DNA from: Pseudomonas sp. KU43P
Lineage (GTDB): Bacteria > Pseudomonadota > Gammaproteobacteria > Pseudomonadales > Pseudomonadaceae
DNA: 64,000 bases
Assembly (NCBI RefSeq): GCF_033095865.1
Contig: NZ_AP019365.1
Coordinates: 2,205,501-2,269,500, forward strand
Direction: 5' to 3'
Part shown: positions 1 to 64,000 of the stretch, piece by piece
Layout of the letters: each line of letters opens with the position of its first letter
Position numbering within the stretch: the first letter of the stretch is position 1
Position numbers and translations under genes: made by a program
The notes under the pieces: generated by a model
The model's input: only the letters and a program-made list of their open reading frames with translations
Told to the model about the DNA's origin: nothing
The model's database searches: none

Positions 1-1
1 T

Positions 2-877
2 TACGCCGACATGCCGCGCCTGGCGGAGGACGTTGTCATTAGCGGTGTCTACGGCCGTTACGAGGGCATGAGCGTGCGGCGCATGCACTACCAGGGCGAT
101 TTCACGTTCGTGCTGCCCACCCCGCAGGATGAGATCACCTTCGTACTCCCCACGGCCGGCAAGATCATTTTCGATCACCGTGGCGAGTCGATTGGCGGGG
201 CCCAGGTGGGGCTGGCCGTCGACAAGAAAGACCTGCGTTCCATGCGTTTCACCGAGGGCCATGCCCAATGCGGCATGTCGCTTTGCCGTGGGCTGTTTGC
301 CAAGCGGTTGTCGACGCTGCTGGAACGGCCGTTGGCCGAGCCGATTCGTTTTGCCCCGGTGGTAGACCTCAATGTGCCGGCGTTCCAGGGTATCCGGGCG
401 TTGCTGGAAATGGCCACGGGCACGGAGTTCGATCACTTGCTCAACAGCGGTTTGCTGATGCCGCAGCGTTTGCAGGACATGCTGGTCGATGCCCTGCTGG
501 AGGCCTGGCCGCACAATTACAGCGAGGCGTTGCGCAGGCCCACGCCATCGCTTGCGCCGCGTCATGTGAAGTTGGCGATGGCGCATATCCGTGAACATCC
601 CGCCAGCCAGGTCAGTGGCAGTGAACTGGCGGCGTTGGCCAATGTGAGTTTGCGGGCGCTGCAGGAGGGGTTTCGGCGCTTTACCGGTACTTCGATTGTC
701 GGCTATCAGCGCCAGGTGCGGCTGGAGCAGGCGCGGCAGGTGCTGGCGAGCGAGGAGGGTGGGTCGGTGGCGGAGGTGGCCTTGCAACTGGGGTTCAGTA
801 ATGCGGGGCGGTTTACCCAGTATTTTCAGCAGGCATTTGGGGTGAGCCCGGCGCAGGTCAGGCGGGGGCAGCTGTAG
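2..877 (+). CDS. AraC family transcriptional regulator, 5' truncated by the window
   Basis: The reading frame is open back to the first bases of the window, so the N-terminus is probably missing; the first ATG inside is at 11 (288 residues from there). The N-terminal two thirds look like the AraC-binding-like sensor domain. The last ~95 residues form the double helix-turn-helix typical of the family (SGSELAALANVSLRALQEGF, then SVAEVALQLGFSNAGRFTQ). Full-length relatives are usually 310-330 residues, which fits loss of a short 5' part. It is a DNA-binding regulator. The effector and target cannot be inferred because upstream genes are outside the window. Confidence 0.85.
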   Translation, partial: YADMPRLAEDVVISGVYGRYEGMSVRRMHYQGDFTFVLPTPQDEITFVLPTAGKIIFDHRGESIGGAQVGLAVDKKDLRSMRFTEGHAQCGMSLCRGLFAKRLSTLLERPLAEPIRFAPVVDLNVPAFQGIRALLEMATGTEFDHLLNSGLLMPQRLQDMLVDALLEAWPHNYSEALRRPTPSLAPRHVKLAMAHIREHPASQVSGSELAALANVSLRALQEGFRRFTGTSIVGYQRQVRLEQARQVLASEEGGSVAEVALQLGFSNAGRFTQYFQQAFGVSPAQVRRGQL

Positions 878-919
878 GCGTGGATGAATCCGCGCCTACA
901 GGAGGGTTTCGGGAAAGCT

Positions 920-2833
920 TCAGAAGGCGTAGCTGGCCTTGAGGCTGCCGCTTACGCCGTGGCTGTCTCCGCCGCCCAGGGCTGCCACCTCGGCGCCGAC
1001 GCTCAGCGGGCCGAGGTTGGCCATCAGGTTCACGCCGGCGTTGAACTGGTCGCGGTTGTCGAAGGCTGCGCGTTGCTCGATATCCAGCCCCAGCAGGTGG
1101 CCTTCGCTGTCGACCTCCTGGTCGCCGAGGGCGTGGTCGTAACCCACCTCGACCCCCGGAACCAGTTGCCAGCTACCCATGGCAATGGGGGTGAACGATG
1201 CCTTGACGTTGGCGAACGCACTGCGGCGGGTCTCTTTCAGGTCGTCTACCTGCAATGCCAGTTCGCTACCCTTTTCGGTGAAGCCGGAAAGGTCTACACG
1301 GCTTACCCGCATGCCCAGGCTCGGCTCCAGCACCAGGCCACTGGTGTTCATGCGATAACCCAGCGCCAGGCTGCCGCCGGCCAGGGTGCCGTGGCTGTCA
1401 CCTTTGGCAGTGCCCAGGCCACCGCCCAGTTCGCGCTTGCTGCTGTAGTCGAGGTAGCCGGCGCTGGCGTTGGCGTCGATGAACAGGCCTTGCTCCAGGC
1501 TGCCGGGGGCGAAGCGGGTGCCGAGGCGCAGGAAGGTCAGATCGGTGTCGGCCTCGCCGCCGGCGCCGCCGACGTTGCCCTTGCTGTAACCGAAGCCGGC
1601 ATGGGCGCTGAGCTGTTCGGAAAAGCGCTGGGTCATGCCAATCATCAGGCCTTGGCTGTGCTCGTTGCTGCTGGCGGCATGGGCCGAGCCGTCGGTGCCC
1701 AGGTAGCCGGCCAGCGCCGTGCTCCACAGGCGTGACTGGCCGACCTTGAGGTCGCTGCCATCGGCAAACGGGGCGGCTGCACGGTCGATCATGCTCGCCT
1801 GGCGCAGCAGGTAGCTGGCGGCGTCGGCGTGCACCTGGCCGCCGACGGTGGACTCGACGCCGCCCAGGGTGCCGGCGTCGATGGCCGATTGCAGGTAGTA
1901 GTTGTAGGCGCTGTAGGTACCGGAGAGCGCGGTGTCCTGCAACTGCCCGAGCAGGCGCGCACCGGCTGCGGCGTTGCCTTGCAGGCCGGCTTCGCCGGGC
2001 AGGGTGTTGTAGCGCACCATCTTGCCACGCAGCACGTAGATCGTTTCCTGGCTCAGGCCCAGGCCCTGCTTGAGGTAGTTGTCCATGCTGCCGTACTCGG
2101 CGGTCACTTCGTCCAGGCCGGCCTGCAGGTAGCTGGCATCGACACCGATCAAGGGTGCGTAGATGGCGGCCATGCTCGGTGGCATGTGGGCCAGGGTCGC
2201 GGCCATGCGCGCGGCGGTGTAGTCGTTGGTGGCCAGGTAGTTTTGCATGATCGTCGCGTCATCGACCCCGGCGATGCTCTGCAGCACTGCGGCCGTCCAG
2301 CCGGTGCGGTCCTTGCCGGCAGTGCAGTGGAACACCGCTGCGCCATCGGCGCTGGCCAGCTCGTTGAACAGCTTGGTGAATTCCCCGCGCATGCCGGCGT
2401 CGCTGACGAAGGCGCGGTTGGTCTCCTCCATCATGGCCCGCGCTTCGGCGGCGCTGGAGAACGACATGTTGGTGATGTTCGCGCCTGAGGTGGTGTTGCC
2501 GATGATGTCGATGTTGGTGTAGCGGGCGCCGGCCGGCACGTTGTCGGGGGTGGCGGCGATTTCGCTGGGGGTACGCAGGTCGAACACATCGCTGATGCCC
2601 AGGCCGTTGAGCGCGGCCATGTCGGCGGCTGTCGGGGTCAGGGCATTGGAGCGATAGAACACGCCGGCACGCATCACGCCATCATGGCTTGTGCTGTAGG
2701 GTGCGGTGGTGCCAGCCACGTCGCGGAAGTTGTCCATGCCGGCCAGGCGCGGGGTGTCGAGCGCATCGGCGGCGTGGGCGGCGGAGACGGCGAGGGTAAG
2801 CAGGGACAAGGAACAGAGCAGACGTTGCGACAC
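920..2833 (-). CDS. Tyrosine-phosphatase autotransporter
   Basis: A GTG start at 2833 is chosen because it opens directly on a Sec signal peptide (VSQRLLCSLSLLTLAVSAAHA) and has a GAGG about 8 bases upstream; this gives 637 residues. The passenger (about 25-330) is a tyrosine/serine phosphatase of the kind with a FRDVAG-like start, a FDLRTPSE segment and the P-loop HCTAGKDRTG (Cys170, Arg176 of the CX5R motif). The last ~250 residues are an autotransporter beta-barrel ending in Phe (KASYAF), as outer-membrane proteins do. I infer a phosphatase displayed on, or released from, the cell surface. Its substrate is unknown. The neighbours do not suggest a pathway. Confidence 0.85.
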   Translation of the reverse strand: MSQRLLCSLSLLTLAVSAAHAADALDTPRLAGMDNFRDVAGTTAPYSTSHDGVMRAGVFYRSNALTPTAADMAALNGLGISDVFDLRTPSEIAATPDNVPAGARYTNIDIIGNTTSGANITNMSFSSAAEARAMMEETNRAFVSDAGMRGEFTKLFNELASADGAAVFHCTAGKDRTGWTAAVLQSIAGVDDATIMQNYLATNDYTAARMAATLAHMPPSMAAIYAPLIGVDASYLQAGLDEVTAEYGSMDNYLKQGLGLSQETIYVLRGKMVRYNTLPGEAGLQGNAAAGARLLGQLQDTALSGTYSAYNYYLQSAIDAGTLGGVESTVGGQVHADAASYLLRQASMIDRAAAPFADGSDLKVGQSRLWSTALAGYLGTDGSAHAASSNEHSQGLMIGMTQRFSEQLSAHAGFGYSKGNVGGAGGEADTDLTFLRLGTRFAPGSLEQGLFIDANASAGYLDYSSKRELGGGLGTAKGDSHGTLAGGSLALGYRMNTSGLVLEPSLGMRVSRVDLSGFTEKGSELALQVDDLKETRRSAFANVKASFTPIAMGSWQLVPGVEVGYDHALGDQEVDSEGHLLGLDIEQRAAFDNRDQFNAGVNLMANLGPLSVGAEVAALGGGDSHGVSGSLKASYAF

Positions 2834-2972
2834 GGGAATGGCCTCGAGAGGGGGAGTGGGTGTGGCTACTCTCGCCAGGCTAGATGAAACCTTATGTGAC
2901 GAAGCGGGGGCCTGTACCAAAGCCTGCGCGATGTGTCCGGTGCGTGCGTTTTCTGTCTGCAAAGGGCCTGTT

Positions 2973-3746
2973 TTACTTGAAGAACTGGCTCGGGGTTATG
3001 CCGAACTGGCGCTTGAACATGCTGGCGAACGCGCTGGGGCTGTCGTAACCCAGGGTGCCGGCCACGTCGATGATGCGCTCGCCCAGGGCGATGCGCTCCA
3101 GTGCCTGCATCAGCCGCGCCTGCTGGCGCCACTGGCCGAAGGTCATGCCGGTTTCCTTGCGGAACAGGCGCTGGATGGTCTTTTCATCGATGCCCAGGTG
3201 CAGGCCCCAGTCGGCCACCGTGGAGGGGTCGTCCGGCTTGTGCTGCAGTGCCGAGCAGATCGTTCGCAGGCGTGGGTCGCTGGGTTGCAGCAGCTTCAGC
3301 GGCAGGGTTGGCAGCACGCAGATCTCGTCGAGGATCAGGCGCATGATGCGCGCCTGGCGGGAGTCTTCGGCGAAGGGCCCGGTGAAGTCCACCGAGGCCT
3401 TGATCAGTTCGCTGAGCAGCGGCGAGATGCTGATGGCCTTGCTCTGCTGCGGCAGTGGCGCTGCCGTGTCGGGGCGCACGAACACGCTGCGCATCTTCAC
3501 GTCACCCACGCAGCGGATGGCGTGCACCTGGCCGCAGGGCATCCAGATGCCGCGACTCGGCGGTACCGTCCAGCGTTCGGCCTGGGACTCCACGATCATC
3601 AAGCCCTTGATGGCGTAGATCAGCTGATGCTTGGCATGCGAGTGCGGCGCGATGTACCAGTCCGGCGGGTAGTCGGTGGCGCGGCTGCCCACTTCCCAGG
3701 ACCATTCATCGACCTCAACCAGCATGTCTTTCAAGGGCTTGACCAT
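2973..3746 (-). CDS. AraC family regulator with N-terminal cupin
   Basis: 257 residues from the ATG at 3746, preferred over an ATG 21 bases upstream because GGGAG lies just before it. An N-terminal cupin (PHSHAKHQLIYAIKG, then PPSRGIWMPCGQVHAI) is followed by a C-terminal AraC double helix-turn-helix (STVADWGLHLGIDEKTIQRLF and DVAGTLGYDSPSAFASMFKRQFG). This architecture is that of the NimR/YdfF-type regulators, which often control an adjacent efflux gene. The MFS gene at 3783-5018 lies 36 bases upstream on the same strand, so the two are probably co-transcribed and the regulator is likely to control that pump. Confidence 0.88.
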   Translation of the reverse strand: MVKPLKDMLVEVDEWSWEVGSRATDYPPDWYIAPHSHAKHQLIYAIKGLMIVESQAERWTVPPSRGIWMPCGQVHAIRCVGDVKMRSVFVRPDTAAPLPQQSKAISISPLLSELIKASVDFTGPFAEDSRQARIMRLILDEICVLPTLPLKLLQPSDPRLRTICSALQHKPDDPSTVADWGLHLGIDEKTIQRLFRKETGMTFGQWRQQARLMQALERIALGERIIDVAGTLGYDSPSAFASMFKRQFGITPSQFFK

Positions 3747-3782
3747 GGTGCTCCCGTGTAGCCGCATCAGCGCGTCGCCATC

Positions 3783-5018
3783 TTAGCAGCAGGTGGCCGG
3801 CCGCGCTTTCGAGCGGGTCGCCGGCAACAGCGCGGTGGCCAGCCCAAGCAGTGGCAGGAACGCGATCGCCTGGTACACCCATTCGATGCCATGCCGGTCC
3901 GCCAGCTCGCCAAGCCCCGCAGCGCCGATGCCGCTGATGCCGAACATCAGGCCGAACATCACCCCGGACACCATGCCGACCCGGCCGGGTACGGCTTCCT
4001 GGGCATACACCACCAGGGCCGCGAAAGCCGAGGACATCACCAGGCCGATGATCACTGCCAGCACCGCTGTCCAGGCCAGGTTGGCGTGGGGCAGGGCCAG
4101 GGCGAAGGGGGCCACGCCGAGGAAGGACACCCATATCACCGCCTTGCGCCCGATGCGGTCGCCCACCGGCCCGCCGGCGAAAGTGCCCAGGGCCACGGCG
4201 GCGAGAAACACGAACAGGTAGAGCTGGCTTTGTTGCACGCTCAGGCCGAAGTGCTCGATCAGGTAGAAGGTGAAGTAGTTGGTGAACGAGGCGATGTACA
4301 CGAACTTGGCGAACATTAGCACCGCGATCACCCCGACCGCGCGCCACATGGCGCCCTTGGACAAGCCAGGGGCCTGCTGACCGGCGAAGGTCTTGAGCCG
4401 GGTCTGGCCGTGGCGCACGGTCCAGCCGGTGACACGCAGCAGCACGCACACTGCCAGCGCTGCGGCCAGCATGAACCAGGCGATGGCCGTTTGGCCGTGG
4501 GGGATGATGATGGCGGCGGTCAGCAGTGGGCCGATTGCCGAACCGGTATTGCCGCCGACCTGGAAGGTCGATTGCGCGGTGCCGAAGCGCCCGCCGGAGG
4601 CCATCCGCGCCACCCGCGAGGCTTCGGGGTGAAAGGTGGCCGAGCCGACGCCGACCACGGCGGCCGCCACCAGCAGCATGCTGTAGCTGTCGGCGAAGGC
4701 GAGCAGGGCGATGCCGACCAGGGTCACCAGCATGCCGGCGGGCAGCAGGTAGGGTTGCGGGTGCTTGTCGGTGTACATGCCCACCCAGGGTTGCAGCAGC
4801 GAGGCGGTGACCTGGTAGATCAGCGCAATCCAGCCGATCTGGGCGAAGCTCAGCGAGAAGTCGCTTTTGAGCATCGGGTAGATCGAAGGCAGCACGGCCT
4901 GGATCAGGTCGTTGAGCAGGTGGGCGAAGGCGGCGGCACCGACGATGCTGACCAGGAAACCCTGGGGTTGGTCGGTGGGCGTGGAGGGCGAGGCCATGGT
5001 GGCGGCTGGAGTCGTCAT
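3783..5018 (-). CDS. MFS efflux transporter, fosmidomycin-resistance (Fsr) type
   Basis: 411 residues from the ATG at 5018. An upstream in-frame ATG at 5105 would add a polar, non-homologous-looking 29 residues and is not favoured. Twelve hydrophobic segments are visible. Fsr-like features include the opening HLLNDLIQAVLPSIYPMLK, the FHPEASRVARM segment and the D-R-x-G-R-K loop (GDRIGRKAVIW) between halves. The family exports fosmidomycin and related small molecules from the inner membrane by proton antiport. It is followed after 36 bases by a cupin-AraC regulator on the same strand. The true substrate here is not known. Confidence 0.85.
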   Translation of the reverse strand: MTTPAATMASPSTPTDQPQGFLVSIVGAAAFAHLLNDLIQAVLPSIYPMLKSDFSLSFAQIGWIALIYQVTASLLQPWVGMYTDKHPQPYLLPAGMLVTLVGIALLAFADSYSMLLVAAAVVGVGSATFHPEASRVARMASGGRFGTAQSTFQVGGNTGSAIGPLLTAAIIIPHGQTAIAWFMLAAALAVCVLLRVTGWTVRHGQTRLKTFAGQQAPGLSKGAMWRAVGVIAVLMFAKFVYIASFTNYFTFYLIEHFGLSVQQSQLYLFVFLAAVALGTFAGGPVGDRIGRKAVIWVSFLGVAPFALALPHANLAWTAVLAVIIGLVMSSAFAALVVYAQEAVPGRVGMVSGVMFGLMFGISGIGAAGLGELADRHGIEWVYQAIAFLPLLGLATALLPATRSKARPATCC

Positions 5019-5293
5019 GGGCGAGGCTCTTTTCGTGTGGAGGCAAGGCATTGCGGCTGGAGAATAGCCAGCGCTGCTTTTGTCTGTCTCACGTCGAACA
5101 GGCACTCACTAGCGCGTTTCGGACATCAGATTGTGGCGGCCCTATCGCCGGCCTGCTCGGCACAGAGGTCGGAAATCAGGCTGGAGGGGTAGCTTGATCT
5201 GGGCGCAGAGGCATGTCTACCCGGCGATGACCGACGAACAGATCGCGCCGCTGCTGGTCGCCGCTGTCGGCGAGATGGCGCTCTGAACGTGCG
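5019..5293. other. Intergenic stretch with degenerate REP and an unassigned open frame
   Basis: Between the Fsr-like gene and the small gene at 5294. A degenerate P. putida REP half (ggccctatcgccggcctgct) lies near 5136-5155. On the plus strand, an open frame without a start runs from about 5113 to a stop at 5286 and ends WAQRHVYPAMTDEQIAP...GEMAL. It reads like the C-terminal tail of a real protein, perhaps a gene remnant, but I cannot assign a family. Confidence 0.35.
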
Positions 5294-5530
5294 CTAGAGC
5301 GACGCGTCTTTTCTGGCCATCCACTTGAGCAGCGCAGCAATCGGCACGCGGCGGTGCACTTCGTGACGTTGCAGTGCATCGCCGTTGCCATAGCGCTCGC
5401 GATAGCGGCTGACGATCAGGTCGCGACCATCCTCCGATACCCGTGCCTCCAGCTCATGCAGCAGTGCTTGCTCTGCGCCACTCTCCAGGCGGCGAAATAG
5501 CAACACCGGGGGTTGTAATACGTCATTCAT
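5294..5530 (-). CDS. Small conserved hypothetical protein
   Basis: 78 residues with no signal peptide or membrane segment; the composition is charged and probably helical (LFRRLESGAEQALLHELEARVSED). A good GGAGC ribosome binding site precedes the ATG at 5530. It begins 3 bases after the stop of the MlaA-like fragment at 5534-5830 and is probably co-transcribed with it. The family is not recognised. Confidence 0.6.
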   Translation of the reverse strand: MNDVLQPPVLLFRRLESGAEQALLHELEARVSEDGRDLIVSRYRERYGNGDALQRHEVHRRVPIAALLKWMARKDASL

Positions 5531-5533
5531 CGC

Positions 5534-5830
5534 TTAGCTCCAGGTGATGCGGCGGCCGTTCAAGCTGGCGGTGAGGTTGTGCATGCATTGGGGGGTGAAG
5601 TCCGTGAGGTGCTTGCAACCCCGGGCGACCGGCGCCAGCGCAGGGTCGCCGACACTACGGTTGAAGGCGAAGATGGCGCGGTTGACCGGCTCGGCAGGGT
5701 CGCTGATCTGGTAGGCGGTGTGCCCGTAGCCACTGGCCGGTGGCCGCGCGCTGTAGCCTCCGGCGGCGAGCAGGGTCAAGGCGAGTACCGAGTTGCGGGC
5801 TGAAAACCAGGCAGAAAATGACAGGGGCAT
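5534..5830 (-). CDS. Truncated MlaA/VacJ-like protein
   Basis: About 98 residues from the ATG at 5830; the start is uncertain, with ATGs also at 5839 and 5914. After a hydrophobic leader (SVLALTLLAAGGYSA) comes DPAEPVNRAIFAFNRSVGDP, the signature opening of MlaA/VacJ outer-membrane lipoproteins, and a related stretch up to MHNLTASLNG. Normal MlaA proteins are around 230 residues, so more than half the domain is missing. The lipobox cysteine is also absent (LAAGG in place of LAGC), so it cannot be lipidated in the usual way. It is probably a decayed or truncated paralogue and not a functional lipid-asymmetry protein. Confidence 0.6.
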   Translation of the reverse strand: MPLSFSAWFSARNSVLALTLLAAGGYSARPPASGYGHTAYQISDPAEPVNRAIFAFNRSVGDPALAPVARGCKHLTDFTPQCMHNLTASLNGRRITWS

Positions 5831-5989
5831 GGGGCTCATTCCAGGCAAGAACTGCTGCCAATGCTGCAGGTGATTGATTGCCTGGGCATGTCCGAAATGT
5901 CTCCGCGCAGACACTTTATTGCCGCATTGAAATATATGACGAACGCCTGATGATGGCTTTACAGTACGCCTTACTTACCTCTGTTCGCG

Positions 5990-6709
5990 GTGCCCGGCGT
6001 GAGTCATTTGCTGATTGTCGACGATGATGTCGAAGTGCTCGACCTGTTACAGAAATTCCTCCGTCAGCACGGCTATGAAGTCGATGTGGCCGTAGATGGC
6101 GACGGGCTATGGCAGGCGCTCGAACGGTGCGTGCCGGACTTGGTGATTCTTGATGTGATGCTGCCGGGCGACAGTGGCCTGGTGCTGTGCCAGCGCCTGC
6201 GCGCCGAGTACCAGGTGGCGGTAATCATGCTGACCGCCATGGGCGAGCTGAGCGATCGGGTGGTCGGCCTGGAGTTGGGCGCGGATGACTACCTGACCAA
6301 GCCTTTTGCTGCCCGCGAGCTGCTGGCCAGGGTGCGCGCAGTGCTGCGCCGGGCGGGCGAGAGTGCGCACGGGCCGGTGGGCAACCCGCGCACTTTCCTG
6401 GAGTTTTCCGGTTGGCAGCTGGATGTGGTTCGGCGTGAACTGCGCTCGCCAGAGAACGTGATGATCCCCTTGTCCACCGGCGAGTTCGAGCTGCTGCTGG
6501 TGTTCGCCGAACACCCGCGGCGGGTGCTCAGCCGCCAGCAGTTGCTGGACCTGGCGCGGGGCGAGTCCCACGAGGCCTATGATCGCAGCATCGACGTGCA
6601 GGTAAGCCGGCTGCGTCGCAAGCTTGAAATCGATGACGACAGCGAGCCGTTGATCCGTACCTTGCGCAATGCCGGCTACCTGTTCACCGCCAACGTGAGC
6701 AAGCGATGA
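5990..6709 (+). CDS. OmpR family two-component response regulator
   Basis: 239 residues from GTG 5990; a second GTG at 5999 is also possible. Receiver domain residues 1-120 have the acidic pocket (VDDD), phosphoacceptor Asp55 (LVILDVMLPG), the conserved Thr/Ser (MLTA) and Lys (YLTKPF). A C-terminal winged helix follows (LLDLARGESHEAYDRSIDVQVSRLRRKLE, then RTLRNAGYLF). The stop overlaps the start of the sensor kinase by 4 bases (ATGA), so the pair forms one operon. It lies divergent from the small genes at 5294-5830. The stimulus is unknown. Confidence 0.92.
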   Translation: MPGVSHLLIVDDDVEVLDLLQKFLRQHGYEVDVAVDGDGLWQALERCVPDLVILDVMLPGDSGLVLCQRLRAEYQVAVIMLTAMGELSDRVVGLELGADDYLTKPFAARELLARVRAVLRRAGESAHGPVGNPRTFLEFSGWQLDVVRRELRSPENVMIPLSTGEFELLLVFAEHPRRVLSRQQLLDLARGESHEAYDRSIDVQVSRLRRKLEIDDDSEPLIRTLRNAGYLFTANVSKR

Positions 6710-8061
6710 GTTGGCTTGCCTGGGCACGCAGGGCGCTGCCTTGGCCGCGCATCACGATTGCCCGCTGGATTGCTCTGACCACCTTGGCGGCGATGCTCAG
6801 CTTGCTGCTGCTCAAGGGATTGTTCAGCCTGGTGATGAGCGTATGGGCACAGCCGCCATTGCTGGAAAGCGGCTTGATCGAGAAGTTCGCCACCGTGACG
6901 CGCATGCTCGATGCCGCCCCCGTGGCCCAGCGTACGACCCTTGCAAGCGCGGCGGGCGATGCGTCGTACCGCGTGCAATGGTTCCGCCAGCGCGACGAGT
7001 CGGGCCTTCCGGCGTGGGTTGAAAAGGATTCGCACAAAGGTGCGGCAATCCTGCGTGAGTTGTTGCATCGCCAGCAGGTGCAGATCGAGGTGTTCGGGCC
7101 AGAGGATATGCCAGCGCAGAGCGCGCCACGCGGCTACGCCTTGTTGATTCAGTTGTCGGACGGCTCTTGGCTGCAATTTCACGTGCTCGACCGCAGCTGG
7201 GGCCTGGATGAGTTGCCGCGCAACGTGATCGTCCTGGTATTGATGATGGTCTCGAGCCTCGCAGTGGCCTGGTTCGCTGCGCGTTACCTGGCCGACCCGC
7301 TGGAGCGCTTCACCGTAGGCGCGCGGCGCTTTGGCAAGGACTTCAACGCACCGCCGATTCCGGTGGTCGGCCCCCACGACCTGCGCCAGGCCATACTCGC
7401 CTTCAATGCCACCCAGGCCCAGCTCAAGCACTTTATCGATGACCGCACGCAGATGCTGGCGGCGATCTCCCACGACCTGCGCGCACCGCTCACACGCATG
7501 CGCCTGCGCGGCGAATTCATCGAAGACGCCGAACTGCAGGCGAAGCTGTTCAAGGACGTGGACGAGATGCAGGCGATGGTCGACGCCGCCCTGCAATTCT
7601 TCCGCGATGATGCGCGGCTGGAGCAGGCGACTGCGTTCGACCTGGGGGGCTTGTTGCTCACCGCAGTGGACGACTACAAGGACGCTGGGGTGGATGTCGG
7701 CTACAGCGGGCCGCAACGCTACGTCTATGTCGGCCGGCCGATCGGCATCAAGCGGGTGGTGGTCAACCTGCTCGACAACGCCGTGAAATATGGCCGCGAG
7801 CCGGCAATCCAGCTCACGGTCGATGCCGAGCAAATCGTCATCCGCGTGCTCGACCGTGGGCCGGGCATCGCCGAGCACCTGCAGGAACAGGTGTTCGAGC
7901 CGTACTTTCGCATCGAAGGCTCGCGCAACAAGGATACCGGTGGCGTGGGCCTGGGCCTTCCCGCAGCACGCGCCATCGTGCTCGAGCAGGGCGGCAGCAT
8001 GACCCTGAGCAACCGCCCGGTGGGCGGGCTCGAGGTCAAGGTCACGCTCCCCGTTGGCTGA
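6706..8061 (+). CDS. EnvZ-like sensor histidine kinase
   Basis: 451 residues. Two transmembrane segments (about 20-48 and 172-192) flank a ~125-residue periplasmic domain. A HAMP region follows, with an H-box containing His256 (ISHDLRAPLTRMRL) and the ATPase N-box (NLLDNAVKYG), G1 (DRGPGI) and G2 (GVGLGLP) motifs. It is translationally coupled to the OmpR-type regulator at 5990-6709. The periplasmic domain has no motif I can link to a ligand. Confidence 0.92.
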   Translation: MSWLAWARRALPWPRITIARWIALTTLAAMLSLLLLKGLFSLVMSVWAQPPLLESGLIEKFATVTRMLDAAPVAQRTTLASAAGDASYRVQWFRQRDESGLPAWVEKDSHKGAAILRELLHRQQVQIEVFGPEDMPAQSAPRGYALLIQLSDGSWLQFHVLDRSWGLDELPRNVIVLVLMMVSSLAVAWFAARYLADPLERFTVGARRFGKDFNAPPIPVVGPHDLRQAILAFNATQAQLKHFIDDRTQMLAAISHDLRAPLTRMRLRGEFIEDAELQAKLFKDVDEMQAMVDAALQFFRDDARLEQATAFDLGGLLLTAVDDYKDAGVDVGYSGPQRYVYVGRPIGIKRVVVNLLDNAVKYGREPAIQLTVDAEQIVIRVLDRGPGIAEHLQEQVFEPYFRIEGSRNKDTGGVGLGLPAARAIVLEQGGSMTLSNRPVGGLEVKVTLPVG

Positions 8062-8067
8062 CCGCCA

Positions 8068-8532
8068 TCAGAGCCCCAGGTCGCTGAGCCCGGGGTGATC
8101 GTCCGGGCGCCGGCCCAGGGGCCAGTGGAACTTGCGCTCCGATTCGGCGATTGGGTGCTCGTTGATGCTCGAATGGCGGTGCTGCATCAGGCCGTCGTCG
8201 GCAAACTCCCAGTTCTCGTTGCCGTAGGCCCGGAACCACTGGCCGCTGTCGTCGTGATATTCGTAGGCATAGCGCACGGCGATGCGGTTGCCGGTGAAGG
8301 CCCACAGCTCTTTGATCAGGCGGTATTCCAGTTCGTGGTTCCACTTGCGTACCAGAAAGGCCTCTACCTGCGCACGGCCACGGGGAAACTCCACGCGGTT
8401 GCGCCAGACGGTATCGGGCGTGTAGGCAAGCGCCACCTTGGCGGCGTCACGGCTGTTCCAGCCGTCTTCGGCCAGGCGGACTTTTTCGATGGCGCTGTCG
8501 CAGGTGAAAGGGGGTAATGGAGGGCGGGACAT
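8068..8532 (-). CDS. DUF1348 / nuclear transport factor 2-like protein
   Basis: 154 residues from the ATG at 8532, chosen for a strong AAGGAG site. The SnoaL/NTF2-like fold is suggested by [27 protein letters not shown] and [20 protein letters not shown]. This sequence pattern matches the conserved DUF1348 family of about 150 residues. The function in bacteria is unknown. It is convergent with the histidine kinase gene, 6 bases away. Confidence 0.85.
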
Positions 8533-8752
8533 TGCGAGGCTCCTTGGCGATGGTGGGCACCAAGGAGCGTAGTGCCTGGGAGGCTGATTTGAGAAGGGCT
8601 GCGGTGGGCACTTCAAAATTGCGGCTGGCGGAACAATGCCGGTCTGCTTCAGGAGGTCATTCGCTGCCTACTTCGTCCATGTAGGCCTTGAAGAACCCGT
8701 CAGGACCCTCCTGCGTACGATACTCAAGAGGGCCGCCTCGGTGCGTTGTACT

Positions 8753-9934
8753 TCAGGCTGCGCCGGCCAGGGCCTTGTCGGCCACCTTGCCGCGACCGCC
8801 CAGCCACACCAGCAGCAAGCCAGTGGCCGCCAGCATGCCGCCGGCCATCGGTACGGCCGCGTAGCCCAGGTTCAGGCTGATCACGCCGCCCCCCAGGGCC
8901 GCACCCACGGCATTGCCGAGGTTGAACGCGCCGACGTTGATCGACGAGGCCAGGCCTGGGGCCTCGGCGGCGGCGGTCATGACCCGCATCTGCAGCGGCG
9001 GTACCACGGCGAAGGTGAACACGCCCCACACCAGCAAGGCGATGGCCGCGCCGATGTGGCTGCCGAGCACCAGCGGCATCAGCAGCATGATCAGCGCCAG
9101 GGTGCCGAGGAAGATGCGCGCAGCCCCGTCCAGCGACCAGTCGGCCAGGCGCCCGCCGAGGCTGTTGCCCAATGTGAAGCCGACCCCGATCAGTACCAGG
9201 CCGAGGGTGACGAAGCTGTCCGAGGCCCCCGTCAGCTCAGCCAGCACCGGCGCCACATAGGTGTACAGGGTGAACATGGCCCCGGCGCCGAGCACCGTGG
9301 TGGCCATCGCCAGCAGGACGTTGGGGCGAGCGATCACTGCCAGTTCCTTGCGCACGTGGGGCACGCTGCCGCGCTCACCCTTGGGCAGGGCATACCACAG
9401 CGCGGCCATGGCCAACAGGCCCAGCACGGCGGTGCCGGCGAACGCCATGCGCCAGCCGACCTGCTGGCCGATCCAGGTGGCTGCTGGCACGCCGCCGATG
9501 TTGGCGATGGTCAGGCCCATGAACATGGTCGCCACGGCGCTGGCCTGCTTGTCCTTGGGTACCACGCTGGCGGCCACCACCGCGCCGAGGCCGAAGAAGG
9601 CCCCGTGGTTGAGGCTGGTGACCAGACGCGAAGCGAGCAGGGTGTAGTAGTCGGGCGAGAGTGCCGACAACAGGTTGCCGAGGGTGAAGATGGCCATCAG
9701 CGCCATTAGCGCGGCGCGCTTGCCGAAGCGGCTGAACAGCAGGGTCATGATCGGTGCACCGACCATCACGCCGACGGCATAGGCGGTGATCAGCATGCCG
9801 GCGCTGGGGATGCTGACATCCACGCCTTGGGCGATCACGGGCAGCAGGCCCATCGGGGTGAATTCGGTGGTGCCGATGCCGAAGGCGCCAATGGCCAGGG
9901 CAAACAGGACCCGTTTAGGAGAAAGCGTGCTCAT
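8753..9934 (-). CDS. MFS transporter (AraJ/YdhP-like)
   Basis: 393 residues from ATG 9934, with GGAG about 7 bases upstream. Twelve membrane segments are predicted by eye. The N-terminal LAIGAFGIGTTEFTPMGLLP and the FSRFGKRAALM loop are characteristic of the sugar-efflux/AraJ/YdhP drug:H+ antiporter group. It is an inner-membrane exporter of unknown substrate. The aldo/keto reductase gene ends up to 47 bases upstream on the same strand, so the two could be co-transcribed. Confidence 0.88.
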   Translation of the reverse strand: MSTLSPKRVLFALAIGAFGIGTTEFTPMGLLPVIAQGVDVSIPSAGMLITAYAVGVMVGAPIMTLLFSRFGKRAALMALMAIFTLGNLLSALSPDYYTLLASRLVTSLNHGAFFGLGAVVAASVVPKDKQASAVATMFMGLTIANIGGVPAATWIGQQVGWRMAFAGTAVLGLLAMAALWYALPKGERGSVPHVRKELAVIARPNVLLAMATTVLGAGAMFTLYTYVAPVLAELTGASDSFVTLGLVLIGVGFTLGNSLGGRLADWSLDGAARIFLGTLALIMLLMPLVLGSHIGAAIALLVWGVFTFAVVPPLQMRVMTAAAEAPGLASSINVGAFNLGNAVGAALGGGVISLNLGYAAVPMAGGMLAATGLLLVWLGGRGKVADKALAGAA

Positions 9935-9981
9935 CGGGAGCTCCGGGTTGAAGGTGAAATGATGCGGTCGTGCGGGAGCAA

Positions 9982-10785
9982 TCAGTCCCACACCGGGGCC
10001 AGGTTGTCCGGGCTGACTTCCCGCCCGTTGCGTTCGAGCGTGGCGATCTGCGCCATGTCCTCAGCATCCAGGCGCAGGCTGCGGGCAAGCAGGTTGCTGG
10101 CCAGGTTCTCGCGCTTGGTGGACGACGGAATCACCGCATAGCCCAGCTGCATGGCCCAGGCCAGCGCCACCTGGGCGACGGTGGCCTTGTGCTTGTTGGC
10201 GATGGCGGTGAGCACCGGGTCATTCAGTACCTTGCCGTAGGCCAGGGTCATGTAGGAGGTGACGGTGATGCCCTGCTCCTGCAGGAAGGCCGCCAGTTTG
10301 CGGTTCTGCAGGTAGGGGCTGAGCTCGATCTGGTTGGTGGCGATTTCACCGTTGCAGACCACTTCGATGGCTTGCCGGGTCAGGTCGATGTTGAAGTTGG
10401 AAACACCGATCTGGCGGGTCAGGCCCAGTTGCTTGGCTTGAGCCAGTGCGCCCATGTATTCGCGCAGCTCGACGCCGTTGCCCGGCGCCGGCCAGTGGAT
10501 AAGCAGCAGGTCGACGTGGTCGGTGCGCAGCTTGCTCAAGCTTTCGCGCAGGCTCGGTACCAACTTGTCGGCGGCGTAGTTGTCGACCCAGATCTTGGTG
10601 GTGATGAACAGCTCGCTACGCGGCACGCCGCTTTCGGCGATGGCCTGGCCGACTTCGGCTTCGTTCTTGTAGATCTGCGCGGTGTCGATGACCCGGTAGC
10701 CCAGCTCCAGCGCGGACTTGACCGAATCGATGACGGCCTGGCCAGTGAGGCGGAAGGTGCCGAGGCCGAAGGATGGAATGCTCAT
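9982..10785 (-). CDS. dkgB: Aldo/keto reductase, 2,5-diketo-D-gluconate reductase B type
   Basis: 267 residues, the family length. The catalytic tetrad is complete: Asp34 and Tyr39 ([11 protein letters not shown]), Lys64 (FITTKIW) and His97 (LLLIHWP). NADPH-binding residues near the C-terminus (PSSTKREN) are present. The ATG at 10785 has AGGAG 9 bases upstream. Such enzymes reduce 2,5-diketogluconate, methylglyoxal and similar carbonyls in the cytoplasm. The downstream MFS exporter may be in the same operon. The physiological substrate is not shown by sequence. Confidence 0.85.
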
Positions 10786-11008
10786 GGGGGCTGCTCCTGA
10801 ATTTAGCGGGCCGTGGCCCGGACACTGTTTCGAGTGACGAGGAGTGTGCGCGTTTCATTGCCTGGGATTAAGGTGCACGTCGGCCAAGGTCATTTGCGCT
10901 GTGGTCACGAATTAGCGTAGCGGTCGTGCAAAAGGTACATAGATATGGCCAAGGAACAGCCCCTATCAGGTCAGCTGCCGTTCTCCTTCACGAACGGACC
11001 CGCGCGCC

Positions 11009-14000
11009 ATGACCGATTCCCCGATTGCCAAGGATTCCATCGATGCTTTCATCGCCCGACAATTGCCGAGCTGGCTGACCGGCGCAGCACCTGAGCTGCT
11101 GGCACAGTTGCGTATTTGCGCAACCCGCCAGCAACAGGTCCAGGCCCAGTTGAAACCTTTGCTGTGTGCTGTCGAACCCTTGGACAGCTTCGCCGAGCCG
11201 CTGCTCAGGCAAGCCTTGGCCAATGCAGGGTTAGCCGAGGTAAATCCGCGCAGTGCTCAGCTGAAAATACAGTATCTGCGGCTGAAGCCACCGATTTCCC
11301 CAAGCTTGCCTCTTCACTACGAAAGCACCGAGCAGCGCCGGACACTGCTCGCGGCCGCGCTGCATAATTTCCACCAGCGCGAGACCACAAGCGCAGGTTT
11401 CGCCCCTGGCTCAGGCCTGCTGGATGCGAACGGTCAGCCGCTGGCCATGGCCCCTGAGCGCTTCGCCGAGCTCTGTCGCACCCTGGACCTTGGCACGCAA
11501 TATCAACACCATCTGAAGTCGCAGCTTCAAGACGGTGCAACAGGGCAAGCTGTCGCGGCGGCCATGGAGCAAGCCTTGCGCATCAACCTTGAAGTGTCCG
11601 CTGTGGTTGCCAGGGTCCGCAACGAGATCGACCAGGCTACGCTCCAGCCCATCCTGAACATGCTTGCCGAGCAACCGGCAAACCCGCTCGGCGCTGCGAC
11701 GCTGCACTGCCACAGTGTGCGCTTGCTGGGCAAGCGGCTGATCGGCGCGCTGGCCATGGAACTGCGCCAGGCAGGTAAGCTGCTCGGTGTGGTCGCCTGG
11801 CTACCGGATGACCCTTATGCCCCTCTGAGCTGGCACGCCAGCTGGTCTTTGCTGTACCTGACCCTGGGTTTGCGCCTACGCAGTGGTGGTTACCGCATTT
11901 ACATCCAGCGCCTGATCGCCGAGCGTGATCGGGTCGGTTTCAACACCGTACTCAAGGCGCGCCTGGCCACGGGCGGCAACGATGTGCCACTGGAGGTCGA
12001 TGGCCGGCATTTCGCAATTGAAGGTGACGTGTTTGCCAGCCTGCGTCGGGAGCAGCTCGACAAGATGCTGGATGACGCTCGGGTGCTGGCAGTGCCAACC
12101 GGAGACGAAGACAGCGAGGACCGCCGCGCCCGTTTGCATGCCTACCTGGAGTTGGGGCTGGACTTGTTGGGGCTGGCGGCGTTCTTTGTGCCGGGGCTAG
12201 GCGAAGTGATGCTCGGCGTCCTCGCGGTGCAGATCGCCAGCGATGTTTATGAGGGCTATGAAGATTGGCAACTGGGAGACCGGGATGCTGCTTTGGGGCA
12301 TCTGTTCAATGTCGCCGAAACCGTCGCGCTGGTTGGCATCACTGCCGGCGCTGCCCATGGCCTGGGCAAGCTTGCCCAGCGGGTGAGCAAAGTCGACGGC
12401 CTGCTGCCGGTGGCCCTTGCCGATGGCCGACTGCGCCTGTGTGACCCTGGCCTGCCAGGTTATGCGGTGGAGGAGGGCGAGCAGGCATTGGATGTAGGCC
12501 AGACCATTCACCAGGGTATTCGACAGCACAGGCGCCTGCACGAAGGTGTGTATGTGGTGGCACAGGATTCGGCCGGCGGCGACTGGCAAATCCGCCACCC
12601 TACCCAGCCCGATGCCTATTCACCACGCCTGGAACACAACGATGCGGGGGAGTGGCGGCATGAGTTGGAACGCCCGCGCTACTGGGATGACCCTGTGTAT
12701 CTGGTGCGGCGTTTGGCCAGCCGCACGGCTGCGATCAGTGAACAAGAGGCGCAGAACGCGCTGCGCAGCACGGGCTTCGATACCAATCGCCTGCGTCGCC
12801 TGCACCTGGAGAACGCCCCGCCGCCCGCACGGCTGCTGGATGCTATCGAACGTCAGCAGTTGCACGCGCGTTATCCGCAAGTGCAAGGGGACGCGTTCGA
12901 AGAGATCTTCAACAACCGCCAGGTCCATCCGCAGCCTGCCGACCAAGTGTTGATGCGCGACTTTACCGGCCTTACACCGCGCTGTGCCCGGGAAATCGTC
13001 GAGCAGGCCAACAGTGTCGAACTGGACAGCCTGCTGAACGCCCAACGTGTGCCCTTGAGCCTGGCTGAGCAGGCACGCTGGGCCGTACGCGACAGCCGGC
13101 TGGACCGCGCGTGCGCCGCCTTGTACCAAGAGGGAACGATCGCCGAGGGTGTTGAGCTAGACCGGGAAGCGCTGGCGAAGCAGATCGGCCTGGCGCCTGT
13201 CGGGCAGGGTATACGCCCACCGCAACGATTGTTGGACGGGCGCCTGGGTTATCCGCTCAGCGGTCGCGGCCAAGGTAGCCGCCAGGCACTTCGGCAGGGT
13301 TTGGGGCAACTGTTCCCGCTGCTTGACGATGCCCAGTTGGCGCGTTACCTGGAGGATTTGGTACAGCGTCAGGTGGACCCTTGGCAGCACTTCAGCCAGT
13401 TGCGCCGGGCCCGAGAAAGCCTGCAGCAAGCCTTGCATGCCTGGCGTAATGAGCCGGGCCAAGGCTTAATCCGCCGCCTGCGCCGCGCCTGGGTGGCCAG
13501 GCGTATCCTCGGCAGTTGGCGGCGCATGTACCCGGGCACGGTGGAGGGCGACTTTCACTTGATCATCAATGGCGATCATGTGGGAGGGCTACCGACAGTG
13601 CCCGCAGATGTGGACTTCAGCCACATAAGCCACCTGACCCTGCGCGACATGCAACTGGACGCCATCGATGCCTCCCTGTTCGCGCGGTTCTCAGGTGTTC
13701 GCAATCTGGACCTGAGGGACAATCAGTTGTCTCGTCTGCCTGCTGGGATCGAACAGATGAGCGGGCTGAGAAGCCTGCTCCTGGGCAACAACCGCATTGT
13801 GCTCTCCGCCGAGGACAACCTGCGTTTGAGCCAGCTTCGTGGTCTGCGGCGCCTGGATCTGAATGACAACCCCATTGGCATGTCGCCCTCCCTGGCGTCT
13901 TTCACGCAGTTGCGTCGCTTGTCCTTGCGCCGGACCAATGTGCGCGAGTTGCCGGCAGACGTGACCGTCCATGCCAACTTGCAAGCCCTGGACCTGCGTG

Positions 14001-15028
14001 ACAACCGGATCAGTGAGTTGCCGAACGCTCTTTCGGGTTACTCGCCGCGTTTGTTGCGGCGCCTGCATCTGCATGACAACCCGCTCACCGAGGAAAGCGC
14101 GCTACGTTTACAGCGCGCGCGGGCCAGTGCCGATGCAGGTACGTCGGCTGGCTTCGTTCATTCGCAAAGCGACGGCTCCCCCCACGAATCATGGCTGCGC
14201 GGATTCACACCGACTCAGCGTGAACAGCGGCTGGCGCAATGGCAGCGTGTCCAGCGCGAGCGGCGATCCGGGGACTTGATGCGGTTCTTCTCGGACCTGC
14301 TCGATACCCGCGAGTACCACAACCAGCCCCGCGATGTGCAGGCGCGGGTGTGGCATATCATCGAGGCCTGCGAGCAGCATGCCGAGGTGCGCACCCGGCT
14401 GTTCGAACAAGTGAGCGGGCCACGAACCTGCAGCGATCAGTTTCTGATGACACTCAGCGAGCTGGAAGTCGGTGCACTGGTCGCCAGAGCCAATGCACAG
14501 AGCGCGGGGCTTCACACTGAGCAGGCGCTGGTAAGCCTGGGACGTTCGCTGTACCGGCTGGACCGGGTGAATGCCATCGCCGCCCGGCAGGTGGCCGTAC
14601 TGGGGGTGAACGACCCGGTGGAAGTTTACCTGACGTATCGCGTCAGGCTGGCGGACAGCCTGGATCTACCTGCCCAGCCGAGTAACCTGGCGTTTCAGTC
14701 CTTCAGTGGAATAACTGCGGCGGACCTCGGGGCCGCCCGGGCCGAGGTGCTGAGGGAGGAAACCACCCAGGCATTGGCCGAGGCACTGGCTGACCGGGAA
14801 TTCTGGGTGGAGCATCTGCACGCGCAGCATGCCCTGCGCTTCGAACAGATGAACGTACCCTTTCACGAGCGTTTGGATGCATTGACGGAGCAGGCGCCGA
14901 CGATGGCCGATCAGGCTTATCTGCAGCAGGTGGAGCAGATCGTCGTGGCGCGTGAGGCGGCGGAGCGCAACCTCATCGTTGAGTTGAGCCGCGAGGCGGT
15001 GTTGCGTCAGGGCTGGCAGATCGGTTGA
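11009..15028 (+). CDS. Giant LRR protein with dermonecrotic-toxin-like N-terminus and NEL E3 ubiquitin ligase domain
   Basis: 1339 residues. The N-terminal ~700 residues resemble the dermonecrotic-toxin-type domain (DUF6543) found in Pseudomonas LRR proteins, with a hydrophobic pair near 375-440 (GLAAFFVPGLGEVMLGVLAV, then VALVGITAGAAHGLG). At least six leucine-rich repeats lie at about 870-1040 (LRNLDLRDNQLSRLP, LQALDLRDNRISELP). The C-terminal ~290 residues match the novel E3 ligase (NEL) fold of IpaH/SspH effectors, including the CxD catalytic motif at Cys1141-Asp1143 (RTCSDQFLM). NEL enzymes ubiquitinate host proteins in eukaryotic cells. No signal peptide or secretion genes are nearby, so the export route is unknown. 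Confidence 0.85.
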   Translation: MTDSPIAKDSIDAFIARQLPSWLTGAAPELLAQLRICATRQQQVQAQLKPLLCAVEPLDSFAEPLLRQALANAGLAEVNPRSAQLKIQYLRLKPPISPSLPLHYESTEQRRTLLAAALHNFHQRETTSAGFAPGSGLLDANGQPLAMAPERFAELCRTLDLGTQYQHHLKSQLQDGATGQAVAAAMEQALRINLEVSAVVARVRNEIDQATLQPILNMLAEQPANPLGAATLHCHSVRLLGKRLIGALAMELRQAGKLLGVVAWLPDDPYAPLSWHASWSLLYLTLGLRLRSGGYRIYIQRLIAERDRVGFNTVLKARLATGGNDVPLEVDGRHFAIEGDVFASLRREQLDKMLDDARVLAVPTGDEDSEDRRARLHAYLELGLDLLGLAAFFVPGLGEVMLGVLAVQIASDVYEGYEDWQLGDRDAALGHLFNVAETVALVGITAGAAHGLGKLAQRVSKVDGLLPVALADGRLRLCDPGLPGYAVEEGEQALDVGQTIHQGIRQHRRLHEGVYVVAQDSAGGDWQIRHPTQPDAYSPRLEHNDAGEWRHELERPRYWDDPVYLVRRLASRTAAISEQEAQNALRSTGFDTNRLRRLHLENAPPPARLLDAIERQQLHARYPQVQGDAFEEIFNNRQVHPQPADQVLMRDFTGLTPRCAREIVEQANSVELDSLLNAQRVPLSLAEQARWAVRDSRLDRACAALYQEGTIAEGVELDREALAKQIGLAPVGQGIRPPQRLLDGRLGYPLSGRGQGSRQALRQGLGQLFPLLDDAQLARYLEDLVQRQVDPWQHFSQLRRARESLQQALHAWRNEPGQGLIRRLRRAWVARRILGSWRRMYPGTVEGDFHLIINGDHVGGLPTVPADVDFSHISHLTLRDMQLDAIDASLFARFSGVRNLDLRDNQLSRLPAGIEQMSGLRSLLLGNNRIVLSAEDNLRLSQLRGLRRLDLNDNPIGMSPSLASFTQLRRLSLRRTNVRELPADVTVHANLQALDLRDNRISELPNALSGYSPRLLRRLHLHDNPLTEESALRLQRARASADAGTSAGFVHSQSDGSPHESWLRGFTPTQREQRLAQWQRVQRERRSGDLMRFFSDLLDTREYHNQPRDVQARVWHIIEACEQHAEVRTRLFEQVSGPRTCSDQFLMTLSELEVGALVARANAQSAGLHTEQALVSLGRSLYRLDRVNAIAARQVAVLGVNDPVEVYLTYRVRLADSLDLPAQPSNLAFQSFSGITAADLGAARAEVLREETTQALAEALADREFWVEHLHAQHALRFEQMNVPFHERLDALTEQAPTMADQAYLQQVEQIVVAREAAERNLIVELSREAVLRQGWQIG

Positions 15029-15043
15029 TGCGGGAGAAAGGAA

Positions 15044-15067
15044 CCAGCCCGCCAAATGGCGGGCTGG
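15044..15067. terminator. Bidirectional terminator hairpin
   Basis: A perfect 10-bp stem (CCAGCCCGCC / GGCGGGCTGG) with an AAAT loop sits between the convergent stop codons at 15028 and 15071. Confidence 0.7.
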
Positions 15068-15070
15068 GCG

Positions 15071-16648
15071 TCATGCGCCTATCTGCCCCGGTACGGGTTG
15101 CAACAGCCACAGGTGGCGCAGCCCGGCCAGCTGGTCATCCAGCGTTGAAGCCGCCCCGGTGCGCCGCGCGGCCTGGTCCTGGTCGAGCAGCTTTTCAAGC
15201 ATGTTCAGCAAGTCGCGTGATCGATCCGCCGAAGCGCGGTTGGTGTCATCCGTTTTCAGTACCCCGTCCTGATAGGTGCGCACACGCTCTTGCTGGCTGG
15301 CCTCCTGGGACGTGCTGGCTTCCACCAGCGAGTTGTTGGCGAATGCCAGGCGAGTGGTGCTGCGCGCAACGTCCTCCACTTCGTGATAGCGGTAGTTCTG
15401 CGATTTGCTGTCACGGCTCAGTTTCAAGTCCACCAGCGGGTTGAGGCCTTTGTGCCAAGCCGCCTTCAGGCTGGCTTGCTGGTCCTGCTGCACCGACAGG
15501 TTGGCGGCATTGCCTTTGCTGCTCGTTGACTGCGAAACCTTGTAGTCGAAATGGTCCGCTTCCTCTGGCCGCATTGGGTTGGGCTTCTGCATGGCCTGGG
15601 TGATCGACGCATCGAAGTCGGCCAGGCCACTCAGCAGCAAGCGGCTGGCCTTGTTCTGCGCCGTGTCATGGTTGGCTGGGCGAGAACTGGTGTCGTCCAC
15701 GCTGTTGAGCTGGCTGAAGGCATCCTTGAACAGCGTCATCATCTGTTCGTCGCCCTGGCCGCGCTTTTGAGCGGCATCGAACTGGTTCAGGTAATTGGCC
15801 ACCGCAGCCTGGCGCTGTGCCTGGCTGCCCAGCAGGGTGCCGCCGTGGGTGTCGAAGTTCATCTTCACTTCACCGCTTGCACCTTGCAGCTTCAGGCTGC
15901 GGGTGTGTTCGTCCAGTTGCAGGTCAAAGGTCTGCTGGGTGCCGCTGGCGGTGTCCAGCTTGGCGTTCATCTGCAAGCCTGTGAACAGGTTGGGGTCGAG
16001 CTTGACCAGCGCGCCCAGCTGCAGTTGGGGGGGCTCCCGGGTCAGCCCATTGAGCGCGGACTGGAAGCTGTCCGCCAACCCTGCCAGGCCTTTGAGTTCT
16101 TCGCTGGTCAAGGTGCCGCCTTGAACGTCGGCGTCCACTGCCAGGCCTTTGTCGCTGCTGTACAGCCCAAGGGAAATGGTGGCGCCCGATGCACTGGTGA
16201 GCTGGAAGGTCACGCTGTTGGTCGCATGCTCGCGCAGCCTGGCCTGCTGCATGCCCAGCAGCAACGGCTCGGTTGCCGTGCTGTCGTTGACCGCCAGCCC
16301 CGACTGGGAAATCCGCTGGCCGCCGTTGGCCGCCAATTGTTCCAGAAGGGCGGCGCCTAGCCCCTGGAAGCGTGAAGCCGTGGAAGATGACTGGACTGCG
16401 CTGTGCATGTACATGCTGAGCTTGTCGAGGCCCTTCTGCTCCCACACGTATTGGCCCTGTGCCTCTTGCAGCGTGCCTTTGGCGCTGTAGGTCTGGGCGT
16501 CGACATTGCTGGCCTGCTGGCCGAGGCTGACCACGGTGCTGGGCCTTACGGTCAATGCCTGGGAAGGGGGGGAGCTGCTGACCTGCGGAGCCCGAGGGGC
16601 GATCTGAACGACCGGCGTCAGGCGTACCGCGGAGGTAATGGTGGTCAT
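15071..16648 (-). CDS. Conserved hypothetical protein (sometimes labelled lactate dehydrogenase)
   Basis: 525 residues from the ATG at 16648, which has AAGGATG at a proper distance; an ATG 9 bases upstream overlaps that site. The sequence is Ser/Gln/Ala-rich with long helical stretches and no cysteine. It has no signal peptide, no membrane segment and no Rossmann fold or other dehydrogenase motif. Similar Pseudomonas proteins are, from memory, often named lactate dehydrogenase; nothing in the sequence supports that name. It is convergent with the NEL/LRR gene. The pattern of low-complexity N-terminus plus helices would suit a secreted or surface protein, but this is a guess. Confidence 0.6.
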   Translation of the reverse strand: MTTITSAVRLTPVVQIAPRAPQVSSSPPSQALTVRPSTVVSLGQQASNVDAQTYSAKGTLQEAQGQYVWEQKGLDKLSMYMHSAVQSSSTASRFQGLGAALLEQLAANGGQRISQSGLAVNDSTATEPLLLGMQQARLREHATNSVTFQLTSASGATISLGLYSSDKGLAVDADVQGGTLTSEELKGLAGLADSFQSALNGLTREPPQLQLGALVKLDPNLFTGLQMNAKLDTASGTQQTFDLQLDEHTRSLKLQGASGEVKMNFDTHGGTLLGSQAQRQAAVANYLNQFDAAQKRGQGDEQMMTLFKDAFSQLNSVDDTSSRPANHDTAQNKASRLLLSGLADFDASITQAMQKPNPMRPEEADHFDYKVSQSTSSKGNAANLSVQQDQQASLKAAWHKGLNPLVDLKLSRDSKSQNYRYHEVEDVARSTTRLAFANNSLVEASTSQEASQQERVRTYQDGVLKTDDTNRASADRSRDLLNMLEKLLDQDQAARRTGAASTLDDQLAGLRHLWLLQPVPGQIGA

Positions 16649-16729
16649 AGCCAGCATCCTTACTGATCATCGAGGGTAAACCTTGATATCGGCAGGCCAG
16701 CAATAAACCTGAGTGCGGAAACAAAACCC

Positions 16730-16756
16730 CATGGCCCACCGAAGGGGCGGGCCATG
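16730..16756 (-). terminator. Rho-independent terminator of cysI-DUF934
   Basis: An 8-bp stem (CATGGCCC / GGGCCATG) lies just past the DUF934 stop. Read on the minus strand it runs into GGGGTTTTGTTTCC, a T-rich tail. Confidence 0.6.
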
Positions 16757-16767
16757 TGGGAGGACGA

Positions 16768-17262
16768 TCAGCGGCGGCGGAACAGCGGCAGCGGTTCGTC
16801 GGTGGCGGCCTGGTAGGTCACCGAGAAGTCTTTCAGGCTTTGCAGCGCGTCTTCCGGGTCCTTGTCGGCTCGGATGGCGAAGGCATCGAAACCGCAGCGG
16901 GCCATGAAGAACAGCTGGTCACGCAGCACGTCGCCAATGGCGCGCAGCTCGCCCTTGAACTTGTAGCGGTCACGCAGCAGGCGCGCGTTGGAGTAGTTGC
17001 GCCCGTCGGTGAAGGCCGGGAAGTTCAGGGCGATGACCTGGAAGTGCTGCACGTCATCACCGATTTCTTCGGCCTGCTCGTCGCTGTCCAGCCACACGCC
17101 CAGGCCGCCGTCGCGGGCCTTGAGTACATGGGCGTGGTCGCGCCACAGCTGCAGCGGGACGATGTAGTCGTCGCAGTTGGTCAGTTCGTCGAGGGTGGTT
17201 TCCTTGGGCAGCAGGTGCCAGGTTTCGTCGACGATCTGATGGTTCTTAATGATTCGCTGCAT
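16768..17262 (-). CDS. DUF934 protein, sulfite reduction accessory
   Basis: 164 residues. The family is recognised by the opening IIKNHQIVDETWHLLP, the ALNFPAFTDGRNYSNARLLR block and the FFMARCGFDAFAI stretch. Genes of this family almost always follow cysI in Pseudomonas, and here the start lies inside the last 17 bases of cysI with AAGGA upstream, so translation is coupled. A role as a small partner of sulfite reductase is inferred from context only. Confidence 0.88.
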   Translation of the reverse strand: MQRIIKNHQIVDETWHLLPKETTLDELTNCDDYIVPLQLWRDHAHVLKARDGGLGVWLDSDEQAEEIGDDVQHFQVIALNFPAFTDGRNYSNARLLRDRYKFKGELRAIGDVLRDQLFFMARCGFDAFAIRADKDPEDALQSLKDFSVTYQAATDEPLPLFRRR

Positions 17263-18898
17263 AGACGCGTTCCTTGAAGGGGTCGATGCCGATACGCTGG
17301 TAGGTGTCGATGAAACGCTCTTCCTCGGTACGTTGCTCGACGTACACGGCGATCAGCTTCTCGATCACATCGGCCATGTCATCCTGGGCGAAGGACGGGC
17401 CGAGGATCTTGCCCAGGCTCGCGTCACGCGCGGCATTGCCGCCCAGCGACACCTGGTAGAACTCTTCGCCCTTCTTGTCCACGCCGAGGATGCCGATGTG
17501 GCCGACGTGGTGGTGGCCGCAGGCGTTCATGCAGCCGGAGATGTTCAGGTCGATTTCGCCGATGTCGAACAGGTAATCCAGGTCGTCGAAGCGGCGCTGG
17601 ATGGATTCGGCGATCGGGATCGACTTGGCGTTGGCCAGCGAGCAGTAGTCACCGCCCGGGCAGCAGATGATGTCGGTCAACAGACCGATGTTCGGCGTGG
17701 CGAAGCCACCTTCGCGCAGTTCCAGCCACAGGGCGTGCAACTGGCGCTGCTCGACGTCGGCGAGGATGATGTTCTGCTCGTGCGAGGTGCGCAGGAAGCC
17801 GAAGCTGTAGCGCTCGGCAAGGTCTGCCACGGCGTCGAGCTGCTTGTCGGTCAGGTCGCCGGGGGCAACGCCGGTTGGCTTGAGCGACAGGGTCACGGCC
17901 ACATAGCCAGGGCGCTTGTGGGCGCGGGTGTTGCGCGAGCGCCAGCGGGCGAAACCTGGGTTCTCGGCGTCCTGGGCACTGTAGTCGACGTTGTCGAGGG
18001 CCAGGTACTCCGGGTCGACGAAGTGGCGCGACACGCGCTGTACTTCGTCTTCGGTCAGGGTGGTGCTGCCGCCACGCAGGTGGGCCATTTCGGCCTCGAC
18101 CTTCTCGGCGAACACTTCCGGGGTCAGCGCCTTGACCAGGATCTTGATCCGCGCCTTGTACTTGTTGTCACGGCGACCGTAACGGTTGTACACACGCAGG
18201 ATGGCGTCCAGGTAGCTGATCAGGTCCTGCCACGGCAGGAACTCGTTGATGAACGAGCCAACTACCGGGGTACGGCCCAAGCCGCCACCGACCAGCACGC
18301 GGAAGCCCAACTCGCCCGCGGCGTTGCGCACCGGCTCCAGGCCGATGTCGTGCACTTCGATGGCCGCGCGGTCTTCTTTCGAGCCGTTGATGGCGATCTT
18401 GAACTTGCGCGGCAGGTAGGCGAATTCCGGGTGGAAGGTGGTCCACTGGCGGACGATCTCGCACCACGGGCGTGGGTCGATGATCTCGTCTGCAGCAACG
18501 CCGGCGAACTGGTCGGTGGTGGTGTTGCGCAGGCAGTTGCCGCTGGTCTGGATCGCGTGCATCTGCACGGTGGCCAGCTCGGCGAGGATGTCCGGAATGT
18601 CTTCCAGTGCCGGCCAGTTGTACTGCACGTTCTGGCGGGTGGAAATGTGGGCGTAGCCCTTGTCGTAGTCGCGAGCGATCTTGGCCAGAGTGCGGACCTG
18701 GCGGGCGTTCAGCTGGCCATAAGGCACGGCGACGCGCAGCATCGGCGCGAAACGTTGGATATAAAGGCCGTTCTGCAGGCGCAGAGGGCGGAATTCTTCT
18801 TCGCTCAGCTCACCGGCCAGGTAGCGGCGGGTCTGATCACGGAACTGCTTGACGCGGTCCTCGATGATCCGCTGATCGTACTCGTCGTATACGTACAT
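17246..18898 (-). CDS. cysI: Sulfite reductase, hemoprotein (siroheme) component
   Basis: 550 residues. The siroheme-[4Fe-4S] ligands are visible as Cys413 and Cys419 (CCPGGDYC) and Cys456 and Cys460 (GCMNACGHH). The first half-repeat has the substrate/siroheme segment TSGNCLRNTTTDQFAG and the TRQNVQYNW motif. The enzyme reduces sulfite to sulfide by six electrons in cysteine synthesis. There is no cysJ flavoprotein next to it, which fits the Pseudomonas single-subunit type that uses another electron donor. AGGAC precedes the ATG. It is divergent from the binding-protein gene at 19112. Confidence 0.95.
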   Translation of the reverse strand: MYVYDEYDQRIIEDRVKQFRDQTRRYLAGELSEEEFRPLRLQNGLYIQRFAPMLRVAVPYGQLNARQVRTLAKIARDYDKGYAHISTRQNVQYNWPALEDIPDILAELATVQMHAIQTSGNCLRNTTTDQFAGVAADEIIDPRPWCEIVRQWTTFHPEFAYLPRKFKIAINGSKEDRAAIEVHDIGLEPVRNAAGELGFRVLVGGGLGRTPVVGSFINEFLPWQDLISYLDAILRVYNRYGRRDNKYKARIKILVKALTPEVFAEKVEAEMAHLRGGSTTLTEDEVQRVSRHFVDPEYLALDNVDYSAQDAENPGFARWRSRNTRAHKRPGYVAVTLSLKPTGVAPGDLTDKQLDAVADLAERYSFGFLRTSHEQNIILADVEQRQLHALWLELREGGFATPNIGLLTDIICCPGGDYCSLANAKSIPIAESIQRRFDDLDYLFDIGEIDLNISGCMNACGHHHVGHIGILGVDKKGEEFYQVSLGGNAARDASLGKILGPSFAQDDMADVIEKLIAVYVEQRTEEERFIDTYQRIGIDPFKERVYAANH

Positions 18899-19111
18899 AA
18901 AAGTCCTGTCTCAGGCTGCATGCAGCTATTCGCGCGCACGGCCGCGCACTCCGGTTCGGAGCCGAGGAACGATATCAGGTTGGGGTTATGCGCTAAAGTG
19001 ATGTTTTTGCATATGAAAAGAACCAAACGAACTAACTGAGACTGACTGGCATTTGTTCGTGAATGCTTCTCGCGCGTTTATACTCACACGTTTGTTCCAG
19101 GGGTTGACCGC

Positions 19112-20188
19112 ATGCTCAAGGCGCTTTGCCAAAGCTTGTGCCTGAGCTTGCCTTTGGCAGCCACGGCCCAGGCCGCTTCGGTGGTGTTCCTCAACCCCGG
19201 CCAATCCACTGAAAGCTTCTGGGTCAATTATTCTCGCTTCATGCAGGCGGCCGCAGACGACCTGGGCATGACCCTGCGGGTGGAGTATGGCGAGCGCAAT
19301 GCCGAACGGGCGCTGACCCAGGCGCGGGCGATTCTGAAAGGCCCGCAACGGCCCGACTACCTGGTGCTGGTCAACGAGCAGTACGTGGCGCCTGAAATCA
19401 TCCGCTTGTCCCAAGGCACCGGGGTCAAACTGTTCCTGGTCAACAACGGTCTTACCGCAGGCCAGACCGAAAGCATCGAGGCCCAGCCGGGCAAGTATGG
19501 CCAGCTGCTGGGCACCCTGACGGGCAATGACGAACAGGCGGGCTATCAGATGCTGCATCAGATGGTCGCCTTGCTGCCGCGCAGCGACGAATTCATCGAC
19601 CTGGTGGCATTTTCCGGCGTCAAGACCACGCCGGCCTCGCAGCTACGCGAGCAGGGCATGCGCCGTGCTTTGGCCGACTTCCCCCGAGTACGCTTGCGCC
19701 AAGTGGTGTACGGCGGCTGGAATCGGCAGCGTGCCTACGAGCAGGCGCAACAGTTGCTGCAGCGCTACCCGGACACCAAGTTGGTGTGGTCGGCCAATGA
19801 CGAAATGGCCTTTGGTGCCATGCAGGCATTCGAAGCCGCGGGCCGCAAGCCGGGGCGCGACGTGGTGTTCAGTGCGGTCAACAGCTCGCCCGAAGCGCTG
19901 CGTGCACGCATCAGTGGGCGGCTGGGGGTGCTCATGGGCGGGCATTTCAGTCTCGGCGGCTGGGCCATGGTCATGCTGCATGACGACGCGCAGGGCCTGC
20001 CGGTGAACCGAGATGGGCGCGACGAACATGTGTCGCCGGTGTTGCAGTCGATCGACCCGGTCAAGGCCAGGCGTTGGCTCAAGCTGCTGGAAAAGGACGA
20101 CTACGGAGTCGATTTTCAGGGCTACAGTGCCGAAGGGCGGCCTGCTGGCTACCAGTACTCTTTTCTTACGTCACCCGTCGACTATTGA
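19112..20188 (+). CDS. Orphan periplasmic sugar-type substrate-binding protein
   Basis: 358 residues with a Sec leader (LCQSLCLSLPLAATAQA) followed by SVVFLNPGQSTESFWVNYSRFMQAAADDLG. This is the type I periplasmic binding-protein fold of the ribose/galactose group (Peripla_BP_4). WSANDEMAFGAMQAFEAAGRKPG is the typical second-lobe motif. No ABC permease or ATPase gene is adjacent, so it may serve a remote transporter or act as a sensor partner. Ligand unknown. Confidence 0.85.
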   Translation: MLKALCQSLCLSLPLAATAQAASVVFLNPGQSTESFWVNYSRFMQAAADDLGMTLRVEYGERNAERALTQARAILKGPQRPDYLVLVNEQYVAPEIIRLSQGTGVKLFLVNNGLTAGQTESIEAQPGKYGQLLGTLTGNDEQAGYQMLHQMVALLPRSDEFIDLVAFSGVKTTPASQLREQGMRRALADFPRVRLRQVVYGGWNRQRAYEQAQQLLQRYPDTKLVWSANDEMAFGAMQAFEAAGRKPGRDVVFSAVNSSPEALRARISGRLGVLMGGHFSLGGWAMVMLHDDAQGLPVNRDGRDEHVSPVLQSIDPVKARRWLKLLEKDDYGVDFQGYSAEGRPAGYQYSFLTSPVDY

Positions 20189-20273
20189 AAGACCCTACTT
20201 GAGCAAAGGGCATGGCTCGTCTTAACTGCTGGTGGTGAAGTGCATTCCCATAACCACTACAAGAGGCAATGCA

Positions 20274-20387
20274 ATGGGAAACTCAACCAAGGTCCGCAAA
20301 GCTGACAGCAGTGTCGATGCCTGGGCGATCCTCTGCCTGATCGTTCTGGTAGTGGTCACCGCCGTGTATTGGGTCAGCCACCAGTAG
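20274..20387 (+). CDS. 37-residue single-pass membrane microprotein
   Basis: The ATG at 20274 has AAGAGG 7 bases upstream. The product has a polar N-terminus (MGNSTKVRKADSSVD), one hydrophobic helix (AWAILCLIVLVVVTAVYWV) and ends SHQ. A strong hairpin follows 32 bases after the stop. Size, good ribosome binding site, clean membrane helix and terminator together support a real gene. The function is unknown. Confidence 0.65.
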   Translation: MGNSTKVRKADSSVDAWAILCLIVLVVVTAVYWVSHQ

Positions 20388-20419
20388 CACCTTGTTTTCA
20401 GACCGTGATGCAACCTGAG

Positions 20420-20448
20420 CCGCCCGCGGATGGGAATTCCGCGGGCGG
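20420..20448. terminator. Bidirectional terminator hairpin
   Basis: An 11-bp perfect stem (CCGCCCGCGGA / TCCGCGGGCGG) with a 7-base loop lies between the convergent microprotein and DUF2970 genes. Outer bases GCAAC/GTTGC can extend it past a bulge. Confidence 0.75.
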
Positions 20449-20456
20449 GTTGCGTT

Positions 20457-20675
20457 CTAGCGGGCGGTAATGTGCAAGGCCAGCTGTACCAGCCCGATCA
20501 GCACCAGAATGAACACCAGGGTGAACAGTGTGCCCAGCGCGATGAAATGGCTGGCTTTGCCGTGGGTAAAGTCACGCGCGCGGTTCTTGCCGCTCTGCAC
20601 GCCGAAGGCGGCGGCGAGAATGCTGTGTAGCATCTGCCAGAAGGTGGGGGGCTTGCCTTGGCTGGAATCGTCCAT
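20457..20675 (-). CDS. DUF2970 small membrane protein
   Basis: 72 residues from ATG 20675 with GGAG upstream. The pattern FWQMLHSILAAAFGVQSGKNRARDF followed by a single C-terminal membrane helix (FIALGTLFTLVFILVLIGLVQ) is that of DUF2970. These are short inner-membrane proteins of unknown role in Pseudomonas and relatives. It lies just upstream of the metH stop on the same strand, separated by a REP pair. Confidence 0.8.
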   Translation of the reverse strand: MDDSSQGKPPTFWQMLHSILAAAFGVQSGKNRARDFTHGKASHFIALGTLFTLVFILVLIGLVQLALHITAR

Positions 20676-20727
20676 GGGGGCTCCTGAGGAAATCAGAGGC
20701 AATCAGGGACAGTGTAGGTGAATGTAC

Positions 20728-20806
20728 CGGCCCTATCGCCGGCTAGCCGGCTCCCACAGTGGCCTGCACTGTACCTGCGGGAGCCGGCTTGCCGGCGATA
20801 GGGCCG
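20728..20806. repeat. Inverted REP pair
   Basis: Two P. putida-type REP sequences face each other: cggccctatcgccggctagc at 20728 and its complement ending at 20806. They lie immediately after the metH stop. Confidence 0.85.
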
Positions 20807-20814
20807 AAGCCGCC

Positions 20815-24522
<3,708 letters not shown>

Positions 24523-24688
24523 AGGAACTACCTGGTCGGGCAAATATCAGAAGGTGCGGAATCATAACAAAGCTGCGCGGTTTTTAGGCGCATCGGCCAT
24601 TTGCATGAATTCTGCTCATGTTGAGGCACAAGCACCCAAGGACGACCAGGCAATCGTGATGGCTTTCAAGAACCAGGACTTACGGCAC

Positions 24689-26989
24689 ATGGTGCATCGC
24701 CTTATGGCTGCCGCCCTCGCTTTGCTGACCAGCAGCATGGCGTTCGGGCAGGCCCCCCAATCGAGCCCGGCAATTTCCTACACCCGGGATATTCAGCCGA
24801 TTTTCACCGAGAAGTGCGTGGCCTGCCACGCCTGCAACGACGCCGCCTGCCAGCTCAAGCTGGAAAGCCCCGAAGGGGCCGTGCGGGGCGCCACCAAGGT
24901 ACCGGTGTACCAGGGCGACCGGAGCAAGGCGGTGCCCACCACGCGGCTGTTCTACGACGCCCACAGCGAAGAGCAATGGCGCAAGAAGGGCTTCTATTCG
25001 GTGCTCGACAACCAGGGCAGCCAGGCCGCACTGATGGCGCGCATGCTCGAGTTGGGGCACAAGACCCCACTCACCCCCAATGCCAAGTTGCCCGAGGAAA
25101 TCGTCCTGGGCCTGAACCGTAACAACATGTGCCCCCTGCCTCAGGAGTTCGACGCCTATGCCGGCGCTCACCCCAAAGAGGGCATGCCGCTGGCGGTGAC
25201 CGGCCTCACCGACAAGGAATACGACACCATGCGCCACTGGCTGGCAGCCGGTGCGCCGGTGGAGTACCAGCCGATCAAGCCCAGCGAGGTGGAAGCGAAG
25301 CAGATTGCCGAGTGGGAAGAGCTGCTCAACCGCCCGGGCTCGACCGAAGCCCTGGTCGGCCGCTGGTTGTACGAGCACCTGTTCCTGGCGCACATCTACT
25401 TCGTCGGCGGCGAGCAGGGCCATTTCTTCCAGTGGGTGCGTTCGCGCACGCCGAGCGGCCAGCCGGTCGACCTGATCGCCACCCGCCGCCCCAACGACCC
25501 ACCGGGCACCGATTTCTACTATCGGCTGATTCCGGTGCAGGGCGTGATCGTGCACAAGACCCACATCACGTACCCCATGGGGCCGCAGAAGCTCAAGCGC
25601 GTGAAGCAGCTGTTCTACGCCGGCGATTGGCATGCCACGGCGCTGCCGGGCTATGGCCCGCGCCACCGGGCCAACCCGTTCGAGACCTTCGAGGCGATCC
25701 CGGCGGTGGCGCGTTACCAGTTCATGCTCGACAACGCCGAGTACTTCGTGCGCACCTTCATCCGTGGCCCGGTGTGCCGCGGGCAGATCGCCACCGACGT
25801 GATCCGCGACAACTTCTGGGCGCTGTTCCAGGAGCCGGCCCATGACCGTTACATCACCGATGCCAAGTACCGTGGCGAGGCCACGCCGTTGCTGGCCATG
25901 CCAGGCCAGATCGATGACGTGGGCAGTGTGCTGTCGTTGTGGCACGCCTACCGAGACAAGCGTAACGACTATGAAAAGCTGCGCCGCGAAGCCTATGCCG
26001 AAATGCCGGCACCAGGCTGGTCGACGTTGTGGGCGGGCAACGACAATGCCTTGTTGAGCATCTTCCGCCACTTCGACAGTGCGTCGGTGACCAAGGGCCT
26101 GATCGGTGACGTACCGCTGACGGTGTGGCTGTTCGACTACCCGCTGTTCGAGCGCACCTACTACCAACTGGCGGTCAACTTCGACGTGTTCGGCAACGTT
26201 TCGCACCAGCTGCAGACGCGGCTGTACTTCGACCTGATCCGCAACGGCGCCGAGGTCAACTTCCTGCGTCTGATGCCGGCGGACCAGCGGGGTGCGATCC
26301 TCAGCAACTGGTACCAGAACAGTGGCAAGGTGAAGATGTGGCTTGACTACGAAGACATCGACACCGACACCCCGAGCGGCATCAAGCTAGACCCGCGCGA
26401 CCCCAAGCGTGACTTCGGCCTCAAACTGTTGCAGCGCACCGGCAGCCTGAACGCCGCGCCTGACCCGATCAACCGGTGCCAGGGCGCGTACTGCTCGCGG
26501 CCGCAGATGTCGGAAGAGTTCCGCAATGCCGAGCAGTCGCTCAGCCGCCTGGTGTCGCGCCCAGCAGCGGGCCTGAAGGTGATCGACCAGTTGCCCGAGG
26601 CGACCATGCTGCGCATCGAAGGCGAGGGCGGCCAGCGCCAGGTCTACAGCCTGCTGCGCAACCGCGCGCACAGTAACGTGGCCTTCCTGCTCGGTGAGGC
26701 CTCACGCTATCAGCCGGGGCTGGATACCCTGACCTTGTACCCGGGCGTGCTCAGCAGCTACCCGAACTTCATCTTCAACATCCCGACCAAGGATGTAGCG
26801 GAGTTCGTCGAGGACATGGAGTACGCGCGTGATGACGCCGCCAAGTTCGAACGTATCGTCATGCGTTGGGGCGTGCGCCGCAGCCATCCGCAGTTCTGGC
26901 GTTACTTCCATGACCTGAACACGTACATCAAGGAGACCACGCCGGTGGAGGCGGGCGTGCTGGACATGAACCGCTACGAGAACCTCTGA
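24689..26989 (+). CDS. cti: Cis/trans fatty acid isomerase
   Basis: 766 residues from the ATG at 24689, the length known for P. putida Cti. The first residues (MAAALALLTSSMAFGQA) form a cleavable leader. The cytochrome c-type haem site CVACH follows (Cys43, Cys46, His47). Cti is a periplasmic haem enzyme that converts cis-unsaturated acyl chains of membrane phospholipids to trans without shifting the double bond, rigidifying the membrane under solvent or heat stress. It is divergent from metH, as the sequence shows. A REP pair follows. Confidence 0.96.
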   Translation: MVHRLMAAALALLTSSMAFGQAPQSSPAISYTRDIQPIFTEKCVACHACNDAACQLKLESPEGAVRGATKVPVYQGDRSKAVPTTRLFYDAHSEEQWRKKGFYSVLDNQGSQAALMARMLELGHKTPLTPNAKLPEEIVLGLNRNNMCPLPQEFDAYAGAHPKEGMPLAVTGLTDKEYDTMRHWLAAGAPVEYQPIKPSEVEAKQIAEWEELLNRPGSTEALVGRWLYEHLFLAHIYFVGGEQGHFFQWVRSRTPSGQPVDLIATRRPNDPPGTDFYYRLIPVQGVIVHKTHITYPMGPQKLKRVKQLFYAGDWHATALPGYGPRHRANPFETFEAIPAVARYQFMLDNAEYFVRTFIRGPVCRGQIATDVIRDNFWALFQEPAHDRYITDAKYRGEATPLLAMPGQIDDVGSVLSLWHAYRDKRNDYEKLRREAYAEMPAPGWSTLWAGNDNALLSIFRHFDSASVTKGLIGDVPLTVWLFDYPLFERTYYQLAVNFDVFGNVSHQLQTRLYFDLIRNGAEVNFLRLMPADQRGAILSNWYQNSGKVKMWLDYEDIDTDTPSGIKLDPRDPKRDFGLKLLQRTGSLNAAPDPINRCQGAYCSRPQMSEEFRNAEQSLSRLVSRPAAGLKVIDQLPEATMLRIEGEGGQRQVYSLLRNRAHSNVAFLLGEASRYQPGLDTLTLYPGVLSSYPNFIFNIPTKDVAEFVEDMEYARDDAAKFERIVMRWGVRRSHPQFWRYFHDLNTYIKETTPVEAGVLDMNRYENL

Positions 26990-27045
26990 TCGGGTCGGCT
27001 GACCTTTCCGAAGGCACTGCGGTCGGAAACGGTGGGTGGTCCAAA

Positions 27046-27115
27046 CGCCGGCAAGCCGACTCCCACAGGGCAGATATTGCACCTGATCTTCGTGGGAGCC
27101 GGCTTGCCGGCGATC
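27046..27115. repeat. Inverted REP pair
   Basis: cgccggcaagccgactcccac and its inverted copy gtgggagccggcttgccggcg flank a ~30-base spacer between cti and the acyltransferase gene. Confidence 0.85.
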
Positions 27116-27167
27116 GAGCGCGATGCGCTCGCCGGGCCTCAATGCACCGGCAATCGCAGGGTATTTC

Positions 27168-28202
27168 ATGCTGTATTCGCTTCAGGCACTGCGGGCGTTC
27201 GCCGCCTGGGTGGTGGTCTGCCACCACTTCATGCAGATTTTCTTCGACTTTCATGCCACCGGCCCTGTCGGCCAGTTCCTCACCGATCGCGGTGCTGCAG
27301 GCGTCGACATCTTCTTCGTCATCAGCGGCCTGGTGATCTACCTGTCGACCCGCGACAAGGCCATCGAACCGCGCCAGTTCCTGCTCAACCGCGCCTTGCG
27401 CATCGTCCCTGCCTACTGGTTCTACACCGCACTGATGGCAGCGCTGCTGCTGGCCTTCAGCCAATGGATGCCGCATCAGGAATTCGCCTGGCGCCACCTG
27501 CTGTTGTCGCTGCTGTTCATCCCGGCGGAAAACCCGGGGGGTTACGGCCTGTACCCGACCCTGAACGTGGGCTGGACGCTGAACTTCGAGATGTTCTTCT
27601 ACCTGCTGTTCGGCCTGGCATTCCTGGTTCGCCAGCGCCATCACCTGTTGCTGGTGACGGCTGCCTTGCTGCTGGTCAGCGAAGTGCTGGGCCGCCTTGG
27701 CGTGCTCAGCCGCTTCTACAACAACGACATCATCTACGAGTTCCTGCTCGGCATCGGCCTGGGCGTGCTGTACCGCCGCGGCCTGATACGCGAGGGCTTG
27801 TGGCTGCCGTTGGCGGTGCTGGGCGTTGCGGGCTACGCGCTGTATCACCTCGACGCCTCCCAGCGCCTGCTGCACTGGGGCCTGCCCAGCGCAATGGTGG
27901 TGCTGGCATTCGTCGCCCTGGAGCCGTACTTCCAGGGCAACCGGGTGCTCAAGGCGCTGGGCGACTGCTCGTACTCGGTGTACCTGGTACACGTGCTGGT
28001 GCTGTATGCCGGCTGGTTCGCCAGCCAGCGCCTGCACCTGAACCCCTACCTGGTGTTCGCCCTCTGCGTGCCGTCCATTGGACTAATGTCGTGGTTCAGC
28101 TACCAATGGCTGGAGCGCGGCCTGTACCGCCGGATGCAGGCCTGGCTGGCGGCGCCACGGGGGCAGACCCCAGCATTGGCGCTATCCCGAGTCAAATACT
28201 AG
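27168..28202 (+). CDS. Acyltransferase 3 family membrane protein (OafA-like)
   Basis: 344 residues from ATG 27168. About ten membrane helices are visible. Family motifs are present: the early LRAFAAWVVVCHHF with the conserved His-His-Phe, GVDIFFVISGLVIYLST, the RALRIVPAYW block, WTLNFEMFFYLLF and the late LGDCSYSVYLVHVLVL. Members acylate sugars of O-antigen, exopolysaccharide or glycolipids at the inner membrane. No glycan cluster is nearby, so the acceptor is unknown. Confidence 0.88.
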   Translation: MLYSLQALRAFAAWVVVCHHFMQIFFDFHATGPVGQFLTDRGAAGVDIFFVISGLVIYLSTRDKAIEPRQFLLNRALRIVPAYWFYTALMAALLLAFSQWMPHQEFAWRHLLLSLLFIPAENPGGYGLYPTLNVGWTLNFEMFFYLLFGLAFLVRQRHHLLLVTAALLLVSEVLGRLGVLSRFYNNDIIYEFLLGIGLGVLYRRGLIREGLWLPLAVLGVAGYALYHLDASQRLLHWGLPSAMVVLAFVALEPYFQGNRVLKALGDCSYSVYLVHVLVLYAGWFASQRLHLNPYLVFALCVPSIGLMSWFSYQWLERGLYRRMQAWLAAPRGQTPALALSRVKY

Positions 28203-28251
28203 GACTTTGTTCAAGGGCCAGGTTGGCGTACACTTGGCCGCAAGTCTGTGA

Positions 28252-28845
<594 letters not shown>

Positions 28846-28903
28846 TAGGGTTTCTGGTGGTCTCTAGCAACAAACTGTTACGGTTTCAACCCCTGCGACA
28901 ACA

Positions 28904-28935
28904 GGCCGCAGCCCATGTTTAAAGGGCTGCGGGCC
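28904..28935 (+). terminator. Terminator after nfuA
   Basis: A hairpin of GGCCGCAGCCC and GGGCTGCGGGCC with a 9-base loop and one bulged base, 58 bases after the nfuA stop. Confidence 0.6.
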
Positions 28936-29043
28936 ATCTCAGCCTTGGTCGGGTAGAACCCCTCGGGGTGTCATGCAAGAATGCCCCGGTTTTTCGGCAG
29001 GCCCGCTTCTGGGGCCGGCACCTTCCCTGTAAAGGATGGTTTC

Positions 29044-29652
29044 ATGAATGATCTGTTGACCCGGCGCGCCGTAGTCGCCGGGATGGGCGTTCTCGGGCTC
29101 GGCCTGCTGGCCGGCTGCAGCCCGGCCCGGGGGCTTGATTTCAAGTACGGCAAGAACATGAGCAACGAGATCCTCGGGCGCAAGTTCCGCCTCAAGGACC
29201 CTCAGGGCAACGAGCGTACCCTGTCGAGCTTCTACGGCAGCATGCCGATGATCTTCTTCGGATTCACCCAGTGTCCGGCGGTCTGCCCGACGACCCTGGC
29301 GCGTGCTGCGCAAATCCGCAAGTTGCTCAGGGGCCGCGACCGCGATCTGTTCCAAGTGGTGTTCATTACCCTGGACCCGGAACGCGATACCCCCGAAGTG
29401 CTCGATGCCTACGTCAAGGCCTTCGACCCGACGTTCACCGCGCTCACCGGCACCCCCGAGGAAATCGCCGAGGTGGCCAAGGAGTTCAAGGTCTTCTACG
29501 AGAAGGTCCCGGCCGGTGACACCTATACCATTTCCCATTCGTCCACCAGCTACGTCTACGACACGCGTGGCACCCTGCGCCTGAGCCTGGGCCATTCCCT
29601 GAACGCCCAGGAATGTGCCGAAGACCTGCGCACCCTGATGGAGATCTGCTGA
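29044..29652 (+). CDS. Sco1/SenC family copper-delivery lipoprotein
   Basis: 202 residues from ATG 29044, preceded by AAGGATGG. The leader has a lipobox (GLLAGC, Cys25) with an Arg-Arg pair (TRRAVVAG) that could also suit Tat export. The thioredoxin-like fold carries the Sco copper site Cys77 and Cys81 (CPAVCP) plus His165 (TISHSSTS). Sco proteins insert copper into the CuA centre of cytochrome oxidase in the periplasm. The stop codon abuts the start of the PCu(A)C gene, so the two are one operon. Confidence 0.92.
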   Translation: MNDLLTRRAVVAGMGVLGLGLLAGCSPARGLDFKYGKNMSNEILGRKFRLKDPQGNERTLSSFYGSMPMIFFGFTQCPAVCPTTLARAAQIRKLLRGRDRDLFQVVFITLDPERDTPEVLDAYVKAFDPTFTALTGTPEEIAEVAKEFKVFYEKVPAGDTYTISHSSTSYVYDTRGTLRLSLGHSLNAQECAEDLRTLMEIC

Positions 29653-30132
29653 ATGTCGATGCAACCAATCAAGCGCGGCCTGGCCATTCTGGCACTGATG
29701 GGCCTGACCCTCCCGGCCCTGGCCCAGACCACCGTGAGCGATGCCTGGGTGCGTGCCAGCGTGCCGCACCAGCAGTCCACCGGTGCCTTCATGACGTTGA
29801 CCGCCAGCAGCGATAGCAAGCTGGTCGGCGTGGCGTCGCCCGTGGCCAAGACCGTGCAAGTGCACGAGATGACCATGAACGGTGATGTGATGGGCATGAA
29901 AGAAGTGAAAGCCGTCGAGCTGCCGGCCGGCAAACCGGTGAGCCTGGACCCGAACGGTTTCCACGTGATGCTGATGGGCCTGACCCAGCAGGTGAAGGAA
30001 GGCGAGAAAGTGCCGCTGACCCTGACCATCGAAGATGCCAAGGGCGCGAAGGAAACACTGGACGTGCAGGCAGATGTGAAAGCCCTGACCGCCGAGGCCG
30101 GCGGGCATGACCACATGCATATGAACCACTGA
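29653..30132 (+). CDS. PCu(A)C family periplasmic copper chaperone
   Basis: 159 residues. A Sec leader (RGLAILALMGLTLPALA) is followed by the family fold VSDAWVRASVPHQQSTGAFMTL. The Cu(I) site is HEMTMNGDVMGMKEV with a later MLMGL motif. A His/Met-rich tail (GGHDHMHMNH) is typical for extra copper binding. It partners with Sco in CuA assembly and is cotranscribed with the Sco gene, with zero spacing. Confidence 0.92.
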   Translation: MSMQPIKRGLAILALMGLTLPALAQTTVSDAWVRASVPHQQSTGAFMTLTASSDSKLVGVASPVAKTVQVHEMTMNGDVMGMKEVKAVELPAGKPVSLDPNGFHVMLMGLTQQVKEGEKVPLTLTIEDAKGAKETLDVQADVKALTAEAGGHDHMHMNH

Positions 30133-30148
30133 TTCAACTGATGCACCG

Positions 30149-30268
30149 GGGGCCGCTGCGCGCCCCTATCGCTGGCAAGCCAGCTCCCACAGGTACAGCA
30201 CTGCTCTTAAGTCTTGTGCTGTATGTGTGGGAGCTGGCTTGCCAGCGATAGGGGCACACAGCGGCCCC
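30149..30268. repeat. 120-bp REP-based near-perfect inverted repeat
   Basis: The arms are built of three perfect paired blocks. The outer block is GGGGCCGCTG/CAGCGGCCCC. The central one is a 29-bp REP arm starting ccctatcgctggcaagccag, and the inner block is TACAGCAC/GTGCTGTA. They surround a small loop. It lies between the convergent PCu(A)C and 30279 genes and probably acts as a bidirectional terminator. Confidence 0.85.
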
Positions 30269-30278
30269 TGTTCATTCT

Positions 30279-30506
30279 TCAGCTACGAAACCGTGGCAAA
30301 GGCCTGTCGAGTGTCAGCGACGTCAGGGTCTTTCGAACCTGGGCCTCATCGGCCTCCAGCGCCTTGAGGCTGGCGCGGATCTTGCCGGCGGCGGGCACAT
30401 CGCCCTGCCGGTCGATCCAGTCGGCAATCTCCTTGCAGGCACTGCTCAGGCAGGCTTGGCGCTGAGTCATCAGCGACAGGAGGGTGGTGAGCTCTCTTTC
30501 GGACAT
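30279..30506 (-). CDS. Small hypothetical protein
   Basis: 75 residues; a good GGAGGATC site precedes the ATG at 30506. It looks all-helical and charged (LTTLLSLMTQRQACLSSACKEIADWIDRQ, then IRASLKALEADEAQVRKTL), with no leader or membrane segment. The family is not recognised. It faces away from the peptide locus at 30894. Confidence 0.6.
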   Translation of the reverse strand: MSERELTTLLSLMTQRQACLSSACKEIADWIDRQGDVPAAGKIRASLKALEADEAQVRKTLTSLTLDRPLPRFRS

Positions 30507-30893
30507 GGCAGGATCCTCCGTTTAGCCCTGTGAGTGTAGCAGAGGATTGGCCGGCCTCTGCTGGCTTTGCCATGACGCATTTAAGGCGTGCTCTCAACGC
30601 GTAGAAACAACTCGTTACTTATAAACAGCATGTTTAAAGTTTCTGACATTGCGTTGACTTTGGATGATGCTCGGCAGCTGAAATTAAATCGTTGTAGCGC
30701 CTGATTGAACGGTATGGCAGTCGAAGTATAGAGAGGAATTGTGCGTGGGAATATTCCTGCGCACTGGCCTGTGCCTGCGGCCAGTATCCGGGTTTTTAGA
30801 ATTTGGGCATTGAGCAAAACCTGAAAATCGTCCTAGATTGATAGTGCCCGCAGCAACCAAGGGCGATTTCAATAATCTGAAAGGAGTTCTCTT
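30507..30893. other. AT-rich control region upstream of the peptide locus
   Basis: This 387-bp region has no convincing gene. It holds an 8-bp hairpin (AGCAGAGG / CCTCTGCT) at 30538-30562 and a stretch from about 30600 to 30890 visibly richer in A/T than the flanking chromosome. A candidate sigma-70 promoter and an AAAGGAG ribosome binding site for the 23-codon gene lie at its right end. Confidence 0.6.
30810..30839 (+). promoter_or_regulatory. Candidate promoter of the peptide locus
   Basis: TTGAGC at 30810-30815 and TAGATT at 30834-30839 are separated by 18 bases and lie about 55 bases before the 23-codon gene. This is a pattern match only. Confidence 0.35.
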
Positions 30894-30965
30894 ATGAAAT
30901 CTGCAATCGAACTGTTCCGCACCGATGTAACGGGCGTTACTACCCAAGGTGTGTGCATGTGGTAA
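30894..30965 (+). CDS. 23-residue peptide: candidate RiPP precursor or leader peptide
   Basis: ATG at 30894 with a strong AAAGGAG 7 bases upstream. The product begins MKSAIELFRTD and ends VTTQGVCMW. The C-terminal Gly-Val-Cys-Met-Trp is rich in residues that radical SAM enzymes commonly modify. It heads a co-directional set containing a HemN-like radical SAM enzyme and an exporter, and is separated from them by a hairpin, as precursor genes often are. The alternative is a regulatory leader or arrest peptide controlling the amine-forming enzymes downstream. Too short for homology assignment by eye. Confidence 0.6.
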   Translation: MKSAIELFRTDVTGVTTQGVCMW

Positions 30966-30970
30966 GCAAG

Positions 30971-30991
30971 GGGGCGGCCTAGTGCCGCCCC
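30971..30991 (+). terminator. Hairpin between peptide gene and enzyme genes (attenuator or partial terminator)
   Basis: A perfect 8-bp GC stem (GGGGCGGC / GCCGCCCC) with a CTAGT loop starts 5 bases after the peptide stop. It is followed by CTCTCTACCTC, not a clear T-run, so partial termination, mRNA stabilisation or attenuation are all possible. Confidence 0.55.
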
Positions 30992-31019
30992 TCTCTACCT
31001 CTTGAAAGGAGCATGGTTT

Positions 31020-31409
31020 ATGGATGATCGTGGCTACCACACCCTTTGGGATATAACAGGTGCCAGCGCAAAGTTGCTGACCAGCGATAAGACATTGCAT
31101 CGCTTTTTTCTGACTGTATTTCAGGCGTCCGGGTTCACCGTCATCAGCGATATGATCCACAAGTTTTCTTCAGGTGGGGAGGGTGTGACGGGGATCTTTC
31201 TATTGTCGGAGTCGCACCTTTCATACCATACCTACCCCGAGCGTGGGTATATCAGTATCGATGTCTATACCTGCGGCAAAGGCAACCACTCGATCAATGA
31301 ACGGATTGCAGCGTTTTTTGGTGAGGACGTCCAGGTCAACAGAAGGACGCTGTTGCGCGGCAGTGTGGTGACTGGCTTGTCGGGGGGGCGATATGCGACT
31401 GCTCGATAA
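31020..31409 (+). CDS. SpeD-like pyruvoyl-dependent decarboxylase (AdoMet decarboxylase family)
   Basis: 129 residues from ATG 31020, with AAAGGAG 8 bases upstream. It matches the short bacterial AdoMet decarboxylase class throughout its active-site block SESHLSYHTYPERGYISIDV. Ser65 after Glu64 is the self-cleavage/pyruvoyl site, and His70 and Cys85 (DVYTCG) are at the exact spacing of the catalytic residues of the Thermotoga-type enzyme. It should therefore be catalytically competent. No aminopropyltransferase (speE) is nearby. Some SpeD homologues have been reported to decarboxylate ornithine or arginine, so AdoMet is not assured as substrate. Its last 17 bases overlap the radical SAM gene. 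Confidence 0.85.
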   Translation: MDDRGYHTLWDITGASAKLLTSDKTLHRFFLTVFQASGFTVISDMIHKFSSGGEGVTGIFLLSESHLSYHTYPERGYISIDVYTCGKGNHSINERIAAFFGEDVQVNRRTLLRGSVVTGLSGGRYATAR

Positions 31410-32202
31410 AGGCCTGGTAAAGTTCGATTATCAATTTCCGCTTTATAATTTCTTCTTTCCGGCTCAGACGCACAACTGCTATGCGCCCGACAAAAGCCAG
31501 TTTTCAGAAATCATGGCCGGCGCCAATCAATCGGCACGTTCGCGCGCGTTGTATTTTCATGTGCCCTTTTGCGAAGCCATTTGTTCGTTCTGCCCTTTCA
31601 CGCGGGGGCTGTACAAGAGTGCCGACGACATTGACCGATATACGCAGGCGCTGATCCGGGAGATCGAATACAAGGCGCAGATGATCGATTTGAAAGCGGT
31701 ACCCGTCAGGGCGATATTTTTTGGCGGCGGCACCCCTTCGCTGTTGTCGCCGCGAAATATCCAGGACATTGGCGAGGCATTGCATCGTCACTTCGACATG
31801 AGCGAAGTGAAGGAGTTTTCATTCGAATTCAATGTCACCAGTGTCACCGAAGCGCGTGCGCGCGCGCTGGCCGATATCGGGGTGACCCATGCGCGCTTTG
31901 GGCTGCAAACGGTAGACAGCGAATGGCGCCAACTATTCAACCTCGACCCCGACATTGGCAAGATCGAGCGTGCCGTTGAACAGTTGCGCGCCCATTTCGG
32001 CCATGTGCTGTGTGACATTCTCTATGGCATGAATGGCAGCAACGAACATCAGACACTCGCCGACATCGACAAGGCCGTCGCCATGGGTGTCAGCAATGTC
32101 GATATCTACCCCATCAACAATGCCGCCACCTCCGTCAAATTGCACAAGCAGATCAGGGCACGCTCCACGGAGGTAATGCCCGCCATGCCAAGCTCAACAT
32201 GA
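31393..32202 (+). CDS. HemN/HemW-like radical SAM enzyme, N-terminal part (frame broken)
   Basis: 269 residues as read. The radical SAM cluster motif CxxxCxxC is Cys60, Cys64 and Cys67 (HVPFCEAICSFCPF), followed by the AdoMet-binding GGGTPSLL and later barrel strands (FSFEFNVTSV, RFGLQTVD, CDILYGMNG). This is the coproporphyrinogen oxidase-like (HemN) class, which also contains peptide methyltransferases. The frame ends prematurely within the barrel after SVKLHKQIRA, and the homologous continuation is in the next frame at 32199-32798. The start overlaps the SpeD-like gene by 17 bases. Confidence 0.8.
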   Translation: MRLLDKGLVKFDYQFPLYNFFFPAQTHNCYAPDKSQFSEIMAGANQSARSRALYFHVPFCEAICSFCPFTRGLYKSADDIDRYTQALIREIEYKAQMIDLKAVPVRAIFFGGGTPSLLSPRNIQDIGEALHRHFDMSEVKEFSFEFNVTSVTEARARALADIGVTHARFGLQTVDSEWRQLFNLDPDIGKIERAVEQLRAHFGHVLCDILYGMNGSNEHQTLADIDKAVAMGVSNVDIYPINNAATSVKLHKQIRARSTEVMPAMPSST

Positions 32203-32798
32203 AGTTCATGCTCGATGAGCACCTGCGCCAATATGGTTATGTGCCGTACAACGGCCATGGCTATGTGCACAGGCCCGGAAACGGCGGTGAACTGTTCAGC
32301 GATGATTACGCGTTCATCTACCACGAACATGTCTACGGCTATGCCGATCACGACCTATTGGGCTTTGGCGTGGGGGCTATCTCTTCGGTGGCAGGGCACG
32401 TCATTACCAATGTTTCCCTGCGTGAAAAATATACCCAACGCATGACGGCAGGCGAGCACCTGTGCCAGGTCAGCCGGCACGACCCGGTGCTGGATGTGGT
32501 CAAGCCCCTTGTACTGCGCCTGGCCTACCACGGTTCGGTCGACAAGCGGTTGGTCGAGCTGGCCCGTGTGCCCAAGGCGCTGATGCAGCGACTCGATGCA
32601 TTGGTCCAGTCCGGCCTGGTGGTGGAGGACAACCATTACTACCGGTTGACCCGGCTTGGTTGGCTTTGGTACAGCAACATCATGTTCTACCTGATGCCTG
32701 CAAGTGAACAGGACATTCTCCGAAAGCTGGTGTTCGAACGGCTCGATGTCCCTGGGCGGGACATCACGGAGCATGAATTGATTTATGCCGCTGGCTGA
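32199..32798 (+). CDS. HemN/HemW-like radical SAM enzyme, C-terminal part
   Basis: 199 residues if begun at the ATG at 32199, which overlaps the upstream stop as ATGA; the same frame is open further back (TLHGGNARHAKLN). It reads as the missing second half of a HemN-type protein. It has YGYVPYNGHGYVHR, then LLGFGVGAISSVAGHVITN (the LGxGAxS region), then a HemN C-terminal helical domain. Either one base was lost between about 32150 and 32190, inactivating the gene or reflecting a sequencing error, or the enzyme is made as two coupled chains. No canonical -1 slippery heptamer was seen. Confidence 0.7.
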   Translation: MKFMLDEHLRQYGYVPYNGHGYVHRPGNGGELFSDDYAFIYHEHVYGYADHDLLGFGVGAISSVAGHVITNVSLREKYTQRMTAGEHLCQVSRHDPVLDVVKPLVLRLAYHGSVDKRLVELARVPKALMQRLDALVQSGLVVEDNHYYRLTRLGWLWYSNIMFYLMPASEQDILRKLVFERLDVPGRDITEHELIYAAG

Positions 32799-32812
32799 GG
32801 AAAGCATGAAAT

Positions 32813-34030
32813 ATGCAGGCGTTGAGTCTTAACAGCGGCACACGTTCCCTGACGTTGGGCTACTGCTTTTCCAAATGTGGTGAGTTTGCCTTCGAAGCGG
32901 CCTTTGCCGTGGCAATCGTGTCCATGACCGATGCAGACCTGCTGTTGATTGGCATTGCCTATTTTTTCCGCTACTTGCCGAGCATGGTGTTTTCGCCCTT
33001 GGGGGGGTGGCTTGCGGATAACGCCGACAAGAAACGCACACTGTTTCTGGTAGAGGCCGCCAAAGGCATCCTGGCACTTGCCTTCTTCATGGCGTTCAGC
33101 CTGTTCGCGCCAGTATTGCCCGTGTTGGTTGGCCTGGTGATGGTCATGACCGCGCTCGAGTGTTTGTATGTGCCGACGTTTCGCGCGTACTTTCCCGACC
33201 TTGTCGAAAAGGACCAGTTGGCCTCGGTCAACAGCGGAATCCAGGTGATCGAGGATGCTGCCTCGATTATCGGCCCGCTGGTTTTCTCGGTGTGCGTGTT
33301 GCTGCTGTCTCGCGATGCAACGTTCCTGTTCTTTGCCATATGCCTGGTGTTGTCGGCCATTTCCATCGCAACGTTGGGGCCTGCCAGGCAAGGCGCCCGA
33401 CAGGCATTCGAAGGCCGCGCCATCATCCGCGATGCGGCGCGCAGTGTTGGCCGGCTTAGGGCCAGCAATGCGCCATTGTTTGCTGTCATCGGCTGCACCA
33501 CGCTCTGTGCGATGTTCGCGACGTCGGTGATTCGCTTCATCCTTCCGGCTTCGGTGCTGGAGCACTTTGCCTCTGAAGCGGCGGTCGGTTACGTGTTCTC
33601 GCTGTTGGCGGCAGGCACCGTATTGGGTGGCGTGCTCTACACACGCTTCAACCCGCGCACAACTGCGCGCTTGGTGCTGCGTTACTGGGTGTTGTACGGC
33701 GCGCTGTTCTTTGCGGCTGCAGTGGCGCTGCAATTCAACAGCTGGCTGTTTCTGCTGATGCTGTTTCTGGTCGGCTTCATTGGTGCATTCGTCGATATCG
33801 CCATCGTCACCAACATCCAATGCTTGTCGAGCGAGCATGAAGTTGGCCGCAACTTTTCCCTCTATTACTTCACAGCCGTCATTGGGGACGCCGTCTCAGG
33901 GCTGGTTGCCAGCCTGGTCTTCGTGCTTGCGGGCCCGGCAACTTTCATCTGGATGACGCTCATGCTGTTCATCGCGCCCGTGCGCTGGAACCTCAAAGGA
34001 ACTGCACATGACACCGACCATCCTCTATAG
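32813..34030 (+). CDS. EntS-like MFS exporter
   Basis: 405 residues with about twelve membrane helices. The pattern FRYLPSMVFSPLGGWLADNADKKRTLFLVE and the NSGIQVIEDAASIIGPL segment place it in the MFS_3/EntS group, which exports siderophores and other secondary metabolites. It begins 14 bases after the radical SAM part and its end overlaps the decarboxylase gene by 23 bases. The likely role is export of the locus product, inferred from position. Confidence 0.85.
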   Translation: MQALSLNSGTRSLTLGYCFSKCGEFAFEAAFAVAIVSMTDADLLLIGIAYFFRYLPSMVFSPLGGWLADNADKKRTLFLVEAAKGILALAFFMAFSLFAPVLPVLVGLVMVMTALECLYVPTFRAYFPDLVEKDQLASVNSGIQVIEDAASIIGPLVFSVCVLLLSRDATFLFFAICLVLSAISIATLGPARQGARQAFEGRAIIRDAARSVGRLRASNAPLFAVIGCTTLCAMFATSVIRFILPASVLEHFASEAAVGYVFSLLAAGTVLGGVLYTRFNPRTTARLVLRYWVLYGALFFAAAVALQFNSWLFLLMLFLVGFIGAFVDIAIVTNIQCLSSEHEVGRNFSLYYFTAVIGDAVSGLVASLVFVLAGPATFIWMTLMLFIAPVRWNLKGTAHDTDHPL

Positions 34031-36059
34031 CGCGGGGCTGCCCATGGCTGCATGGGAGGGCATGCAGGCGACCGTTTTCAATTCGTCAGTCAACCTCGCG
34101 CTCGCTTCGGTATTGCTATTGAAGCCTGAAGATGCGCTGCAACCCGCAGTGCGTGAGGCAGTGGAGCGTTGGGGCCTGCCGCTGTTCATCGCCTTGGAAC
34201 ATCGGCATAGCCCGGTAGAGGCAGGCGATGAGCAGCGAGTGGACATACCCTTGTCGGCACACGACAGGGCACGGTTGATGGCTGCCGCGCTCGCCTTCGA
34301 ACAGCAGGCGCTGCCCCCTTTCACACGCACGGTTGCGTCTTTTGTTGGCAAGCGCCGGCCTACCTTCGCCTGCCCTGGGCACCAAGGTGGCGCATGTTTG
34401 CAGCAGCATCCTGCCGGGGCCCGTTTCATGAGCTTGCTGGGGCAGGGCGTGTTCCAGGTGGATGTGCCCCATGCCGCGCCCGAGCTGGGTGATGTGCTGA
34501 GCCATGAAGGCCCGGTACTGGAGGCGGAGGAACTGGCCGCAAGGGTGTTTGGCGCCGACGAGACCTGGTTCGTGCTCAATGGCACCTCCACCGCCAACAA
34601 GGTGGTTGCCAGCGCGCTGCTGGCGGCCGGCGACCTGGTTTTGCTGGATCGCAACAGCCACAAGTCGGTGTTTCTTGGCGCCTTGGTGCAGTGCGGCGCC
34701 TTGCCGGTGTACCTGGACAATGTGCGCGATGAGCGAGGATTGCTGGGCGGCTATCGCGTCGGTGCCCTGGATGAAGCCCATCTGCGCAGCTGGGCGGGGC
34801 AGGTCTGTGAGCGCCGGGCGCGCGAGCCCAGGCCCTTTCGCCTGGCGGTGATCCAGCAGGCAACGTGCGATGGGGTGGTGGTCGATGCGTCAGCCTTGTT
34901 GGCCCGCATCGGCCATCTGTGTGATTACGTGCTGTTCGATGGCGCCTGGGCCGGGTATGAGCCTTTTGTGCCGGCGCTGGCCGGGTTATCGCCGCTGAAT
35001 GTGCAACTGACCGACGCCTCGCCTGGCATTGTCGTGACCCAGTCGGTGCACAAGCAGATGTCCGGCCTCTCGCAAACCTCGCAGATTCACAAGAAGGACC
35101 GGCATATCAGCCACCTGCGCCGCTACTGCAGCTGGCCGGTGTTCAACGCCGCATTCATGCAGCACGCCTCGACCAGCCCTTCTTATCCGCTGTTCATGTC
35201 GCTGGAAGTCAATGCGGCCATGCTCGCCGAGGGTGAGGGCGAGCGCCACTGGCGCCAGGCGTTGGCGGCTGCGCAGTGGTTGCGCGAGCAGGTGGGGCGC
35301 CGCTGTCGCTTGATCCGGCCGCTGATGCTGACCGTCTCGAATACCTCGAGCCAGTACCAGCCACAAGGTGCCTTGGCGATCGAGCCTGGCCTGCACCATG
35401 CCGACCCGTGCAAAGTCATTTTCCTCACCCACGGGCCGCTGGATATCCCGGCCTGCCTGATCACTCGCTACCTGCAGGACTGCGAGTTCACGCCGGAAAA
35501 AACCGACTTCTACACCTTCACCCTGCTGATGACGCCCTCTAGTGACAGTGCCGCCTTGAGCCGGCTGGTGGACGCGCTCGAAGCGTTCGAAGCGCATTGG
35601 CACACGGGGACTGCGGCGCTGCAGTTGCTGCCTTCGTTGCGTGGAGCTGCAGCTACTTACGAGGGGCTGTCCATTGCTGCGCTGGGCGAGCGCATCAATG
35701 CGCTTTATCGCACGCATCAGGTTGAGCAGCGGCAAAGCGAGATTTTCAGCGCAATCGGGGCGGCGCAGTGCGATCGCTCGCCTTACCAGGCCAACCAGCA
35801 GTTCGTGCGTGGTGAGGCCCGTTTGCGCTGTGTGAAGGAGGTGGTGGGCCAAGTGGCGGCCGAGGGGGTGATCCCGTACCCACCCGGGATCATGTGCATC
35901 GCCCCCGGCGAGCGCTGGACGGCTGCGTTGGTCGACTACCTGCAAGCCGTCGAGGCGTTGGCGGCGCTGTACTGCGAGTTCGCCCCGCATATCCAGGGTG
36001 TCCATGAAATGCGCAATGCCGATGGCTCTGCCTCGCTGGGGGTATTCGTGCTTGACTGA
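34008..36059 (+). CDS. PLP-dependent Orn/Lys/Arg decarboxylase family protein
   Basis: 683 residues, slightly shorter than the 710-755 of the biodegradative enzymes. A reduced N-terminal wing domain is followed by RPTFACPGHQGG, a core with NGTSTANKVV and LFDGAWAGYEPF, and the PLP lysine Lys349 in TQSVHKQMSGLSQTSQIH, closely matching CadA/LdcC/SpeF. It is expected to make a primary amine (cadaverine, putrescine or agmatine) or to decarboxylate a peptide-derived residue. The substrate is not decided by sequence. It overlaps the exporter upstream by 23 bases and dinB downstream by 8 bases. Confidence 0.85.
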   Translation: MTPTILYSAGLPMAAWEGMQATVFNSSVNLALASVLLLKPEDALQPAVREAVERWGLPLFIALEHRHSPVEAGDEQRVDIPLSAHDRARLMAAALAFEQQALPPFTRTVASFVGKRRPTFACPGHQGGACLQQHPAGARFMSLLGQGVFQVDVPHAAPELGDVLSHEGPVLEAEELAARVFGADETWFVLNGTSTANKVVASALLAAGDLVLLDRNSHKSVFLGALVQCGALPVYLDNVRDERGLLGGYRVGALDEAHLRSWAGQVCERRAREPRPFRLAVIQQATCDGVVVDASALLARIGHLCDYVLFDGAWAGYEPFVPALAGLSPLNVQLTDASPGIVVTQSVHKQMSGLSQTSQIHKKDRHISHLRRYCSWPVFNAAFMQHASTSPSYPLFMSLEVNAAMLAEGEGERHWRQALAAAQWLREQVGRRCRLIRPLMLTVSNTSSQYQPQGALAIEPGLHHADPCKVIFLTHGPLDIPACLITRYLQDCEFTPEKTDFYTFTLLMTPSSDSAALSRLVDALEAFEAHWHTGTAALQLLPSLRGAAATYEGLSIAALGERINALYRTHQVEQRQSEIFSAIGAAQCDRSPYQANQQFVRGEARLRCVKEVVGQVAAEGVIPYPPGIMCIAPGERWTAALVDYLQAVEALAALYCEFAPHIQGVHEMRNADGSASLGVFVLD

Positions 36060-37137
36060 ACACCCTCGACGGCCTGGCGGTGCGCGCAAGTTCATTCACG
36101 TCGACATGGACTCCTACTTCGTCGCCGTCGAGCTCCTGGATGCGCCCTGGTTGCGCGATCGGCCGGTCGCTGTGGGCGGCACGGCGCTGGAGCGGGGCGT
36201 GATCAGTACCTCCAACTACATTGCCAGGGCGTTTGGCGTCAGAAGCGGCATGGCAACCGCCACCGCGCAGCGCCTGTGCCCGGACTTGGTGCTGTTGCCT
36301 GTGCGCTTCGAGCGTTACGAGGCGGTCACTGGCAGGCTGGAGGAAATTTTCCGGCGCTTTACGCCGACCGTCGAGTTTCTCTCGCTGGATGAGGCCTCGC
36401 TGGATGTCACAGGGCAGCCGCACTGCAACGGTTCGGCGACACACATGGCCAGCCGTATCCGGGCAACCATCGAGCGAGAGCTGCAGTTGACGGCTTCGGC
36501 CGGCATCGCACCTTTGAAGTACCTGGCGAAAATGGCCTCTGAAGTGAACAAGCCCAATGGCCAGTTTGTGGTTGCACCGGATCAGGTGCAGGCCTTTCTT
36601 GCGAACCTGGACATTCGCAAGATCCCCGGGGTGGGGCCCAAGACCGGGGCTGTGCTGCAGGCCATGGGGTGCGTCAAATGCGCTGATGTCACCGAGCAGA
36701 TGATCCCTGCGCTGCTGCGCCAGCTCGGGGCGCATGGTTTCTATGTGTGGGAGCGTTGCCGCGGGCAGGAGGGCTACGAAGGCAAGGCGGGCGGTGTGCA
36801 GTCGCTGGGCGTCGAGCACACCTTGCCCAGCGACTGCCATGACTTTGCGCGCTGCGCCAGCGAACTGGATGGACTGCTGGCGGCCCTGGCGGTGCGCATG
36901 GAGGCGCTTGGCGATGCGCCGCCGATTGTCAGGAACCAGGTCAAGCTGAAGTTTGCCGATTTCACCACGGCCAGTGCCGAGGCGGGCGCCCTGGCATTGG
37001 AACCGCAGGTGGTGCATGGCCTGTGCCGCATGCTTTGGAATACCAAGCGGCAGGGGCGAGCCGTGCGCCTGGTCGGCATTGCCGTCAAGATCCGCAGAAG
37101 TCTGCCGGACCCATTGCAACTTGAGTTGGGATTGTGA
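36052..37137 (+). CDS. dinB: DNA polymerase IV (Y family)
   Basis: 361 residues from a TTG at 36052, the most sensible start before the conserved KFIHVDMDSYFVAVE; it overlaps the decarboxylase stop by 8 bases. Catalytic acids Asp18 and Asp113-Glu114 (SLDEASLDVT), the steric-gate region and the helix-hairpin-helix IPGVGPKTGAVLQAMG are present. It is an error-prone translesion polymerase, normally under LexA, but no SOS box was seen just upstream, where the decarboxylase gene lies. Being the last gene of an unrelated-looking operon is unusual. The 3' end overlaps the convergent AraC gene by 53 bases. Confidence 0.9.
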   Translation: MTEHPRRPGGARKFIHVDMDSYFVAVELLDAPWLRDRPVAVGGTALERGVISTSNYIARAFGVRSGMATATAQRLCPDLVLLPVRFERYEAVTGRLEEIFRRFTPTVEFLSLDEASLDVTGQPHCNGSATHMASRIRATIERELQLTASAGIAPLKYLAKMASEVNKPNGQFVVAPDQVQAFLANLDIRKIPGVGPKTGAVLQAMGCVKCADVTEQMIPALLRQLGAHGFYVWERCRGQEGYEGKAGGVQSLGVEHTLPSDCHDFARCASELDGLLAALAVRMEALGDAPPIVRNQVKLKFADFTTASAEAGALALEPQVVHGLCRMLWNTKRQGRAVRLVGIAVKIRRSLPDPLQLELGL

Positions 37138-37987
37138 GCAGCCGGGCAGGCAACGCTGCGTCGACGCATGCTTTGCGATAGGCCCCCGGTGTCACCCCGT
37201 AGGCCTGCTTGAACTGCCGGCTCAAATGGCTCTGGTCTGCAAACCCTAGTGCGAACGCCACCTCAGAGGCTGCCTGGCCCCTTTTCAACAGATCACGGGC
37301 GTGGGTGAGGCGCCGCTGTTTCAACCAGGCGTGCGGCGGCAACCCGGTGGCCTGGCGGAACACACGGGCGAAATGGAAGGGCGACAAGTTGACCGCCGCC
37401 GCCAGTGCTTCCAGCGAAGGTGGGTCGGCCAGTTGGCTTTCCAGCAGCTCGCGGGCGCGGGCCACGGCCAAGGGCTCGTTGCCGGGGGCCGTGGGTTCGG
37501 GGCAATGGCCGTGGCGCTGCACCAGCGCCAGCACCGCCTGGCGCCAGGCGGTCTGTTGTTCGAGGGCGCTGGCGCCCAGCTCGGACAAGCGGTGCAGCTG
37601 GCTGAAGGCCGAGGCCAGCGCAGGGTCCTGGATCACGCTTTCGCGAAAGCGCGGCATGCCGTGGCGGCCCAGTTCCAGTTCGTCGAGCACGCCGGTGACC
37701 CGTTCATGCTCGGGGTAGAAACCACGATAGCGCCAGCCGGCCTCGTGGGCGGTGGCGCCGGTGTGCAGTTCGTCTGGGTTGATCAGCACCATGCTGCCGA
37801 CCGGCGCCAGGTGCTCGCTGCCGCGGTGCCAGAAGCTCTGGGCACCGGACTCGATCACGGTGAACACATACCCTTCATGCACATGGGGCGCGAAGCGCTG
37901 CTGGATATAGCGCGCATGCAGCATCTCGACATCGCCCAGGGCGGGCGCCTGCCAGAGGTGGGCTTGTTCGCGCAGGGGCGTGGTCAT
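37085..37987 (-). CDS. AraC family regulator of azlCD
   Basis: 300 residues from ATG 37987, which overlaps the azlD stop (ATGA). N-terminal cupin sensor (APHVHEGYVFTVIESGAQSF, then NPDELHTG) and a C-terminal AraC double helix-turn-helix (SLEALAAAVNLSPFHFARVF and SEVAFALGFADQSHLSRQFK). A ~35-residue tail after the HTH is unusual and runs into the convergent dinB gene. Position suggests control of the amino acid exporter azlCD. Confidence 0.88.
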   Translation of the reverse strand: MTTPLREQAHLWQAPALGDVEMLHARYIQQRFAPHVHEGYVFTVIESGAQSFWHRGSEHLAPVGSMVLINPDELHTGATAHEAGWRYRGFYPEHERVTGVLDELELGRHGMPRFRESVIQDPALASAFSQLHRLSELGASALEQQTAWRQAVLALVQRHGHCPEPTAPGNEPLAVARARELLESQLADPPSLEALAAAVNLSPFHFARVFRQATGLPPHAWLKQRRLTHARDLLKRGQAASEVAFALGFADQSHLSRQFKQAYGVTPGAYRKACVDAALPARLLTIPTQVAMGPADFCGS

Positions 37988-38298
37988 GCCAGCCAGCTGC
38001 GCAGCAGGAAGAAGATCAGCATGCTCGCCAGCATGCTCAGCAATACGCTGCGGGTCAACAGCACCAGGGCGATGGCGACCAGGGCGCCGAGCAGGTAAGG
38101 GTTGAGCGGGCTCAGGTCGAGCTGGTGGCCGGGCAGGAAGATGATCGGCCCGCAGATGGCGGTGAGCATGCCGGGCACGGCGAAGCCGAGGAACTGCCGT
38201 GCGTTGGAGCTCAGGCGCAGCGGCAGGCGCGGTTCGAGGAAGGCGTAGCGGTTGAGGAACACCACGGCGCCCATGGCGAAGATCAGTAGCCAGGTCAT
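37984..38298 (-). CDS. AzlD family branched-chain amino acid exporter subunit
   Basis: 104 residues with four membrane helices (TWLLIFAMGAVVFLNRYAFL, LGFAVPGMLTAICGPIIF, LLGALVAIALVLLT, LLSMLASMLIFFLLR). AzlD is the small partner of AzlC in export of branched-chain or related amino acids. The ATG at 38298 overlaps the azlC stop (ATGA). Confidence 0.88.
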   Translation of the reverse strand: MTWLLIFAMGAVVFLNRYAFLEPRLPLRLSSNARQFLGFAVPGMLTAICGPIIFLPGHQLDLSPLNPYLLGALVAIALVLLTRSVLLSMLASMLIFFLLRSWLA

Positions 38299-38996
38299 GC
38301 GCGAACTCCCGAAAACTTCTGGCAGATGAAACCGGCGGCCATGCCCAGCAGGCCGGCGGCCACCAGTGCGGTTTCCCAGTGCCAGTAGCTGAACAGCACG
38401 GAGCAGAACAACGACACCGCCACACACACCACCGTGGCGAGGTTGCGCACCAGCGGCGCGATCAGCGCGACAAAGGTGGCGACGATGGAAAAGTCCAGGC
38501 CAAGTTGGTCTAGGTGCGGGATGTTCTGGCCCAGCACGATGCCGGCCAGGGTAAACAGGTTCCAGGCCACATAGAAGGTCAGCCCCACGCCAAGCGCGTA
38601 CCAGCGGTTGAACTGTTGCTGGTCGTAGTGGCTGGTCAGCGCGAAGAATTCGTCGGTGAGCAGAAAGCCCAGCCCCAACCGCCAGCGCAACGGCTGGTTG
38701 GACAGCACCGGGCGCATCGACAGGCCATAGAGCAGGTGCTGCGAGGTCAGCAGCAGGGTGGTGAGCAGGATCGACAGCAAGTTGGCGCCGCCCTTGAGCA
38801 TGCCGATGGCCACCAGTTGCGCCGCGCCGGCAAAAACGATCGCCGACAGGCCCTGGCCTTCCCAGGCGCTGAGGTTGGCCTCGATGGCCATGGAGCCGGC
38901 CAGCAAGCCCCAGGGGGCGACGGCAAGTGACAGTGGCAGGATGGCGATGGCGCCGTGGAGGAAGGCTTGGCGAGCGATAGGCGGATGCTTGGGCAT
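38295..38996 (-). CDS. AzlC family amino acid exporter
   Basis: 233 residues from ATG 38996. The AzlC hallmark opening (FLHGAIAILPLSLAVAPWGLLAG) is followed by FAGAAQLVAIGMLKGGA and SQHLLYGLSMRP, with about seven helices overall. It is the large inner-membrane subunit of the AzlCD exporter. The start has only a weak ribosome binding site, so a few residues either way are possible. It forms an operon azlC-azlD-araC with two ATGA overlaps. Confidence 0.88.
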   Translation of the reverse strand: MPKHPPIARQAFLHGAIAILPLSLAVAPWGLLAGSMAIEANLSAWEGQGLSAIVFAGAAQLVAIGMLKGGANLLSILLTTLLLTSQHLLYGLSMRPVLSNQPLRWRLGLGFLLTDEFFALTSHYDQQQFNRWYALGVGLTFYVAWNLFTLAGIVLGQNIPHLDQLGLDFSIVATFVALIAPLVRNLATVVCVAVSLFCSVLFSYWHWETALVAAGLLGMAAGFICQKFSGVRA

Positions 38997-39113
38997 GATG
39001 GCTGCGACACGGTTACTCGGTAGAGCAGCTTGCCAGAGCGCGCTGCGGCTGGCTTGAACGATCTTGCTGGTTTGCCGCCTTGAGCAGCGGCTGCTCATGC
39101 GATGGCCGAGGAT

Positions 39114-39818
39114 TCAACGATGGCTGGTCAGCCGCTGCTGGGCGGCGAGGCATCCGTTGATATCCACGGCTTTCTGCAGCAGCGTCTGGCGATGCACCGG
39201 GTCGAGGTCGCCGAGCAGCCGATAGACCTCGGCCTGGTAATCCCGTTGCCGGCCCCACTGCATTTCCAGGCCTTGTGGCTGGCTGCGGCTACAGGCCAGG
39301 CGGGTGGCTGGCTGCGGGTAGTAAGCCGCGTACAGGGTGGCCATGCTCGGGATCGCTTCCAGCGCTTCACGGTAGGCATTGCTGACGTTGTACGGAGGGC
39401 ACCAGGTGGCGATCGCAGTAGCCGGCGGGGCGAAACCCTGCTGCAGGCTCGCTTCCAGCAGCGGGCAGGCGGCATCGGCGATTTGGGCTGCGGGCAGGTA
39501 GGTGGTGTAGTAAAGCGCCAGGCGATATTGCGCCACGGGGTGGCCAAGCTCGACTGACTTTTCCAGCAGCGCCACAGCCGTCGGCAGGGTGCGGGCCAGG
39601 GCCTGACCCTGGCGGTTGAGCTCTGGGTCGCCGCCAACCGCGGTGCGCAGGGGGCTGGCACTGTCGTCCTGGTGGTCGGCCTGTTCCAGCAATGGCAAGG
39701 CCTGGCGATACAGCAGGTCGGCATGCGGGTCGATACGCACATCGAGCGCAAGCGCCGCCTGAGGCACCAGTGAGATGAGCAGCGCAGCCAGGTACGGTGG
39801 GATGGCTTGGGTGTTCAT
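39114..39818 (-). CDS. Exported Sel1/TPR-like hypothetical protein
   Basis: 234 residues with a Sec leader (PYLAALLISLVPQAALA). The mature part is helical with weak Sel1-like repeats (AVALLEKSVELGHPVAQYRLALYY, CPLLEASLQQGFAPPA). It is probably a periplasmic scaffold or binding protein of unknown role. It lies between azlC and the SGNH-like gene on the same strand, with gaps of about 90-120 bases, so co-transcription is uncertain. Confidence 0.7.
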   Translation of the reverse strand: MNTQAIPPYLAALLISLVPQAALALDVRIDPHADLLYRQALPLLEQADHQDDSASPLRTAVGGDPELNRQGQALARTLPTAVALLEKSVELGHPVAQYRLALYYTTYLPAAQIADAACPLLEASLQQGFAPPATAIATWCPPYNVSNAYREALEAIPSMATLYAAYYPQPATRLACSRSQPQGLEMQWGRQRDYQAEVYRLLGDLDPVHRQTLLQKAVDINGCLAAQQRLTSHR

Positions 39819-39906
39819 GACAATTGCAGCTGCGCCTCGGGCGTATCGGAACGACGCGGTATTCTAGCCAACCCGGGGGCATCACCGAAAGCTCGACGTG
39901 CGATTG

Positions 39907-41001
39907 TCAGACAAGCTTGATCGGCGTGACCTTGCGCTGGGCGTGTTTTTCCTGGGCCAGCCCCAGCTTGGCGGTGATCACCTTGGCCAGGGCGTTGTTG
40001 CCCAGGTCGTTCAGATGCAGGCGGTCGATGAACAGGTCGGCGCCGAATACCGGTGAGCTGCTGAGCATGCTGTTCATGTCGTAGCACGGCACCGGGTCGG
40101 CCTGGCTCTTGATGCGCCGGAAGAAGGCCATGTGCAGCTGGCTGTCGAAGGTGCCTTGCAATAGGCGGTCGAAATTGGTCGGCTGCCGCTCCAGCGCCGC
40201 CAGCATGGCGAGTTCGCCGCTAGGCAAGGCCTCGCGGCACCAGGGCAGCAACGGTTGCAGGATGAAGGTCAGGGTGGCATGGCTGTCGGCCAGCATGCGC
40301 TCCCATTGGCGCAGGGTGCGGCCGATGCTGTCGGCCGCACGTGTCAGGCGTTTTTCCGGGGCGCAGAGCGGCCAGTCTGCCAGGGGCGCGGGGCGTCGCG
40401 CGACGAACGCCTGCCCCAGGCGTTGCAGCCAGGACAATGGCCGCCCCGTGTCGATGGGGGGCATGCCTTCGTTGAAGCTGTTCAGGTAGGCCTGATGGGC
40501 CTGGGCGTAATGCGGGTCGTGTCGACCGGCCAGCACTTCGCCCAGGGCCTCTTGGGCCAGGGTGTTGAGCCCGCTGAGTAGCACCACATGGCCAATTTCG
40601 CCCAGCCGGTGCTGGTGGGTGAGGAACAGCAGCAGCTCGTGACTGGCGTTCAGACCGCAACCGGCCAGGTTCAGCCACACTTCGCCGGTCAGCATCGACA
40701 GGTGCGAGGCCACCGTGTGTTCATCGCTGCTGGCACCGATGCCCATGGCGGTTGAGCCGCCCACCAACAGGTTGATGCGCGCCACGCCACCGCGCTCGGC
40801 GGCGGAGTAGCGCTTGCCGGCGCAATGGCTGTAACGCAACCCGAGTGCGTCGGTATTGATGGTGCCGGAGCGGTAGCCGCTCTCGTGAACATGCAAGGTT
40901 TGCGGGGCGCGGCGGCTGCCCAGCTGCAGGAAGCGCTGGTAATCCTGCTGCAGCGGCAAGGGCAGGCCCTGGCCGTGTGCAGCGGTATCGAGGGTCGTCA
41001 T
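39907..41001 (-). CDS. SGNH/GDSL-hydrolase-like protein
   Basis: 364 residues from ATG 41001, with GGGAG upstream. Block I appears as INLLVGGSTAMGIGAS (GGS-T in place of GDS), block II as LNLAGCGLNASHE, and the C-terminal catalytic Asp-His block as FIDRLHLNDLGNNALAK. No leader or membrane helix, so it is cytoplasmic. Members are esterases or acyltransferases, and such proteins occur in small natural-product operons. It directly follows the LysE and haem N-oxygenase genes on the same strand (22-base gap to lysE), which suggests a shared pathway. Confidence 0.7.
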   Translation of the reverse strand: MTTLDTAAHGQGLPLPLQQDYQRFLQLGSRRAPQTLHVHESGYRSGTINTDALGLRYSHCAGKRYSAAERGGVARINLLVGGSTAMGIGASSDEHTVASHLSMLTGEVWLNLAGCGLNASHELLLFLTHQHRLGEIGHVVLLSGLNTLAQEALGEVLAGRHDPHYAQAHQAYLNSFNEGMPPIDTGRPLSWLQRLGQAFVARRPAPLADWPLCAPEKRLTRAADSIGRTLRQWERMLADSHATLTFILQPLLPWCREALPSGELAMLAALERQPTNFDRLLQGTFDSQLHMAFFRRIKSQADPVPCYDMNSMLSSSPVFGADLFIDRLHLNDLGNNALAKVITAKLGLAQEKHAQRKVTPIKLV

Positions 41002-41023
41002 GGGCGCTCCCTTGTTCGCTGGC

Positions 41024-41653
41024 TCAGCCCGCCAGTGCCTTGAGGTTGTAGGCCAGGCCACCGGCGGCGATCAGCAGCAATGCAACGCCCGAGGCCAGGG
41101 AAATCATGCGGTTGCTGCGTGGCGAGGTGATCTTGCCGATGGCGAAGATGTACAGGCTGAGCACGGCGAAATCGATGAATACCCACAGCAGGGACAGCAC
41201 CACCATGCTCTTGCCGAACGACTCGGTGATCTGGATGAACTGCGGGAAGAAGGCGATGAAGAAGATGATGTCCTTCGGATTCGAGATGCCCACCATGAAG
41301 CCTTGCCAGAGGCCGCCGCGGGCAGCTTTCGGTGCTTGTTCGGCGGTTTCGCTGATGGCCGGCGCCTGCAGGCACTCGCGCAAGGTGCCCACGGCGATGT
41401 AGCCGATGAACAGGCAACCCAGCAGGCTCATGCCGCTGAGCCAGGCCTTGTCGATGGCTGCGCTGGTCAGGATGACCCAGGCCGCGGCGCCAATCAGCAC
41501 CAGTGAAGCCCAGTTGGTGCCGACGGCGGTGAAGATCGCCTTGCGCGAGCCGGAAGCAGCGGCGGTATTGACGATCAAGGCCACTACCGGGCCTGGGGTG
41601 GCGATCAGCAGCAGGACAGTCAATGCGTAAGTCAGAGTGAGTGCGGTATTCAC
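41024..41653 (-). CDS. LysE family amino acid exporter
   Basis: 209 residues from a GTG at 41653, two bases after the stop of the N-oxygenase gene, with GAGAA upstream. LysE/RhtB markers are LLLIATPGPVVALIVNTAAASGSRKA, GFMVGISNPKDIIFFIAFFPQF and six helices. It exports amino acids or analogues. Tight coupling to the haem N-oxygenase implies export of an N-oxidised amino acid or a toxic intermediate. Confidence 0.88.
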   Translation of the reverse strand: MNTALTLTYALTVLLLIATPGPVVALIVNTAAASGSRKAIFTAVGTNWASLVLIGAAAWVILTSAAIDKAWLSGMSLLGCLFIGYIAVGTLRECLQAPAISETAEQAPKAARGGLWQGFMVGISNPKDIIFFIAFFPQFIQITESFGKSMVVLSLLWVFIDFAVLSLYIFAIGKITSPRSNRMISLASGVALLLIAAGGLAYNLKALAG

Positions 41654-41655
41654 GG

Positions 41656-42438
41656 TCAGTTCTCGATCAGTGTGTCGGGTGTGGCGTGGGCGTGGGCATG
41701 AAAGGGGCAGCGCGACGGGTTGAGCGAGCCTGCTTCCTGCAGTTGGTATTGCTTCCATTCGAAGTTGTCGTCCTGGCCGAAAAAGCCCAGGCTTTCCGGC
41801 ATGACGCCGTCGTTGTAGTGGCGTACACGGTCGCGAATGCGCGCGCGGATGCGTTGGCCGCTCTCGGTACTGGCATTGGCCACCTCGTCGAAGTTCTCCC
41901 GCGGGTTGATGACGAACGTGATGTGATTGCCCAGGTTGCGGCTCTTCATCTGCCGGTGGCCGGGGAAATTCATGTTGATGAACAACGGCATGCCGGCGTA
42001 GCAGAACGACCAGCCGTTGTCGTCCGGGTCGGTGGGGATTGAAGGTGGCCACGGCTGCGGGTCACGGGCATGCACGCCGCGCAGCACCTTCCAGGCCAGC
42101 GCCTGTTGCTCGGCGAGGGTGCACCCGGCGTCGGTTTCGAGAAACACCACCAGCGGGCTGCCGATGCGTTGCTTCACGGGTACCGGAGCGATATGACGCA
42201 CGTAGTCGGCCAGGCCCTGGGCGATGTCGTCGGCCAGTTGCTCGGCACGGGCGAAGAGGATGTGGCAGGTTGCGCCATTTACCGCCTTGCGCCCGAACAG
42301 GCACGGAAAGTCGGGGTTGGCGAGAATGCTGCGAAAGTGTTGTAGTGTCTGGTATGTCCAGTGATGCGTGTTCCGCTCATGTTCGGCGGTCAGCTCTAGC
42401 GCATCCAGGCGAAAGCAATTTCCATAACCCGTAAACAT
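41656..42438 (-). CDS. YqcI/YcgG family haem-dependent N-oxygenase (GntA-like)
   Basis: 260 residues. Family blocks are PDFPCLFGRKAVNGATCHILFA, GSPLVVFLET, FCYAGMPLFINMNFPGHRQMKSRNLGNHITFVINPRENFD and the tail NPSRCPFH. Characterised members, such as the pre-guanitoxin N-hydroxylase GntA and DcsA of D-cycloserine synthesis, hydroxylate a guanidino nitrogen of arginine derivatives using haem. It heads a minus-strand operon with lysE and an SGNH-like gene, and is divergent from a LysR regulator. The exact substrate here is unknown. Confidence 0.82.
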   Translation of the reverse strand: MFTGYGNCFRLDALELTAEHERNTHHWTYQTLQHFRSILANPDFPCLFGRKAVNGATCHILFARAEQLADDIAQGLADYVRHIAPVPVKQRIGSPLVVFLETDAGCTLAEQQALAWKVLRGVHARDPQPWPPSIPTDPDDNGWSFCYAGMPLFINMNFPGHRQMKSRNLGNHITFVINPRENFDEVANASTESGQRIRARIRDRVRHYNDGVMPESLGFFGQDDNFEWKQYQLQEAGSLNPSRCPFHAHAHATPDTLIEN

Positions 42439-42598
42439 GATTTCCCCAGGCGTTTAATTAATCGAAATTTCCAGTCATATGCAGGCAGGTTGTTGGCTTA
42501 TCTTTGTTATTTACCTGCATTTTCTGAGACGCACTTAACGTTGTAAAACGCGTGGAACTATGACCTACTATTAGTCTTACTCATGCTTCGGGGGCTTC

Positions 42599-43519
42599 AT
42601 GTCGGAACGGATCCAGGCTTTGCACGCACTGCGTGCTTTCGAGGTTGCCTCGCGTTATGGGTCGTTCACCCGTGCGGCCGAAGAGCTGGCGCTCACCCAG
42701 GGCGCGGTCAGCCATCACATCAAAACGCTGGAAGCCATGTTTGGCTGCGACCTGTTCGAACGCCGCGGCCCCAAGCTGAGCCTGACCGAGCACGGCCGCG
42801 TGCTGTCCCAGGAGCTCAAGGTCGGTTTCAAGATCATCGAGAACGCCTGTGCGCTGCTGCGCCAGGACCGCTACGGCCTGCGCCTCAAGGCTCCTTCGAC
42901 GCTGACCGTGCGCTGGTTGCTCAGGGCCCTGGATGCATTCAAGAGGGCCGAAGATACCTGCAGCGTGCAGCTGTCGAGCGTGTGGATGGACATCGACACG
43001 GTGGATTTCTATTCCGAGCCTTACGACTGCGCCATCCTGCTGGCCAACGGGCGTTTTCCGGCCGATGTCGAAAGCTTCAAGCTGTTCGATGAATGGCTGA
43101 TCCCGGTGTGCCACCCGGACTACATGACGCGCGCCCAGCCGGAGCTGGCGGACCTGCGCCACTGCGAGTTCCTGCACCCGTCCCCGGACCGCCGCGACTG
43201 GCGCCGTTGGCTGGCGCGCATGGATGCGCTGGACATCAGCATCGACCAAGGCCAGGTGTTCGACACCCTTGACCAGGGCATCTCGGCCGCCCAGCAAGGC
43301 CTCGGGATCTCGGTGGTCGACCTGGTACTGGCCACTGCCGACCTCGGCGCCGGGCGGCTGGTCACACCGTTCAAGCATGCCGTGTCCACTGGCGACGGCT
43401 ATTACATGACCTGGCTCAAATCCAGCCCCAAGGCGCGGCAGATGCACAAGCTGCGTGACTTCCTGCTGGGCCAGGTACCGGCACTGGCCTACAAGGACAT
43501 CGACTACCTGTACGGCTGA
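42599..43519 (+). CDS. LysR family regulator (GcvA-like)
   Basis: 306 residues. The N-terminal winged HTH (LHALRAFEVASRYGSFTRAAEELALTQGAVSHHIKTLE) is of the GcvA type, with the LysR substrate domain following (LKAPSTLTVRWLLRAL). It is divergent from the haem N-oxygenase operon across 160 bp, the usual arrangement for a LysR protein and its target. That gap contains an ATGCAGG/CCTGCAT inverted repeat (42479-42520). Confidence 0.92.
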   Translation: MSERIQALHALRAFEVASRYGSFTRAAEELALTQGAVSHHIKTLEAMFGCDLFERRGPKLSLTEHGRVLSQELKVGFKIIENACALLRQDRYGLRLKAPSTLTVRWLLRALDAFKRAEDTCSVQLSSVWMDIDTVDFYSEPYDCAILLANGRFPADVESFKLFDEWLIPVCHPDYMTRAQPELADLRHCEFLHPSPDRRDWRRWLARMDALDISIDQGQVFDTLDQGISAAQQGLGISVVDLVLATADLGAGRLVTPFKHAVSTGDGYYMTWLKSSPKARQMHKLRDFLLGQVPALAYKDIDYLYG

Positions 43520-43534
43520 GCCGCACCGCCGGCC

Positions 43535-43873
43535 TCACAAGCGTGCGGTGCTCACGGTGATGTAGCCCTTGTCGAGCACGGCGATGCGGATCACCGTTTC
43601 ATCGACGCACGCCTTGCGTTTCTGTTTGATGCACACCCCCTCGATGGCCGCAGCACGCATCTGCTGCGCGATGGCGCGGCCGCAGGGATCGAAGAACGCC
43701 TCGCTGGCGAGCAGCTCGATGCGTTCGATCAGCTGCCGCGTGCGCTCGTCGGTCACGCAGAAGAACAACACCCCGGAGAGGTGCGGGTCATCGTCCGGGT
43801 TGCTGACCTCGTGGGCCATCAGTTCACGCAGGGTCTTGCGCAGTTCTGCAGTAGTGCTGAGGTGCGGTTGCAT
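43535..43873 (-). CDS. Hypothetical protein
   Basis: 112 residues; the ATG at 43873 has a good GGAGG site. The sequence is soluble, with four cysteines in the middle and C-terminal part (FFCVTDERT, FFDPCGRAI, GVCIKQKRKACVDE). The family is not recognised. It is convergent with the LysR gene, with a 15-base gap. Confidence 0.65.
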   Translation of the reverse strand: MQPHLSTTAELRKTLRELMAHEVSNPDDDPHLSGVLFFCVTDERTRQLIERIELLASEAFFDPCGRAIAQQMRAAAIEGVCIKQKRKACVDETVIRIAVLDKGYITVSTARL

Positions 43874-44074
43874 GCGGAGCCTCCAGTGGATCGAACGCTG
43901 GCGCCGGAACGAAACCGGTACCGTCCAGGGGCGATGTTGTTTTCGGCGGAGGGTTACGACAAGTAAGACACTTCCGAGTGTTGCGTAGGAATTTTCTGAG
44001 AGCGCTGAAAGGATGCTTCAACCCCGTCGATGCGGCACAATTGCCCGCTCACCTGCACGCTGACCGAGGTCCCT

Positions 44075-44656
44075 ATGAACAGCCACTTTCAAGCCGTCGA
44101 CCTGAAGAAGGCCTACCGCCTGCTCAACCACGGCCCGACTGTGCTGGTGTCCGCCAGCCATCAAGGCGTGGACAACGTCATGGCAGCGGCCTGGGCCTGC
44201 GCACTGGACTTCGACCCGCCCAAGGTCACCGTGGTGCTGGACAAGGGCACCCGCACCCGGCAGCTGGTCGAAGGCAGTGGTTTTTTCGTGATCCAGGTGC
44301 CGACAGCTGCCCAGGCGCGGCTCACCCATCAGGTGGGCACCCGCAGCCTGTTCGATCAGCCTGACAAACTGGCCCACATCGGTGTCGAGCTGGAGCGTGT
44401 GGAGGGGCATGCGGCGCCGTTGGTGAAGGGCTGCTCGGCCTGGCTGATGTGCCGGGTGATCGAGGAGCCGCACAACCAGAACACCTATGACCTGTTCATT
44501 GGCGAAGTGGTGGCGGCGTGGGCGGATGACCGGGTGTTCAAGGATGGGCACTGGGCCTATGAACATGCCGACCCGCAGTGGCGCAGCTTGCACTACGTAG
44601 CGGGTGGGCATTTTTATGCGATTGGTGATGCGGTGGTGGTCGACTCGCAGGCGTGA
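44075..44656 (+). CDS. Flavin reductase family protein
   Basis: 193 residues from ATG 44075, with GAGG upstream. The family pattern is TVLVSASHQGVDNVMAAAWACALDFDPPKVTVVLDKGTRTRQLVEGSGFFVIQVP, the FMN-binding split barrel of the DIM6/NTAB (flavin reductase-like) group. It probably reduces FMN with NAD(P)H or acts as a small flavoprotein oxidoreductase. No monooxygenase partner is adjacent. Confidence 0.85.
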   Translation: MNSHFQAVDLKKAYRLLNHGPTVLVSASHQGVDNVMAAAWACALDFDPPKVTVVLDKGTRTRQLVEGSGFFVIQVPTAAQARLTHQVGTRSLFDQPDKLAHIGVELERVEGHAAPLVKGCSAWLMCRVIEEPHNQNTYDLFIGEVVAAWADDRVFKDGHWAYEHADPQWRSLHYVAGGHFYAIGDAVVVDSQA

Positions 44657-44662
44657 ACCTAC

Positions 44663-44743
44663 CGGCCCATCGCCAGCAAGGGCCCCATCAATCCCTGGAA
44701 TATCGGGGTACCTGTGGGAGCCGGCTTGCCGGCGATTGGGCCG
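44663..44743. repeat. REP pair, left copy degenerate
   Basis: A full REP arm (gtgggagccggcttgccggc) ends at 44743, with a partial mate (cggcccatcgccagcaag) at 44663-44680. It is located between the convergent flavin reductase and glcB genes. Confidence 0.75.
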
Positions 44744-44764
44744 CGCAGCGGCCCCCTCAGCGCA

Positions 44765-46954
44765 TCACCCCAGAACCTCCCGCTTGAACCGCAACCGCCA
44801 CCCATGCAGCAACGGCTCGGTATAGCCGTTCGGCTGCTCACGACCCTCGAACACCAGCGCCTGCGCCGCACGGTATGCATGCGAGCCGGCAAGATTCCCC
44901 GCCATCGGTCGATAGGCCGCATCCCCGGCATTCTGCTGGTCGACCACCTTGGCCATGCGCTGCAGCGTCGTTTCCACCTGCTCGGCCGTGACCACGCCAT
45001 GCAGCAACCAGTTGGCAATGTGCTGGGCCGAGATGCGCAGGGTGGCACGGTCTTCCATCAGGCCGACGTCATGGATGTCCGGCACCTTGGAACAGCCGAC
45101 TCCTTGCTCCACCCAGCGCACCACATAGCCGAGAATGCCTTGGCAGTTGTTGTCCAGTTCGGCCTGGATATCCGCTGCGCTCCACGGCCGGTCCGGGCTG
45201 ACGGGAATGCTCAGCAGGCCCTCCAGCAAGGTATCGCGCTCGGTGGCCGGGTCGACCTGCTCCAGTGCTTGCTGCACCGCGGCCACATCCACCTGGTGAT
45301 AGTGCAGTGCGTGCAAGGTCGCGGCCGTGGGCGAGGGCACCCAGGCGGTGTTGGCGCCGGCCTTGGGCTGGGCAACCTTCTGTTCCAGCATGGCTGCCAT
45401 CAGGTCAGGCATGGCCCACATGCCCTTGCCGATCTGCGCCTTGCCGCGCAGGCCGCAAGCCAGCCCCACCAGCACGTTGTTGCGTTCGTAGGCCTGGATC
45501 CAGGCGCTGTGTTTCATGTCGCCCTTGCGCAGCATGGCGCCCGCCTGCATGGCGGTGTGCATCTCGTCGCCGGTGCGGTCGAGGAAACCGGTGTTGATGA
45601 ACACCACCCGTGCTGCGGCGCTGGCGATGCAGGCCTGCAGGTTGATGCTGGTGCGCCGTTCTTCATCCATGATGCCCATTTTCAGGGTATGCCGTGGCAG
45701 GCCGAGCAGGTCTTCGACGCGGCTGAACAACTGGTCGGCGAAGGCGACCTCGGCCGGGCCGTGCATCTTCGGCTTGACGATGTACAGGCTGCCCTCGCGG
45801 GAGTTGCCTCGGCGTTTGAGGTCGTGCAGGCCGATCAGGCTGGTGACCACCGCATCGAGGATGCCTTCGGGAATTTCATGGCCGTCGCGATCATGGACCG
45901 CCGGGTTGGTCATCAGGTGGCCGACGTTGCGGATGAACAGCAGCGAACGGCCTGGCAGGGTCAGCGGCTTGCCATTGGCGCCCTGGTACTGGCGGTCTTC
46001 GGCCAGCATCCGATTGAAGGTCTTGCCACCTTTGCTGACTTGTTCGCTAAGGTCGCCCTTCATCAAACCCAGCCAGTTGCGGTAGACGTTGACTTTGTCT
46101 TCGGCATCCACGGCCGCCACCGAATCTTCGCAGTCGATGATGGTGGTCAGTGCGGCCTCCATGAGGATGTCCTTGATCCCGGCCAGGTCGGCCTGGCCGA
46201 TGATGCTGCTGGCGTCGACCTGGATTTCGAAGTGCAGGCGGTGGTGCCGCAGCAGGATGGCCGTTGGTTGGCCTGGGTCACCCTGGTAACCCTGAAATTG
46301 CTCGGCGGTTTCAAGACCGACCTGGCGGCCATCCTTCAAGGCCACACGCAGCGCCCCTTGCACGATGGCATAGGCGCTGGCATCGGCATGGGAGGCGCCT
46401 GCTAGCGGCGCAGCCTGGTCGAGGAAGCGTCGGCCGTAGGCAATGACCTTTGCGCCGCGCGTAGGGTTGTAGCCTTGGCCACGTGCGGCGTTGTCGCTGT
46501 CGGCGATTGCATCGGTACCGTATAGCGCGTCGTACAGCGACCCCCAGCGGGCATTGGCGGCGTTGAGGGCATAGCGAGCGTTGCTCAGCGGCACCACGAG
46601 CTGCGGGCCGGCCTGCTCGGCGATCTCGCGGTCGACGTTGGCGGTGCTTATTTTCACCGAAGCAGGGCTGTCGACCAGGTAGCCGATGCCGCGCAAGAAG
46701 CCCTGGTAGGCCGCCATGTCGCTGATCGGGCCAGGGTGCTGGCGGTGCCATTGATCGAGTTCAGCCTGCAGGCGGTCGCGCTCGGCCAGCAATTGGCGAT
46801 TGCGCGGGGCAAGGTCGTGGACCAGGCTGCTGAAGCCGTGCCAGAAACTGGCAGCGTCGATGGCCGTGCCGGGGAGCACTTCGTCTTCGATGAAGCGCTG
46901 CAGGATAGGGGCGACCTTGAGTGGGTTCATGTTGGTCTCGCTGTTCATGTTCAT
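44765..46954 (-). CDS. glcB: Malate synthase G
   Basis: 729 residues from the first ATG; starts at internal Met3 or Met9 are possible because ribosome binding sites are weak. Malate synthase G markers include [50 protein letters not shown] and [19 protein letters not shown]. It condenses glyoxylate with acetyl-CoA to malate, completing glycolate use. It is the last gene of glcDEFGB, 28 bases after glcG. Confidence 0.96.
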
Positions 46955-46982
46955 TCAATAGAGAGGGTGTCAGTACCTGCGA

Positions 46983-47381
46983 TCACACAGCCGCGGCTCC
47001 CGCCTTGGCCACCTGGGCATCCTGTTCGGGCTTGACCCCGGACACACCGATGGCACCCACCACCTGGCCATCGACGCGCAACGGCACGCCGCCTTCCAGG
47101 CTGGTGAGCAGGGGCGCGGTGACGAACGCGGTGCGGCCGTTATTGACCATCTGCTCGTAATCGCGAGTGTCCTTGCGCCCGAGTGCGGCGCTCCGGGCCT
47201 TTTCCAGGGCGATATAGGCGCTGGCCGGGGCGCAGCCGTCCAGGCGCACCAACCCCAGGGGATGGCCGCCGTCGTCGACCACGGCGATGGTCACGTTCCA
47301 CTGTTGCGCCTCGGCTTCCTGGCGGGCGGCGGCGAGCAGGCGCGCCACCTCGTCCTGGCCGATCACGGACTTGCTATGCAT
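46983..47381 (-). CDS. glcG: GlcG/HbpS-family protein (DUF336)
   Basis: 132 residues from ATG 47381, preceded by GGAGAA. The family pattern is AEAQQWNVTIAVVDDGGHPLGLVRLDG, PASAYIALEKARSAALGR and GGVPLRVDGQVVGAIGVSG. The gene is a standard member of glycolate operons; homologues bind haem or corrinoid, but the role in glycolate oxidation is not settled. It overlaps glcF by 8 bases. Confidence 0.92.
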   Translation of the reverse strand: MHSKSVIGQDEVARLLAAARQEAEAQQWNVTIAVVDDGGHPLGLVRLDGCAPASAYIALEKARSAALGRKDTRDYEQMVNNGRTAFVTAPLLTSLEGGVPLRVDGQVVGAIGVSGVKPEQDAQVAKAGAAAV

Positions 47382-48609
47382 GGCGGTTCTCCTGGTCAAG
47401 GGCTGCTTCGACGATTTCGATCCAGTGCCGCACCGGGGTTCGGCCAGCACCGTCGAGGTGGGTCTGGCAGCCGATGTTGGCGGTGGCGATGACTTGTGGC
47501 TTGCCGCTTTCCAACGCGTCGAGGCGGTTGTCGCGCAGTTGCCGCGACAGCCCCGGCTGGGTCAGCGAATAGGTGCCGGCAGAGCCGCAGCACAAATGCC
47601 CGTCCGGTACCGGGGTAAGGGTGAAGCCCAGGCGGGTCAGCAGGCTTTCCACCTGGCCGCCAAGCTTCAGTGCGTGCTGCAGGGTGCAAGGGCAGTGGAA
47701 GGCCAGGCGTTGTTCGGCGCACAGGCCAAGCTGTTCGACGGGCTCGTCGCGCAGCACTTGCACCAGATCGCGCGAAAGAGCGCTGACCCTCGCCGCCTTG
47801 GCGGCGTAGTGGGGATCGTTTTCCAGCAGGTGGCCGTAGTCACGCACGAAGGCGCCACAGCCGCTGGCAGTCTGCACGATGGCTTCGGCGCCAGCCTCGA
47901 TGGCCGGCCACCAGGCATCGATGTTGCGCCGGGCACGTTGCAGGCCTTGTTCCTGGGCGTTGAGGTGGTAGTCCACTGCGCCGCAACAGCCCACTTCGTA
48001 CGCCGGCTCGACACTGATGCCGAGCCGGTCCAGCAGGCGTGCCGCTGCCGCGTTGGTATTGGGTGACAGGGCAGGCTGCACGCAACCTTCGAGCAGCAGC
48101 ACCCGGCGCGCATGGCGCGGCGCCGGGCGTTCACCTGCCGGGGCCACCCGGGCAGGCAGCTTGTTTTTCAGTGTGGCCGGCAACACCGGGCGCAGCGCCT
48201 GGCCGGTGCGGGCCAGGGCCTTGAACAGTGCCGGCCGTGGGACCACGGCGCGCAGGCCCTGGCGCAGCAGGCGCTGGCCGAGCGGGCGGGTGACCTGCTG
48301 GTCGACCACGGCGCGGCCGATGTCCAGCAGGTCATGGTATTTCACCCCGGACGGGCAGGTGGTTTCGCAGTTGCGGCAGGTCAGGCAGCGGTCCAGGTGC
48401 AGTTGGGTGCTGGCGCTGACCGGCTCGCCTTCGAGTACCTGCTTGATCAGGTAGATGCGCCCGCGCGGGCCGTCCAGTTCATCGCCGAGCAACTGGTAGG
48501 TGGGGCAGGTGGCGGTGCAGAAGCCGCAGTGCACGCAGCTGCGCAGGATGCTTTCGGCCTCTTCGGCGCGGGCCAGGCCCTTGGCGCTTTCGCTCAGGTT
48601 GGTTTGCAT
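47374..48609 (-). CDS. glcF: Glycolate oxidase iron-sulfur subunit
   Basis: 411 residues. Two 4Fe-4S ferredoxin motifs near the N-terminus (CVHCGFCTATCP and CLTCRNCETTCP) are followed by two CCG-type domains (EVGCCGAVDYH and HLCCGSAGTYS). The subunit passes electrons from the flavin subunits GlcD/GlcE to the quinone pool. It starts 9 bases after glcE and overlaps glcG. Confidence 0.95.
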   Translation of the reverse strand: MQTNLSESAKGLARAEEAESILRSCVHCGFCTATCPTYQLLGDELDGPRGRIYLIKQVLEGEPVSASTQLHLDRCLTCRNCETTCPSGVKYHDLLDIGRAVVDQQVTRPLGQRLLRQGLRAVVPRPALFKALARTGQALRPVLPATLKNKLPARVAPAGERPAPRHARRVLLLEGCVQPALSPNTNAAAARLLDRLGISVEPAYEVGCCGAVDYHLNAQEQGLQRARRNIDAWWPAIEAGAEAIVQTASGCGAFVRDYGHLLENDPHYAAKAARVSALSRDLVQVLRDEPVEQLGLCAEQRLAFHCPCTLQHALKLGGQVESLLTRLGFTLTPVPDGHLCCGSAGTYSLTQPGLSRQLRDNRLDALESGKPQVIATANIGCQTHLDGAGRTPVRHWIEIVEAALDQENRHA

Positions 48610-48618
48610 GGCGTGGCC

Positions 48619-49671
48619 TCACAGGTCCGGGTACAGGCGGCCAGGGTTGAACACACCCTGGGGGTCGAGTTGCTGCTTGAGCGCGTGGTGGTAACGCATC
48701 AGTGCGGCGGGCAGCGGCGCGCTGCTGTCGTCGCCCGGGGCGTAGCCGGTGGCGTGGCCGCCGGCCTTGGCCACCTGTTCGCGGATGTGCTGCACTGGCG
48801 CGTTCGTCTTGAGCCAGCGCTGCGCACCGCCCCAGTCGATCAATTGTTGCCCTGGCAGGTCCAGCTCGGCCGTGGCGAGGGGCACCGACAGCCGCCACAG
48901 CGGGGCGGGGTCTTCGAAGAAGGGCAGGCGCTGTTCGCGCAGGTCGCTCCAGAAGCGGCTGTCGAGCACGTCGCCGCCCAGGCGCTGGCGGGCGGACTGC
49001 ACCGAACCTTCACCGCCTTCCAGGCGCAGGTACAGGGCTTCGCCGTCATGGCTGGCGGCGCTGATCGGCAGCGGTTGCTGGCCCCACTCGGCGAGGGCGT
49101 CCAGGGCGTGGTGGCGGTCCATTTCCAGGCGCAGGCTCAGGCACTGGCGCGGGCGCGGCAGCACCTTGAGCGACACCTCGGTCAGCAGCCCCAGGCAGCC
49201 AAAGCTGCCGGCCATCAGCCGGGATACGTCATAGCCGGCGACGTTCTTCATCACCTCGCCCCCAAAGCGCAGCAACTTGCCGTGGCCGGTGATGACGCGC
49301 GTGCCCAGCACGTAGTCGCGCACCGCGCCGGCCCACGGCCGGCGTGGCCCGGACAGCCCGGCTGCGACCATGCCGCCGAGGGTCGCCTCGGGCCCCAGGT
49401 GGGGTGGCTCGCAAGGCAGCATCTGCCCGGCCTCGTGCAGGGCCGCCTCGATTTGCAGCAAGGGCGTGCCGGCGCGGGCGGTGAGCACCAGTTCGGTGGG
49501 GTCGTAGCTGACGATCCCCCGATGGCTGCGGGTGTCGAGCACTTCTCCGGCCACGGGGCGGCCGAGCATGGCCTTGCTGTTGCCACCCTGGATGCGCAAC
49601 GGGGTGCCCAGGTTCAGCGCCTGGTTGACCTGCTCGAGCAGGTCCTGGCTCATGTCGCGGTCCAGGCTCAT
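48619..49671 (-). CDS. glcE: Glycolate oxidase FAD-binding subunit
   Basis: 350 residues from ATG 49671, sharing one base with the glcD stop. The FAD-binding type 4 domain is seen in TPLRIQGGNSKAMLG, EATLGGMVAAGLSGPRRPWAG and VMKNVAGYDVSRL. The C-terminal FAD-linked oxidase domain ends DPQGVFNPGRLYPDL. It forms glycolate oxidase with GlcD and GlcF. Confidence 0.95.
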   Translation of the reverse strand: MSLDRDMSQDLLEQVNQALNLGTPLRIQGGNSKAMLGRPVAGEVLDTRSHRGIVSYDPTELVLTARAGTPLLQIEAALHEAGQMLPCEPPHLGPEATLGGMVAAGLSGPRRPWAGAVRDYVLGTRVITGHGKLLRFGGEVMKNVAGYDVSRLMAGSFGCLGLLTEVSLKVLPRPRQCLSLRLEMDRHHALDALAEWGQQPLPISAASHDGEALYLRLEGGEGSVQSARQRLGGDVLDSRFWSDLREQRLPFFEDPAPLWRLSVPLATAELDLPGQQLIDWGGAQRWLKTNAPVQHIREQVAKAGGHATGYAPGDDSSAPLPAALMRYHHALKQQLDPQGVFNPGRLYPDL

Positions 49672-51170
49672 CAGAAGCGCTCCAGTTCGGGGAAGGGCAG
49701 TTGACCGTGATGCACGTGAAGGGCGCCGAACTCGGCGCAGCGGTGCAGGGTGGGGATGTTCTTGCCCGGGTTGAGCAGCCCCTGCGGGTCGAAGGCGGCC
49801 TTCACGGCATGGAATAAGGTGATTTCGTCGCTGTTGAACTGTGCGCACATCTGGTTGATCTTTTCGCGCCCCACACCGTGCTCGCCGGTGATGCTGCCAC
49901 CCACCGCCACGCACAGTTCGAGGATGCGCCCGCCGATGGCTTCGGCACGCTCCAGTTCGCCGGGCAGGTTGGCATCGAACAGGATCAGCGGGTGCATGTT
50001 GCCGTCGCCGGCGTGGAACACGTTGGCCACGCGCAGGCCGTATTCCTCGGAGAGTTCGCTGATGCCCTTGAGTACCCGTGGCAGTTCGCGGCGGGGGATG
50101 GTGCCGTCCATGCAGTAATAGTCCGGCGAAATCCGCCCCACCGCCGGGAAGGCGTTCTTGCGCCCGGCCCAGAAGCGCACGCGTTCGGCCTCGTCGCAGG
50201 CCAGGCGTACCTCGCGCGCGCCGGCCTGCTGCAGCACCGCCGCGACCCGTTCGCAGTCGTCCTGCACGTCAGCTTCCACGCCATCGAGTTCGCACAGCAG
50301 GATCGCCGCGGCGTCTACCGGGTAACCGGCGTGGATGAAGTCCTCGGCGGCGCGAATGGCCAGGTTGTCCATCATCTCCAGGCCGCCGGGGATGATGCCA
50401 GCGGCGATGATTTCGGCCACCGCCCGGCCTGCGTCCTCGACGCTGTCGAAGCTGGCCAGCAGCACCCGCGCCACCTGGGGCTTGGGCAGCAGTTTCACGG
50501 TGACTTCGGTGACGATGCCGAGCATGCCCTCGGAGCCGGTGAACAGCGCCAGCAGGTCGAAGCCTGGGCTGTCGAGGGCATCGCTGCCGAGGGTCAGGCG
50601 TTCGCCTTCGACGGTGAGAATCTCGACCTTGAGCAGGTTGTGCACGGTCAGGCCGTATTTCAGGCAGTGCACGCCGCCTGCATTTTCGGCGACGTTGCCG
50701 CCGATGGAGCAGGCGATCTGCGAGGAGGGGTCGGGGGCGTAATACAGCCCGTACGGCGCGGCTGCCTGGGAGATGGCCAGGTTGCGCACACCCGGTTGAA
50801 CGCGGGCGAATCGGCCTTGGGTGTTGACCTCGAGAATGCGATTGAAGCGGGCCATCACCAGCAGGATGCCCTTGGCCAGCGGCAGTGCACCACCGGACAG
50901 GCCCGTGCCTGCGCCACGGGCCACCACCGGCACACCGCGCTGGTGGCAGAACTTGAGCAAGGTCTGCACCTGTTCCAGGCGCTCGGGCAGCACCACCAAC
51001 AGCGGCACCGTGCGGTAGGCCGACAGGCCATCGCACTCGTAGGGTTTGAGGTCTTCTGCGCGGTGCAGGATCGCCAGGTCTGGCAGGGCATCGCGCAGCG
51101 CCTGGAGCAAACTTGGCAGGTCCACGGCCGGCAACGCACCGTCGACGCGTTCGTCGTACAGAATGTTCAT
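49671..51170 (-). CDS. glcD: Glycolate oxidase subunit GlcD
   Basis: 499 residues. The FAD-binding type 4 motif VPVVARGAGTGLSGGALPL and CSIGGNVAENAGGVHCLKYG are followed by the FAD-oxidase C domain ending GVGREKINQMCAQFNSDEI and DPQGLLNPGKNIPT. It is the catalytic flavoprotein oxidising glycolate to glyoxylate, and the first gene of the operon glcDEFGB. It is transcribed away from glcC with two palindromic operators between. Confidence 0.96.
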   Translation of the reverse strand: MNILYDERVDGALPAVDLPSLLQALRDALPDLAILHRAEDLKPYECDGLSAYRTVPLLVVLPERLEQVQTLLKFCHQRGVPVVARGAGTGLSGGALPLAKGILLVMARFNRILEVNTQGRFARVQPGVRNLAISQAAAPYGLYYAPDPSSQIACSIGGNVAENAGGVHCLKYGLTVHNLLKVEILTVEGERLTLGSDALDSPGFDLLALFTGSEGMLGIVTEVTVKLLPKPQVARVLLASFDSVEDAGRAVAEIIAAGIIPGGLEMMDNLAIRAAEDFIHAGYPVDAAAILLCELDGVEADVQDDCERVAAVLQQAGAREVRLACDEAERVRFWAGRKNAFPAVGRISPDYYCMDGTIPRRELPRVLKGISELSEEYGLRVANVFHAGDGNMHPLILFDANLPGELERAEAIGGRILELCVAVGGSITGEHGVGREKINQMCAQFNSDEITLFHAVKAAFDPQGLLNPGKNIPTLHRCAEFGALHVHHGQLPFPELERF

Positions 51171-51248
51171 GGGCTCACTCGGTTCTTGTTGTTGTTTGCC
51201 TCTGCTTTCAGCCTGCGCCGTGCGGGACAGTTGGTCGAGTGGTGTGGA

Positions 51249-51265
51249 AACTGGTCCTACCAGTT
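51249..51265. promoter_or_regulatory. GlcC operator, copy 1
   Basis: AACTGGTCCTACCAGTT is a palindrome with the TGGT-N3-ACCA core of FadR/GntR subfamily operators, about 80 bases upstream of the glcD start. Confidence 0.65.
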
Positions 51266-51323
51266 TTTCAGGGAGACTCTGTTCATTGATGGCCTTGGGC
51301 GGCTAGATTGGTGGGTATGTCAG

Positions 51324-51340
51324 CAGTGGTCCTACCAGTT
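51324..51340. promoter_or_regulatory. GlcC operator, copy 2
   Basis: CAGTGGTCCTACCAGTT carries the same TGGTCCTACCA core as copy 1, 75 bases away. It abuts the AAGGAG ribosome binding site of glcC, a position suited to autoregulation. Confidence 0.65.
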
Positions 51341-51351
51341 AAGGAGTGCTC

Positions 51352-52116
51352 ATGGGTGCGCAAGGCAAGGGCAACGTTGCTGACCAGGTGGCCGAACGGG
51401 TCGAGCGGCTGATCGTTGAAGGGGTGCTCAAGGTGGGCCAGGCACTGCCCTCGGAGCGGCGCCTGGTGGAGAAACTTGGCTGTTCACGCTCGGCGCTGCG
51501 CGAGGGCCTGCGCATCTTGCGCGGGCGCGGCATCATCGACACCGAGCAAGGGCGCGGTTCGTTCGTCGCCGACCTGACTGGCCAGCCGGTCGCCACGCCA
51601 CTGATGCACCTGTTCAGCTCGCAGCCGCGCACGCTGTTCGACCTGCTGGAAGTGCGGGCTTTGCTCGAGGCCGAATCGGCGCGCCTGGCGGCGTTGCGCG
51701 CGACGGATGTGGACCGCCTGCTGATCCGCCGCCGCTACGAAGACATGCTCGCGGCCCATGCTGCCGGCGAGACCTTGGACCCACGAGAACATGCCCGCCG
51801 CGACCATGCATTTCATCGGGCGATCAGCGAGGCCTCGCACAACCCGGTGCTGGTGCACACGTTGCAGTCGCTGAGCGATCTGACCTTGAGCACGGTGTTC
51901 GCTTCGGTGAACAACCTGTATTGCCGCCCGGCGCAGAAGCGCCAGATCGACCGCCAGCATGCGCGGTTGTATCACGCAGTGATGGAGCAGTTGCCCGAGC
52001 AGGCGCAGCGGGCGGCGCGGGAGCATATCAATGGGATTCGCGACAGCTTGCGCGAGATCGAGCAGGAAGAGCAGCGGTTGGTGCGGGCGACCATGCGGAT
52101 GGATGGGTGGGGGTGA
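51352..52116 (+). CDS. glcC: GlcC, FadR-type GntR regulator of the glycolate operon
   Basis: 254 residues from ATG 51352, 5 bases after AAGGAG; a GTG at 51346 overlaps that site. N-terminal winged HTH (VAERVERLIVEGVLKVGQALPSERRLVEKLGCSRSALREGL) and a helical FCD ligand domain with its metal/ligand residues (DHAFHRAISEASHNPVL). In other bacteria GlcC activates glcDEFGB with glycolate or acetate. Divergence from glcD and the two operators support this here. Confidence 0.93.
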   Translation: MGAQGKGNVADQVAERVERLIVEGVLKVGQALPSERRLVEKLGCSRSALREGLRILRGRGIIDTEQGRGSFVADLTGQPVATPLMHLFSSQPRTLFDLLEVRALLEAESARLAALRATDVDRLLIRRRYEDMLAAHAAGETLDPREHARRDHAFHRAISEASHNPVLVHTLQSLSDLTLSTVFASVNNLYCRPAQKRQIDRQHARLYHAVMEQLPEQAQRAAREHINGIRDSLREIEQEEQRLVRATMRMDGWG

Positions 52117-52129
52117 GGGTGCCTTTGGT

Positions 52130-52207
52130 GGCCCTATCGCCGGCAAGCCGGCTCCCACGGGTGCTCCATTGATTTCAGGTTCAGTGGGGTACCTGTGGGA
52201 GCCGGCT
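52130..52207. repeat. REP pair, second copy split by the IS element
   Basis: The first REP arm is at 52130-52158. The second (gtgggagccggct) stops at 52207 and resumes at 53459 (gcttgccggcgattgggcc), after the insertion sequence. Confidence 0.85.
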
Positions 52208-52244
52208 TGAACTGGTCAACTAATTTTGGACACCGGTTTAGGTT

Positions 52245-53132
52245 TTATGCCGCTGCCTTCAGCTTTTTCTCCATGGCTACCGGGGTTTCGTAACCGTTGT
52301 AGCTGTGGAGGCGCTTCAGGTTGTAGCGCACCAAGTAAGCCTGGATGTCCGCCCGAGCTTGCTCTTCGGTTTCATAGCCCTTAGCAGGGATCCACTCTGA
52401 TTTCAGGGCCCCGAAGAAACGCTCCATGGCGGCGTTGTCCCAGCACTGTCCGCGATGACTCATGCTCTGGTTCAGGCTGTACTCTTCAAGTGCAGCCCTG
52501 AATTTGTGGCTGGTGTACTGACATCCCTGGTCGGAATGAAACATCACGCCTGTCGGTTTGCCACGGGACTCGGCCGCCATGTGCAGTGCGTTACAGGCCA
52601 GCCTGGCGTCCGCAATCATCGAAAATGCCCAGCCGACTACACGGCGCGCATAAAGGTCGATCACAGCGGCCAAGTACAGCCAGCGCTTGCCAACCTGGAT
52701 GTACGTCACGTCTCCACACCAAACCTCGTTGATCGTCGAAACTTTGAAATTTCGCTTCAGCTGATTCTCAGCAATCAATGCTTCCACGCCTGATGAGCGG
52801 TACCGGTGCGGCCTACGCTGCCTGCACTTAAGGTTAGCTTCACGCATCAGCGCACGTACTTTGTAACGCCCAATCTTATGGCCGTCGCGTCGTAACTCCT
52901 GGGTTAGCGTCCGCGACCCGGCCGAATCGCGAGAGGCTTTGAAGTGGCCTTCCACAGCCGAGCGTAACTGATCCCGTTCAGGATTTTTTCGGGCTTGGCG
53001 CTGGCGCCACGCATAGAAACTGCTGCGCTTGACCCCAAGCACGCGACAGCATTCGACAACACCATATTGCTCACTCAGTTCGTTGATCAGCGAGAACGAT
53101 CTTTGGAGTCCCGAAGCAGGAGAGCACTGGCC
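52245..53132 (-). CDS. IS3-family transposase OrfB (by -1 frameshift from OrfA)
   Basis: The OrfB frame is entered by -1 slippage at A-AAA-AAG (53138-53132) and starts GQCSPASGLQ..., with an internal ATG at 53042 if translated alone. It carries the HTH_21 region (KASRDSAGSRTLTQELRR) and the rve integrase core with D-D-E residues in WCGDVTYI, FHSDQGCQYTS and NAAMERFFGALKSE. The fused OrfAB is the active transposase, with no internal stop. Confidence 0.9.
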   Translation of the reverse strand, partial: GQCSPASGLQRSFSLINELSEQYGVVECCRVLGVKRSSFYAWRQRQARKNPERDQLRSAVEGHFKASRDSAGSRTLTQELRRDGHKIGRYKVRALMREANLKCRQRRPHRYRSSGVEALIAENQLKRNFKVSTINEVWCGDVTYIQVGKRWLYLAAVIDLYARRVVGWAFSMIADARLACNALHMAAESRGKPTGVMFHSDQGCQYTSHKFRAALEEYSLNQSMSHRGQCWDNAAMERFFGALKSEWIPAKGYETEEQARADIQAYLVRYNLKRLHSYNGYETPVAMEKKLKAAA

Positions 53133-53389
53133 TTTTTTAGGATTTCGATATCTCGATCTTTCTGCCGAACCAGTGCCTCAAGCTCTTGGATTCGATGTTG
53201 ATCCGGGGTAATGGCCTTGGCTCCAGCTGGCACCTGGCCCTCCCGCTCCTTGCGCACCTGTTCGACCCAACGCCGCAGGGCTGTAGGCCCAATCTCAAGC
53301 ATTTCGCAGACTTCGGGGACTGACTGGCCACCGTCCAGCACCATCTCGGCAGCCCGGACTTTCTGTTCTTTCGAGTATGACTTTCGCAC
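53087..53389 (-). CDS. IS3-family transposase OrfA
   Basis: 100 residues from GTG 53389, which has TTGGAGG 9 bases upstream; an ATG at 53446 lies inside the terminal repeat and is less likely. It has a helix-turn-helix (KVRAAEMVLDGGQSVPEVCEMLEIGPTALRRWV) and a leucine-zipper-like tail (RIQELEALVRQKDRDIEILKKASALL). It binds the IS ends. The frameshift motif lies in the ILKKAS codons. Confidence 0.9.
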   Translation of the reverse strand: MRKSYSKEQKVRAAEMVLDGGQSVPEVCEMLEIGPTALRRWVEQVRKEREGQVPAGAKAITPDQHRIQELEALVRQKDRDIEILKKASALLLRDSKDRSR

Positions 53390-53492
53390 TGATTTTGCCT
53401 CCAATTGGGCGCCATCATAGCGCCCTAAGAAGGTGTCCAAAATCATTAGGCCAGTTCAGCTTGCCGGCGATTGGGCCGTTACAAACGCTGCA

Positions 53493-54725
53493 TCACTCGG
53501 ACAGCTGCTTGATCATCGCCACTGTCAGATACAGCCGCGGCGCAATGCTGGCCAGTTCGATGTATTCATCATCCCCATGCAAACCCGCGCCCACCACGCC
53601 CATGGTTTCCAGCACCGCCGGCTTGTCGCTGCCCGGCACATAGGCATAGCCCGCATCCGTACCGAAACGCATGGCAATCGGCTCGATCTTGCGCCCCACC
53701 TCGCCATACAGCTGCTGCGCAGTCTGTGCCAGCTTCGCCGAGCCGTCGTTGCGCGCCAGTGGTGGCCGGCCCTTTTCAAGGGTAACCGTGGTCTGGGTGT
53801 CGGCCACCAATGGCTTTTTGACGATGCGTTGGGCATCGGCCTGCACCCGGTCGGTTTCACTAAGGTCGGAATAGCGCATATCGGCTTCGGCCGTGGCCAA
53901 CGCCGGGATGATGTTGGCCTTTTCACCGGCCTTGGCCAGGGTCCAGTTCACCGTGGTGCCCTTGCTCGCATCGCCCAGGTCCTTCAACTGAAGGATCTGG
54001 TGGGCCAGTTCGGTCAGGGCGTTGCGGCCTTCTTCGGGTGCTGATCCGGCGTGGGAGGCACGGCCCTTGACCTCCAGCTTGAGGCGGTTGATGCCGTTGG
54101 TGGCGACCGTCACCGCGTCCTTGTCCGGTGGCTCGTAAGAGAACACGTAGTCATGCTTGCGGGCCAGTTCGGCAATCATCTGCTTCGAACCAGCCGAGCC
54201 CATTTCTTCGTCCGGGTTGAACAGCACGGTCAACGTGCGATAGCCCTTGAACTGTTGCTCCTGCAGCAGCTTCACCGCATGCAGGATCATCGCCACGCCA
54301 CCTTTGGCATCGGCAACACCCGGGCCATAGGCGCGCGGCCCGTCGATCCGGAAAGGCCGTTTGGCAACGGTGCCGGGGACGAACACGGTGTCGTAATGCA
54401 CCATCAGCAAAAAGTCCTTGCTGCCGGTGCCTTTGAATGTGCCGACGATGTTGTCGCCCACCGAGGGCTTGGCCGGGTGGGTCTGCACCTCGGCGCCCAA
54501 GGCCTCGAGTCGTTTGACCAGTTCGGCGCCAACCTGCGTCAGGCCAGCTTCGGTGCCTGTGCCGGTATCGACGGAAACTAGTGCTTTCAGGGTGTCCAGA
54601 TAAGCCGGCTGTTCGTCCTGGGCCTGTTTGAGCAAGGCCTCAGGGGAGGTGTCGGCAGCGGTTGCCTGGGTACAGGCGATGAGCAGCGCCAGGGCGATGG
54701 CGTGGGGAGGGCGGAGCAATGGCAT
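53493..54725 (-). CDS. Exported M20 family carboxypeptidase (glutamate carboxypeptidase type)
   Basis: 410 residues with a Sec leader (IALALLIACTQATA). Zinc and catalytic motifs in order are MVHYDTVF, GPGVADAKGG, FNPDEEMGS and, near the C-terminus, GLHGDDEYIE; a dimerisation domain with RASHAGSAPEEGRNA is between. This is the carboxypeptidase G2-like group, which releases C-terminal glutamate from folates or peptides in the periplasm. AAGGACG precedes the ATG at 54725. The IS element lies just downstream of its stop. Confidence 0.88.
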   Translation of the reverse strand: MPLLRPPHAIALALLIACTQATAADTSPEALLKQAQDEQPAYLDTLKALVSVDTGTGTEAGLTQVGAELVKRLEALGAEVQTHPAKPSVGDNIVGTFKGTGSKDFLLMVHYDTVFVPGTVAKRPFRIDGPRAYGPGVADAKGGVAMILHAVKLLQEQQFKGYRTLTVLFNPDEEMGSAGSKQMIAELARKHDYVFSYEPPDKDAVTVATNGINRLKLEVKGRASHAGSAPEEGRNALTELAHQILQLKDLGDASKGTTVNWTLAKAGEKANIIPALATAEADMRYSDLSETDRVQADAQRIVKKPLVADTQTTVTLEKGRPPLARNDGSAKLAQTAQQLYGEVGRKIEPIAMRFGTDAGYAYVPGSDKPAVLETMGVVGAGLHGDDEYIELASIAPRLYLTVAMIKQLSE

Positions 54726-54793
54726 GGGAGCGTCCTTGTTTTACGTGAACGGTTGAGCCTAGCTCCTCTGCCGCAACCGTGTGGAGCAATGGC

Positions 54794-54858
54794 GGCCCTC
54801 CGCGAGCGAGCCCAGCGCCTGCGCATGCTGCAGGCATAGGCTCGCTCGCGAGTGGGCC
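54794..54858 (-). terminator. Long hairpin after the DUF2388 gene
   Basis: ggccctccgcgagcgagcc pairs with ggctcgctcgcgagtgggcc around a ~26-base loop. It lies directly after the DUF2388 stop and upstream of the M20 peptidase start. Confidence 0.6.
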
Positions 54859-55176
54859 CTAGTGATTAGCCACCGGGTCGTCCTGGCTCAGAATGGCCCT
54901 GGCCAATTCTTCGTCACTGGCCTGCAGGCCAGGATGGTCCTTGCGCGCCTGTTCCAGTGCCGACTCCACGTAGGCACCACGAATGGCACCGTCGCTGGCG
55001 ACGAAGGCGGAGAGTTCGTCACGAGCCGGAATGATCCGTTTGTCGTCCTTGAAGGTCGAGTACAGCGAGGCGGAAACGCCAGCCGAGGTAGCGACGTCGC
55101 CCGCATCGACGTCGGCCAGGGCAGCACCGGCAGGCAGCAGGAGCAGCAAGGCGGGAGCGAGGATAAGGTGGCGCAT
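54859..55176 (-). CDS. DUF2388 exported protein
   Basis: 105 residues from ATG 55176, with GGAG upstream. Sec leader (HLILAPALLLLLPAGAALA), then the DUF2388 pattern DVATSAGVSASLYSTFKDDKRIIPARDELSAFVASDGAIRGAYVESAL. This is a small periplasmic protein family found mainly in Pseudomonas, of unknown function and often present as several paralogues. Confidence 0.88.
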   Translation of the reverse strand: MRHLILAPALLLLLPAGAALADVDAGDVATSAGVSASLYSTFKDDKRIIPARDELSAFVASDGAIRGAYVESALEQARKDHPGLQASDEELARAILSQDDPVANH

Positions 55177-55271
55177 GACGTGTTCTCCAGTAGCGTGAAG
55201 CCCAAAGGAAAGTACCACTCAGTGATTAAGAAAACGGAACCGTGGTGGTAGTTCCCTTGGCTTTCTGTTGC

Positions 55272-55466
55272 TCATGCCCTGCGGCTGTCGTTGCCCCGGA
55301 TCTGGCGGGCGACGAACGCGCTGATGTTGTCTACGGCACTGTCCATCAGTTGCTGCATGGCGTCTTCGCTGCTCCAGGCGATGTGCGGGTTGAGCAGGAA
55401 GTCGTCGCGTTCGATCAAGGCATTCTGGTACTGCGCCTGGACCAGGCCAGGCGGTTGCTGGTGGAC
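55272..55466 (-). pseudogene. C-terminal remnant of a D-2-hydroxyacid dehydrogenase
   Basis: The frame ending at 55272 reads NALIERDDFLLNPHIAWSSEDAMQQLMD...DNISAFV, the well-conserved last ~60 residues of NAD-dependent D-2-hydroxyacid dehydrogenases (catalytic His in NPHIAW). The preceding ~250 residues are missing; homology stops near 55466, directly beside an AraC remnant on the other strand. Confidence 0.65.
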
Positions 55467-55475
55467 ACCAGCTAG

Positions 55476-55600
55476 AACATCACCCCCCTCGCGCTGGCGT
55501 GCGGGTTTTGCGATGCGTCGCACTTCATGCTGTGGTTTCGCAAGCTGTACGGCGAGACGCCGTACAGCTTTCGCAAGCGACGTCATGAGTGGAGCGGTTG
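55476..55600 (+). pseudogene. C-terminal remnant of an AraC/GlxA-type regulator
   Basis: The plus frame from 55476 reads NITPLALACGFCDASHFMLW and FRKLYGETPYSFRKRR. This is the second helix-turn-helix and C-terminal signature of AraC family proteins. A TAG lies just upstream, there is no start, and the sequence after about 55590 is unrelated. It is a deletion remnant. Confidence 0.65.
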
Positions 55601-55648
55601 GATTGGCAGGGAGGGTAGCCCTGGAGCCCGAATTGTGACTGGCCGCTC

Positions 55649-56410
55649 CTACTGGGCGCGCTTGCGTAAGTTACCGAGCACCACCTCACAAGCAGCATCC
55701 CACCCCGGCTGTTGCTGCAGCACCGCCAACCCCTGTGCAGTGAACGTCCCCGGCGTGGCAATCGCCTCTCCCAACGCCTTCAGGCTGTACCCCGGCTGCG
55801 CGCGGGCGCTGCTCAGGCAATCCTGCAGGTTGCCCAAAACCAGTTCGCGCGCCTGGGCGTCGGGCAGCCCCTTGCCCGCCAGCCACTGCTGCAAATCGTG
55901 CAGCAGGAAGTAGAACCAGCCATTCATGCACGCCGCCACCGTGGCCAACTCGAACGCCGCTTCATCCTCGAGCACCACCCGCTGGCCCAACGGCCCCAGG
56001 CATTGTTCGATCAGTGGGTCATGCGGGCAGACCACCACGGTGGTCTGGTTGCTTTGCGCCGCATACGACAGCATCACCCGTACGCATCGCGCGCCGGGAA
56101 AGGCGCCGGCCAACTGCGCCAGGCTCACCCCAGCTGCCAGCGAAACCAGGTGTTGGCCAGGGCGCAGGCGCACTTCCGCTGCCACCTGCGCGAGCGCTTC
56201 GGGGCGCACGCCCAGTATCAATACATCGGCCCGTTCGACCAGCGCCTGGTTGCTCGGCAGCACCAGGCACCGTTGTTCGTCTGCCAGCGTCTGGGCACGC
56301 TCGGCATTGCGCGGTGACAGCAGGATAGGGCCAGCATGGCCACTGCGGCGCAGGCCAATGACCACTTTTTCGGTGAGCTCTCCGACCCCGAGAATACCCA
56401 GGCTGTACAT
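55649..56410 (-). CDS. Pyrroline-5-carboxylate reductase-like protein
   Basis: 253 residues from ATG 56410, preceded by GGGAGG. An N-terminal Rossmann fold (LGILGVGELTEKVVIGLRRSG) is followed by ADVLILGVRPEALAQVAAEV, QHLVSLAAGVSLAQLAGAF and a helical C-terminal domain. This is the ProC-like NADP-binding family, but the dimer-domain signature is divergent, so it may reduce another imine. It is divergent from katG. Confidence 0.8.
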   Translation of the reverse strand: MYSLGILGVGELTEKVVIGLRRSGHAGPILLSPRNAERAQTLADEQRCLVLPSNQALVERADVLILGVRPEALAQVAAEVRLRPGQHLVSLAAGVSLAQLAGAFPGARCVRVMLSYAAQSNQTTVVVCPHDPLIEQCLGPLGQRVVLEDEAAFELATVAACMNGWFYFLLHDLQQWLAGKGLPDAQARELVLGNLQDCLSSARAQPGYSLKALGEAIATPGTFTAQGLAVLQQQPGWDAACEVVLGNLRKRAQ

Positions 56411-58980
<2,570 letters not shown>

Positions 58981-59003
58981 TGGTGCATAGGGGCTGCTTT
59001 GCA

Positions 59004-59098
59004 GCCCAATCGCCGGCAAGCCGGCTCCCACAAGGACTGCGCAATGCCTGAGGGCTGCGGGGCTTCTGTGAGAGCCGGCTTGCCGGCGATTGGGCAGC
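59004..59098. repeat. Inverted REP pair after katG
   Basis: gcccaatcgccggcaagccg and its inverted copy (agagccggcttgccggcgat) flank a ~35-base spacer in the katG-creatinase gap. Confidence 0.85.
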
Positions 59099-59227
59099 GC
59101 AGCTGCCCCAGGCCATCCCGCCAATTCCAGGTCGGATAGATACAAAAGCGTCCTCGTGCGTTCTGTTGCAATGCTTCTCAGGCGGCCGGCCTGAACAGCG
59201 TGCTCACAACGACAAGGAACACCGACC

Positions 59228-60439
59228 ATGCAAATGCCCCAGACCCTGAAGATCCGCAACGGCGACAAGGTCAAGCCGACCTTCTCCGCGCAGGAGTACG
59301 CCGCCCGCCATGCCCGCCTGCGGGCCTACATGGCCGAGCAAGACATCGAAGCGGCCATCTTCACCTCGTACCACAACGTCAACTACTACAGCGATTTCCT
59401 CTACTGCTCGTTCGGCCGCCCCTACGCCCTGGTGGTGACCCAAGACAAGGTGGTGTCGATCAGCGCCAACATCGACGGTGGCCAGCCCTGGCGGCGCACG
59501 GTCGGCACCGACAATATCGTCTACACCGATTGGCAGCGCGACAACTACTTCGTCGCCATCCAGCAGGCACTGCCGCTGGCCTCGCGCATCGGCGTCGAGT
59601 ACGACCACCTCAACCTGCAGAACCATGCCAAGCTCGCCGCCTGCTACCCCAGGGCCGAACTGCTGGACATCGGCGCGCCGTGCATGCGCATGCGCATGAT
59701 CAAGTCGGCAGAAGAGCAGGCGCTGATCCGTCATGGTGCCCGCGTTGCCGATATCGGTGGCGCCGCGGTGGTCGAGGCGCTGCGTGATCAGGTACCGGAG
59801 TACGAGGTAGCGCTGCATGCCACCCAGGCGATGGTCCGAGAAATCGCCCGCAGCTTCCCTGACGGCGAATTGATGGATACCTGGACCTGGTTCCAGTCCG
59901 GCCTGAACACCGACGGGGCGCACAACCCGGTCACCAGCCGTAAGGTCAACAAGGGCGACATCCTCAGCCTCAACTGCTTCCCGATGATCGCCGGCTACTA
60001 CACCGCCCTTGAACGCACGCTATTCCTCGACCATTGCCCAGACGACCACCTGCGCCTGTGGCAAGCTAACGTCGAGGTACACGAGGCGGGGCTGAAGCTG
60101 GTACGCCCGGGCATGCGCTGCTGCGACATCGCTCGGGAGCTGAACGAGATCTTCCTGCGTCACGACCTGCTGCAATACCGCACCTTCGGCTACGGCCACT
60201 CGTTCGGTACCCTCAGCCACTACTATGGGCGCGAGGCGGGGTTGGAGCTGCGCGAAGACATCGACACGGTGCTCGAGCCAGGCATGGTGGTGTCGATCGA
60301 GCCGATGATCATGCTGCCCGAAGGGCGGCCGGGGGCGGGTGGTTACCGCGAGCATGACATCCTGATCGTCAACGAGACGGGCGCCGAGAACATCACCAAA
60401 TTCCCGTTTGGCCCGGAGCACAACATCATCCGCAAGTAA
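59228..60439 (+). CDS. Creatinase (creatine amidinohydrolase)
   Basis: 403 residues, the exact length of the P. putida enzyme, and very similar to it from memory (FTSYHNVNYYSDFLYCSFGR, TWTWFQSGLNTDGAHNPV). Catalytic His232 lies in TDGAHNP. It has the pita-bread fold of M24 peptidases but needs no metal. It hydrolyses creatine to sarcosine and urea in the cytoplasm. AAGGA precedes the ATG. An MHS-family transporter follows after 127 bases on the same strand. No creatininase or sarcosine oxidase genes are in the window. Confidence 0.95.
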   Translation: MQMPQTLKIRNGDKVKPTFSAQEYAARHARLRAYMAEQDIEAAIFTSYHNVNYYSDFLYCSFGRPYALVVTQDKVVSISANIDGGQPWRRTVGTDNIVYTDWQRDNYFVAIQQALPLASRIGVEYDHLNLQNHAKLAACYPRAELLDIGAPCMRMRMIKSAEEQALIRHGARVADIGGAAVVEALRDQVPEYEVALHATQAMVREIARSFPDGELMDTWTWFQSGLNTDGAHNPVTSRKVNKGDILSLNCFPMIAGYYTALERTLFLDHCPDDHLRLWQANVEVHEAGLKLVRPGMRCCDIARELNEIFLRHDLLQYRTFGYGHSFGTLSHYYGREAGLELREDIDTVLEPGMVVSIEPMIMLPEGRPGAGGYREHDILIVNETGAENITKFPFGPEHNIIRK

Positions 60440-60450
60440 ACGCCGGTGCC

Positions 60451-60499
60451 GTGCCGGTTTCTGCGCGGGAGCGGGCTTGCCCCGCGAAGAAGCCGGCAC
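60451..60499. repeat. Second REP type, single palindrome
   Basis: gtgccggtttctgcgcggga...gaagaagccggcac forms a near-perfect hairpin around gcgggcttgccccgc. It lies 11 bases after the creatinase stop and may stabilise or terminate its mRNA. Confidence 0.7.
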
Positions 60500-60566
60500 A
60501 CATAACAAGAACATCGAATGACCACCAGACCCTGCCTCCAATTAGAAGAATCAGAGGGTACCCGTC

Positions 60567-61901
60567 ATGTCCAGCACCACCCTTAACGCTCCCACCCTCG
60601 CCGGCGCCCCCCAGAGCGCCGAACGCCAGGCCTTGCGCAAAGCCGCCAGAGCCAGTTTCATGGGCAACTTCGTCGAGTGGTTCGACTACGCCGCCTACGG
60701 CTACCTCGCCACCATCATCGCCGCCACCTTCTTCCCGCAAACCGACAAGACCACCGGCCTTCTGGCGACTTTCGCGGTGTTCGCCCTGTCGTTCCTGGTT
60801 CGCCCGCTGGGCGGCGTGGTCTGGGGCCATTTCGGTGACCGCCATGGCCGGCGCAACGCGCTGTCGCTGTCGATCCTGATCATGTCGATCTCCACCTTCT
60901 GCATCGGCCTGCTGCCCGGCCATGCGCAAATCGGCCTGTGGGCCCCGTGCCTGCTGTTGCTGATTCGCCTGGTACAGGGTTTTTCCGCCTCGGGCGAGTA
61001 CGCTGGCGCCTCGGCCTTCCTCGCCGAATACGCGCCACCTGGCCGGCGCGGGCTATACACCAGCATCGTGCCGGCCAGCACGGCGGCCGGGCTGTTGTTC
61101 GGGGCGGCGTTCGTCGCCGTGCTGCATGAGTTGCTCAGTACCGAAGACCTGCACAGCTGGGGCTGGCGCCTGCCGTTCCTGCTGGCTGCGCCCTTCGGCC
61201 TGGTGGGCCGCTACATCCGCATGAGCCTGCAGGACACGCCGAAGTTCCTGGAGATGGAGCAGCGCCTGGAAAGCAAGGCCTGCATGGCCCCGGCGCCGAT
61301 CCGCGAGCTGCTCACCCAGCACCGCCGCAGCCTGGCCATCGGCATTGGCGTCACCTGCCTCAACGCGGTGGCGTTCTACCTGTTGCTTAGCTACATGCCC
61401 ACCTACCTGTCGGCCGAAATGGGCATGAGTGAGCGCGATTCATTCATCGCCTCGACGGTGTCACTGGCCACCTACATCGGCCTGATCTTCCTCATGGGGC
61501 GGCTGTCGGATCATTTCGGGCGCAAGACCATGCTGGTGATTGCCTCGCTGCTGTTCCTCGGGATGACCGTGCCGCTGTTCAAGCTGCTCGACGGCCAGCC
61601 GTTGCTGGTGATCTTGGCGATCCAGATCCTGTTCGGCGCGATGCTGGCGATGAACGACGGCACCTTGCCGTGCCTGCTGGCAGAGATCTTCCCGACCCGG
61701 GTGCGCTTCAGTGGCTTCGCCTTGAGCTTCAACCTGGCCAATGCGCTGTTTGGCGGCACCGCCCCGTTCATTGCCACCTGGTTGATCCAGGTGACCGGCA
61801 GCAAGCTGGCGCCGGCCGGGTATCTGCTGGCGGCGGCTTTGGTGGCCTTGGTGGCGATGTTGATGTGTCGGGAGACGGCGTATGGGCAATTGAAGGACTG
61901 A
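60567..61901 (+). CDS. MHS family MFS transporter, probable creatine/betaine uptake
   Basis: 444 residues, twelve helices, with GAGGG upstream of the ATG. Metabolite:H+ symporter (ProP/KgtP) features are SFMGNFVEWFDYAAYGYLA, RPLGGVVWGHFGDRHGRRNAL, RLVQGFSASGEYAGASAFLAEYAP and MGRLSDHFGRKTML. It is a proton symporter of the inner membrane. Its place after creatinase suggests creatine or a similar zwitterion as substrate; this is inferred from position. Confidence 0.88.
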   Translation: MSSTTLNAPTLAGAPQSAERQALRKAARASFMGNFVEWFDYAAYGYLATIIAATFFPQTDKTTGLLATFAVFALSFLVRPLGGVVWGHFGDRHGRRNALSLSILIMSISTFCIGLLPGHAQIGLWAPCLLLLIRLVQGFSASGEYAGASAFLAEYAPPGRRGLYTSIVPASTAAGLLFGAAFVAVLHELLSTEDLHSWGWRLPFLLAAPFGLVGRYIRMSLQDTPKFLEMEQRLESKACMAPAPIRELLTQHRRSLAIGIGVTCLNAVAFYLLLSYMPTYLSAEMGMSERDSFIASTVSLATYIGLIFLMGRLSDHFGRKTMLVIASLLFLGMTVPLFKLLDGQPLLVILAIQILFGAMLAMNDGTLPCLLAEIFPTRVRFSGFALSFNLANALFGGTAPFIATWLIQVTGSKLAPAGYLLAAALVALVAMLMCRETAYGQLKD

Positions 61902-61909
61902 GTTGCCTG

Positions 61910-61949
61910 TACGGGCCTTATCGCCAGCTTCCCGGCGATATGGCCCGTA
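61910..61949 (+). terminator. Terminator hairpin after the MHS transporter
   Basis: tacgggcc...ggcccgta with inner atcgcc/ggcgat pairing, starting 9 bases after the stop codon; it also resembles a REP remnant. Confidence 0.55.
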
Positions 61950-62001
61950 CGGCCGGCAGATGGCTTATGCTGAGCACACTGCCCGCCAAAAGGAGTTCCA
62001 C

Positions 62002-62778
62002 ATGGCCTGGTCCGCCACCCAGTATTCCCTCTTCGAAGATGAACGCACCCGCGCCGTGCGCGACCTGCTTGCCGCTGTGCCACCACGCCCGGTACGCCAT
62101 GCCACCGACCTGGGCTGTGGCCCGGGCAACTCCACCGAAGTACTGCTGCAGCGTTGCCCGGATGCCCAGGTCACCGCGCTGGACAGCGACAAGGACATGA
62201 TCGACAAGGCCCGCGAGCGCAAGCGCCTGCACATCCCACGGGTGCGCTGCGAAATCGCCGACATCAGCCAGTGGACCGCCCCCGAACCCCAGGACCTGAT
62301 CCTCGCCAATGCCTCGCTGCAGTGGGTGCCCGATCATGGCGCGCTCTACCCGCACCTGGTACGACAATTGAGTGAAGGCGGCAGCCTGGCCGTGCAGACC
62401 CCGGACAACCTCGACGAGCCGGCGCACCGGCAACTGCGCGAGATTGCCGGCCGTGGCCGTTGGGCCGACAAGTTCGCCGACTTCAGCCTGCCGCCCCGGC
62501 ACAGCGCCGCGTTCTACTACGACCTGCTCAGCCCCCTGTGCGCGCGGGTGGATGTATGGCGCACGACCTATCACCATCCATTGACAGGCGGGGCCGAGGC
62601 GGTGGTGGAATGGTTCAAGGGTTCGGCCCTGCGCCCTTACCTGGCCAAGCTGGACGAGGACGAACAGGCGGACTTCCTGCAGATGTACCTGCAGGCCATG
62701 CAGCGGGACTATCCGCCAGCCACCGACGGCAAGGTGCTGCTGCCGTTCCCCCGGCTGTTCGTGATTGCCACCCGCTAA
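62002..62778 (+). CDS. tam: Trans-aconitate 2-methyltransferase
   Basis: 258 residues from ATG 62002, with AAAAGGAG upstream. SAM-binding motif I is HATDLGCGPGNSTEVLL, followed by VTALDSDKDMI and DLILANASLQWVPDH. The opening WSATQYSLFEDERTRAVRDLL and the PFPRLFVIA end are typical of Tam. It methylates trans-aconitate, an inhibitory by-product of the TCA cycle. The stop overlaps the convergent DUF2784 gene by 4 bases. Confidence 0.92.
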   Translation: MAWSATQYSLFEDERTRAVRDLLAAVPPRPVRHATDLGCGPGNSTEVLLQRCPDAQVTALDSDKDMIDKARERKRLHIPRVRCEIADISQWTAPEPQDLILANASLQWVPDHGALYPHLVRQLSEGGSLAVQTPDNLDEPAHRQLREIAGRGRWADKFADFSLPPRHSAAFYYDLLSPLCARVDVWRTTYHHPLTGGAEAVVEWFKGSALRPYLAKLDEDEQADFLQMYLQAMQRDYPPATDGKVLLPFPRLFVIATR

Positions 62779-63140
62779 CGGTGGCGCCAGCGCCAGATCA
62801 CGTAGCCATAGACGCCGAGGTTGACCAGCAGCACGATGGCGCCCAGCAGCCACTGAAGCTGCGGGGTTAGCCCGGCAGGGTAGATCAGCGGCCAGATGTA
62901 GTGTTCGACGAAGCCGCCGGGGTAGCCGGAATCGCCGGCGGCAAAGCGCATGCGGTTTTCCCAGTCGGTCAGCGGGCACTCCAGGTGCAGGCCCTCGACC
63001 GCCAGGCCCCAGGCCAGGGCGGGCAGGTGCAGGAGCAGGGCAGGGCGCCACTTGAACACCAGCAACCCGCCGAACAGCACCAGCAGGATGAAGCCGAGGT
63101 GCAACAGGACCAGGGTGTCGGCGGCTAGGCGAAAGAGCAT
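62775..63140 (-). CDS. DUF2784 membrane protein
   Basis: 121 residues from ATG 63140, with AAGG upstream. Family pattern: LAADTLVLLHLGFILLVLFGGLLVFKW, LTDWENRMR and GGFVEHYIWPLIYPAGL, with four membrane helices. Small inner-membrane protein of unknown function, common in Pseudomonas. Confidence 0.88.
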   Translation of the reverse strand: MLFRLAADTLVLLHLGFILLVLFGGLLVFKWRPALLLHLPALAWGLAVEGLHLECPLTDWENRMRFAAGDSGYPGGFVEHYIWPLIYPAGLTPQLQWLLGAIVLLVNLGVYGYVIWRWRHR

Positions 63141-63192
63141 GGCCAGTGCCTTTGAAGGTGGGGTAATGCTGGGTTGGGTATGTTGGCTGCGC

Positions 63193-63288
63193 GGGCCGCA
63201 TCGCCGGCAAGCCGGCTCCCACAGGTAGTCCGCAGTTGTTGAAGGTTGTGGTATCCCTGTGGGAGCCGGCTTGCCGGCGATGCGGCCC
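63193..63288. repeat. Inverted REP pair
   Basis: gggccgcatcgccggcaagc at 63193 and its inverted copy ending ggccc at 63288, between the DUF2784 gene and the LysR gene end. Confidence 0.85.
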
Positions 63289-63297
63289 TTGAATCCA

Positions 63298-64000
63298 TCA
63301 CAGCGCGTCCTGCACCACCTGCAGGAAAGTCGCCACCACCCGCCGCGTGCGCTGTTCACTCAGGCACACCAATGTCTCGGTCAGGTGCCGCTGGCAATCC
63401 ACGATCGGCAACGCACACACCCGCGCATCGGCGCCGAATTCCGCCGCCGAAACCACGCCCACGCCAATTCCCACCACCACCGCCTCACGCGCCGCTTCCC
63501 GGCCTTCGACCTGGATCGCCGGGCGAATCCGCAAACCGGCGCGCTGCATCTCTTCTTCCAGCGTCTGCCGCGTCACCGAGCCCGGTTCGCGCAGCACCAG
63601 CGGCGTGTCGTCCAGGTCGGCCAGGCTGATCGAACCACGGCTGGCCCAAGGGTGGTTGTGCGAGACGAATGCCACCATCGGATCGCGGCGCAAAGGCACG
63701 CAGAACAGCCGCTCATCGTCGACATCCCGCCCCAGCAAGGCCAAATCCGCCTGGTAGCTGAACAGCCGAGCCAGGGATTCGTCGGTGTTGCCGGTTTCCA
63801 CCTTGACCTGGATACCCGGGTACTGCTGGCAGAACCGCGCAATCTGCGGCAGCACGTGCACCGGTGCATCCACGGCCAGCACCAGGCTGCCGGTGTGCAG
63901 GGCGCGGGAGTCCTGCAGCAGTTCGTGAGCTTCGGCCTCGCAGGCGAACAGCCGCTTGCTGATGCCCAGCAGGCGCTCGCCCAAGTCCGTCAGCTGTACC
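63298..64000 (-). CDS. LysR family regulator, 5' part beyond the window
   Basis: About 234 residues are visible; the frame is still open at the window end (VQLTDLGERLLGISKRLF), which is the end of a LysR HTH/linker. The substrate-binding domain is present (GSLVLAVDAPVHVLPQIARFCQQYPGIQVKVETGN, PLVLREPGSVTRQTLEEE, EAVVVGIGVGVVSAAEFG). The DNA-binding helix-turn-helix lies outside. The target is unknown. Confidence 0.88.
   Translation of the reverse strand, partial: VQLTDLGERLLGISKRLFACEAEAHELLQDSRALHTGSLVLAVDAPVHVLPQIARFCQQYPGIQVKVETGNTDESLARLFSYQADLALLGRDVDDERLFCVPLRRDPMVAFVSHNHPWASRGSISLADLDDTPLVLREPGSVTRQTLEEEMQRAGLRIRPAIQVEGREAAREAVVVGIGVGVVSAAEFGADARVCALPIVDCQRHLTETLVCLSEQRTRRVVATFLQVVQDAL

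Follow-up and report, generated by a model that had tools for sequence, protein, structure and literature searches.

The mycofactocin enzyme MftC is described, in the available part of PMC5682303, as a radical SAM enzyme that oxidatively decarboxylates a C-terminal aromatic residue (Tyr) and carries auxiliary clusters. The class C RiPP enzymes NosN and NocN act on indole, according to excerpts of PMC12871812. Decarboxylated SAM is used for the aminopropylation of a peptide antibiotic of the microcin C type, as stated in the title of a 2025 reference in PMC13381572. For the genotoxins yatakemycin and CC-1065, the accessible portions of the literature describe the involvement of a HemN-like enzyme. 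Yatakemycin and CC-1065 are accompanied by DNA-repair self-resistance, and SpeFL is a short ornithine-sensing leader ORF upstream of speF.

The locus described here, which shares single features with each of these systems, lies in a window of 64,000 nucleotides from Pseudomonas sp. KU43P (NZ_AP019365.1, positions 2,205,501 to 2,269,500). Its genes from 30894 to 36059 are all on the forward strand and closely spaced. They open with a candidate precursor peptide of 23 aa, MKSAIELFRTDVTGVTTQGVCMW (30894–30965), preceded by a good ribosome-binding site. Immediately past its stop codon a hairpin with a 9 bp stem and a loop of 5 is predicted (30970–30992), followed by genes for a SpeD-like pyruvoyl S-adenosylmethionine decarboxylase (31020–31409), a HemN-fold radical SAM enzyme (31393–32798), an MFS exporter identified by family profile matches (32813–34030) and a PLP Orn/Lys/Arg decarboxylase (OKR; 34008–36059; PF01276, 347.5 bits). 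The ends of the SpeD and radical SAM genes overlap, as do those of the MFS and OKR genes. The first-pass annotation had listed these genes as co-directional and tightly packed, and ORFs and family profiles bear this out for every one of them, but the list needs amending at two points. The radical SAM gene is split by a one-base frameshift into two ORFs, 31393–32202, which encodes the N-terminal part with the CxxxCxxC motif and ends at the frameshift, and 32199–32798, which encodes the C-terminal part in another frame from a start that overlaps the upstream stop (ATGA). Nor does the unit end at 36059, as had been proposed: an overlooked gene for a cluster-specific DNA polymerase IV (a DinB paralog, about 36052–37137 on the same strand, with an inferred TTG start) overlaps the OKR stop.

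In relatives the radical SAM gene is a single frame. It is full length in seven of the eight Pseudomonas relatives fetched: five of the seven were translated, giving 468 or 473 aa, and the other two, found later, match it over its full length with no stops. In the eighth, L015, the C-terminus is shortened, to 448 aa. The frameshift in the window either arose recently or reflects an error in the sequence.

The locus probably encodes a horizontally moving RiPP-like pathway that acts on a C-terminal Trp, for which we infer the following chemistry. The 23-aa peptide would be the precursor, with its AIELF-type start as the recognition end and its last residues, including the C-terminal Trp, as the core. 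The HemN-fold enzyme would modify this Trp, likely by oxidative decarboxylation or alkylation, since HemN takes a beta-hydrogen beside a pyrrole and expels a carboxylate, and in a free C-terminal Trp these groups are arranged in the same way beside an indole. SpeD would make decarboxylated SAM as a dedicated co-substrate, most likely to occupy the second SAM site of the HemN-fold enzyme or to donate an aminopropyl group. OKR, or a cytochrome P450 in another subtype, would tailor the product or supply an amine, the MFS protein would export it, and in the Pseudomonas form polymerase IV would let the producer bypass DNA lesions made by the product. The pathway would resemble that of MftA and MftC in that the C-terminal aromatic residue of the precursor is the presumed site of radical SAM chemistry, with Trp here in place of Tyr; to our knowledge, the mycofactocin pathway has no SpeD, OKR/P450 or polymerase. 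If correct, this reading adds to the RiPPs a class, present in Pseudomonas and on plasmids of Xenorhabdus, Glaesserella and Klebsiella, whose very small precursor is easily recognised by its terminal Trp. Methylation is a further possible outcome, the HemN-family enzymes NosN and NocN being alkylators of indoles.

The peptide carries much of this argument. A short Trp-ending peptide (23–29 aa, the Trp free at the C-terminus) heads all 12 loci with an intact upstream region, so that an encoded precursor is co-inherited with its candidate modifying enzymes wherever this can be scored. An N-terminal motif, xxA[IM][ED][LM]F (SAIELF in the window), conserved in 11 of 12 loci, a variable middle and the final Trp in 12 of 12 match, on sequence pattern, the leader/core architecture of a RiPP precursor. 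Residues M1, A4, L7, F8 and the last W are invariant across eight aligned peptides; this alignment excludes L012 (whose peptide is the same as in the window), L017 and L050 (too divergent) and the later finds L112 and L113, the last of which has Met in place of L7. The peptide is 78–100% identical in five of the six other Pseudomonas clusters first fetched, it is under purifying selection (pN of 0.02–0.11 vs pS of 0.24–0.92 in 14 of 15 pairs, those 14 being the ones that differ in sequence), and it was recovered in both clusters from genomes outside the first sample. These three observations argue that the peptide ORF is more than chance. The sixth cluster, L017, contains OKR and has a different peptide, with neither the N-terminal motif nor the usual end. 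This deviation at both peptide ends and the frameshift in the window's own radical SAM gene count against the pathway. No leader protease or RRE was found among the Pfam and NCBIfam matches of the window's genes.

The peptide end follows gene content. It reads G[VL]C[ML]W in nine of ten OKR clusters and N[SN]VAW in one cluster and one remnant with a cytochrome P450, which replaces OKR on the Glaesserella and Klebsiella plasmids (L047/L048). Since P450 stands in the place of OKR together with a different peptide end, OKR is best read from gene content as an exchangeable tailoring enzyme, and the peptide, SpeD, radical SAM enzyme and exporter as the core. OKR is ornithine decarboxylase-like by profile score, although it falls short of the cut-off of the SpeF-type model PRK13578 (601.3 vs 794 bits). 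The first-pass annotation had proposed a RiPP outline paired with two mechanistically different decarboxylases. The outline holds, since each of the 12 scorable loci has the peptide; the pairing does not define the system, with SpeD in the core and the PLP decarboxylase swapped for P450. The annotation had noted neither the constancy of the terminal Trp, which a single copy cannot reveal, nor the altered SAM-site residues described below. It had also named two grounds for abandoning the idea, a peptide not conserved with the enzymes and enzymes occurring in unrelated contexts without each other, and the locus withstands this check: the radical SAM clade occurs in 9 of 398 Pseudomonas genomes, and all nine have a Trp-ending peptide at the operon head, SpeD, MFS and OKR.

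The linked polymerase bears on what the product may do. A second, divergent polymerase IV is present in six of seven cluster-bearing genomes vs 0 of 291 others, and the paralog stands again beside both later-found clusters. In a DinB tree built from 27 of 32 rows, the other five having been dropped as misframed or short, the cluster polymerases form a clade with 100/100 support, separate from housekeeping DinB. The window's copy passes the cut-off of PRK02406 (379.5 vs 256 bits) and carries an SLDE motif and a C-terminal QLELGL, which we take to be the clamp motif. This co-inheritance suggests a DNA-damaging product whose lesions are bypassed by the producer in the Pseudomonas form; it offers a handle on mode of action ahead of product identification. 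Yatakemycin and CC-1065 likewise join a HemN-like enzyme with a DNA-repair or tolerance gene, but they are not ribosomal peptides, and their resistance is by glycosylase where polymerase IV is found here. We know of no polymerase IV that acts as cluster-borne self-resistance, and a literature search gave none among the matches listed.

The polymerase may instead have no connection with the product, as a hitch-hiker or as a gene that goes with mobility in general, a serious possibility that we nonetheless consider somewhat improbable. It would account for G070, which has the cluster and no special polymerase, for the P450-type plasmid clusters of Glaesserella and Klebsiella, beside which no polymerase IV is annotated, and for the polymerase copy near the Xenorhabdus cluster, which the tree places on the side of housekeeping DinB, outside the cluster clade. 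The overlap with the OKR gene speaks against it, as do the contrast of six of seven with 0 of 291 and the fact that polymerase and cluster occur together at no fewer than two chromosomal sites.

SpeD is present in all 11 clusters with an intact gene row (nine Pseudomonas, Xenorhabdus and Glaesserella) and missing from all 24 HemN-like outgroup loci. The protein in the window passes the equivalog cut-off of TIGR03330 (85.2 vs 75.65 bits) and is the only AdoMet_dc match in this genome, and residues matching T. maritima S63/H68/C83 are kept in nine of nine SpeD rows. By score and residues it is an S-adenosylmethionine decarboxylase of SpeD class 1b, with predicted activity. As for a SpeE partner, there is no Spermine_synth match in the window, and two weak matches lie elsewhere in the genome. 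A 132-aa ORF at the SpeD position of Alicyclobacillus L050, considered as a SpeD without the catalytic Ser, was dropped at a profile comparison probability of 0.6%.

The enzyme that would use the decarboxylated SAM has an altered SAM site. Its AF2 model (pLDDT 91) has HemN as the best solved match (TM 0.70/0.75), although its score against TIGR00538 (HemN) lies under the cut-off (104.2 vs 324.95 bits, N-terminal part scored). Like the class C enzymes (NosN/NocN, TbtI), it has the HemN fold, the CxxxCxxC motif and the Tyr that stacks on SAM-II, kept in 49 of 49 clade members; the residue roles are those given in the accessible part of PMC12871812. Unlike NocN, the clade has His at the equivalent of Arg153 and Leu at that of Arg171 (49/49 each), a SpeD partner and a 23–29 aa precursor. 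Both arginines are present in 24 of 24 outgroups, two of two HutW proteins and HemN. Loss of Arg153 need not mean that carboxylate binding is lost, since in HemN the methionine end of SAM-II makes no direct protein contact, as stated in the same excerpts. Two other arginines might take over from those lost: R168, which is new and invariant in the clade and where 26 of 27 outgroup rows have Ser, and R179, which is shared with HutW. The His and Leu substitutions do not track SpeD perfectly, because L050 has His and Leu with no recognisable SpeD alongside, and L065 (no SpeD annotated) and G471 (none found in the part searched) have Arg plus Leu.

An alternative is a RiPP pathway that runs on ordinary SAM alone, by mycofactocin-like decarboxylation or class C indole methylation, with SpeD and OKR furnishing a polyamine part joined later by another enzyme, from the host or unidentified. 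The action of MftC on a C-terminal Tyr and of NosN/NocN on indole, the possible replacement by R168 and R179 and the use of decarboxylated SAM in aminopropylated microcin C are all in keeping with such a scheme. No aminopropyltransferase is seen in any cluster, however, and SpeD is retained in the P450 subtype, which lacks OKR; we rate this scheme as rather unlikely. The microcin C system differs in that no adenylyltransferase of its type is among the family matches of the cluster, which has a radical SAM enzyme instead. The Trp-modifying pathway with a dedicated SpeD can be carried one step further: the HemN-fold enzyme may have swapped its SAM-site arginines to use SpeD-made decarboxylated SAM and build a DNA-reactive, amine-bearing group on the C-terminal Trp, with polymerase IV ensuring producer survival. 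This version is speculative and distinctly unlikely. We know of no radical SAM enzyme for which use of decarboxylated SAM has been demonstrated, and none appeared among the matches listed in a literature search; the changed residues and the co-inherited SAM decarboxylase together make a testable claim on radical SAM chemistry.

Fold prediction places a hairpin behind the peptide in 10 of 11 loci (the exception is L050), with stem sequences that differ between groups of loci. The energy of the stretch lies within about 1.5 SD of shuffles in the window, L012 and L048, and 2 to 5.5 SD below them in L013–L017, L049 and L095; no Rfam family matches 30500–31100 at E 1. The predicted structure is likely to raise expression of the peptide relative to the enzymes, as a partial terminator or as a processing site. 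Its position immediately past the stop codon would also suit a regulatory leader like SpeFL, in which ornithine- or polyamine-responsive ribosome stalling controls the operon through the hairpin and the product is a small amine. The peptide is a strongly conserved, very short ORF and heads an operon with SpeD and an ornithine decarboxylase-like gene, as SpeFL precedes speF. Linkage to that gene fails, however, as the peptide is kept without OKR in the Glaesserella cluster, which has P450, and next to the SpeD remnant of Klebsiella; the subtypes have different peptide ends, and the N-terminal motif is conserved as well as the C-terminus. A leader role is accordingly very improbable.

A HutW/ChuW-like heme-degradation or porphyrin operon mistaken for a peptide pathway is rejected as scarcely credible: among NCBIfam models, TIGR04107 (HutW) scores highest against the radical SAM protein and one Xenorhabdus record bears the HutW name, but the score of 150.6 bits is far under the cut-off of 400 (N-terminal part scored, the gene being split), the SAM-site residues differ, no hutX/hutZ is annotated beside the plasmid clusters, and a conserved peptide, SpeD and exporter are present instead.

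No published account of this cluster or its chemistry stood among the matches listed in a full-text literature search, largely of journals outside subscription, and PADLOC gave no match for the five proteins searched. The module or its remnants occur on the Xenorhabdus, Glaesserella and Klebsiella plasmids, and in class- and phylum-level sampling the clade was found in 2 of 369 genomes (that of the window and G471, which is divergent) and in 1 of 398 (that of the window). At E 1e-30 no phage record was matched by P0097, the radical SAM query, and the 11 loci recovered from viral contigs are all distant (22–34%). With the Klebsiella rSAM-P450-IS stretch as query, 1821 E. coli records matched, none over 80% of the query, and in the best 20 of these the transposase alone matched. 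A protein-database search with the radical SAM enzyme gave 342 relatives at E values of 1e-30 or lower, and the best 120 of them include proteins named from Burkholderia, Pantoea and Vibrio, known from protein sequences alone.

The genes that begin with a 23-residue ORF constitute a real, coherent and mobile peptide pathway, probably of the RiPP kind. The window corresponds to positions 2205501-2269500 of a complete 5.87-Mb genome, and ORF lists, the sequence and family models locate there the set of genes from which the first-pass annotation had proposed a RiPP-like locus. All are on the plus strand. The putative precursor peptide gene (30894-30965, MKSAIELFRTDVTGVTTQGVCMW) has AAAGGAG as its ribosome-binding site, and behind it come genes for a SpeD-like pyruvoyl enzyme (31020-31409), a HemN-like radical SAM enzyme (rSAM), a predicted MFS exporter (32813-34030) and an Orn/Lys/Arg decarboxylase of the PLP type (OKR; 34008-36059). 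A DNA polymerase IV gene follows at about 36052-37137, its start overlapping the OKR stop codon. The HemN-like gene, as reported, is present, but not as a single frame: it is split into 31393-32202 and 32199-32798. The frame is full-length in 7 of 8 fetched Pseudomonas relatives, the exception being L015, where it is shortened to 448 aa; the window copy is therefore recently broken or misread. A long inverted repeat lies just 5' of the cluster at 30164-30262; we take it for a REP/BIME element, a type frequent in Pseudomonas putida. It stands between a PCu(A)C gene and a 75-aa minus-strand ORF.

Counting the window's own genome, the cluster's rSAM clade occurs in 7 of 298 Pseudomonas genomes and in 9 of 398 in a larger sample. 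Gene order (peptide, SpeD, rSAM, MFS, OKR) is identical across fetched loci L012-L016, while L017, from genome G070, has peptide, rSAM, SpeD, MFS and OKR, with a peptide unlike the others (MNAKSAKGFFKKNQQATSRVKEFGTRACW). Loci L018-L020 duplicate the contigs of L012, L014 and L016 and were left out of counts. Two clusters came up only when the sample was enlarged and so gave an independent check on whether the peptide is kept where the enzymes are kept; both carry it with all other cluster genes (L112, MKSAIELFKTDVTGVTTKGVCMW; L113, MKSAIEMFKVDVVGVTGKGVCMW). Of the 15 pairs formed by the window and L012-L016, 14 have non-identical peptide genes, and in these pN is 0.02-0.11 and pS 0.24-0.92.

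A short peptide with C-terminal Trp is present in 12/12 loci with an intact upstream region: nine from Pseudomonas, one each from Xenorhabdus and Glaesserella, and the second of two Klebsiella plasmids, the first being unscorable. In a set of 12 loci there are 83 ORFs of 20-30 aa behind an RBS-like motif, 15 with terminal Trp; 11 of the 15 appear to be the precursors themselves, leaving 4 of 72 among the rest. In an alignment of eight peptides, M1, A4, L7, F8 and the terminal W are invariant; the L113 peptide has Met at the L7 position, and that of L017 lacks the N-terminal motif. Directly 3' of the peptide stop, a hairpin is predicted in 10/11 loci, which would fit a partial terminator yielding more peptide than enzyme. 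Its stem sequences vary between groups, and its stretch lies 2 to 5.5 SD below shuffles in L013-L017, L049 and L095 and is not clearly stabler than shuffles in the window, L012 and L048.

Beyond Pseudomonas, SpeD, rSAM, MFS, OKR and a peptide (MESAMELFEVDINDCDLQGLCMW) occur together on a Xenorhabdus plasmid. On a Glaesserella plasmid, SpeD and rSAM are accompanied by a cytochrome P450, an MFS in two pieces and a peptide (MENAIELFVSRKNEEHYDFNNVAW). Two Klebsiella pneumoniae plasmids hold remnants broken by insertion sequences: one (L047) has rSAM, P450 and MFS broken up in this way with the upstream part gone, and in the other (L095) SpeD and MESAIELFVTESSAENYDFNSVAW are the sole remains within the 7.5 kb fetched. 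The C-terminal sequence of the peptide matches the type of tailoring enzyme. It is G[VL]C[ML]W in 9/10 OKR clusters (RACW in L017), whereas N[SN]VAW ends the peptide of the sole P450 cluster with a readable one, as well as that of the SpeD-only remnant.

The polymerase IV gene is linked to the cluster. Homologs at 63% identity or more occur in 6 of 298 Pseudomonas genomes, all within the seven cluster genomes and each adjoining the cluster; in the other 291, the best match by E-value is no higher than housekeeping DinB (44% or less among the matches listed). In the same search, G070 has the cluster and lacks the cluster-type polymerase, its best match being at housekeeping DinB level. The L112 and L113 clusters are likewise adjoined by it, and the cluster polymerases form a 100/100 clade separate from housekeeping DinB (tree using 27 of 32 rows). 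The L015 cluster sits at a chromosomal site other than the window's with the polymerase still adjoining, which argues that the two moved jointly. The Xenorhabdus cluster also has a DinB gene on the opposite strand, some 0.5 kb upstream, but this copy groups with the housekeeping part of the tree and is thus given little weight.

The nearest NCBIfam models for the rSAM N-terminal part are HutW, the STM4012 family, HemN and HemW, with scores that fall far short of every cut-off. The intact L012 enzyme (contig corresponding to Pseudomonas faucium), modelled with AlphaFold from a 45-row alignment (pLDDT 91), has a predicted fold whose best match among solved structures is HemN (TM 0.70/0.75). According to PMC12871812, HemN-like enzymes bind two SAM. 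In NocN, Tyr34 stacks on SAM-II, whose methionine part is held by Tyr96, Arg153, Asp196 and Ser225, and Arg171 contributes a salt bridge at the SAM-I site. In HemN, no residue directly contacts the SAM-II methionine part. These positions were compared in 49 cluster-type proteins, close relatives included (45 from alignment A5 plus 4), 24 outgroup loci (L021-L044), two HutW and partial HemN and NocN. Every row conserves the equivalents of Tyr34 and Asp196. At Arg153, all 49 cluster-type proteins have His, versus Arg in 24/24 outgroups, 2/2 HutW and 2/2 HemN/NocN; at Arg171, all 49 have Leu, versus Arg in every outgroup, HutW, HemN and NocN row. Tyr96 is replaced by Phe (49/49; variable in outgroups) and Ser225 by Asp (49/49; also both HutW and 2/24 outgroups). 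R168 is new in the cluster-type enzymes, with Ser in 26/27 outgroup rows, and R179 is invariant in them and shared by HutW; these two arginines could compensate for the changed SAM-site residues.

Cluster SpeD passes the AdoMetDC equivalog cut-off and is the sole AdoMet_dc match in the window's genome. Residues matching S63, H68 and C83, whose roles are known from the T. maritima enzyme (PMC10407285), are kept in 9/9 SpeD rows. The same paper reports that SpeD homologs can turn into ornithine or arginine decarboxylases, so the SAM substrate of cluster SpeD remains putative. The 24 outgroup loci, several of them short, gave no SpeD, MFS or peptide match at E 1e-4, and one (L030) has an OKR match. 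The whole genome of the window has only two Spermine_synth matches, both weak. A simple link between the changed SAM-site residues and SpeD is broken by three distant rSAM: L050 (Alicyclobacillus) has His and Leu at the Arg153 and Arg171 positions without a recognisable SpeD, and L065, where no SpeD is annotated, and G471, from another gammaproteobacterium, have Arg and Leu. No SpeD was found near the G471 enzyme in the part searched (L046).

We infer a working model of Trp chemistry, decarboxylated SAM and DNA damage. The propionate on which HemN acts stands in a pyrrole setting. HemN takes a beta-hydrogen from it before the carboxylate leaves, and NosN and NocN alkylate an indole, as PMC12871812 describes; like chemistry is attributed to MftC in PMC5682303. 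Mycofactocin MftC acts on a C-terminal Tyr, whereas the cluster peptide offers a free C-terminal Trp, on which the HemN-fold enzyme would be expected to perform either beta-hydrogen and carboxylate removal of the HemN/MftC type or alkylation of the NosN/NocN type. Because a SAM decarboxylase is co-inherited and the arginines are changed, decarboxylated SAM may serve as second SAM or aminopropyl donor. Microcin C, a peptide antibiotic in which decarboxylated SAM is reportedly used, offers a precedent. The linkage to polymerase IV suggests that the product of the Pseudomonas form may be DNA-damaging. No described class matched the cluster in full-text literature of incomplete coverage; if shown, rSAM use of decarboxylated SAM and polymerase-based tolerance would make the pathway more novel than another RiPP.

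Small ORFs lie directly 5' of two distant rSAM relatives on Bacillota plasmids, each with a strong ribosome-binding site: a candidate 10-aa ORF with tandem DIVW, MRDIVWDIVW (L050:7863-7895), and a candidate 15-aa ORF with tandem EWVAL, MKKEWVALKNEWVAL (L065:6848-6895), whose last residue is not Trp. Both are candidate peptides, as leads only. In L064 (G471:C135), a related rSAM gene with an internal stop adjoins another gene on the minus strand (3725-5572), whose longer product is radical SAM-like by our reading of the sequence; the pair is a possible sister system. On a Deefgea piscis plasmid (L096:3492-8012), another SpeD is distant from annotated polyamine genes. Its gene row also encodes a DUF3419 protein, a monooxygenase, a serine hydrolase and an iron-containing redox enzyme, and may represent a separate pathway using decarboxylated SAM.
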